Shown piece by piece: positions 1 through 38,327 of a stretch of 38,327 nucleotides of DNA. The stretch is from the IMG/VR virus record IMGVR_UViG_3300027805_000036, positions 1-38,327 of that record; one strand, written 5' to 3'. Numbering within the stretch: the first letter of the stretch is position 1; every line of letters begins with the position of its first letter. The position numbers were made by a program, and so were the translations under genes. This stretch comes from a virus. A model generated the notes under the pieces. The model was not told the origin of the DNA. It made no database searches and saw only the letters and a program-made list of their open reading frames with translations.

Positions 1-2
1 TC

Positions 3-812
3 CTTATGATATTGACATCGGTTGGTGTTTATGGGTATCTTACAAATTCATATCAAGAAACTGCAAAATCAATCTATGAAACTCAAAATAAGATTGTGTT
101 AATTGATAAGAAAAAAGATATTTACCTCGAACAAAAATCCCAAATAGATACTCTTGTGAAACAAAAATCACAAAGAATATCATCTTATGACCAATTAAGA
201 CTTACCCAAGAAAATTCTCTGAATACTCAATTAAGTTCCAAAAAAGGAACGAAAGGATTGCAGAGAAATATCCAATCTGTTGATAATTCAACACAAACCT
301 TAAATAAAGAAATATCGGAACTAAATCAAAAATCAATTGGTTTATCCGATAGTATTGCAAAATTAGAACAAGAAAAATTAGGTTTGGAAAATTCAACATA
401 TACATCAGAAATAGGACCATTATTATATTTGAGTAGATTGACTGGTGCACCGATGGACATAATAGTTAATTGGTTTATACTCATATTAGTTTCAGTATTT
501 GATCCATTGGCAGTTAGTTTAGTAATTGCAGCTAATCATCTTAGCCCGAAAGAAAAAGAATTTCCACCAGAAGATGATGATAGTCCACCACCATCTAAAA
601 ATAAAAAAGTTGTAGAAACTGTTATGGATGTTGTAGAATCCCCAAAAGAAAAAAATATCGTTATACATAAAAAACAAAAAATAAAAAAACAAAAAAAAAA
701 TTTGGCAGTTAAAGAAGAAATTGGTATATTAGATCAACAAGAAGAACAAAGGGCATTCTATGAAGAATCACCTAAACCTGATTTAGGATATAGGAGAGGT
801 GTATCGTTGTAG
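3..812 (+). CDS. Coiled-coil membrane protein, 5' partial
   Basis: The frame is open to the left edge of the window, so the gene begins upstream. The ATG at 6 is in frame but is probably internal. The first visible residues (ILTSVGVYGYLTN) look like the end of a transmembrane helix. A long heptad-like coiled coil follows, at about residues 15-130. A second hydrophobic helix (WFILILVSVFDPLAVSLVIAA, about 156-176) precedes a Lys/Glu-rich cytosolic-looking tail with basic runs. From memory, proteins with a coiled coil followed by an FDPLAV-type membrane helix are common in T4-like environmental phages and have no assigned function. The topology suggests an inner-membrane anchored coiled coil, possibly acting in lysis control or host membrane remodelling, but that is inference. 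It is followed 35 bases later by the protease gene. Confidence 0.75.
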   Translation, partial: LMILTSVGVYGYLTNSYQETAKSIYETQNKIVLIDKKKDIYLEQKSQIDTLVKQKSQRISSYDQLRLTQENSLNTQLSSKKGTKGLQRNIQSVDNSTQTLNKEISELNQKSIGLSDSIAKLEQEKLGLENSTYTSEIGPLLYLSRLTGAPMDIIVNWFILILVSVFDPLAVSLVIAANHLSPKEKEFPPEDDDSPPPSKNKKVVETVMDVVESPKEKNIVIHKKQKIKKQKKNLAVKEEIGILDQQEEQRAFYEESPKPDLGYRRGVSL

Positions 813-834
813 AATGTCATTCTCATATTTTAAT

Positions 835-840
835 TAGGAG
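835..840 (+). promoter_or_regulatory. Strong ribosome binding site of the ClpP-like gene
   Basis: TAGGAG lies 7 bases before the ATG at 848. It is a near-consensus Shine-Dalgarno site and fixes the start of the protease. Confidence 0.7.
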
Positions 841-847
841 TTCTACT

Positions 848-1507
848 ATGAACGATTTTTATGATGGCGAAGAAGTTGTTGAAGACAAAATAGTAAACAA
901 TAAATCAAAAGAAAGTGAAAATGATATTCCAGTTAGATGGAAAGAAGCAACAACACAAATGGATTACGGAATTGATGTTGAAGCATCTTCTGTATTGTTG
1001 TTCGGTGAGATAATGGATGGTAGTCTATATGATATTATTACACGTATTCGTGCAATACTTCATATGAGAAAAGATGAAAATAAAAATGATCCCATTAACT
1101 TAATTATCAATTCCGATGGTGGTTCGGTATATGAGGCACTTGGTATTATTGACTATATGCAAAGTCTTGATGTAAAGGTTAATACAATTTGTAGAGGAAG
1201 AGCAATGTCTGCTGCTGCTCTAATACTTTGTGCTGGAACGGGTGTCCGTGCTGCTTCACAGTATAGCACAATCATGTTTCATGAAATTAGTTCTGATATT
1301 TATGGTAAGTCTTCTGACATGAAAGCAAATGTTCAACACATGGAGAAATTAGAAGAAATACTTTTGGAAATACTTAAAACAAACTCAAACAAAGACAAAG
1401 AGTATTGGAAAAATGTAACAATTAAAGATTATTATATCACACCAAAGGATGCATTGGATATGGGTGTAATTGATGCAATTATTCCACCAAAACATACGAG
1501 GGGTTGA
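848..1507 (+). CDS. clpP: ClpP-like serine protease (family S14)
   Basis: The protein has the ClpP fold signature. The NLIINSDGGSVYEALGIIDY segment (about 84-103) matches the oxyanion and handle region. The nucleophile is Ser121 in GRAMSAAALIL, the histidine is His145 in TIMFHEIS, and the likely acid is Asp194 in IKDYYITPKDA, followed by the family's GVID ending. The length of 219 residues fits a single ClpP subunit, with an acidic N-terminal extension of about 45 residues that differs from cellular ClpP. No Clp ATPase partner is visible here. In phages such proteases either process the prohead or work with host ClpX/ClpA; no capsid genes are nearby, so either role is possible. The gene sits between a membrane protein and the late sigma factor and has a strong ribosome binding site. 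Confidence 0.9.
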   Translation: MNDFYDGEEVVEDKIVNNKSKESENDIPVRWKEATTQMDYGIDVEASSVLLFGEIMDGSLYDIITRIRAILHMRKDENKNDPINLIINSDGGSVYEALGIIDYMQSLDVKVNTICRGRAMSAAALILCAGTGVRAASQYSTIMFHEISSDIYGKSSDMKANVQHMEKLEEILLEILKTNSNKDKEYWKNVTIKDYYITPKDALDMGVIDAIIPPKHTRG

Positions 1508-1508
1508 T

Positions 1509-1877
1509 ATGGTAATGACAATAATTGTTTTATCGGTTTTATTGATAGCATCGTTGTATGTTAATATAAACTTGTATAAAAAGTTTGATAAATTAGATGA
1601 AATGACACAAGAAAGTGTTGATACACTTTTAGAAAATGAGAAGTTTTTAACCGAACTAAAAAATAGAGTGTTATCCCAACAATCCTATTTAAGACAATTA
1701 GATAGGATTGGTGCATTTGAAGCTGATGATGAAACCGGATATTTCTTCAAAGAAATGAAAGATATTGTAAATGATATTGCTGTTTATTTTGGTGAAAAAC
1801 CTTTGGATGATAAAAGAAGTTCTATTCTTGAACAACCAAAATCAGATGTTGTATTTCAAAAGGACTACATTTTATGA
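1509..1877 (+). CDS. Small N-terminally anchored membrane protein
   Basis: The start is taken at ATG 1509, where GAGGGG (1498-1503) sits 5 bases upstream. An upstream in-frame ATG at 1470 lies inside the protease gene and has no such site. The 122-residue product opens with one transmembrane helix (MTIIVLSVLLIASLYVNI). A predicted helical, charged domain follows (DEMTQESVDTLLENEKFL) and then a segment with RIGAFEADDETGYFF. Its orientation is probably N-out/C-in, but this is not shown. I do not recognise a characterised function. From memory, similar short anchored proteins sit near baseplate or late-regulator genes in marine T4-like phages. It overlaps the next gene by ATGA, so the two are probably translationally coupled. 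Confidence 0.8.
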   Translation: MVMTIIVLSVLLIASLYVNINLYKKFDKLDEMTQESVDTLLENEKFLTELKNRVLSQQSYLRQLDRIGAFEADDETGYFFKEMKDIVNDIAVYFGEKPLDDKRSSILEQPKSDVVFQKDYIL

Positions 1878-2608
1878 AACAAAAACGTAGTCCAAAAAAA
1901 CCAAATATTTATTTTACAAAAGATACAGAAAATGCTATTGTTTTGTATAATTCTTTGGAAGATGATATACAAAGAAATATAATATACACACAAAAGATAC
2001 ATCCTGCATTTTACAAATTAGCAGAAATTATGATACACAGATTTAAGTTCTATAATTTTGATGTATCACATGAAGATGTTAAACATGAAGTAGTATCATT
2101 TCTTCACGAAAAAATACATAAATACAAAGCTGAAAACGGTAAGGCATTTTCTTACTTTTCAATTGTTGCTAAGAATTATTTAATTGCAGAAAATAATAAA
2201 AATTATTATCACTTTAAACGAAGTCAAGATATTGGTGCTATTGATTTGGAAAGAAATATTGTAAATGAAAAAGTTAGACATGATTTTATAGAAGAAAAAA
2301 GAGACTTTATAGATATTTTTGTAAATCTTGTAGAAAAAAATTTAGCATTATTTTTTACAAAACAAAGAGATATTCAAGTTGCCGATGCAATACTTTATCT
2401 TTTTAAAACAAGAGAGAATATTGAAAACTATAACAAAAAGGCAATATACATTCTCATAAGAGAAAGAACTGGTGTTAATTCACAAAATATAACTAATATA
2501 ATAACAAAAATAAAATTATTATACGGAAAAATGTATTTACAATATAAAAACGGTGTTAATATAGAAAAAATGTCATGGTTCCAAATTCAAAACATAATTA
2601 ACAATTAA
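1874..2608 (+). CDS. 55: T4 gp55-like sigma factor for late transcription
   Basis: This is a compact, basic helical protein with the layout of the T4 gp55 group. Helices at about 40-85 (IHPAFYKLAEIMIHRFKFY, then HEDVKHEVVSFLHEKI) and the AFSYFSIVAKNYLI helix (91-104) correspond to sigma region 2, which binds the polymerase clamp helices and melts the -10 region. In T4 this protein directs host RNA polymerase to late promoters with the sliding clamp gp45 and the co-activator gp33. At 244 residues it is somewhat longer than T4 gp55 (about 185). The extra C-terminal half (about 130-244) is Lys/Ile/Asn-rich and I see no clear hydrophobic/acidic clamp-binding tail like that of T4. It lies directly upstream of the baseplate genes it would be expected to activate. 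Confidence 0.75.
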   Translation: MKQKRSPKKPNIYFTKDTENAIVLYNSLEDDIQRNIIYTQKIHPAFYKLAEIMIHRFKFYNFDVSHEDVKHEVVSFLHEKIHKYKAENGKAFSYFSIVAKNYLIAENNKNYYHFKRSQDIGAIDLERNIVNEKVRHDFIEEKRDFIDIFVNLVEKNLALFFTKQRDIQVADAILYLFKTRENIENYNKKAIYILIRERTGVNSQNITNIITKIKLLYGKMYLQYKNGVNIEKMSWFQIQNIINN

Positions 2609-2621
2609 CATATTTATATTT

Positions 2622-3002
2622 ATGAAATTTGATGACGAAATATTTGGTAATAAAAAATTTTCTGATTTATTAAAAGACATTTACGATAATCAGAAGAAAA
2701 AAGACCGTCAGATAAATCTTTTGATTGCTGACTTAAAGCCCATGCTTAATAATATAAGTGATGCGGCAATACTAGTTCCTGCAATTAAAGATTTTATAGA
2801 AGTTTCGGTTAAGAATGATGAACATTTAGTTAAATTAGCAGCGGTAATACAACGTGCTATAGGTAATAAAGGTGAAGAAACATCCTCATTTTTGACTGAT
2901 GAAGAAAAAGAAGCCTTATTAAAAGGTATACAAGAAATTCAACAAGATCAAGAGGAGACTGATATTGTCAATGGTATTAGATCCACAACAGACCGTATTT
3001 AA
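2622..3002 (+). CDS. Conserved small phage protein of unknown function
   Basis: This 126-residue helical, acidic protein has no signal peptide or membrane segment. Its core (LKPMLNNISDAAILVPAIKD, then EVSVKNDEHLVKLAAVIQRA) looks like a conserved helical bundle, and the C-terminus is Gln/Glu-rich. I cannot assign a function. Its end overlaps the start of the baseplate hub candidate by about 38 bases, which suggests the two are co-translated. It may be a chaperone or small partner of the hub protein, but that is inference from position only. No clear Shine-Dalgarno site precedes the ATG; the leader is A/T-rich. Confidence 0.75.
   Translation: MKFDDEIFGNKKFSDLLKDIYDNQKKKDRQINLLIADLKPMLNNISDAAILVPAIKDFIEVSVKNDEHLVKLAAVIQRAIGNKGEETSSFLTDEEKEALLKGIQEIQQDQEETDIVNGIRSTTDRI
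2951..2957 (+). promoter_or_regulatory. Ribosome binding site favouring a TTG start
   Basis: AGAGGAG lies 7 bases before TTG 2965 and 13 bases before ATG 2971, which is in the same frame. The spacing favours the TTG start, but both starts give almost the same protein (a difference of two residues). Confidence 0.5.
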
Positions 3003-4488
3003 TGGTATAAGTTACGAATGGTTTCCTGCTGAAGTTATAGATGTAGATTTTAGTGGAGTAAATAAAGAAGGACTTTATACTGTATTTTGTAGAATACATG
3101 GTGCATTTGGTTCACAAACCAATTACGATGTTATTCGTGCAAGAGCAATGGATGCAAATATAAAAAGAATACCAATACAGGGTGAAATCATATTGGTTAC
3201 AAAAGCACCATCACCATATGCAAGTGCTGTTGCTTTGTCCCAAGAATATTATTATACAAATCCAATATCTATACAATCATCGGTTCACCATAACGGTTTG
3301 CCTGGTTTAAGAGATATGGCAAAAATATTTACTCCACAAAATGTAGAAAAAAGAGAAAATGCACAGGATGGTATTGGGAATAAAGTAAAAGATAGATTGA
3401 ATACTGGTAAAATTATAGATCCTAATTTTCCGGAAAGATTTGACGTTTATCCAATTCAACCATATTCAGGTGATATATTATTAGAAGGAAGATGGGGACA
3501 ATCCATTAGATTTGGATCAACAGTTGATGAAAGAAGAACTTATCCTCAGCCACCAAGTTGGAAAAAGGGTTTGGGTGAAACCGGTAATCCAATAACTATA
3601 ATATCAAATGGAACTAATCCAAAAAATGTTCCATTTAATGAATTTATATTAGAAAGTGTGGATAAAGATGATTCATCAATATGGATGACATCCGCACAAT
3701 ATGTTAAATTTGAACCTGCCTCAAAATACACACCATCAATTGAAGATAAAAGTATAAACCTATTTATGAAAAATGAATACGGTGGCAATTCAGTTATTAT
3801 TGCATCGGATAGAATTGTATTTAATGCAAAAAAACAAGAGATAATTGGATTTAGCAAAGAGGGTATAGGATTTTCTTCTGAAAAGGGTATATCACTTGAT
3901 GGTAAACAAGTAGTAGAAATTGAATCAGAACAAAAAATAAGTTTGGGAATAAACGCTGTTTCTCCAATATTATTAGGTGATAGAACAATAAATTGGTTAG
4001 CAAAACTATGTAGAAGTTTAATATTTTTATGCGAATCTATTGCAAGACAGACACATCCAACTGGAACAGGACCATCTGGTGCTCCTATAAATGTTGGAGA
4101 TTTCATAACTACAAAATCAAAAATACAAAGTTTATTAGGAGATTTAGATACACTTCCAAGTAAATTGGCATTTGTAAACGAAAAATCTGGAGGTCCATCA
4201 AAAGTGGAAAAACAAAAAGCACAAGAAAGAGACGAGCCAACTTATATTGAAACAGATGATACTTTCCAAGAAGGCGATACATCACCATCTGTGATAAAAG
4301 GTGATTTTGCTTCTACTGCTGATATAGTAAGTCTTGTAACTGAATTGAAACGTTTACAAGATGATGAAATGACTGAATATAAAAAACTTAGCGGTGATGT
4401 TGATGTTGAAAGGGAAAAACGTATAGGAGAATTTTTAGATGAAGTCAATCGTAGAATTGATGGATTAAATGATGGAAGTGGAGGTTAA
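2965..4488 (+). CDS. Baseplate hub/spike candidate (gp5-like OB and beta-helix)
   Basis: The 507-residue protein starts with a beta-rich region (about 15-70) that contains a GEIILVTKAPSP turn typical of OB-fold hub proteins. A region at about 170-187 (GDILLEGRWGQSIRFGST) resembles a motif I associate with gp5-type hub proteins of T4-like environmental phages. Residues about 270-335 form short beta repeats (VIIASDRIVFNAKK, GIGFSSEKGISLDGKQ, VVEIESEQKISLG) that look like the start of a trimeric beta-helix spike. The C-terminal 100 residues are charged and helical. I see no lysozyme domain, unlike T4 gp5, whose cell-wall activity may be taken over by the enzymes encoded just downstream. The start is TTG 2965 or ATG 2971. 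The next gene starts 2 bases after the stop. Confidence 0.6.
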   Translation: MSMVLDPQQTVFNGISYEWFPAEVIDVDFSGVNKEGLYTVFCRIHGAFGSQTNYDVIRARAMDANIKRIPIQGEIILVTKAPSPYASAVALSQEYYYTNPISIQSSVHHNGLPGLRDMAKIFTPQNVEKRENAQDGIGNKVKDRLNTGKIIDPNFPERFDVYPIQPYSGDILLEGRWGQSIRFGSTVDERRTYPQPPSWKKGLGETGNPITIISNGTNPKNVPFNEFILESVDKDDSSIWMTSAQYVKFEPASKYTPSIEDKSINLFMKNEYGGNSVIIASDRIVFNAKKQEIIGFSKEGIGFSSEKGISLDGKQVVEIESEQKISLGINAVSPILLGDRTINWLAKLCRSLIFLCESIARQTHPTGTGPSGAPINVGDFITTKSKIQSLLGDLDTLPSKLAFVNEKSGGPSKVEKQKAQERDEPTYIETDDTFQEGDTSPSVIKGDFASTADIVSLVTELKRLQDDEMTEYKKLSGDVDVEREKRIGEFLDEVNRRIDGLNDGSGG

Positions 4489-4490
4489 TA

Positions 4491-7400
4491 ATGGCTGTAG
4501 ATCCACAAATACAATTTTTAGTAAATTTAGGTGCTCAACTTCCTGGAACTTTACCTAGTATATTATCTTCTGTTAAAAGTCCTTTTACAAAAAATTCTAC
4601 AACTGGTAAAATACAACTTCAAACAAAACCAGGTGAAGTTTATGACATATTGGAGTTTATACGATTTAATGATGCAGCTCAAGATTTGTTTGATGCTGCA
4701 CAAAATTTAAAAATAAAAGATTTAGCGGAAAGAAAAAAAGATTTTGCAAAAACTTTTATGCAGTTTGATGTTTTTGCTATTGCAGCAACAAATGAACCTG
4801 CAACTATTACTCCAGATGGTAAATTAACTGTAAATACAGAAGGTGTATTTCTATTATCTGTGTCTTTCGATCCAGCTGTAATCACCGCATATAACAAATT
4901 AGCAGAAGAAACCTATCAAAAAACTATATTATCAGCTCCTGGACCACCACCACCTCGTGGTCCAGGAGAAAGACTTTTAGATGGCATACCTGCAGCAGTA
5001 GAATCTGTTTCTGATCCATTAGGTGCATTGGAACAATTCGGTAAAAATCTTCAAGAAAAAATCGAAGATGGATATGAATTTGTTAGTGATTCGGTTTCTT
5101 CAGTTACCCAATATTTAACAAAACTTGCAATAGGCGCAAATAATGAATTTAATAATTTTTTGCAAGCATTAAGAGATGCTGCAGTATCACTTGATCCTGG
5201 TTTTGGTAAATTACTCGAAGCTGAAATTGCTTTAATTTCACAAAAAATAAAAGATAATCAAAAAGCATCTTGGATTGGTGGTTTACTAAAAATAGATTTA
5301 TCAGATATTCCAATTATTGGCGGTGGACTAAAGATTATTGAAGACTCCATAATTGCTGCAGTAACAATTGGACAAGCTCTGACAGGTTCCATTTCAAACT
5401 TGGCACAAAATTTAGTAAGAGAGGCATTCAATAGAATAGAAGATTTTTTAGCCATAGAAGATAAATTATTAGGTATGGCGGCAACTGTTCTTAGGACTGA
5501 TGTACGTACTATAAAAAAAGTATTGCAAGTAATAAAGGATATTCAAAGAATACAGAATTTACTTATCTCTGGAAATTTAGGAGAAGCTGCTGAAACTATA
5601 AAACAGGCATTGATAGATAGTGGAGCATTTAAACAAGAAGAAATTGATGGTAAATTGGATTCACTTGTAAATTCTGGAATTTCATTTCTTAGTGGAAACA
5701 TTTTAGACTTTTTATTTCCACAAAAAAAAGGTTTAATTGTAAAACGTGATTTAAAAATGACAACAAATACTGTTGGAGTTTTTACGATAACTAACCCACG
5801 TGAATTGGGAAATAATTTACAAGTAACTGAAATTATTTTAAAAGACGTAAATATCGATGGAACTGATATAATAATAGACTCTGTTGAAATTGTTTCTGGT
5901 GGCAATTTTTCTGTAATGAATAGCGAAACCGATCTAGATGATGCTATTGATTTTGAAGCGGAAATACCAATAATTATACCACCAGGACAGTCTGCTCAAA
6001 TAAAAATAAATTTTAGAAATCCAGATAAGTTAGAAGGTGTATTGAGTATAAGGTCAGAATTTAATTATGTTGGATTAAAGCCAGATAAACAAATAGATCA
6101 AAACGGCAAAGAAATAATAACACAAGTTATAGATGAAGATGATGATTTAAATGAAACATATACAAACCAGGTAGTAACTCCTGGATCTAAAAAAGTAATT
6201 CAACCAAAATCTACAGATCCAAATGATCAAATAAAAAATATACAAGATCAATATGCAAAAGCCGTTGAAGAATTTTCAAAATCTCAAAGATTACTAACCG
6301 ATAAAACTGCTGCATTAGAAGAAGCAAAGAAAGTAGGAGGCAAAGCATTACTTGATGCATCAAAAGATCTACAAGATGCTCAAAAAACATTAGAGGAAAC
6401 ACAAAAAAAATTAGACGATGTAAAAAAGAGATTGGATGATGCTCTATCAACAGTTCAAGCTGCTGAAAAGGCAATAGATGATTTTAAGAAAAAAAATTAT
6501 ATGGATGCTTTAAACCGAGTTGATTTTAAAAAATTACCGCCGGAACTTGGTGCATTATTAACATCAGAAGGTGTAAAACTTGGTATAACCGAAGATGATA
6601 TAAAGAAATATTATGAAACTATTGAAGAAGGTGCAAAAAAAGTAACCAGAGCAAGAGATTTAATTGGAAAAAATAATCCAATATGGAAAAATCTTGAAAA
6701 GTATCAACAAGCAAGTCTTGCTGAAAGATTAAGATTAACTTGGGAATTATTGAATGATACGATAGATATACACAATGGAATGCAAGATATATTTGGTGAT
6801 CCAAAAAATAATATAGAAAAAGTTGCAGATCCTGTTGGTAGTTTAGATACACTAACACAACAATATAAAGAAAAAATGTTAAAACTTGTTGCAGATGGTA
6901 TAAAATTACCAAATGGTGTATTATTAACTTGTGATTCAATTGATGAGGCCACAAGACAGGCAATTGGTATTGCTCTTGGCATATATCCTGATCCAACAAT
7001 AAAAAATGATAAAAAAAGATTTGATGATTGGAAAAACAGAATATGTAACTTTTTTAATGCAGCTGAAAAGGTAAAGGAAATTCATAGAAAGAGAGAAAAC
7101 ATAAGAAATGAAATAGTTAAGAGAACCAATAAAGAAAGAGAGAAAGCAAAAAATAGAAAAGATAATAAAACTGAAAATAAAGTTCCAGTTAAAGACGGTA
7201 ATAAAGTTAAGGGAACTGAAAAGAAAATTAAAAGATCCAATAGAGGCAAACAAATATCAGGTGTTGGCGATAAAATATATCGCATTGATCCAGTAGTTAA
7301 TGTTGGTGGTCCTGGAACAACAAATCCAATAAAAGCAAGAGAATTATCAAAAGAAGTTACGGTAATTCCTGTTCCAGAAATGGCTTTTTATGAAGATGAA

Positions 7401-10232
7401 TTTAGAACTCATTATGAAAGTATAGGTATAACACCTGACACTATACAAGACATATATGACAATGCAGAACAAATTGTTGCTGATCCTATAATGGATTTGA
7501 AAGACAACATGGAATCGGGTAATACAGGAGCAGTAAAAGGTTTTATACCAAACGGTCAATCCGAAGAAACTTCAGGAACCGGTGGAACTGGAGGCATATC
7601 AATAACACCACCTTCAGGAACCGGTGGAACCGGAGGTACATCTATTGTAGAAGGTGTTACAGGATTTAGAGAATTTGAAGAAGGTGTTGAGGGAAAAGAT
7701 TATGGTACATATACTGTTTATGCTGATGAAACAAAAACAAAATTTAGTGTGGATGGACAAACATTAGATACACCATTTTTATATGCAATTTATAGATATG
7801 TTTTGTGTAGTAATGATACGCCGGAAACAAGTAAATCGAGGGCAAGGGCAAATATTTTAAAATTTAAAGATGAATTAAGCAAAAAATATTTTATACAAAG
7901 TTCAGATGAATATGTTGGTGATGATTCATGTCCAAACGATGAAATTCAAATAAGATTAGTTCCTAGTACTGGACCAAGCGGTGATATTATATTAAAAAGA
8001 GAGGCATCCGAGAAAAAAATACGAACTGGTCCTATTGATGTAGAAAATACATATATTGATGCAAACGGTAAAATACAAGAAGCACCTGCTTTGATAAATG
8101 AAGGTGAAACTGGCTATAAATGGAGAGATAAGGCAGGCATTCAACAACCAATACCATTTATTTATCCAGAAGATGAAGAAAATGTAATAACATATGATCC
8201 ATCACTTTTTGAAACTAAAGATCCTCAAAATAACGATCAAAAAAGTGTAAGAGAAAAAATAATTTATTTATTACAAACCGGTGGTATAAGTGCATCTAAA
8301 ATATCTTTTGATGTTTTAACTGATGGATCAGTTGTTTGGGATGGTGAAATAAAAATAAATAAGAAAGGTTTAACCGGAGATGGAAAAATACCATTAAAGT
8401 TTGCAGTAGTTAATGGTAAATTTGATTGTTCGGGATTAGATTTAACCACATTAGAAAATTCACCAAAAATGGTATACGGTGAATTTGACTGTTCTAATAA
8501 TAGATTGACAACATTACAAAAAGGACCAATTGCAGCCGTTTCTTTTGTTGGTGACAATAATCCATTAGGAGACGGAACTGGATTAAAATATGGACCACAG
8601 GCCGTTATTGGATGGCCAAGTGGAACTATAATAAATGGATCGGATGGTTACATATATTCTTGTTCTAATTGTAAATTAGAAAATTTAAAAGAAAATGGTT
8701 TAGTGGTTTTAGGCGATGGTGGTTTAAATTTAAGTAAAAATAAATTAAGCAGTTTAGAAGAACTAAACGATGCTACTAGAGATGGTATATTTTCATTAGA
8801 TATAAGTGATAATGAATTTTCATCATTAGATTCAATTCCACCAATTAAATCTTTACTTGCTTTTGATGAAAATTGGTTGGATTATGAAACCAAAGCTTAT
8901 TATTTTGATCCGTTAAATGCTGCAAATGGCGGAGAAATGAGTTATGGTACTAATAAATTACAACAAAGAACAACAGCAACAATAAACAATTTTATTTTGT
9001 CATTTAATAATAAAACAAAAAATTTAGTAAAACCTGGTGCAGGTGCATCCGCTGATATGCAAATTCGTGAATTTTTATCGGATTCATTTTTACCAAAATC
9101 ACAAACTTCTGACACTTATCAAAAACCAAGAGCAACTATTGATGAAATAAAAACTGTTCTTGCTAAATTAGATGAAATGAATTTAATAAATGGTATAAAT
9201 TATCCATGTATAGTATCTATAAGAGATTACTTTTCAGGATTAGAATCCGGTAGAAACAAATATAGAGATGCAATATTTTTGATGATAAGCCCAACAGAAA
9301 TGTATTCCTATAATGCAAATACATTACCATCTAATTCTGGAGTAAATAATAATATAGGAATTGGTTATCCTGTATTGCAACCTGGAAAATATGTCTATAC
9401 ATTAGGTTATCATAACGGTCAAACATTAAAAGATTTTCCTGCATTAGTTCAACCGTCTATTCAAAATCAAGGACAATCAAAAAATAGTAACAAAGGGGTT
9501 ATTGACCAAACGCTTAGAGGTCTTATTATAGATGTATGGAAAGCCGGATTGAAAGATAAACAAATAAATAATAAATCTACAATTGCAAAATTTGTAACTA
9601 GAATATTTCCTAGTATTTCAAGTGTTGATCCAGAAGATCCGTTTGATATACGCAACAACTTAAATATACAATCTATTTTTGGAAAACAATTTATTAAAAC
9701 TCTACCAATTCCAGAAATTTACAAAGCCATTTTTGATTATTTTCCAAATCTTAGCAGTGCAGTTCCTCCTGGAATATTTAACACTATTACTGATATAATA
9801 AAATCAACACAGTATAAAGTGCCAAACTCACCATTTATATTCATGCGTGATGAATCTTCCGATACATTTGTTGATGTATTAGGTTTAGTTCAAACAAATT
9901 TACATCCAGGTGGTTTTAAAGATACTTGGTCAATCGGTTGTCAAACCATTCCCTTTTCATTAAAAGTTACTAATGGGAAACAACCAGTTGGTACAAAATA
10001 CAATCAATGGAGTGATTTTTACAATCGTGCTAAAAATGCAATTGAAAAAAGAAATTCAACATTAAATGAAAATTCTAATTTATTTGATTCAATAGAATAT
10101 ATTTTAATAGAAAATCCATTTAAATCTGCACCAAAAAAAGAAACACCTATACCAGGACAAATACGAAATAATTTTGATATGATTACAAAATATCCAAAAA
10201 ATTTATTAGAAATTCCTGATTTTAAATTTTAA
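4491..10232 (+). CDS. 1913-residue mosaic tail protein with C-terminal HPGG/SxGC domain
   Basis: This is the largest gene in the window. Visible segments in order: an N-terminal domain (1-145); a Pro-rich linker (GPPPPRGPGE); helical and hydrophobic segments to about 410; a beta-sandwich resembling Hydin/choice-of-anchor D modules (about 412-525, with IPPGQSAQIKINF); a coiled coil (about 578-670); a Lys/Arg-rich segment (about 843-923); two Gly/Thr-rich linkers near 1027-1049; a leucine-repeat-like block (about 1303-1467: FDCSGLDLTTLENSP, FDCSNNRLTTLQKGP, LSKNKLSSLEEL, LDISDNEFSSLDSI); and a C-terminal domain (about 1543-1913). The last contains PGKYVYTLGYHNG and then His1805, Ser1814 and Cys1817 in HPGG-x5-S-x-GC, followed by QWSDFY. 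The His/Ser/Gly-Cys pattern is reminiscent of L,D-transpeptidase (YkuD-like) active sites. A virion role as a hub, tape-measure-like or penetration protein is inferred from position and size. Confidence 0.6.
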   Translation: MAVDPQIQFLVNLGAQLPGTLPSILSSVKSPFTKNSTTGKIQLQTKPGEVYDILEFIRFNDAAQDLFDAAQNLKIKDLAERKKDFAKTFMQFDVFAIAATNEPATITPDGKLTVNTEGVFLLSVSFDPAVITAYNKLAEETYQKTILSAPGPPPPRGPGERLLDGIPAAVESVSDPLGALEQFGKNLQEKIEDGYEFVSDSVSSVTQYLTKLAIGANNEFNNFLQALRDAAVSLDPGFGKLLEAEIALISQKIKDNQKASWIGGLLKIDLSDIPIIGGGLKIIEDSIIAAVTIGQALTGSISNLAQNLVREAFNRIEDFLAIEDKLLGMAATVLRTDVRTIKKVLQVIKDIQRIQNLLISGNLGEAAETIKQALIDSGAFKQEEIDGKLDSLVNSGISFLSGNILDFLFPQKKGLIVKRDLKMTTNTVGVFTITNPRELGNNLQVTEIILKDVNIDGTDIIIDSVEIVSGGNFSVMNSETDLDDAIDFEAEIPIIIPPGQSAQIKINFRNPDKLEGVLSIRSEFNYVGLKPDKQIDQNGKEIITQVIDEDDDLNETYTNQVVTPGSKKVIQPKSTDPNDQIKNIQDQYAKAVEEFSKSQRLLTDKTAALEEAKKVGGKALLDASKDLQDAQKTLEETQKKLDDVKKRLDDALSTVQAAEKAIDDFKKKNYMDALNRVDFKKLPPELGALLTSEGVKLGITEDDIKKYYETIEEGAKKVTRARDLIGKNNPIWKNLEKYQQASLAERLRLTWELLNDTIDIHNGMQDIFGDPKNNIEKVADPVGSLDTLTQQYKEKMLKLVADGIKLPNGVLLTCDSIDEATRQAIGIALGIYPDPTIKNDKKRFDDWKNRICNFFNAAEKVKEIHRKRENIRNEIVKRTNKEREKAKNRKDNKTENKVPVKDGNKVKGTEKKIKRSNRGKQISGVGDKIYRIDPVVNVGGPGTTNPIKARELSKEVTVIPVPEMAFYEDEFRTHYESIGITPDTIQDIYDNAEQIVADPIMDLKDNMESGNTGAVKGFIPNGQSEETSGTGGTGGISITPPSGTGGTGGTSIVEGVTGFREFEEGVEGKDYGTYTVYADETKTKFSVDGQTLDTPFLYAIYRYVLCSNDTPETSKSRARANILKFKDELSKKYFIQSSDEYVGDDSCPNDEIQIRLVPSTGPSGDIILKREASEKKIRTGPIDVENTYIDANGKIQEAPALINEGETGYKWRDKAGIQQPIPFIYPEDEENVITYDPSLFETKDPQNNDQKSVREKIIYLLQTGGISASKISFDVLTDGSVVWDGEIKINKKGLTGDGKIPLKFAVVNGKFDCSGLDLTTLENSPKMVYGEFDCSNNRLTTLQKGPIAAVSFVGDNNPLGDGTGLKYGPQAVIGWPSGTIINGSDGYIYSCSNCKLENLKENGLVVLGDGGLNLSKNKLSSLEELNDATRDGIFSLDISDNEFSSLDSIPPIKSLLAFDENWLDYETKAYYFDPLNAANGGEMSYGTNKLQQRTTATINNFILSFNNKTKNLVKPGAGASADMQIREFLSDSFLPKSQTSDTYQKPRATIDEIKTVLAKLDEMNLINGINYPCIVSIRDYFSGLESGRNKYRDAIFLMISPTEMYSYNANTLPSNSGVNNNIGIGYPVLQPGKYVYTLGYHNGQTLKDFPALVQPSIQNQGQSKNSNKGVIDQTLRGLIIDVWKAGLKDKQINNKSTIAKFVTRIFPSISSVDPEDPFDIRNNLNIQSIFGKQFIKTLPIPEIYKAIFDYFPNLSSAVPPGIFNTITDIIKSTQYKVPNSPFIFMRDESSDTFVDVLGLVQTNLHPGGFKDTWSIGCQTIPFSLKVTNGKQPVGTKYNQWSDFYNRAKNAIEKRNSTLNENSNLFDSIEYILIENPFKSAPKKETPIPGQIRNNFDMITKYPKNLLEIPDFKF
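7571..7636 (+). repeat. Tandem Gly-Thr linker repeat inside the mosaic protein
   Basis: A 24-base unit (7571-7594) recurs at 7613-7636 with one mismatch, a period of 42 bases. Both copies encode SGTGGTGG. They flank a short ISITPP stretch and look like a flexible interdomain linker. Confidence 0.75.
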
Positions 10233-10248
10233 ATAATTGGTATAAATT

Positions 10249-11562
10249 ATGGCTAAACAAAAAGATAAGTTGCCAAATGAAAAACTTGGAAAAATTAGTG
10301 TTGCTGGTAATCCGATTCAATCTTTGCCACCTGAAACTGCTGATATAAAATGTAAAGAATTTGATTGTTCTGATACACTATTGGATAATCTTGGTTATGC
10401 TCCTGGATTAGTTACTGGAGATATTATTTGTAGAAATATAAAAAAACCATCCGGTGAATTAAATAGATTTACTCAATATCATCTCGGTGCTGGTAGATTT
10501 GGTTCATTTGAAGGTCCTGAAGATGAAGATATTAACAGACCAGTTAAAGTTGATGGATCATTTATTACCGATTCCAATGTTTACAAATCACCAAAGATGT
10601 ATGATATAAAAGTAGGTGTTGAGGCAGTAGAAGATGTTGATGCAGAAATAGAAGAAAGCAATGATATTTCTGGAGTTGTTCAACTGGCAAAAGGATACCA
10701 GATGTTTGTTGGAATTAAAAATCCAATTTTGGCATTTGAACAAGAACAATCAGAAGTGTCACCTGGTATATTTGTGGATTACTCAAAAAGATCTAGAAAC
10801 GCACCATATCATGCTGATTTTAAAGTTAGACAAGGTTTGACAGGAGGAACTACCGATTATTGTGGTATTCGACCTTCTATTTATGGTAAAACTAAATGGG
10901 ATGGTTGGGGTGAACCGCCGTTTAATTTTAATGGTTATGTAAATTGGAGTTTCTTTAATTGTTACAATGGAAAAGGTAGTGGACAGGAAGATGGAATAAA
11001 AGGAAATCACATCGGATGGGGAAAATGGGCAATCATAGGAACAACTATTTTAAATGGAAAACCTCTAGGTGCAAAAACAGATTCAATGAAAAATAGACCA
11101 GTTTATTATTATGTAAATGGTGATCCTAAAATGTATAGATTGCGTGGAAAAGAAATATACTATGCGAAACCATACACAACTGGTATTTCTTTTGATGAAA
11201 AGGGAATACCATCATATAAAGATGCAGCATACAAGGCTAATTTTTTTGATAATATAAGGATAGCAATACCAGTTGCTGGTGGTCCTCATATAGAAAACGA
11301 TAAATTAACAGGTAATGCATCTTACAATGACGGACCTTTTCCGTTTTTTGGTAAATTGAGTAATAATACTTATTTTGCAGGATATGGTAGTGCAATGACT
11401 AATGCCGCAAAACTTGTAAAAAAATATTTTAATGATAAGGGATTAAAAGTTGAATGGATGGATAATGGTGATGGTGGTGGTTCAACTCAATTATATGCAA
11501 GAGGAAAATCTATAAAATCAAGTGGTAGACAAATTCCTTCCGTGATTGGTTGGAATGAATAA
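10249..11562 (+). CDS. Phosphodiester glycosidase-like (NAGPA) tail protein, copy 1
   Basis: The 437-residue protein has a short N-terminal leucine-repeat-like cap (about 14-58: KISVAGNPIQSLPPET, KEFDCSDTLLDNLGYAPG) related to the block in the preceding giant protein. The rest fits the NAGPA/phosphodiester glycosidase family. It shows an NWSFFNCYNG segment (near 232) like the family's NGGFF motif, an ILNGKPLGAKT segment, an IRIAI strand, the FFGKLSNNTYFAGYG hairpin and the signature DNGDGGGSTQL (Asp405 to Ser412), ending in PSVIGW. The family cleaves sugar-1-phosphodiester bonds, for example GlcNAc-1-phosphate linked to another sugar. On a tail this could attack capsule, teichoic-type or phosphoglycan polymers; the substrate is unknown. 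No clear Shine-Dalgarno site is present. It is paralogous to the next gene. Confidence 0.65.
   Translation: MAKQKDKLPNEKLGKISVAGNPIQSLPPETADIKCKEFDCSDTLLDNLGYAPGLVTGDIICRNIKKPSGELNRFTQYHLGAGRFGSFEGPEDEDINRPVKVDGSFITDSNVYKSPKMYDIKVGVEAVEDVDAEIEESNDISGVVQLAKGYQMFVGIKNPILAFEQEQSEVSPGIFVDYSKRSRNAPYHADFKVRQGLTGGTTDYCGIRPSIYGKTKWDGWGEPPFNFNGYVNWSFFNCYNGKGSGQEDGIKGNHIGWGKWAIIGTTILNGKPLGAKTDSMKNRPVYYYVNGDPKMYRLRGKEIYYAKPYTTGISFDEKGIPSYKDAAYKANFFDNIRIAIPVAGGPHIENDKLTGNASYNDGPFPFFGKLSNNTYFAGYGSAMTNAAKLVKKYFNDKGLKVEWMDNGDGGGSTQLYARGKSIKSSGRQIPSVIGWNE
10555..10598 (+). repeat. Near-identical block shared with 11895-11938 (copy 1)
   Basis: The 44 bases encoding GSFITDSNVYKSPK differ at one position from 11895-11938 in the next gene. 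The identity is higher than in the flanking paralogous sequence and suggests recent duplication or gene conversion. Confidence 0.8.
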
Positions 11563-11572
11563 TTATATTAAA
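11563..11572 (+). promoter_or_regulatory. TTATATTAAA decamer, candidate late promoter element
   Basis: The decamer TTATATTAAA lies 26 bases before the start at 11589. The same decamer precedes the genes at 12907 and 15458. It could be a divergent analogue of the T4 late -10 element (TATAAATA), but the region is AT-rich and chance is possible. Confidence 0.3.
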
Positions 11573-11588
11573 TAGAAATAATAAAAAT

Positions 11589-12875
11589 ATGGCTAAAGAA
11601 AAAGATAAACCTGCAAATGAAAAACTTGGAAAAATTAACGTTTCTAATAATAGATTACAAGTTTTTCCACCGGAAACAGCTAATATACACTGCAGTGAAT
11701 TTGATTGTTCTGAAAATTTTTTGGACAGTCTTGCATATGCACCTGGACTAATAACAGATGATTTAATTTGTAGAAAGAATAAATCGGTATCTGGTGAAAA
11801 TAATATTTTAAATCAATTCCATCTTGGTGCTGGCAGATTTGATTCATTCGGTGGTCCCGAGGATAAAAACCAAAATAGACCAGTTAAGGTTGGTGGATCA
11901 TTTATTACTGATTCCAATGTTTACAAATCACCAAAGATATATGATTTAAATGTTGCTGTACCAACCGATGATGTAAATTTAGATTCAGGTATTTTAGATG
12001 ATGATAAAAACTTAATAAAAATTAAATATAAAATAGGTAATGATGATATTACATTATTCATGGTAATAGGAATACAAGAACCTAAATTTGGTTTTGATTT
12101 AAAGGGATTACCAGAATTTGAGGCAAGGGGACAATATGGTTATGGTTCACGTGGAAATGGTCAACCAGTTCATGGTTTTTTTGTTCAAAGATTGGGATTG
12201 AATGGTCCACACGGTAAACCTGGAAATAAAGCTTATGGTGGTTTTGTGCCTCCAGATGGATTTAAGGGTTGGGGTGATCCACCATTTAATTTTAAAAATT
12301 ATATCAATTGGGGTTTTTTTGAAGCACAAGATGGAACTGGTGGTGGATCAGAATCAAAATATAAATGGGGACCTTCTCAAGCAAATGGTGTAACGGTTTA
12401 TCAAGGAAAACAATATGGTGCTAAAACATATTCGCATTCTTCACATCCATGTTATTATTATTTAAACGATGATCCTAAAATGTATAGAGCAAAAGGTGGT
12501 GATATTTTTAGGTCATTAGAAGGTCAAACTGTTTCCGTTACATCAAAGGCATCATTCTTTGAAAATATAAGAATAGCAATTACTGGTGCAAGAACTATCA
12601 TTACTAATAATCAAAGTTACATAACGGAAGGTTATGTAGGAAGACACCCATTTTTTGGAAAACTTGATGATGGGACATATTTTGCTGGCGTTTCTACTAA
12701 TATGATTGTAACTGCACAAAAAATATTAGATTATTTTAAAAAAGAAGGAAAAAAAGTAGAATGGACAGATTGTGGTGATGGTGGTGGTTCAGCACAAATT
12801 GCTAGAAATGGTAAAATGATAGAAAAGGATCCTGAAAGATATAATAGACCTGTTGCAACTGTTATTGGTTGGTAA
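11589..12875 (+). CDS. Phosphodiester glycosidase-like (NAGPA) tail protein, copy 2
   Basis: This 428-residue paralogue of the preceding gene has the same order of parts. An N-terminal leucine-repeat-like cap (KINVSNNRLQVFPPET, SEFDCSENFLDSLAYAPG) leads into a conserved GAGRF...GPED linker and GSFITDSNVYKSPK. The NAGPA-like domain contains YINWGFFEAQDGTGGGS, VYQGKQYGAKTYS, IRIAITGA, HPFFGKLDDGTYFAGVS and the signature DCGDGGGSAQI (Asp394 to Ser401), followed by ARNGKMI and a terminal ATVIGW. The middle part (about 120-190) differs strongly from copy 1, so the two may recognise different glycans or form a hetero-oligomer. The ATG is preceded by an A-rich leader (AAATAATAAAAAT) without a Shine-Dalgarno site, a style seen in Bacteroidota genes. 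Enzymatic activity is inferred from motifs only. Confidence 0.65.
   Translation: MAKEKDKPANEKLGKINVSNNRLQVFPPETANIHCSEFDCSENFLDSLAYAPGLITDDLICRKNKSVSGENNILNQFHLGAGRFDSFGGPEDKNQNRPVKVGGSFITDSNVYKSPKIYDLNVAVPTDDVNLDSGILDDDKNLIKIKYKIGNDDITLFMVIGIQEPKFGFDLKGLPEFEARGQYGYGSRGNGQPVHGFFVQRLGLNGPHGKPGNKAYGGFVPPDGFKGWGDPPFNFKNYINWGFFEAQDGTGGGSESKYKWGPSQANGVTVYQGKQYGAKTYSHSSHPCYYYLNDDPKMYRAKGGDIFRSLEGQTVSVTSKASFFENIRIAITGARTIITNNQSYITEGYVGRHPFFGKLDDGTYFAGVSTNMIVTAQKILDYFKKEGKKVEWTDCGDGGGSAQIARNGKMIEKDPERYNRPVATVIGW
11895..11938 (+). repeat. Near-identical block shared with 10555-10598 (copy 2)
   Basis: This is the second copy of the 44-base block in the NAGPA-like paralogues, with one mismatch to copy 1. 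Confidence 0.8.
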
Positions 12876-12881
12876 ACATAA

Positions 12882-12891
12882 TTATATTAAA
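12882..12891 (+). promoter_or_regulatory. TTATATTAAA decamer, candidate late promoter element
   Basis: This is the second occurrence of the decamer, 25 bases before the ATG at 12907. AGAGG (12896-12900) supplies a ribosome binding site 6 bases before that ATG. Confidence 0.3.
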
Positions 12892-12906
12892 ATATAGAGG
12901 AATAAC

Positions 12907-15432
12907 ATGGCAGTTCCAAACCAGACAATATTGACTATAAAAAATTATCAATTAAAACATGCATATAATTCAGATGGATCATTAACCGCTGATTTAAAAG
13001 TTGAATTGAATGTTGAACTTGAAAAAAATTATGTTGATAGAGTTAATAATACACTTGAAAAAGTATCTTCCCAATTATTAACAATTGATATTGATAATCA
13101 GGATGCAACATTAACAGTAGACGGTGTAAAATATAGTGTTGATCAAATATTTAATGGACAAGGTGAAACTACCGGTACTAGAAATGCCGCTGGTGTTTTA
13201 ATTCTGCCATCAAATCTTGTAATTATACCGTTTAGACCAAATTTATTAGATCGTTTACTTAATAGTGCATCACAAGATAAAAATGGATTTACTTCAAAAA
13301 CATTAGAGTTATGGTCTTTAAGATACAATTCAATTAGAACTAGATACGAAAATGAAGTTAAAAAAATAGATGAAAATGCTAGTAGATCTAATGGAAATGG
13401 ATCATTAAACGATGTTGAAATCCTAAATCCAAATTTAACAGATGAAGATAAGGCAAAATTAAATGAAACAGAACAAAATAATACAACCTTTGAGAAAACC
13501 GATGTAAAAGGATTTGGATCAAATCGTTTAATAGCTGAAAGTTTTAATATAAATAAAGATGGGGTTAGAACACTAAAAATAGGTGAAAGACACGCAACTA
13601 TAACTGCAGATGGATTTATAGATGTTGATGGAGTTCCTGTTCCATTAGAGGACGTTATCATAATAGGAAATGGTGTTGCTATATCTGTTTTAGAGGCAAT
13701 AAAAACAAATCCAGAAACAACTTGGTTTTACGATCAAATAATTGCAACAAGAAATATACAAACACCTTCAACATCAAATGGTGAAGAAATTGATTTTGAA
13801 AAATTGTGGTTATCAACAGAGGGATTATTTGAAGGTCCATCTACCGATTTAATAACAGATGCCAGTGCAACAGATGATATAAATGATGCAGATGATGGTT
13901 CAACAACCGGTGGTGATTCATTGAATAAAGATGATGTAAAAGCAAAGTCACAAAAAACACCAGATGGTGGACCCGATCAAGTGGAACAAAGTCCTGCTAT
14001 GACTAAAAGAAATTTTGAAAGAATACAAAGCAGAGTTAGTGATATATCTCCAAATTTATTAGCACAAAATCAAAGACAAACTGGTAAAATTGGAAAACCA
14101 GGATGGTGGGCTTTTAGGAGGTATCCAGATAATACACCATATGGAAAACCGGAATATGAATTTTCTGGAGTAGTAAATCCCGGTCAATCTTGTACTATTG
14201 ATGGTAAAATAGGTAGTGTACAATATCACTTCAAAGGTGATTTAATGACACTACGAAAGAATACAGGAAGAGGTGCCAATGTAATTACCGGTAGAGAAAA
14301 TGTGGTTGATTTTCCAATTTGGATGAATTTTCCAGAAGTTGGAATTTGGAATAAATTAGTCCCATATATCGCAGATAATCAAACAGAGCAACATATGGGA
14401 ATGATACCTGCTGGTAGAACATACTTTCACAATTTACCAGGTGGTTACGGTATAGGACTTTATTCAAATGTTGAGTTGAATAAACCAGATGAGGCAAATT
14501 GGGGCATAGCTCCGCCTTGGTGTGGTATAACAACAAACGCGGTTGTTAAACACGGTGGATATATGCACTATCATGGTAGTGTAATTGGTGCAGCGGATGG
14601 TGCTGAGGATTGGTGGAAAAAATCATCCGAAAATTACAAAAAAGGAAATACGGAAGAACAAGTTGGTTTTTCAAAATGGGGAATGTTTGCAGCAATTCCA
14701 ACATCAATTCAAGATGCAGAAAATGTGCCAATTAAAAATTATTTTAAAACTGACAAAAATGGAAATGATTTTTGGAGCAAAGGTAGTCACCAATCAACTG
14801 ATGCATATTTGGATAAACCGATAATAGAAAAATATACAGAAATGGTTGAAAGACGAAAAACTGTATATGAACAGGATCCAGTTAATCCTAAAAAAAGAAT
14901 AAAAAAGGTAGTAATAACACAGGAGCCAGTTGTTAAAACACGAAGTATTCCTCAAATTCATTACGAACAACTTTTACCAAACCCAACTGGAATTATGTTT
15001 TTACGTGGTGTACATTATGATTTAGAAAACGGTATAACAAAAGTTGGAACTAGATTATTGGATCATTTATTCAATCAAACTGGTTGGGAAATTGGTGTAA
15101 TTACAAGAAACAGTCATGTTGAGACTATATTATATTTAAATCCTGATTTAACGGGAGTAAATATTGGAGGAAATACTGGATCAAAATATTCAAAATTTTT
15201 ACATCAAGGCAATCACATGGCTGTAAAAAAGTTTGACGTAAAATGGCCAGGTAAAAGTAATTTTTTTGTAATAACAAAAACAGTTTCTACTTGGGGATCT
15301 CAAAAAGTTGAATCAAATTTAAACGGAAAATTCAGAAGAACTCCAATAGTTAATAGTTATTATAGTCTAATAGGTAAAGAGCCAAATATATTTTCTGATT
15401 TGAAACTAATGTATGATAGAATTTTGGATTAA
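12907..15432 (+). CDS. Tail protein with CHAP-like peptidoglycan hydrolase domain
   Basis: The 841-residue protein has a structural N-terminal half (1-290) and an Asp/Thr-rich linker (about 300-345). Its C-terminal half shows the pattern of CHAP/NlpC-type cysteine peptidases: Cys539 in PPWCGITTNAVVKHGGY, His737 in TRNSHVETILYL and Asn756 in NIGGNTGSKYS, in the catalytic order Cys, His, Asn. CHAP domains cleave peptide cross-bridges or the amide bond in peptidoglycan. The spacing between Cys and His (about 198 residues) is much longer than in a compact CHAP domain, so an insertion must lie between them (GAADGAEDWWKK to KTRSIPQIHYEQLL). It follows the two NAGPA-like proteins and precedes the wedge genes, which suggests a virion-associated enzyme. 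The motif match is by eye, and a purely structural role remains possible. Confidence 0.55.
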   Translation: MAVPNQTILTIKNYQLKHAYNSDGSLTADLKVELNVELEKNYVDRVNNTLEKVSSQLLTIDIDNQDATLTVDGVKYSVDQIFNGQGETTGTRNAAGVLILPSNLVIIPFRPNLLDRLLNSASQDKNGFTSKTLELWSLRYNSIRTRYENEVKKIDENASRSNGNGSLNDVEILNPNLTDEDKAKLNETEQNNTTFEKTDVKGFGSNRLIAESFNINKDGVRTLKIGERHATITADGFIDVDGVPVPLEDVIIIGNGVAISVLEAIKTNPETTWFYDQIIATRNIQTPSTSNGEEIDFEKLWLSTEGLFEGPSTDLITDASATDDINDADDGSTTGGDSLNKDDVKAKSQKTPDGGPDQVEQSPAMTKRNFERIQSRVSDISPNLLAQNQRQTGKIGKPGWWAFRRYPDNTPYGKPEYEFSGVVNPGQSCTIDGKIGSVQYHFKGDLMTLRKNTGRGANVITGRENVVDFPIWMNFPEVGIWNKLVPYIADNQTEQHMGMIPAGRTYFHNLPGGYGIGLYSNVELNKPDEANWGIAPPWCGITTNAVVKHGGYMHYHGSVIGAADGAEDWWKKSSENYKKGNTEEQVGFSKWGMFAAIPTSIQDAENVPIKNYFKTDKNGNDFWSKGSHQSTDAYLDKPIIEKYTEMVERRKTVYEQDPVNPKKRIKKVVITQEPVVKTRSIPQIHYEQLLPNPTGIMFLRGVHYDLENGITKVGTRLLDHLFNQTGWEIGVITRNSHVETILYLNPDLTGVNIGGNTGSKYSKFLHQGNHMAVKKFDVKWPGKSNFFVITKTVSTWGSQKVESNLNGKFRRTPIVNSYYSLIGKEPNIFSDLKLMYDRILD

Positions 15433-15436
15433 AGTT

Positions 15437-15446
15437 TTATATTAAA
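15437..15446 (+). promoter_or_regulatory. TTATATTAAA decamer, candidate late promoter element
   Basis: This is the third occurrence of the decamer, 21 bases before the ATG at 15458. It overlaps the start of the AAAAGGA ribosome binding site. Confidence 0.3.
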
Positions 15447-15457
15447 AGGATAAAAAG

Positions 15458-15886
15458 ATGGACACTAAAAAGTTTTTACAAGAGATAAGATCGATAATAA
15501 GAGAAGAAATAGATTATGCTCTTACTAAAAAAATATCACAAAAACAAACTAAAAATACTGATATTTCTACATTAAATCATGGTCTTTCCATGTATAATGA
15601 AACACAACAACCAAAAAAAACTGTAAAGGCAAAAACTCAAAAAACAGAATTTAATTCAATACAAGATCTTCTTGCTGAAACAAAAAGAAGTCTTCAAGAA
15701 AGTTATGAAATGGAAGAAGAATTTAGGTTTACATCAGAAATGGCGGAAGGTTTTGGACATGAAAAAAGTTCAAATGCAATTCCACATGGGTATTCAAAGG
15801 CAGAAATTCCAGCAGAAGTAATGTCTGCATTAACAAAAGATTATTCCGCTCTTATGAAAAAGATAGAAGAGCAAAAAGGGAGATAA
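15458..15886 (+). CDS. Small helical protein upstream of gp25, unknown function
   Basis: This 142-residue, highly charged protein has an N-terminal amphipathic helix (KFLQEIRSIIREEIDYALTK), a Gln/Lys/Thr-rich linker (about 45-68), a second helix (IQDLLAETKRSLQESYEMEEE) and a C-terminal helix (PAEVMSALTKDYSALMKKIE). It has no membrane segment or enzyme motif. The gene has an AAAAGGA site at good spacing and lies 6 bases before gp25, so it is probably a baseplate-assembly or minor wedge component. I do not recognise a named family. It could also be an assembly chaperone. Confidence 0.75.
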   Translation: MDTKKFLQEIRSIIREEIDYALTKKISQKQTKNTDISTLNHGLSMYNETQQPKKTVKAKTQKTEFNSIQDLLAETKRSLQESYEMEEEFRFTSEMAEGFGHEKSSNAIPHGYSKAEIPAEVMSALTKDYSALMKKIEEQKGR

Positions 15887-15892
15887 TTTATT

Positions 15893-16402
15893 ATGAGATT
15901 CAGAAGAAAATCGTCTCTCCAAACATTTGTAAATCCAGGTGACCAAAGAAACGAAAACGGCAATAAATATATTGGTGTTACTATTCCATTTAATAATCCA
16001 AATGGAATCTTTTTTCAAAGCACAACCAATATAAATCAAGTATATTCTAATTTAAAAAATTTACTTATGACTGCCAAGGGTGAAAGGTATATGTTGCCAG
16101 AATTTGGAACAGAGATACGATATATTCTTTTTGAAAACATAACTGATGAAGAAAATTTTGTTGAAACAATAAAAACTGATATATCAAATGCTTTAAAAAT
16201 GTGGCTTCCATATTTAGTAATTGAGGAATTAAGTGTCAATATAAATATTGAAAATGATGGTAGAGTTGATGATCCTACTCATGCCGTTGGTATAAAATTA
16301 ACTGTAAGAATAGATAAAACACAGATATATTTACCAATAAAGATATTTATATCTGTTACAGGTAACATCACATTAGAGGCAATTTACGATGGCACTGGTT
16401 GA
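15893..16402 (+). CDS. 25: Baseplate wedge subunit gp25
   Basis: This 169-residue protein belongs to the gp25/GPW family of contractile tails. The diagnostic core (about 53-81, NLKNLLMTAKGERYMLPEFG and then TEIRYILFE) forms the knob that binds the sheath initiation site in T4. A second conserved part (ALKMWLPYLVIEELSVNI, then GIKLTVRI) is the typical C-terminal half. T4 gp25 helps start sheath assembly and links sheath to baseplate. The N-terminus carries about 30 extra residues compared with T4 gp25 (132 residues). The end overlaps the gp6 gene by 14 bases, and the order gp25-gp6 is the usual one in contractile injection systems. Confidence 0.93.
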   Translation: MRFRRKSSLQTFVNPGDQRNENGNKYIGVTIPFNNPNGIFFQSTTNINQVYSNLKNLLMTAKGERYMLPEFGTEIRYILFENITDEENFVETIKTDISNALKMWLPYLVIEELSVNINIENDGRVDDPTHAVGIKLTVRIDKTQIYLPIKIFISVTGNITLEAIYDGTG

Positions 16403-18281
16403 AAAAGATATACGTTATTTAGGTAGAGATTTTCCTACATTAAAACAAAACTTAATTGATTTTGCAAAAAATTATTTTCCTGACACATATCAAGATTTTA
16501 ATGAATCTTCTCCGGGAATGATGTTTTTGGAAATGGCAGCATATGTTGGTGATGTTTTATCATTCTATACTGATGTTACGTTACAAGAATCAATGATATT
16601 ACATGCAACAGAAAAGAAAAACATAGTAAATATTGCTCAATCATTGGGGTATATGCCAAAAAATAGAATATCTGCAAATACAAAAATAGATATTTTCCAA
16701 GTTGTTCCATCAATTCAAATAAGCGGTGATATAGTTCCGGACTTTAATTATGCACTTGCAATCGAACCAGGAATGATAGTTGGAACAAATAATATAAATT
16801 CTCAAACTGAATTTAGAACAATAGATTATGTTGATTTTAAATTTAGTAGTAGTTTTGATCCAACAGAAATAACACCTTATGAGGCAGATGATGTTACAGG
16901 TGAAGTGTTATATTGGTTATTAAGAAAATCTGCAAAAATAGTTTCTGGAAAAACTGCAACAAAACAATATACGTTTGATTCACCCAAACCATACGATAGA
17001 GTTACTTTGGATGAATCAAATTTGATAGAAATTTTATATGCCGTAGACACAGAAGGAAATTTATGGACTCATGTTCCTTACTTAGCACAAGACACAGTTT
17101 TTGATTCTGTTGTAAATATCCCAAGAAACGATGCAAAACTTAGCAAATATAGAACCGAGACACCATATCTTTTAAAATTAAAGAAAATACCAAGAAGATT
17201 TACTTCAAGACACGTTTCAGATGGTGTATATGAAATTCAATTTGGTGCAGGTATTTCAAATTTGGATGATGAACTATTGATACCTAATCCAGATTTAGTA
17301 GGTGGATCTTTAAACAAATATACAAACGATGTTACACTTGATATTGATCCATCAAACTTTTTGTATACGAAAACATATGGACTTGCACCTTCAAATACAA
17401 CTTTAACATTTTACTATACAACTGGTCAAGGTATTAAAGATAATGTTCCATCTGAAACTCTTACAAAAATTTTAAAGTATAATGTAACTACCGATCCACA
17501 AGGATTGGATGAAGTTCTCTATAATGCTGCTGTTTCAAGCGTAGCTGTAACAAATCCAAATCCTGCAACAGGTGGCAAATTTAGTGAAGATGTAAATGAA
17601 ATACGTCAAAATGCACTTGCTTCTTTTGCTGCACAAAATAGAGCAGTTACAAAAGAAGATTACATAATTCGTGCATATTCACTACCACAACGATATGGAT
17701 CTATAGCCAAGGCATATATTACGAAAGATACACAATTAACAACGGAATCTGTTTTTAATAGCGATAGAGTACAAAATGGGTTAGGATTAAATTTTTATGT
17801 TCTAGGTTACGATTTAAATGAAAAATTAACAACTGTTAATGACGCAACAAAAGAAAATTTAAAAACATATTTAAATTATTATAGAATATTAACAGATGCA
17901 ATAAACATTAGAGATGCCTATATTATCAATGTGGGAATAGATTTTGATGTAATAACTTTGCCTGACCAAAATTCAAACCAAGTTGTACTAAAATGTATAG
18001 ATAGATTGAAACAATATTTTGATGTAAAAAAATGGCAAATAAATCAACCAATTGTTGTTAGTAATGTTTATACTGAATTGGATAGAGTCGAAGGTGTACA
18101 AACTGTTGTTAGTGTAAAATTTAAAAACTTAAACGATGTGACACTTGGTTATTCTCAACACGCTTACAATTTGGATGCTGCTACAAAAGATGGAATAATT
18201 TTTCCATCATTGGATCCATCTATTTTTGAAATAAAATTTCCAAATAATGATATATTTGGTCGTGCGAGGGCACTTGGATGA
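16389..18281 (+). CDS. 6: Baseplate wedge subunit gp6 (gpJ-like)
   Basis: The 630-residue protein matches T4 gp6 in size (660) and in motifs. The N-terminal YLGRDFPTLKQNLIDFAKNY (10-29) and SPGMMFLEMAAYVGDVLSFY (41-60) segments are the hallmark of gp6/gpJ wedge proteins. A central AQNRAVTKEDYIIRAYSLP segment (near 412) is the conserved gpJ core. The C-terminal half contains the LKTYLNYYRILTDAINIRDA region. Two gp6 chains, with gp7 in T4, form the wedge ring that triggers sheath contraction. The start overlaps gp25 and the stop overlaps the next gene by ATGA, so translation is coupled through this block. Confidence 0.95.
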   Translation: MALVEKDIRYLGRDFPTLKQNLIDFAKNYFPDTYQDFNESSPGMMFLEMAAYVGDVLSFYTDVTLQESMILHATEKKNIVNIAQSLGYMPKNRISANTKIDIFQVVPSIQISGDIVPDFNYALAIEPGMIVGTNNINSQTEFRTIDYVDFKFSSSFDPTEITPYEADDVTGEVLYWLLRKSAKIVSGKTATKQYTFDSPKPYDRVTLDESNLIEILYAVDTEGNLWTHVPYLAQDTVFDSVVNIPRNDAKLSKYRTETPYLLKLKKIPRRFTSRHVSDGVYEIQFGAGISNLDDELLIPNPDLVGGSLNKYTNDVTLDIDPSNFLYTKTYGLAPSNTTLTFYYTTGQGIKDNVPSETLTKILKYNVTTDPQGLDEVLYNAAVSSVAVTNPNPATGGKFSEDVNEIRQNALASFAAQNRAVTKEDYIIRAYSLPQRYGSIAKAYITKDTQLTTESVFNSDRVQNGLGLNFYVLGYDLNEKLTTVNDATKENLKTYLNYYRILTDAINIRDAYIINVGIDFDVITLPDQNSNQVVLKCIDRLKQYFDVKKWQINQPIVVSNVYTELDRVEGVQTVVSVKFKNLNDVTLGYSQHAYNLDAATKDGIIFPSLDPSIFEIKFPNNDIFGRARALG

Positions 18282-19456
18282 TATATTCTATTTTTGCTCA
18301 AAAAGATGCTACTATTTATGAAAGACAGTATTTAATGAATACTGGTATAGATCCTCTAATAGAGTTAATACATGAAACTCCTGGTTCTGGATCCTCCGTC
18401 TATAACAGTAGAATACTTATGAAATTTGACATGACAGATGTTGAAGAACGCGTAAATGCGGGTAAAATATCACAGAATGCTAAATATTATTTATCATTAG
18501 TTACGGCAGATATAACCGAAATACCTCAGGAGTATAAAATATATGCTTATCCATTAAGTTCATCATGGACAAATGGCACTGGTAAGTATTCAAATCTGCC
18601 TTATACAAAAGACGGTGTATCTTGGAAATATCGTTCATCACAAATTTCTGGTGTAGAATGGGATATACCGCCTGGAATATCATCATTTGAATGGAATGAA
18701 TTATCACAAACATGGATTCAAAATGACGGTTTGTGGGGTGGATCAAATATAATAGCTGATGTTACATCATCTTATTTTACACATGAGGGTGGTGGAACTT
18801 GGTGGGATTATGATAATATAGAATGCACTCAATCATTCTCATTCCAAACCACAGACGTTTACATGGACATAACAAATATTGTAAAAAAATGGATAACTGG
18901 TTCTGGTAGATTTGAAAATGATGGTATAATAATAAAATACGGAAATGAAATAGAAAGTTCACGTGATAATTTGGTACATGGATTAAAATTTTTTGGAACA
19001 GATAGTAATACAATTTATGTTCCAAGATTAAATATAGTTTGGGATGATCAAGTATTCAATACAGGCAGTTTATCATCATTACCAGATGAACAGTTAAATC
19101 TTAATGTAAAGGTTAAAAAGTTCTATGGACAATATGAAAAGGCAAAAATAAGAATATATGCAAATTCACGTTTTCCACAAAAAAATTATACAACACAATC
19201 ATATCATAGTGTAAATTATCATCTACCGTCTTCATCATATTATGAAATTAGAGATGCACATACGGATGAAATAATATTACCATTTGATACAATTGGCTCT
19301 AAAATAAGTTGTGACGGTACTAGCAGTTATTTTAATTTATGGATGAACTCATTTCAACCTGAAAGATTTTATAGAGTGGTTATTAAAGTAGAATCTGATG
19401 GTGGCGATGTTGTTCAAACATTTGACAATAATTATTATTTTAAGGTTACTAGATGA
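18278..19456 (+). CDS. DNRLRE-like beta-sandwich structural protein
   Basis: The 392-residue protein begins AQKDATIYERQYLMNTGIDP and continues with SRILMKFDM (about 45-53), then a segment with YMDITNIVKKWITGSGRFEN (about 194-213) and DGIIIKYG. These parts, an N-terminal DATI with N-x-G, a central R-x-L-x-KFD and a late D(I/V)T-x-x-VKKW-x-x-G, are the pattern of DNRLRE/CBM96-type carbohydrate-binding modules, usually found on secreted proteins. The C-terminal 130 residues are beta-rich. Its place directly after gp6 is where T4 carries gp7 and gp8, so it may be a wedge component with a sugar-binding fold, or an appendage. The start ATG overlaps the gp6 stop and the stop overlaps the next start (ATGA). 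Confidence 0.55.
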   Translation: MIYSIFAQKDATIYERQYLMNTGIDPLIELIHETPGSGSSVYNSRILMKFDMTDVEERVNAGKISQNAKYYLSLVTADITEIPQEYKIYAYPLSSSWTNGTGKYSNLPYTKDGVSWKYRSSQISGVEWDIPPGISSFEWNELSQTWIQNDGLWGGSNIIADVTSSYFTHEGGGTWWDYDNIECTQSFSFQTTDVYMDITNIVKKWITGSGRFENDGIIIKYGNEIESSRDNLVHGLKFFGTDSNTIYVPRLNIVWDDQVFNTGSLSSLPDEQLNLNVKVKKFYGQYEKAKIRIYANSRFPQKNYTTQSYHSVNYHLPSSSYYEIRDAHTDEIILPFDTIGSKISCDGTSSYFNLWMNSFQPERFYRVVIKVESDGGDVVQTFDNNYYFKVTR

Positions 19457-20289
19457 GTGGTTTAATAAGAGATAAAGAAACTAACCGAATAATAAGTTAT
19501 ATGGGTAGTAAATTTGCAGACAATGTTGGTAGCATAGACATTCCTGTTGCAGATGAAAGATTTATTACTAAAAATTTTAGATATGTTGTTAAAACAGGAT
19601 TTAATTCTTTGCCCGATGCGGTTCAAGCTGAAAGTAAGTTGTTAAAATTGGCAAAACAATATGAAGATACTTTTATCAAAGGAGTTCCCTTGGGTGGTCT
19701 AACAGATACGGACATCGAAACAATAAAACAAAACGCAAAAGCACAACTTTTATCCGATTTAAGTAATATACTTGAAGGAAACGAAAATTCAGTTGCTGCA
19801 CTTCAACAAAGAATATCTGAACTTGAACAACAACTTACAGATAAAAACTCTTTAATAAATGATTGGGTTAAACAAAAAGAAAGATGGGAAGCTGCTGAGG
19901 AATTATACACATCCGATATTATTCGTGCAAATATGACAATAGATACATTAGAAAGAGCTAATGCAGGACTTATAGATGCACAGGTATTGTCATTAGATCA
20001 AGTTGTAGAAAATGTTGCAAGACAAGATGAATTTGTTTCATCCTCTATGTCTAATTTAGAATTAAAAATGGCACAACAACTTGAAGACATAAAGGATCAA
20101 ATTATTAAAACGGATAATATTGGCAATATTGATGATATATTTGAATCATTTGAGGCAGAATTTAATAATCCGAGAGCAATAGATGAACGTTTTACTAGAT
20201 CATCATTAAGAGTTGGAAATCCTGGTGATTTTGATGTTTTAGGTAGATTAGCAACAGGCGGAACTGCTGGAACCGGCGGTGCTGGTTAA
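19453..20289 (+). CDS. Coiled-coil baseplate-associated protein with Gly-rich tail
   Basis: The 278-residue protein has an N-terminal beta-containing part (about 1-60), a long coiled coil (about 95-215, containing AALQQRISELEQQLTDKNSL) and a Gly/Thr/Ala-rich C-terminus (RLATGGTAGTGGAG). It has no membrane segment or enzyme motif. A coiled coil followed by a flexible tail suggests a trimeric or dimeric structural connector in the baseplate or at the base of a fibre. I do not recognise a family. It overlaps the preceding gene by ATGA and is followed after 28 bases by the 1346-residue protein. Confidence 0.75.
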   Translation: MSGLIRDKETNRIISYMGSKFADNVGSIDIPVADERFITKNFRYVVKTGFNSLPDAVQAESKLLKLAKQYEDTFIKGVPLGGLTDTDIETIKQNAKAQLLSDLSNILEGNENSVAALQQRISELEQQLTDKNSLINDWVKQKERWEAAEELYTSDIIRANMTIDTLERANAGLIDAQVLSLDQVVENVARQDEFVSSSMSNLELKMAQQLEDIKDQIIKTDNIGNIDDIFESFEAEFNNPRAIDERFTRSSLRVGNPGDFDVLGRLATGGTAGTGGAG

Positions 20290-20317
20290 ATAATTAGTAA
20301 TATTTTAAAGTTTTAAT

Positions 20318-23300
20318 ATGCCAAATTTTTCATATAAAAATATAAAAGAAATATTAAACACCAAAGATTCAATTCGTGGTGTTCGTATTTTTAATAAAAG
20401 ACTTGATAAAATTGTAATAATTCCATCATTTTCTATATTAAATAATCCTGAAGATCCTTTATCACCAGGAACAAATGTTGAGTTTCATGCATTTTATCCA
20501 AACGCGGGTTATGTTGGAACTACATATAATGTTGATTACAATTTATTAAATGAAACCGATGCAAACGGAAACAGATTAAAATATATCGATTTAAATGTCC
20601 ATAAACATTTAGCTCAATTAAATTTAAATCCTGGACCATATAAAGTTGTTTACAATTTTTTAAGAAATATGATAGGTTCTGCCGTATCTAACGGTAAACT
20701 ATTTGTTTCTGATATATCCGAAGATAGAAAAGAATTAAAATTATCATTAACACATCCAGATAATACAATTTTAATACAAGAGTTGAGTTCATTTGTTTTA
20801 CAATATATGAATGATACTTTATATTTACCACCGGTTGTTATTAACTTTGGACAAAATAATATAATACCAATTGTAAATGTAACATCTGATGGTGATCCAA
20901 CATATTTTTATGTAAAATTATTCGATCCGTTACCAACCGATGTTGATTTATATTTTCAATGCTGGCTTTCAAGTGAGATAATTAAGCCATATATTGATAA
21001 TGTAAAACTAATAGATGAAGATGATGTTTTATTTACAAAATCAATACAAGGACCAAATTTTGAAGTTGATTACAAATATTGGTCATCTGCAGAAACTTCC
21101 TATAAAAATTGGACGGATTTACTTTCCACAAACATAAATACATCGCAAGAACTGTTAAATAGATATATCTATAATACTGGTTCATCGGTAAGATTGAATA
21201 TTGATTTTAAAGAATTTAAAAATTTTATATTTTATTCATCTGCGGAAGATAGGGTAGAGAATTTTTATTACAAATTAGAATTGATAGAACACTATAATAC
21301 TTTATTATCACAATTGAATACATATACTGGTTCGGTTGAAACAAATAAAGTTAGAATAAAAATGCTCCGTGACAAAGTTGTTTCAGGATTTGACGAATTT
21401 GAAAAATGGATGTATTACGAAACAACAGGTAGTGTTATCTATACATCAACTGATACTGGATCATTATCGCCCTATCCAAAATATGAAGTAACCGGTAGTA
21501 ATTTTTCAATTTCAACAAAAGAAGGTAAATTTAATTTATACCCAACAACAAGTAGTGCTGCTATAAATTGGCATGAAAAAGTTTTAGATTTGGCAATAGA
21601 TTATGATTTTACAAATGAAAATATTTTAAACAAAGCAATACCAGAATATTTACGAGATGATAAAGATAATGATCAATTTACAACTTTTGTAAATATGGTT
21701 GCACAACATTTCGATATACTATATTTTTATACAGATCATATTCTTAAAAAGAATTTAAGAACACAACATCCAAAAGACGGGTTATCACAAGATTTAATTC
21801 ATGCAACAACTAAAAATTTAGGTTGGACTTTAAATCACGGAACACAAGCAAAGGATCTTTGGGAATATGCACTTGGTATAAGTGGTAGTGGCGAACCATT
21901 GTGGGTTGGTAGAAATTATGTAGATAAAAATTTATCAAGAACAGAAGAAGAAAGAACAAAAGAAGTTTGGCGTAGGGTATTAAATAATCTCCCATACATT
22001 TACAAAAGTAAAGGAACTGCTAGAAGTATAAAGGCGTTGCTTGCTGCATATGGTATTCCACAAACAATTCTTTCAATTCGAGAATACGGTGGTCCTGATA
22101 ATGCAGATTTGGGTGTTATACCTAGAGCAGAATGGGAAAAACACACATATTATCTAAAATGTGTTGGAAGTTTACAAGTTCCTGCAACATCAAGTTATGT
22201 TGAAATTCCTTGGCAAAAAATAAATAATGTTTCTAATAGTTGGCAATATCCAGATACTTTGACATTTCGTTGGAAGATGGAAGAATCGGAATATTACAAC
22301 TATAAAGATAATGAAAAACAAACTTTATTACAAAAAAATACAAGTGGAAATCCAAGTTGGTATGTAACTATGAACCGTAGTGGTTCTGCAAAAGAAAAGG
22401 GAGATATTATATTCCATTTGGGGAATGGGACATCATATAAATCTGCTTCTATTTTGGATGAATACCTATATGACGGTGTTCCATTAAACTTGATGATTCG
22501 TAGGAGTTTATCAAACGATAATGATAGTGCGACTCAAAAATATGATTTTATCGTAAAAACAGAAAAATATGGAAAACTTTTAATAGAAAAAAGTGCAAGT
22601 ATTTTAATAACCGGAAGTGTTGATCCTGGATATAATAATTCTTGGTCTTCTGATGGAACATTGGTAATTGGATCAGGAAGTAACAATTATACTAGTAATT
22701 CATTATCTGGATCAATTTTTGAATTAAGATATTGGACATTGCCATTAAAAGAATCATCCTTTAATAACCATGTGCTTGCACCACGTGCTTACAATGGAAA
22801 CACATACACATCTTCATTTTATGACTTACAAGGACAATGGAAGTTTTGGCAAAAAGTAAATCCAACAACAACATCTAGTTTACAAAGTTTACATCCAGAC
22901 CAAAATAAGAATAATTTTTTAACTGTATCAAAATATGCAAATCTATATGGTTTTAGTGAAAGTTCATACAAATCAACAGTAGAACTATACAATATGGAAG
23001 TTGCAACTGTTGCAAATGATACACCATTTTCTGAAAAAGTTAGGATTGATTCTGCGTCATTATATGGACCTTTATCTTTTGATAAATCAACATCGGTTTC
23101 TTCATTTGATAGATTTTCAGTAGATTCTAATAAGTTGATGGTTGCATTCTCTCCTAATCATATAATAAACGAAGACATATATGAGGCAATTGGAAATGCT
23201 GCAATTGATGATTACATAGGTGACTATGGTTCAACTAAACTGGATGAATATCCAAGATTAAAATGGTTTGCAAGAGAATATTGGCAAAAATATAAAAATA

Positions 23301-24358
23301 GAAATGATTTTGCAACATATCTACGCTTAATTTCTATTTTTGATTTTAGTGTTTTTGATCAGATACGTCAAACACTTCCAATGAGAACAAATGAAATACT
23401 TGGTATTGTAATTGAACCAAATATACTTGAAAGGTCAAAGGTAAAAATGTCAAAAGATTTTTCCGGTTTACCTCCTGAAAAATTTATTAGAGATACAAAT
23501 GAAGTATCTGCATCTGGTGCTGTTAAAGTTACTGTGATACCGGCTAAATCAACAACTGTTTATGTTGGTTTTGATGAAGAAATACCAAGTGAATTTACAA
23601 ATATTGCCGGTGAATATGATATAGAAACTGATATAGAAACGGAATATCAAGATATTGAAGATGATATAGATGTAAATAGCAAATTATTCATAGAACAAAC
23701 TAATAAAAAAGGAACTACATCTGTAACTAAAAAACTTATAGGAAAAAGTGAAAACATACATACTAAAATATCAAATAATCCTTTAAAAATTAGTGGACAA
23801 AATAACGTAAATTTTGCAGTTATGAAATCATTATATGATGTAAAGGGTAAAGTAAATATTATAGACCAAAGTTTAGTTGCAATTTTAAATTTAGGATTTA
23901 CAAATACTTTTTATAGATATAATGTAAATAAAATAAAGTATTATGACACTCCTGATACTGGCGTATGGTATAGTGTATTGAATAGTGAAAATAAGAGAAC
24001 TTCTGTTTTTGAAAATGTAAGTGGTAGTAGAGGAGATGGGTATTATAGTAAATATAAATTTTTCTATAATGGTGCAATAAACGTTGATGGTAGTAATTAT
24101 TCATCATTAAATTATGTTGATGCGGATTTTATGAATGTAAATAATTACCCAACATCAATTAAAAATGCAAGATTTGATGGGTGTAAACTTCCTAATGTAG
24201 ATATACCAAATAAAATATCATATCCAACATATACACCTAATTATACTTATTTGGACATAAATGACGATCCAAGTGTAATAATTGTTTTAGTTCTTCCGAT
24301 TGAAGTTTTACCAGAATGGTTACAACAAGTTAGAAAATCAAGAGGACAAACAAAATAA
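20318..24358 (+). CDS. Large wedge/fibre protein with gpI-like and LamG-like domains
   Basis: The 1346-residue protein combines an N-terminal beta-rich region (1-420), a helical region with AQHFDILYFYTDHILKK, and a tail-protein-I-like motif at about 551-591 (RRVLNNLPYIYKSKGTARSI, then KALLAAYGIP and IREYGG). That motif is the standard connector of P2 gpI and of large wedge proteins in T4-like environmental phages. A concanavalin/LamG-like beta-sandwich follows (about 624-825: TLTFRWKMEES, WYVTMNRSG, IFELRYWTLPLKES). The remaining part (about 830-1346) is mixed, with an acidic stretch near 1105-1130. It probably takes the place of T4 gp7 and joins the wedge to a receptor-binding fibre. The start lacks a clear Shine-Dalgarno site and the leader is A/T-rich. 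Confidence 0.7.
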   Translation: MPNFSYKNIKEILNTKDSIRGVRIFNKRLDKIVIIPSFSILNNPEDPLSPGTNVEFHAFYPNAGYVGTTYNVDYNLLNETDANGNRLKYIDLNVHKHLAQLNLNPGPYKVVYNFLRNMIGSAVSNGKLFVSDISEDRKELKLSLTHPDNTILIQELSSFVLQYMNDTLYLPPVVINFGQNNIIPIVNVTSDGDPTYFYVKLFDPLPTDVDLYFQCWLSSEIIKPYIDNVKLIDEDDVLFTKSIQGPNFEVDYKYWSSAETSYKNWTDLLSTNINTSQELLNRYIYNTGSSVRLNIDFKEFKNFIFYSSAEDRVENFYYKLELIEHYNTLLSQLNTYTGSVETNKVRIKMLRDKVVSGFDEFEKWMYYETTGSVIYTSTDTGSLSPYPKYEVTGSNFSISTKEGKFNLYPTTSSAAINWHEKVLDLAIDYDFTNENILNKAIPEYLRDDKDNDQFTTFVNMVAQHFDILYFYTDHILKKNLRTQHPKDGLSQDLIHATTKNLGWTLNHGTQAKDLWEYALGISGSGEPLWVGRNYVDKNLSRTEEERTKEVWRRVLNNLPYIYKSKGTARSIKALLAAYGIPQTILSIREYGGPDNADLGVIPRAEWEKHTYYLKCVGSLQVPATSSYVEIPWQKINNVSNSWQYPDTLTFRWKMEESEYYNYKDNEKQTLLQKNTSGNPSWYVTMNRSGSAKEKGDIIFHLGNGTSYKSASILDEYLYDGVPLNLMIRRSLSNDNDSATQKYDFIVKTEKYGKLLIEKSASILITGSVDPGYNNSWSSDGTLVIGSGSNNYTSNSLSGSIFELRYWTLPLKESSFNNHVLAPRAYNGNTYTSSFYDLQGQWKFWQKVNPTTTSSLQSLHPDQNKNNFLTVSKYANLYGFSESSYKSTVELYNMEVATVANDTPFSEKVRIDSASLYGPLSFDKSTSVSSFDRFSVDSNKLMVAFSPNHIINEDIYEAIGNAAIDDYIGDYGSTKLDEYPRLKWFAREYWQKYKNRNDFATYLRLISIFDFSVFDQIRQTLPMRTNEILGIVIEPNILERSKVKMSKDFSGLPPEKFIRDTNEVSASGAVKVTVIPAKSTTVYVGFDEEIPSEFTNIAGEYDIETDIETEYQDIEDDIDVNSKLFIEQTNKKGTTSVTKKLIGKSENIHTKISNNPLKISGQNNVNFAVMKSLYDVKGKVNIIDQSLVAILNLGFTNTFYRYNVNKIKYYDTPDTGVWYSVLNSENKRTSVFENVSGSRGDGYYSKYKFFYNGAINVDGSNYSSLNYVDADFMNVNNYPTSIKNARFDGCKLPNVDIPNKISYPTYTPNYTYLDINDDPSVIIVLVLPIEVLPEWLQQVRKSRGQTK

Positions 24359-24363
24359 ATAAA

Positions 24364-24393
24364 TTGATGTTTTTTAAATAATTATTATATTTA
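24364..24393 (+). promoter_or_regulatory. Candidate promoter before the structural gene at 24431
   Basis: TTG (24364-24366) is followed after 19 bases by TATATTTA (24386-24393), one base off the Bacteroidota -7 element TAnnTTTG and with roughly its spacing. The 72-base gap is the longest intergenic space in the window and ends in a strong ribosome binding site. The overlapping TATTTATA is also the reverse complement of the T4 late element. Confidence 0.3.
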
Positions 24394-24417
24394 TAGTAGT
24401 AAGAAAATAATTTTAAC

Positions 24418-24423
24418 AAGGAG
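24418..24423 (+). promoter_or_regulatory. Strong ribosome binding site of the gene at 24431
   Basis: AAGGAG sits 7 bases before the ATG. Together with the long leader it suggests high expression of the protein. Confidence 0.7.
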
Positions 24424-24430
24424 TTTTAAA

Positions 24431-25117
24431 ATGGGTTACTTAAATAACACAACTGTTACAGTAGACGCAATCCTAACAAAAAAAGGTAGAGAACTTTTGG
24501 CAAGAGGCGGTTCCGCATTTAATATTACACAATTTGCTCTTTCCGATGACGAAATTGACTATGATTTATGGAATCAAAGTCATCCTCTCGGTGATGCTAA
24601 AATGGGTATAGTAATTGAAAATTTACCTATTACAGAAGCGGTTCCAGATGAAACACAATCTATGAAATATAAATTGATTACTCTTCCAGAAGGAACAAAA
24701 TCTATTCCATATATTTCAACTGGAGCAACAACTTCAATTTCATTAAATCAAGATAATTCTAGAACTGGTGTTGCATTGAATTTAGAAACTTTACAATGGA
24801 ATGAAACAGGAAATGGAGCAATTTCGATTGATAACGCTCAAACATATTCAGTTACTCTTTTAGATTCAACATATTTTAATATAATAAAGGTTGCAAATGC
24901 AACTAGTTCTGCTCCAATTGCAACTGGAAAAACTCTAAATTGGAATGTAGGTCAGACACAAGCAAGTTCACCTATTATTCTATACATTGGAGTACCTGAA
25001 GGTGCGGGTGGTGCATGGCCAGCAGCAACTTTAAATGGTAAATCTACAAAAATTATCATAACAAATATTCAATATGGTTCAAGACTTGTTGTTCCAATTT
25101 CATATACTATGATTTAA
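24431..25117 (+). CDS. Conserved virion structural protein
   Basis: The 228-residue protein has a well-conserved N-terminus (YLNNTTVTVDAILTKKGREL, then LARGGSAFNITQFALSDDE and YDLWNQSHPLG) that I associate with structural proteins near the tail-fibre genes of T4-like environmental phages. The remainder is a beta-rich, Thr/Ser/Asn-rich domain (about 95-228) without signal or membrane segments. The strong AAGGAG site and separate leader suggest an abundant virion component. No function beyond structure can be given. It opens the block of appendage genes that runs to 34366. Confidence 0.7.
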   Translation: MGYLNNTTVTVDAILTKKGRELLARGGSAFNITQFALSDDEIDYDLWNQSHPLGDAKMGIVIENLPITEAVPDETQSMKYKLITLPEGTKSIPYISTGATTSISLNQDNSRTGVALNLETLQWNETGNGAISIDNAQTYSVTLLDSTYFNIIKVANATSSAPIATGKTLNWNVGQTQASSPIILYIGVPEGAGGAWPAATLNGKSTKIIITNIQYGSRLVVPISYTMI

Positions 25118-25167
25118 TTTAACTCAAAGTATTTTTTATTACATTATTTTAGTTATAGGTATACATT

Positions 25168-26274
25168 ATGGCTCAACTTTTACCACCGGGAAGAACATAT
25201 TACTCGGTTACACATACACCTGGTCAAATTACAACTACAAGTTATACTAGAGGTATTTGGAATACTAATCTTGCAGAACTTCTAACATTTTTTACAAGTT
25301 CAAATCAATCAACAGATTCACAAGAATATTATTATGAAGTATGGGGTTCTGCATCCCTTTCATGCACAGATGATAATATGTTTTCTGTTACATATGGTCA
25401 TGTTAGTGGTTCCGGATCTATGAATGAAGGTGGTAATTTGGATGATACATCAACTAGAGCAATATATTCACAATATAAATTAACTTGTCTTGATGGTGAT
25501 GAAGCCGGTATTATACTAAAAGGTGAAACTACACCAGTTGAAGATTTTTATGCGATAAATATAAATCGTGAAAAATACGGTGATAAATTGGATCCTGGTA
25601 ACTTTGAAATAAATATTGCTGCTTTATCTGGTAGTGGAAAAGTAAACGCAGAACATACCGGTAGTAAAGTTGAAATATCTGGATCTAATCCAATCGTAAT
25701 AACATTGATTGATGATTCTGGTGACCAAAGCGATTTAATTGAAGAATCTAGATATTTTTCAATTTCAAGAAATCTAGTTAGTGGAAGTTTACAAGACGGA
25801 ATATACAATCCATCTAATCCACATTATTATGGAAAAGTTTATCCAAGTCAGGGTGTAATAATTATATCTGCTCACTCACTAGATCAATCCGCATCATTCA
25901 ACACCGTAACTGGTAGTAATATAAATGGGGATAATTCTTACAAATTATTTACTGCTATAAGTGGTGCGGCTTCAGTTAAATCGGTTGGGTTTACTGCTAG
26001 GGCTATTGATATAAAAAATGAAGAATATTATTATGTAAGAGTTCCTATTGGTGATGCAAACTATACATCAAATCCAACATTCATAAACCAAGAAGAAGGA
26101 CTGAATAAAGGTAAAATTAAAAATGTAAAATTTGTAGATAATCCAAAAACCTTTGTTTCTGCTATTGGTTTATATGATGATGCTTACAATTTACTTGCTG
26201 TTGCTAAAATGAGTAAACCATTGAAAAAAACATCAAAAGACGAACTATCTATTACTATAAAATTGGAGTATTGA
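25168..26274 (+). CDS. Paralogue-family structural protein, member 1
   Basis: The 368-residue protein is the simplest full-length member of a five-member family in this window. Shared landmarks are YYYEVWGSASLSC, SVTYGHVSGSGSMNEG, AIYSQYKL, DPGNFEINIAALSGSGKV, ITLIDDSGD, VYPSQGVIIISAHSLDQSAS, FNTVTGSNINGDNSYKLFTA and the C-terminal DNPKTFVSAIGLYDD plus YNLLAVAKMSKPLKK. There is no enzyme motif; the composition is Ser/Gly/Asn-rich and beta. From memory, the C-terminal GLYDD-x-LLAVAKLSKP module occurs in appendage proteins of many T4-like marine phages. It probably forms part of the baseplate periphery or fibre attachment. The next gene follows after 5 bases. Confidence 0.7.
   Translation: MAQLLPPGRTYYSVTHTPGQITTTSYTRGIWNTNLAELLTFFTSSNQSTDSQEYYYEVWGSASLSCTDDNMFSVTYGHVSGSGSMNEGGNLDDTSTRAIYSQYKLTCLDGDEAGIILKGETTPVEDFYAININREKYGDKLDPGNFEINIAALSGSGKVNAEHTGSKVEISGSNPIVITLIDDSGDQSDLIEESRYFSISRNLVSGSLQDGIYNPSNPHYYGKVYPSQGVIIISAHSLDQSASFNTVTGSNINGDNSYKLFTAISGAASVKSVGFTARAIDIKNEEYYYVRVPIGDANYTSNPTFINQEEGLNKGKIKNVKFVDNPKTFVSAIGLYDDAYNLLAVAKMSKPLKKTSKDELSITIKLEY
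25657..25685 (+). repeat. 29-base repeat shared with 30245-30273 (copy 1)
   Basis: The 29 bases are identical to 30245-30273, then one mismatch and seven more identical bases. Both encode TGSKVEISGSNP inside the paralogue module, evidence of recent duplication or gene conversion between member 1 and the C-terminus of member 3. Confidence 0.8.
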
Positions 26275-26279
26275 TTGTT

Positions 26280-27383
26280 ATGGCTGTTACACCTTTTGTT
26301 TTTAAATCTTTTACACCAGATGCTATAGGTAGAAATAGACGAGAATTGGTATCTGCTCCATTATGGTCTGGTAATTCAACTACATTATACACAACGTTTA
26401 CTTCGTCTGATCAATCTGATGGATCAAAAAGGTATTATTATGAAGTGTATAACAGTCAATCAATATTTCCAAATGCAGAAGTTCAATTTAGTGTTGCTTA
26501 TGGTGATTCCAAAGGAAGTGGATCATCTACTGGCTCATATGGTATACAAGACTATGATTACCCAACCCAAGCAATATACTCACAATATAAACAAATGTTA
26601 TTACCAACCGGTGTAAGTTTGTTTGAATTTACAAATGGAACAACATCAGAAACATCAGAATATATTTATGTTGTCAATGTAAACCGTTCCAGATATAAAG
26701 ATAGAATGGACACCAATACTTGGCAACTGTCACTTGGCAAATTAAATTCTTTGGGTGGAATAAATATTGGTTCCAATAATGATGTAATAACCCTAATTGA
26801 TGATTCTACTGCAACCACAACTGAATTAAGTGTTCAAGGTGGACGTGTATTTAATGTTGTTAGTGGAAGTATTATTGATGGTAAATACACTGGAACATAT
26901 TCAAATACTCCTTGGGGTTTGTATTATCCAGACCATGGCATTATCATATTGAACGGTAAGGCACTTGATGCATCTGCTTCATTTTTTACTTCAAGAAGTA
27001 GAGTTCCGGGAACAAGTGAAAGCTACACTGGAAGTCTTTTTGGAGATAATAATTCACTTCGAGCATTTACTTCCATAAGTGGAGCTATGTCTTACAATTC
27101 TGCATCATATTCATTTGAAGGTAGAACAAGTGAAGTGGTTTCATCCACATATTATTTCGTAAGATTGTTTTCAGATGAATACAATTATACAAACAATCAA
27201 AGTTTCTTTACTGGAAGTAATGCATTAAAATATCAAAGTATGATACTGGATCCAAAAGTATATGTAACTACCGTTGGTTTGTATGACAACAATTCAAATT
27301 TATTGGCTGTTGCTAAATTAAGTAAACCTATTCAAAAATCTTTTGATAGAGAATTAGTTATTAAAGTTAAACTTGACTATTAA
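26280..27383 (+). CDS. Paralogue-family structural protein, member 2
   Basis: The start is placed at ATG 26280, because GGAG (26265-26268) lies 11 bases upstream; an in-frame TTG at 26271 is too close to that site. The 367-residue product repeats the plan of member 1: RYYYEVYNSQSIF, SVAYGDSKGSGSSTGSYG, AIYSQYKQM, ITLIDDSTA, YYPDHGIIILNGKALDASAS, FGDNNSLRAFTSISGAMS, YYFVRLFSDEYNYTNNQSF and the ending DPKVYVTTVGLYDNNSNLL then AVAKLSKPIQKS. Compared with member 1 the central part is more diverged and has its own insertion (FTSRSRVPGTSESY). The two are probably tandem duplicates that build heteromeric appendages; no partner is shown. Confidence 0.7.
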   Translation: MAVTPFVFKSFTPDAIGRNRRELVSAPLWSGNSTTLYTTFTSSDQSDGSKRYYYEVYNSQSIFPNAEVQFSVAYGDSKGSGSSTGSYGIQDYDYPTQAIYSQYKQMLLPTGVSLFEFTNGTTSETSEYIYVVNVNRSRYKDRMDTNTWQLSLGKLNSLGGINIGSNNDVITLIDDSTATTTELSVQGGRVFNVVSGSIIDGKYTGTYSNTPWGLYYPDHGIIILNGKALDASASFFTSRSRVPGTSESYTGSLFGDNNSLRAFTSISGAMSYNSASYSFEGRTSEVVSSTYYFVRLFSDEYNYTNNQSFFTGSNALKYQSMILDPKVYVTTVGLYDNNSNLLAVAKLSKPIQKSFDRELVIKVKLDY

Positions 27384-27391
27384 GGTAAAAT

Positions 27392-30300
27392 ATGGAAGAT
27401 TTGTTCCCAGATTTTTTTCTGTCCCAAATAAACTCGGCTATTCAGCGAATACAAAGACGTGAGAACATAGATTCGATTTATCAAGAAATTTTAGCATATA
27501 GAAGTAATCTATTAGAAGATGCATTTACACTTCCAGATGATCTTCGAGCAAATAAATTAAAAGAAGGTGATATTGCTAATGAGTTTTTATTTTTACTGGA
27601 TGTATATCAGACTTATTTTACCCAAACATCTGGACAATCTCCAAGAAAAGATTTTTTTCAATGGACAAATGAATCAAATTCAAATCCTATATTTGCAGGA
27701 TTTTCTACTCCAAAATTATTTTTAAATAGTAAAAATCCAAAGTGGTTTGCATATGAATATTCCGATGACGATGGTTCTTATGCATTTCTTAAAGATTTAG
27801 GAAATGTAAATTCAGTTGGAACACCATCTGCTTTGGCATATAAAAGATTGAGAAATACATTATCACCACAAACTTCTATTACTCTACCACCCACTCTAAC
27901 CAGTGCAACTGGTGGAACTGGTGGTTTAGTAATAAATGCTGGACAAAATTTTAATGTTTGTTCATTGGATGCAAAATACAGTTTTAAAGTAGAACAAGTA
28001 TTAAACCCAAATCAATCAACTCGTCAATGGTATGGTTTTCAAATAAATAGTGCACCAAGATTGAGTATAACTTTATTAAAATGTTGTTACAAAAATCCAA
28101 ATGCAGCACCGATAGAAGTTTTTAATAAAACCGTAAATGCAAAATTATTTTGGGAAATAATGCCATGTGACGGCAAAACAGCAGAAGATGGTAGAAAAAT
28201 TTATGGTGAAAAAGATATACCTGGACTTCAACGTTCTATTGGGAAGATTCATTATAGTTATTACTACGATTTACGTGACGTAATTTTTGAAATATCAAAT
28301 GGATTGAGTTTACAGACTGATCCAAATAATCCAAATTCAAAGACATATTATGAAGTTTTAAGAGATTCTTTACCATACATGACAACCGGATTCGTAGAAG
28401 AATTTGGTCCTACTATGTGTCAAATGCCATTTCTAACAAGAAAACAAAATTGGTTAGATGCTATAAATAGCGTTGCAAAAATACCAATGTCTTTGAGAAA
28501 CTATAATTACGGAACTTTTAATTGGTGGCAAGAAGCAACTAGACAAGAAAATATTGGACAATCATTTTTAGAAAACTTTTTCTTAATGGCATCTAAAAAT
28601 TCAAGTTTACAATATACCTTTAACAGTTTAGTTTCGAGTTTAAGCACAGAACTTGTCACAAATTCACAAACACCATTTAGTGAAATAAATGATGGTAGAA
28701 CAACTCCTACTGCATTATTGCCAGCGGTTGGTATTGGTTTCAGGAATGCCACAGTATCACAATGTGATAATTTAATAGGTGGTGTAGACATAAATCAAAC
28801 AGAAGGAGTTATTGAAAGAACCGAAGACGTTCCTGGTTACGGCAGAGTAACTTTATCTGCAAATATTAAACCTGGAGATCCTTGTTCTAATTTTGAAAAT
28901 TGGTTTGTTGAAGTAGATACAAGTTTTCCTTTTAGTGACGAAACTGTATTTGAAGATTATGATATAGTAAAAGGAAAGGCAACTACAATAGATCAAACTT
29001 ACGTAAATGCAAATCAATTGTTAAGTGAATATTTTATTGCACAAAATAATGGAGATACTGCAAGGGTATCTGGAATAAGACAATTTTTATCACCATTTAT
29101 ACCACTTCCAGGATGGTATGGCGATAGACAAGCAGGTGTGGCACCAATAGTAAAAGTTGAGAATAATGCGTGTTTAACTGGTGAAAAAGAAAGATGGGCA
29201 TGGAGATTAAAGAGAAGAAGAAAGGCACCGTATAGATTATATTGTTATACTGCAAACGGTAAAATAGAATTATCATACAGATTGGGACCGAATAGTAATG
29301 AATATAAATTTATGCTTATTACTTTATCAAAAATGGGTTATAGTCCATCAAGAAAATCAGACGGAAAATTTGATATATTAACTGGCTCATTATACAATGG
29401 ATATTTTTATACAAAAATAGATGTTGAACAAGAAGTAATCAATTCTGGTTTTGATAGATATAGCAAAATAACATTTAGTCCAAGTTTAGAATGTAATTAT
29501 TCTGAATTTCCAGAATACAATTGGGTAACTGATCCTGATAATCCTTGTGGATGTGATGAAGTTGAAATACTGACAAATTATATTGTTTTTGAGGATATTG
29601 AATATAAGGATCCTTTGACAGGCGATTTAGTATTTCAGTTATCAGAAACTCAAAAGAAAATAGTTGATCCAAGAATACCACCATCACTTAATGGATTATT
29701 ACAACTACAACAAGGACAAAGCTTAACCGGAAATCGTAGAGAAAAATTAGATTGTTTTGGTGCGTCATACGATGGAAAACATCGTCATCCATTTTTATAT
29801 GGAACTGATATTTTACCTGGATTAAGAAAAAGAGTTATTCGTGGATTGTTTAATACATCACAATCATTGGAATGTTATTATACTGGATCCACTCAAAGTA
29901 GTGCATCAAAAGATTATTACTATGAAATTACTGATTGCGATAGTTGTAAAAAAACAGCATATTTTGCAGTTGCTTATGGACACAAAAATGGTTCCGGATC
30001 TCTTTCAAGTGGGTATGAATCAAATGACAGTCCTTCTAGGGCAATTTATTCACAGTATAGATTATTGACATTGGATCCACATGAAACTAAATTTACATTT
30101 TACAATGCCGGATCTGTAAATCAATCAGACGATGTTTATATCATAAATTTTTACAGAGACGGATTAAGTGATAAATTAGATACCGGAAATTTTGAAATAA
30201 ATCTTGCTGCTTTGTCTGGTAGTGGTAAAGTTAATATCGAAAACACCGGTAGTAAAGTTGAAATATCTGGATCAAATCCAACAATATTAACATTGATAGA

Positions 30301-30889
30301 TAATTCAAGTCAATTTGATACTGGATATGATTGTACCATGGATGATCCAATGTATTCGTATCATATAGTTAGTGGTTCTTTGAATACAGGAGTAAATTCA
30401 GTCGGTGCAGGAACTCCACTAACAAACGTAAATTACACAACATACGGATTGGTTTATCCAAATTTGGGCATAGTAGTTCTTGACGGTTCTAAATTAAATT
30501 CTTACTTAACATTCAATTCTGTTACTGGAAGTAATATTGCAGGTGATAATTCTTGGAAAATACATACATCAATAAGTGGTGCAGCATCATTGGGTAAACC
30601 TATGAAAGCTAGAAATGTTAGACAAAAAACAACCAATCATTATTTTGTAAGAATACCGTCATCTGATGCAAATTATACAACAAATCCAACTTATGTATAT
30701 GGTCAGGAATATGATTTGGAAAGAGGAAAAATAAAAAATCAATGTTTTGTCCAACATCCAACTACATATATTACAACAGTTGGTTTATACAATAATAGAC
30801 AAGAATTGCTTGCTATTGCAAAATTGAGCAAACCAATAAAGAAAACAAAAGAAAACGATGTTTTAATAAAAATAAGATTAAATTGGTAA
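27392..30889 (+). CDS. Paralogue-family member 3, 1165-residue fusion
   Basis: The first about 815 residues are a unique region: a helical N-terminus (FFLSQINSAIQRIQRRENID), a Gly/Thr linker (SATGGTGGL near 170) and Cys-containing segments (KCCYKNP, DNPCGCDEVEI). The last about 350 residues are the shared family module (DYYYEITDCDSCKKTAYFAV, AYGHKNGSGSLSSGY, AIYSQYRLLTLD, DTGNFEINLAALSGSGKV, VYPNLGIVVLDGSKL, HPTTYITTVGLYNNRQELLA, IAKLSKPIKKTK). The gene therefore looks like a copy of member 1 fused behind a large new domain. It may be the central protein to which the smaller members dock. No enzyme motif is visible; the CDSC and NPCGC motifs could bind metal or form disulfides. Confidence 0.7.
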   Translation: MEDLFPDFFLSQINSAIQRIQRRENIDSIYQEILAYRSNLLEDAFTLPDDLRANKLKEGDIANEFLFLLDVYQTYFTQTSGQSPRKDFFQWTNESNSNPIFAGFSTPKLFLNSKNPKWFAYEYSDDDGSYAFLKDLGNVNSVGTPSALAYKRLRNTLSPQTSITLPPTLTSATGGTGGLVINAGQNFNVCSLDAKYSFKVEQVLNPNQSTRQWYGFQINSAPRLSITLLKCCYKNPNAAPIEVFNKTVNAKLFWEIMPCDGKTAEDGRKIYGEKDIPGLQRSIGKIHYSYYYDLRDVIFEISNGLSLQTDPNNPNSKTYYEVLRDSLPYMTTGFVEEFGPTMCQMPFLTRKQNWLDAINSVAKIPMSLRNYNYGTFNWWQEATRQENIGQSFLENFFLMASKNSSLQYTFNSLVSSLSTELVTNSQTPFSEINDGRTTPTALLPAVGIGFRNATVSQCDNLIGGVDINQTEGVIERTEDVPGYGRVTLSANIKPGDPCSNFENWFVEVDTSFPFSDETVFEDYDIVKGKATTIDQTYVNANQLLSEYFIAQNNGDTARVSGIRQFLSPFIPLPGWYGDRQAGVAPIVKVENNACLTGEKERWAWRLKRRRKAPYRLYCYTANGKIELSYRLGPNSNEYKFMLITLSKMGYSPSRKSDGKFDILTGSLYNGYFYTKIDVEQEVINSGFDRYSKITFSPSLECNYSEFPEYNWVTDPDNPCGCDEVEILTNYIVFEDIEYKDPLTGDLVFQLSETQKKIVDPRIPPSLNGLLQLQQGQSLTGNRREKLDCFGASYDGKHRHPFLYGTDILPGLRKRVIRGLFNTSQSLECYYTGSTQSSASKDYYYEITDCDSCKKTAYFAVAYGHKNGSGSLSSGYESNDSPSRAIYSQYRLLTLDPHETKFTFYNAGSVNQSDDVYIINFYRDGLSDKLDTGNFEINLAALSGSGKVNIENTGSKVEISGSNPTILTLIDNSSQFDTGYDCTMDDPMYSYHIVSGSLNTGVNSVGAGTPLTNVNYTTYGLVYPNLGIVVLDGSKLNSYLTFNSVTGSNIAGDNSWKIHTSISGAASLGKPMKARNVRQKTTNHYFVRIPSSDANYTTNPTYVYGQEYDLERGKIKNQCFVQHPTTYITTVGLYNNRQELLAIAKLSKPIKKTKENDVLIKIRLNW
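30245..30273 (+). repeat. 29-base repeat shared with 25657-25685 (copy 2)
   Basis: Second copy of the identical 29-base block in the paralogue module; see 25657-25685. Confidence 0.8.
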
Positions 30890-30890
30890 T

Positions 30891-31319
30891 ATGATAACGG
30901 AAACACAAATTCTATCAATACTTTCTGGATCACTTATAGGTGATTACCCAGCAGTAATAGATGTTGGTGAAGACAATATTTTTGCAATAGAATTATTTAA
31001 AAAAATTTTAGATGTAGACGATGAAGGTATGATAAATTCTTCGTTATTTAATATAACAAAAAATTCTCAAAATTCCAATGTTCTTGCAAACTATCAATTG
31101 GATTTAATTACCGATTGCGATGAATATTTAAATAATTTGATAAACGTTGCATTACCTCAAAGTGTAAAAAAATTACCGTTCATTTTGGATCCAGATTCAG
31201 TTCCAAACATTACACAGGCAGTTAGAGATGCTTTAATAAACGAGAGGAACAGATTATCAAATTTAATAAATTCTATCGCTAACATTCCAATAATATTCTC
31301 TGAATTTATCACAGATTAA
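30891..31319 (+). CDS. Small acidic protein between paralogue members, unknown
   Basis: The 142-residue acidic, mostly helical protein has no membrane or enzyme motif. Recognisable parts are TQILSILSGSLIGDYPAVID, FAIELFKKILDVDDEGM and a C-terminal helix (RDALINERNRLSNLINSI). It lies one base after member 3 and two bases before member 4, so it is part of the same translation unit. It does not carry the shared C-terminal module. A role as an adaptor or chaperone for the large proteins is possible but not shown by the sequence. Confidence 0.7.
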   Translation: MITETQILSILSGSLIGDYPAVIDVGEDNIFAIELFKKILDVDDEGMINSSLFNITKNSQNSNVLANYQLDLITDCDEYLNNLINVALPQSVKKLPFILDPDSVPNITQAVRDALINERNRLSNLINSIANIPIIFSEFITD

Positions 31320-31321
31320 AC

Positions 31322-32611
31322 ATGAAAAAGTTAAGTCTTAATATAAACAGACAATTACTTTCATTATTGAAATCGTATATTGAATTTCAAAAAGCAGGTG
31401 GATATCCAGATGCAAGTCAAATTCGTGTATTGGTAAATAATAATAGAGTTAGTTTTGATCTTTATCAAATGGTTTTACAACCAAATGGTGATACATCTAT
31501 ACCACAGATTTTTAATTACGATGGCATTTCACAGGTATACAAAGACATTACTGAATATTCTGTATCTAGGGAATATACATACTATCGTTCACGTGGTTTA
31601 TTCAAATGTGCAGGTGAAAAGCTAAATACTTTTCATACGAGTTCAGATACATCATGGTCAAATTTTTATTTAAGAGTATTGGATAAGCCCGATACTGAAG
31701 CAAATTCAAATTATCAATTCGATATAACATACGGTCATGTATCTGGTTCTGGATCAAAAAATATAATAGATAAATGGACAACACAATATCCTGCAAAAAT
31801 AATATACAAAAATTATTTGATGGAATATTTTGATAAAATAGGTGGAAAAATTCCTTTTAAGAATGGTAAAAATGGTGATTATTTTTATGCCGTAAATTTT
31901 AATACAAAATTATTTCCAGAAATGATAGATCCTGGAAATATACAAATAACTCTTGCACCTATTTCTTCTAGTAAAAATCAATTATTTAATACTGGAAGTA
32001 ATTTTTATCCAGATAATAGTTCTAGTATAATGTATACACTAATAGATGATTCTGGAGATGATAAAGATTTAAAAACTTTGAACAGAGAAATAAAAGAATA
32101 TTATTATCTTGTTTCTGGATCAATAAATGATGGAATATATGGGGACTCTAGTGATGATGCTTGGGGAATTGTATTTCCAAAAAAAGGTATTATTATTTTT
32201 GATGGTGTAGTTTTAGATCAATCGTGTTCATTAAATACAGTCACCGCCTCTATTTCTGGCGATAATATACAAAAGTTTTTTACATCTATAAGTGCATCAT
32301 GTAATACAACATTAAATAGAAATGTTACTGGATCTTGGTATGCAAGAACAAGCGAGGAAGTTAAAACACAAACATATTTTTGTAAGACGGATGTTTTAGA
32401 ATTTAATTATTCAAATAATTACACCTATCTTACTGGTAGTTACAATGAATTAAAACATCATAATTTTATAGATAACCCAAGAACTTATATTAGTTCAATA
32501 GGTTTATATGATGATCAATTTAATTTAATTGCCGTTGGTAAATTACCAAAACCATTATTAAAAGATTCTAATAAAGAATTGATATTTCAAGTAAGATTAA
32601 GGTTAAATTAA
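31322..32611 (+). CDS. Paralogue-family structural protein, member 4
   Basis: The 429-residue protein adds about 110 residues (INRQLLSLLKSYIEFQKAGG, then YPDASQIRVLV) before the shared module. Family landmarks are ITYGHVSGSGSKN, KIIYKNYLMEYFD, DPGNIQITLAPIS, YTLIDDSGDDKDL, VFPKKGIIIFDGVVLDQSCS, LNTVTASISGDNIQKFFTSI, EFNYSNNYTYLTGSYN and the ending DNPRTYISSIGLYDDQFNLI with AVGKLPKPLLK. It is more diverged than members 1-3 but keeps the order of motifs. The N-terminal extension probably attaches it to a different place. The next gene begins immediately after its stop. Confidence 0.7.
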   Translation: MKKLSLNINRQLLSLLKSYIEFQKAGGYPDASQIRVLVNNNRVSFDLYQMVLQPNGDTSIPQIFNYDGISQVYKDITEYSVSREYTYYRSRGLFKCAGEKLNTFHTSSDTSWSNFYLRVLDKPDTEANSNYQFDITYGHVSGSGSKNIIDKWTTQYPAKIIYKNYLMEYFDKIGGKIPFKNGKNGDYFYAVNFNTKLFPEMIDPGNIQITLAPISSSKNQLFNTGSNFYPDNSSSIMYTLIDDSGDDKDLKTLNREIKEYYYLVSGSINDGIYGDSSDDAWGIVFPKKGIIIFDGVVLDQSCSLNTVTASISGDNIQKFFTSISASCNTTLNRNVTGSWYARTSEEVKTQTYFCKTDVLEFNYSNNYTYLTGSYNELKHHNFIDNPRTYISSIGLYDDQFNLIAVGKLPKPLLKDSNKELIFQVRLRLN

Positions 32612-34366
32612 ATGTCTTTTCAAATTGGAAATAGTTTAAATTTATGTTTCAAACAATTGAAATCCGGTGATTATACGGTTAAAACATTTGAGGCAAACAA
32701 ACTTTGGGAATTTAGAACAAATGATTCCGAGTATTATTTTTACAAAAATTTTGGAATAAACAATTATCGTGCTTTATATCCAGAAAATCATAAATATTTT
32801 GGAAATGTTATTACTATATCATCTTCTATGTATGAAAGAACATTCACTACACAGAGTTTGGATCCAAAAATTTTATGGTATTACTTAGATCACAATTATT
32901 ATACAGACTACAAAAAAGATAAAATTCCTGCAGTCATAACCGATGATGAAATAATAACTTACTTGGCAGAATCGTCATCTTTAATGACTATACCAGTTAA
33001 TGTTTTCGGCGAAGGTATAAAAAAGAAATCTGTAAAATTATACAATTATAGTTTAACAGGAAGTGATGAATATACTTTAATAGATGATGGTTTAGGTAAC
33101 TTACGTGATACTGCATTTGATGAAACAAAATTTGTTGATAATAAAAATCTTTTGTTGTATGTTGGATTTAATGAAAAATATAGAGAATACGGTGTAAAAA
33201 ATAAAAAATTGCCTTATGTTTTAGATGCTTCCGCCTTGCATAATGATGTTAATATTTATGAATTAAAAAAAATAGAATATCAACCAGGAATAACCGTTTC
33301 CGGTGACACAACACCAACTGGCGTATCTGCATTTATGAGTGGTTCACATTTTAAAGTGGAAAACCACAATAAGTTTAATTTTGGAAGCAATAGTGATTTT
33401 GCATTTAGTTTTTGGTTTAAATTACCAACAAAACAAATTTTAGAAAATAGCACTATAAATCATATTTTTTGTAAAAATTCTGTAAAAAAAGTTTACAGGA
33501 TAAATAACAATTTGGATGAAACATTACCACACTCATTTAATGATGAAGAAAGTTTATCTGTAAATTATCCATTTGAAATTTATTTTAATAATGACACATC
33601 GCCAATTCCAAATAAATTAACATTTAAACAATCTGGATATGGACAAATAGCAGAAGTAACTTCCAGCACACTATCAAAAAATACATGGCATCATGCAGTT
33701 TGTCAAAAAACAGGAAGTAAATATCAAATTTGGATAGATGGGACACTTGATTCTGAATTTAATTTTAGTTCATCAATAGATAATATAAAAAATGAAAATT
33801 ATTTTTATATTGGTGGTAATGGACTTTCTGAAACACAAAACGATGCCTTTACTGGTAATTTAGATGAAATAAGAATTTATAGTAGTGCAATTCCTGCTGA
33901 TAAAATAACATATCTATATGACAATAGTTATGACACAGGATATGCCTACCAAACATCTAGAGTTGGTAATGTTTTTTATGGACATGGTATGATTGTTGTA
34001 TCTGATCCAAGACCAAAATATAAAAATGCATTTTTAGGTTCAACTGGAAATTTTGATTATGCTGGAATAGAAAATGGTTTTGAAGGATATTTTAGAAGTA
34101 CAACAACACTTTATCAATATGAAATCATATGTAAAATACGTAAGCATGAATTTAATTTTACACAAAATTCTTCCGTTAGAACTGATAAATTTAATCAAAA
34201 TGATCAATTAGAAAATTATGTAACATCATCATATTTTAATCCATACATAACAACTATTGGTTTGTATAACGATAATAGAGATTTGGTTGCCATTGCAAAA
34301 TTGGCAAATCCATTGGAAAAAAGAGACGATGTTGATATGAATGTTATTGTAAGGTTTGATATGTAA
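32612..34366 (+). CDS. LamG-containing appendage protein, paralogue member 5
   Basis: The 584-residue protein has three parts. The N-terminal region (1-240) keeps only traces of the family (EYTLIDDGLGNLRDTAFDE). A concanavalin A/LamG-type domain (about 243-440) is clear from DFAFSFWFKLPTK, TWHHAVCQKTGSKYQIWIDG, FYIGGNGLSE and GNLDEIRIYSSAIPADKIT. The C-terminal part (about 445-584) has FYGHGMIVVSDPRP, TLYQYEIICKIRKHEFNFTQ and the shared ending YITTIGLYNDNRDLVAIAKL plus ANPLEK. LamG domains bind glycans or proteins, so this is the best candidate in the block for host-surface recognition. The stop codon overlaps the next start (TAATG), coupling the structural block to a nuclease gene. Confidence 0.75.
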   Translation: MSFQIGNSLNLCFKQLKSGDYTVKTFEANKLWEFRTNDSEYYFYKNFGINNYRALYPENHKYFGNVITISSSMYERTFTTQSLDPKILWYYLDHNYYTDYKKDKIPAVITDDEIITYLAESSSLMTIPVNVFGEGIKKKSVKLYNYSLTGSDEYTLIDDGLGNLRDTAFDETKFVDNKNLLLYVGFNEKYREYGVKNKKLPYVLDASALHNDVNIYELKKIEYQPGITVSGDTTPTGVSAFMSGSHFKVENHNKFNFGSNSDFAFSFWFKLPTKQILENSTINHIFCKNSVKKVYRINNNLDETLPHSFNDEESLSVNYPFEIYFNNDTSPIPNKLTFKQSGYGQIAEVTSSTLSKNTWHHAVCQKTGSKYQIWIDGTLDSEFNFSSSIDNIKNENYFYIGGNGLSETQNDAFTGNLDEIRIYSSAIPADKITYLYDNSYDTGYAYQTSRVGNVFYGHGMIVVSDPRPKYKNAFLGSTGNFDYAGIENGFEGYFRSTTTLYQYEIICKIRKHEFNFTQNSSVRTDKFNQNDQLENYVTSSYFNPYITTIGLYNDNRDLVAIAKLANPLEKRDDVDMNVIVRFDM

Positions 34367-34773
34367 TGCGTAGAAATCAAGTTGCAATAAAACATGGGTT
34401 TCGTAGTGGTTTGGAAGATAATGTAAATGATATGTTGAAAGAACAAAACAAATCATTCAGCTACGAAAGTGAAAAAATATCCTACATACAACCAGAAACT
34501 AAACATAATTACACACCAGATTTTGTTCTAAACAAAATAGTTGGCGGTAAAATGTATGTTGAAACAAAGGGTAGATGGGTAAAGACAGACCGATTAAAAT
34601 TTGATTTGATATTCCAACAATATCCTGGTATAGATATTCGTTTTGTATTTCAAAATCCAAATGCAAAATTATACAAAGGTAGCAAAACAACCTATGCTCA
34701 ATACTGTGATAAGAAAGGGTGGCGTTGGGCAAAGAAAGAAATACCAGAGGAATGGTTGAAAGAATGCTTGTAA
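34366..34773 (+). CDS. 3: Endonuclease I, T7 gp3-type Holliday junction resolvase
   Basis: The 135-residue protein closely follows bacteriophage T7 endonuclease I. It keeps FRSGLEDNV, YIQPETKHNYTPDF, YVETKGRW, DIRFVFQNPNAKLYKGS, TYAQYCDKKGW and IPEEWLKE. The catalytic set is complete: Glu17, Asp52, Glu66 and Lys68 correspond to T7 Glu20, Asp55, Glu65 and Lys67. The enzyme acts as a homodimer with exchanged strands, cuts four-way junctions and branched DNA, and in T7 clears recombination intermediates before packaging. T4 uses an unrelated enzyme (gp49) for this step, so this gene probably replaces it. It has no Shine-Dalgarno site and relies on the TAATG overlap with the structural gene upstream, so it is likely made late, when packaging needs it. 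Confidence 0.95.
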   Translation: MRRNQVAIKHGFRSGLEDNVNDMLKEQNKSFSYESEKISYIQPETKHNYTPDFVLNKIVGGKMYVETKGRWVKTDRLKFDLIFQQYPGIDIRFVFQNPNAKLYKGSKTTYAQYCDKKGWRWAKKEIPEEWLKECL

Positions 34774-34798
34774 TTGTGACAAATTTTTCGTATATTTG
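34768..34798 (+). promoter_or_regulatory. Candidate Bacteroidota-type promoter for the replication block
   Basis: TTG (34768-34770) is followed after 20 bases by TATATTTG (34791-34798), an exact match to TAnnTTTG, the -7 element of Bacteroidota housekeeping promoters. It lies just before the primase and recombination nuclease genes, where an early/middle promoter separate from the late structural operon is expected. Confidence 0.45.
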
Positions 34799-34804
34799 TT
34801 ACAA
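34774..34804 (+). promoter_or_regulatory. Inverted repeat between the structural and replication genes
   Basis: TTGTGACAAA (34774-34783) and TTTGTTACAA (34795-34804) form a 10-base inverted repeat with one G-T mismatch and an 11-base spacer. It overlaps the candidate promoter, so it could be an operator. As RNA it would be a hairpin with a G-U pair, but no long T-run follows, so terminator function is doubtful. Confidence 0.5.
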
Positions 34805-34829
34805 GTATTATTTTCCGTAAAGTGTGGTT

Positions 34830-35783
34830 ATGATAAACTACGATTTATTATCTCTTATTGAGAAAGTTCTCGGTAAAGGTAGAAAAACATCTGGCAACAA
34901 TTATTCGTTTTTCTCACCATTCATTAGTCATTACAAACCAAAACTTGAAATAGATTTGACCGTAAACAATAACGGTGAGAATCCATGGCATTGTTGGGTT
35001 AGTAATGCTAAAGGTAGAAGTATAGTTTCACTATTCAAAAAAGTAAAAGCTGGTAAACAATACCTAGATGACCTAAATAAAATCCTAAAAACAAAAAACC
35101 TATACATCAAAAATAAAACCCAAACAAAAGAAGAATTGGTTTTACCGAAAGAATTTATCAAATTATATGAGTTTCCAAAGATAAAAGATATTCAAGTAAA
35201 GATGCAAATGAAACAAGCATTAGGTTACTTGAAATCAAGAGGAATTGGTAGAACAGATATATTGCGTTATGGGATTGGTTATTGCCCTAATGGTAGTTAC
35301 TCTGGCAGAATTATTGTTCCATCCTATGATGAAAACTTCAACCTAAACTTTTTTGTTTCTCGTTCTATCTTTGAAGAAGATGTCCTAAAATATAAAAATC
35401 CAAAGTGGAGTAAGGATGTTATTGGATTTGATTGTTTTATCGATTGGGATGAACCAGTTACACTTGTTGAAGGTGTATTTGATGCAATTACTGCAAGATA
35501 TAATGCGGTTCCACTATTCGGCAAAATAATTCAACCAAAACTTCGAGAGAGAATTTTGTTGCGTAAACCACCAAAGATAATTGTTGCACTTGATAACGAT
35601 GCTTATTCCGATTCTATAAAAATATCTTCTTCTCTAATTTCAGAAGGTATAAATGTTTCGATAGTTCAAATGGAAAGTAAAGATATAAATGAAATGGGTT
35701 TCAAAGATTTTTCAAGTTTGAAATCGGTTACACCACCAACAGACAGTTATGAAATAATTAAACAAAGGATATTGTATGCTTAA
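34830..35783 (+). CDS. 61: DNA primase, T4 gp61-like, with degenerate zinc finger
   Basis: The start is taken at ATG 34830; a GTG at 34824 is an in-frame alternative. The 317-residue protein has an N-terminal region that aligns with a CHC2-type zinc finger but keeps few ligands: SPFISH (29-34) where CPxCxH is expected, and HCWVSNAKGRSIVSLF (54-69) where HCWxC is expected. The C-terminal half is a TOPRIM catalytic domain: Glu214 in TLVEGVFDAITA, Asp255 and Asp257 in IIVALDNDAYSD, and a KDINEMG segment. An intermediate GYLKSRGIGRTDILRYGIGY and the GRIIVPSYDEN strand match DnaG/gp61 primases. It makes RNA primers for lagging-strand synthesis with a replicative helicase not in this window. It overlaps the next gene by 8 bases. 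Confidence 0.88.
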   Translation: MINYDLLSLIEKVLGKGRKTSGNNYSFFSPFISHYKPKLEIDLTVNNNGENPWHCWVSNAKGRSIVSLFKKVKAGKQYLDDLNKILKTKNLYIKNKTQTKEELVLPKEFIKLYEFPKIKDIQVKMQMKQALGYLKSRGIGRTDILRYGIGYCPNGSYSGRIIVPSYDENFNLNFFVSRSIFEEDVLKYKNPKWSKDVIGFDCFIDWDEPVTLVEGVFDAITARYNAVPLFGKIIQPKLRERILLRKPPKIIVALDNDAYSDSIKISSSLISEGINVSIVQMESKDINEMGFKDFSSLKSVTPPTDSYEIIKQRILYA

Positions 35784-38327
35784 AGAAACATTATGGTCAT
35801 TTGCTATTAGTGAAGTTGAAAAGATATTGCATATATCAGATATTCATATTCGTAATCTAAAAAGACATGAAGAATATCGTAGTGTATTCAAAAAACTTTA
35901 TGATGTTTGTAGAAGTAAAGTTGCTGAAAATAAAAACACAATCATATATCTTGCCGGTGATATTGTTCATGCAAAAACAGATATGACACCGGAACTTGTA
36001 GAAATGGTTACAGAATTTCTTGATACAATTTCAAGAATTGCACCAACAATTTTGATTGCAGGTAATCACGATTGTAACTTAAATAATATGAGTAGAATGG
36101 ATGCACTTTCACCTATTGTTTCATTATTAACTGATGAAAAAAATCAACTATTTTATTTGAAACATAGTGGAGTATACTATTTACAAAATGTTGATTTTGT
36201 TCTTAACTCGGTTTATGAAAATCCAAAAGATTTTATTTTGGCAAAAGATATAGAAGGTAACAGAACAAAAATAGTATTGTATCACGGACCTGTTGATAGA
36301 GCATCAACCGATACTGGTGTTCTTATGAAACATAATGATGTTAAGATTGAAATGTTCGATGGATTCGACTATGGAATGTTTGGCGATATTCACAAGTTCC
36401 AATACCTTGATGTTGATGGAAAGTTTGCATATGCCGGTTCACTCATACAACAAAACTATGGTGAAGGATTAGTTCATGGTATAATTGAATGGGATATTAA
36501 AAATAAGAAATCAAAGTTTATTGAAATTGAAAATGATTGGTCTTATCATACGATTGATGTTGAAAACGGTAAAATTAAAAAGTTGCCAACAAAGTGGACA
36601 AAAAATAATTCAATTCGTTTGCGTATAACCAACACACCACATTCCGAAGTAAATCAAATAATGACTGAATTAAAGTCATTAACCAATATTATAGATATTA
36701 GAACACAACACCTTGTTGGTTCAAGTAATGGCAATGTTCAAACAAAAGTAAATCCAATTGGTAAAATTCGTGATGTAGAATATCAAAACAAATTGATTAC
36801 GGATTATGTAAATGACAAGTTTACGGTAACAGATGATATACTTGAAAAGATTAGAGGTATAAACCGAAATGTAAATACAAAGTTATCAGAGAGTGATGTT
36901 GTTCGTAATCTTATATGGAAACCTATTTCATTTGAATTTGAAAATATGTTTTCATACGGTAAGGGTAACAGAATACATTTCAATGGAATGAATGGGGTGT
37001 ATGGATTGTTTGCTCCAAATGCAAGTGGCAAGTCTTCTGTTCTTGATGCAATCATGTTTTGTCTATTTGATAAATGTTCAAGAACATTTAAGGCGGCACA
37101 AGTTCTGAACAATAAGAAGGATAACTTTCAATGTAAACTACATTTTATGATTGGTGAAAAAAACTTTTACATAAAGAGAGTTGCTACAAAAGAGAAGAAA
37201 GGTAATGTTAAAGTTAATGTAGATTTTTGGTATGAAGAAAATGGTGATTTGGTGTCACTAAACGGTGAAGACCGTGATGGAACTAATTACGCCATACGGA
37301 AGTATATTGGAACCTATGACGATTTTGTTCTAACTGCAATGTCATTACAAGGTAATAATACAAACTTTGTAGACAAGGCACAAAAGGATAGAAAGGATTT
37401 GTTGGCACAATTCTTTGACTTAAATTTGTTCGAGGAATTAAATTCTATTGCTACGGATGAAGTAAAGGGACTGCAGGCATTAGTCAAGGAGTTTAAGAAA
37501 CAAGACCATTCAACGAAATTAGCAAATGCTATTGGCATTCATAAGGCAAATACAATACTTTTAGAAGAAACAACTGACCAGAAGGACTATATTGAGAAAA
37601 AAATTGAAAAATTAACGGTTTTGATTTCCGAATTAAATAAAAAACTAATTCCAATTGCAGACAATTTTTCTTCCAAATCTGTCCAATCATTATTAGATAA
37701 GAGATATTTATTAGATAGAAAAGGTAATGATTTAATAAATGAAATAAAGTCATTAGAAGATGAATTGGGTGATGCAAAAACATCACATGAAAAGTATATT
37801 GGTTTATCAAAAGAGTTTGATAAAGAAACTCTTATGAAAAAGAAAGAAAGGATTGACATTGTTCGTAACCGAATAACAGAACTTGAAGCTGATTTGCGTA
37901 GTGTTAAGTTAAAAGTTCAACATTGTCAAGATAAAATTGATAATTTGAAAGATCATGAGTATGATCCAAACTGCCAGTTCTGTGTAAATAATGTTTTTGT
38001 CAAAGATGCAGAACACGCTAAATCACAGATTTGGGGATTTGAACAAGACAGAGATGAATTGATATTTGAAATAAATGATTTGAACGAGGAATTTACAAAA
38101 AATTCATCCGTTTATTCTGAATTAGAAAAATTACATTCTCTTGAAAATAGTGCTTTCAAATATGAGAAACAGATATATTCGGTAGAAAAACAGATATTTT
38201 CTGCAAAAGAAGAACAGAAAAAGATACAAGATGAAATTGGTAACATAGATATTCAGATAGAAAAGTATAAAGAAAATGAAGATGCTATCAATCAGAACAA
38301 TAAAATTCAATCAGAAATTGATGAATT
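35776..38327 (+). CDS. 47/46: Fused gp47-gp46 (SbcD-SbcC) recombination nuclease, 3' partial
   Basis: One uninterrupted frame of 850 codons runs from ATG 35776 to the window edge. Residues 1-about 330 are a calcineurin-like nuclease of the SbcD/Mre11/T4 gp47 type: Asp22 and His24 in HISDIHIR, Asp62 in LAGDIVH, Asn97 and His98 in GNHD, His170 in YHGPVD and His206 in FGDIHKF. Residues from about 375 are the SbcC/Rad50/T4 gp46 ATPase: Walker A APNASGKSS (413-421), a Q-loop Gln525 in SLQGNN, a coiled coil (about 560-725), a zinc hook Cys733-x-x-Cys736 (CQFC), and the start of the returning coil. The signature motif and Walker B lie beyond the window. In T4 the two subunits come from separate genes (47 then 46). 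The complex resects DNA ends for recombination-dependent replication. Confidence 0.93.
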   Translation, partial: MLKETLWSFAISEVEKILHISDIHIRNLKRHEEYRSVFKKLYDVCRSKVAENKNTIIYLAGDIVHAKTDMTPELVEMVTEFLDTISRIAPTILIAGNHDCNLNNMSRMDALSPIVSLLTDEKNQLFYLKHSGVYYLQNVDFVLNSVYENPKDFILAKDIEGNRTKIVLYHGPVDRASTDTGVLMKHNDVKIEMFDGFDYGMFGDIHKFQYLDVDGKFAYAGSLIQQNYGEGLVHGIIEWDIKNKKSKFIEIENDWSYHTIDVENGKIKKLPTKWTKNNSIRLRITNTPHSEVNQIMTELKSLTNIIDIRTQHLVGSSNGNVQTKVNPIGKIRDVEYQNKLITDYVNDKFTVTDDILEKIRGINRNVNTKLSESDVVRNLIWKPISFEFENMFSYGKGNRIHFNGMNGVYGLFAPNASGKSSVLDAIMFCLFDKCSRTFKAAQVLNNKKDNFQCKLHFMIGEKNFYIKRVATKEKKGNVKVNVDFWYEENGDLVSLNGEDRDGTNYAIRKYIGTYDDFVLTAMSLQGNNTNFVDKAQKDRKDLLAQFFDLNLFEELNSIATDEVKGLQALVKEFKKQDHSTKLANAIGIHKANTILLEETTDQKDYIEKKIEKLTVLISELNKKLIPIADNFSSKSVQSLLDKRYLLDRKGNDLINEIKSLEDELGDAKTSHEKYIGLSKEFDKETLMKKKERIDIVRNRITELEADLRSVKLKVQHCQDKIDNLKDHEYDPNCQFCVNNVFVKDAEHAKSQIWGFEQDRDELIFEINDLNEEFTKNSSVYSELEKLHSLENSAFKYEKQIYSVEKQIFSAKEEQKKIQDEIGNIDIQIEKYKENEDAINQNNKIQSEIDE

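Follow-up and report, generated by a model that had tools for sequence, protein, structure and literature searches.

The window analysed in the present study, a virus contig of 38.3 kb with a G+C content of approximately 30%, carries the structural region of a T4-like myovirus and is probably a genome fragment. Four contiguous open reading frames on one strand, designated P1 to P4, lie between a hub/spike-like gene and genes for gp25-like and gp6-like baseplate wedge proteins (Table 1), and endonuclease, primase, and SbcCD-like genes are located to the right of gp6. The first-pass annotation described a run of four tail proteins with candidate envelope-degrading domains between the hub candidate and gp25, and the open reading frames and motifs were found as it stated. 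Regarding the protein at the left edge, the label "hub" rests on its position because a PDB search returned no match. P8, a small protein encoded just 5' of gp25, is kept in most related loci.

Table 1. Features of the window, with nucleotide positions and, for domains, residue ranges
Feature	Nucleotides (strand)	Length or residues	Basis
Head maturation protease	848-1507		
Hub/spike-like protein, left slot edge	2971..4488 (+)	505 aa	dozens of loci with a homologue (~50-67% identity) in this position
P1	4491-10232 (+)	1913 aa	ORF present
P1, N-terminal part, partly coiled coil	4491..8321 (+)	1-1277	blastp against relatives; weak coiled-coil-type matches at 558-673
P1, leucine-rich-repeat (LRR)-like region	8322..8840 (+)	~1278-1450	blastp against relatives, E down to 1e-38
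P1, PHROG 3000-like domain, first part	9114..9548 (+)	1542-1686	own HMM 46.6 bits; PHROG 3000 profile 6.6e-4
P1, insert splitting the PHROG 3000-like domain	9558..9815 (+)	~1690-1775	family alignment; AlphaFold2 pLDDT mostly <60
P1, PHROG 3000-like domain, second part, with H1805, S1814, G1816, C1817	9828..10115 (+)	1780-1875	own HMM 25.7 bits
P2	10249..11562 (+)	437 aa, with an N-terminal module common to relatives	ORF present
P2, NAGPA-type domain	DGGGS at 11470-11484	~225-435	hhalign
P3, P2 paralogue	11589..12875 (+)	428 aa	ORF present
P3, NAGPA-type domain	DGGGS at 12777-12791	~233-428	Pfam and hhalign
P4, putative slot-terminal enzyme	12907..15432 (+)	841 aa	in relatives, homologues lie directly ahead of the P8 homologue and gp25
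P4, slot peptide KxxAKxKxxxSPExAPxxVxxSxAxT	13927..14007 (+)	341-367	regular expression
P4, CHAP/NlpC-P60-like part	14518..15186 (+)		C539 at 14521-14523, H737 at 15115-15117, N756 at 15172-15174
P8, between slot and gp25	15458..15886 (+)	142 aa	conserved
gp25-like baseplate wedge protein	15893..16402 (+)		Pfam GPW_gp25 2.7e-9; PHROG baseplate wedge 5.6e-13
gp6-like baseplate wedge protein	16389..18281 (+)		PHROG baseplate wedge 6e-25

Since direct searches of phage records and viral contigs with P3, P4, and the C terminus of P1 gave nothing usable, relatives were reached via gp6, the hub, and a DNA pattern for HxGG..SxGCQ. Relatives of gp6 were encoded on 492 viral stretches, and the closest named relatives by this protein were Microcystis phage Mel-JY01 (68%) and the Flavobacterium immuto phages (42%). 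Sequence searches against solved structures with P2/P3, P4, the hub, and PHROG 3000 were empty or yielded noise.

Both edges of the interval were in view in 57 distinct loci (individual loci are given L numbers below), in which the slot, taken from the hub-like gene to gp25 with P8 excluded, contained one gene in 31, two in nine, three in 16, and four in one, namely, the window. A recognised enzyme domain was present in 52 of the 57 slots in varying combinations, a count that describes the slot and is no proof of enrichment because the census HMMs were partly built from slot proteins and, thus, lean towards the slot. Among these 52, a P4-type protein alone (15), GH19 with M15 (nine), GH19 (eight), and NAGPA with a P4-type protein (six) were found, the remaining slots included others with lysozyme or CHAP, and fusions of slot enzymes also occur; some relatives carry two to four enzyme domains in one slot. 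Independent Pfam models agreed with the census for lysozyme, M15, CHAP, and NAGPA, with matches of slot proteins to Phage_lysozyme (3e-21), M15_4 (1.2e-13), NAGPA (4e-14), and CHAP (3.8e-8), and the slot of Mel-JY01 holds an annotated putative chitinase. The other five of the 57 slots had no enzyme recognised by the profiles used in the census. Slot proteins of L270, L272, L268, L083, and L084 (of, for example, 628 and 1263 aa) matched none of the enzyme profiles, and these slots may hold unrecognised enzymes. Judging from gene order and homology, the hub-to-gp25 interval appears to be a fixed slot in which one cutting enzyme is exchanged for another. Synteny, which the first-pass annotation had proposed as a check, held for the position of the slot in the 57 loci, but not for its contents, which vary.

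P2 and P3 are 49% identical, and both carry GDGGGS near their C termini. In the profile search, P3 scored 16.6 bits against Pfam NAGPA (PF09992), spanning profile positions 18-167 of 169, below the curated cut-off of 25 bits, and P2 on its own had no match to this model; relatives from the P2/P3 family exceeded the cut-off with 53-58 bits, those in the slots of L012 and L013 having 54-58 bits. When the P2/P3 family was compared with these relatives by hhalign, a match of 98.1% (E 9.3e-14) was obtained over 182 columns, which include N..FF (INWGFF in P3 and VNWSFF in P2) and DxGGS, presumably the active-site motifs of NAGPA. The NAGPA-like call made earlier from DGGGS was upheld by this alignment, which supports the assignment of P2 and P3 as NAGPA-type proteins. 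Several of their relatives have an altered motif, such as SDGSAS or ADPGGS. In L005, L006, L010, and L013, the NAGPA-type domain ends a protein in which it follows LRR-like repeats, and, therefore, P1 and P2/P3 resemble reshuffled pieces of a single modular family. Approximately 10 relatives have, elsewhere in the genome, an additional NAGPA gene that stands alone and encodes approximately 216-239 aa (PP395634.1, 97053-97685; L267, 200-856; L270, 1919-2575; and further related records); it is annotated as hypothetical in Mel-JY01.

Regarding P1, the motif HPGGFKDTWSIGC is located at residues 1805-1817. The DNA pattern for HxGG..[SW][ST]xGCQ.I matched at least 120 viral stretches vs. approximately two expected by our own rough estimate, and the 80 stretches kept all encode one protein family of approximately 185 aa. 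An HMM built from 20 representatives of this family and searched against all open reading frames of the first locus set matched P1 twice, with a total E of 2e-22 over HMM positions 7-184 of 186; because it also matches a 145-residue stretch away from the motif, the homology of P1 is independent of the motif by which it was found. With one protein family behind this pattern and the P2/P3 family aligning to Pfam-positive NAGPA relatives, the motif signals reported in the first-pass annotation exceed chance. PHROG 3000, a family of stand-alone phage proteins without functional annotation, was matched by 19 of the 20 representatives, and its profile also matches the window directly and had no match in the 41 related records. 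The C terminus of P1 is, on the basis of these alignments, a PHROG 3000 homologue, and among the related records searched, the window is the only one with this domain in the slot.

Across 21 aligned sequences comprising the PHROG 3000 family and P1, the residues H, S, G, C, Q, T, and I are invariant. P1 keeps H, GG, S, GCQTI, N, and one of the two Asp among the PHROG 3000 invariants, and departs from them at the Asp of NTDPS, which is Leu, and the first Asp of YDDA, which is Arg. While residues 1542-1875 align along the whole family, P1 differs from the stand-alone proteins in its fusion to a 1913-residue protein in a tail operon and in an insert of approximately 95 residues, without which the domain proposed earlier cannot be aligned as one unit. 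No relatives of this insert, which spans approximately 85-95 residues, were detected. In the AlphaFold2 model, the core of the domain mostly had pLDDT >80; this confident core gave no significant match in a PDB fold search, and a Foldseek search of BFVD returned viral proteins, one of which is named Lysin (6.9e-4, prob 1.00). Near stand-alone PHROG 3000 genes, small membrane-protein ORFs were present in 37 of 134 cases upstream vs. five of 138 downstream (p 2e-8, with two upstream neighbours considered and loci that are not independent), a gene order like that of a holin-endolysin pair. A PHROG scan of these neighbours gave tail-fibre and miscellaneous names, with no holin among the matches listed. 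The P1 C-terminal domain may accordingly be regarded as a candidate Cys/His-dependent lysin.

The N-terminal part of P1 has a gene of its own in some relatives (e.g., L006 and L008), and weak matches to Pfam LRR_4 were obtained in relatives for the LRR-like region. A tape-measure role of P1, which was suggested by the coiled-coil matches, was set aside because single-gene slots lack P1.

The Cys/His/Asn set that led to the earlier description of P4 as CHAP-like is present. C539 (PWCGI) precedes a predicted helix, and H737 (SHVET) is at the start of a predicted strand and is followed by GGN756 (IGGN), which is the order of TIGR02594, CHAP, and NlpC/P60 proteins; in P4, unlike in these, a large and variable insert separates Cys from His, and P4 alone falls below every library cut-off, with no match in Pfam, NCBIfam, PDB, or any library tried. 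TIGR02594 was weakly matched by eight of the 28 P4 family members (best 0.0018), and hhalign of the family against CHAP relatives gave 55% over 28 columns, covering the His/GGN part only. The AlphaFold2 model of P4 had a pLDDT of 68, and a Foldseek search with it against PDB was empty, probably due to the insert and a long predicted hairpin. P4 is probably a CHAP/NlpC-P60-type Cys-His-Asn domain protein, with only moderate confidence because the model had no PDB match, and is termed CHAP-like here rather than filed as a member of these families because neither Pfam nor NCBIfam matched it.

Of the 28 P4 family members, 19 retain Cys as well as His and eight have the two replaced by Ser/Tyr or Asp/Arg, while in the last one Cys is lost and the His region is outside the coverage. 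A phage lysozyme domain is fused to some of the relatives without the pair. This paired loss would resemble the fate of two catalytic residues that a newly acquired enzyme has rendered dispensable. The homologues without Cys/His keep the domain (L050, L053, L056, L059, L061, L063, L065, L066, and L023) and often carry or adjoin another enzyme, such as lysozyme or GH19. In the L059 protein (4910-7960), residues ~110-140 (HIIVAFSKGC...) resemble an alpha/beta-hydrolase nucleophile elbow, and its N-terminal part is possibly a further slot enzyme.

A short peptide is common to slot-terminal proteins of the CHAP type, lysozyme-fused type, and GH19 type, including the GH19 protein of Mel-JY01; among 744 ORFs of >=150 aa, 24 matched its regular expression, and the peptide is present in 23 slot proteins. 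In several relatives (e.g., L023, L036, and L063), the hub protein has at its C-terminal end LRR-like repeats that are homologues of those in P1, and such hub proteins appear to be a physical link between the hub and the cassette. Longer hub-like genes (687-854 aa) were present in L022, L023, L036, L060, and L063. The enzymes may dock through the slot peptide and the LRRs. A more far-reaching proposal, which we offer tentatively and hold to be somewhat doubtful, is a plug-and-play mount in which the slot peptide and hub-shared LRRs would dock GH19, M15, CHAP-like, lysozyme, or NAGPA enzymes, with PHROG 3000 as a new class of Cys/His-dependent peptidoglycan hydrolase recruited only here among the phages seen.

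We consider it likely that P1-P4 constitute a cassette of exchangeable tail-tip enzymes with which a T4-like myovirus penetrates the envelope. Gene order, homologies, slot conservation, the exchange of catalytic domains, and the joint keeping or loss of Cys/His in the P4 family are the observations behind this proposal. The four proteins would be present in the virion and attached at the hub, with the following presumed substrates and order of action. The slot between the hub/spike gene and P8-gp25-gp6 would replace the lysozyme domain of T4 gp5 and be filled with exchangeable envelope-cutting enzymes, and P1 would bear its PHROG 3000-type domain on a long carrier of coiled coil and LRRs. Upon tail contraction, P2 and P3, as phosphodiester glycosidases, would locally cut surface glycans or sugar phosphates, and P4, probably together with P1, would locally cut peptidoglycan, which would allow the passage of the tail tube. 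P1-P4 may attack peptide cross-links and phosphodiester-linked glycans, and a layered host surface would be compatible with the cassette.

The slot domains may instead be mainly receptor-binding or structural, with the NAGPA-, LRR-, and CHAP-like folds serving as a baseplate adhesion device or scaffold that is hardly or not at all catalytic. The subset of P4 relatives that keeps the domain without Cys/His, the altered motifs in P2/P3 relatives, the nature of LRR-like repeats as typical interaction modules, and the Leu of P1 at the invariant Asp of NTDPS are all in keeping with such a role. However, Cys and His vanish jointly, often where lysozyme or GH19 is present, which fits enzyme replacement, the copies in the window retain H/C, DGGGS, and C/H/N, and bona fide hydrolase families occupy the slot elsewhere; we regard a non-catalytic role as quite improbable. 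That the P1 C terminus and P4 are lysis or superinfection enzymes acting late in infection rather than in entry has very little to commend it: stand-alone PHROG 3000 genes come after small membrane-protein ORFs in the manner of endolysins, but the P1 domain ends a 1913-residue protein in a baseplate operon, without an adjoining small membrane gene, and the hub-gp25 position of the slot is constant in the 57 loci.

The cassette described above would also be compatible with a different identity for the C terminus of P1, for which the first-pass annotation proposed a profile search with PF03734, the family of YkuD-type L,D-transpeptidases. The order of HxGG and then SxGC is similar to the YkuD signature. 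A YkuD assignment was not supported by profiles, hhalign, or the fold search, and was rejected in favour of PHROG 3000: PF03734 had no match in 42 records (the window and 41 related ones), hhalign of the P1 C-terminal family against four L,D-transpeptidases of E. coli, LdtA/B/C/E, gave 0.1%, and the PDB fold search was without a significant match. One PHROG 3000 member has a YkuD match at E 0.07, and the Bdellovibrio Bd1075 structure, which we take to be a YkuD-type L,D-carboxypeptidase, was at rank 42 in the PDB fold search (E 6.5). A true YkuD L,D-transpeptidase/carboxypeptidase that is too divergent for sequence methods is, in our judgement, unlikely.

The baseplate hub lysozyme of T4, gp5, has a single lysozyme domain inside the spike protein, and a single tail enzyme is what descriptions of myoviruses usually report. 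The proposed cassette is like gp5 in that a cell-wall enzyme at the tail tip is encoded with baseplate genes and would act in penetration; it is unlike gp5 in having up to four separate, exchangeable enzyme genes after the hub gene, and no T4-type lysozyme domain was found in the window. Multiple tail-associated lysins per tail have already been described: according to the portion of the report consulted, enterococcal phage tail lysins have several wall-targeting domains per tail module, and an endopeptidase is "often" found together with a glycerophosphodiester phosphodiesterase (GDPD), a teichoic-acid phosphodiesterase (PMC10194240). The likeness to the present case is in the several envelope-cutting domains per tail module; the enterococcal phages differ in their Gram-positive hosts and in GDPD where the window has NAGPA, and that portion of the report mentions no constant slot between hub and gp25 whose enzymes share a peptide (PMC10194240). 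Regarding NAGPA in phage tails, nothing pertinent was found in the literature beyond a study on Curtobacterium prophages, which reported NAGPA-like, glycopolymer-degrading depolymerases of 427 aa with a predicted NAGPA fold (PMC9862828). These are similar in length to P2 and P3; they differ in that they are single and from prophages of Gram-positive hosts, and the study mentions no pair of copies within a baseplate slot (PMC9862828).

The first-pass annotation knew of no tail with this combination. As far as searched, this holds for the exact set, but not in general, since a tail module with a peptidase and a teichoic-acid phosphodiesterase has been reported for enterococcal phages (PMC10194240), and relatives of the window also combine enzyme domains in the same slot. 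What is new, within our searches, is a constant, refillable slot with a shared peptide in a T4-like lineage, together with the joint loss of Cys/His in P4 relatives and the occurrence of PHROG 3000 within a tail protein.

A lineage in which a conserved slot is refilled with different hydrolases, encoded by up to four genes, would represent a natural experiment in how tail enzymes track host envelopes. The present results also provide a functional lead for PHROG 3000 and for the P4-type family, which is not recognised by present libraries, and the shared slot peptide leads to a testable prediction of how the enzymes may be mounted.
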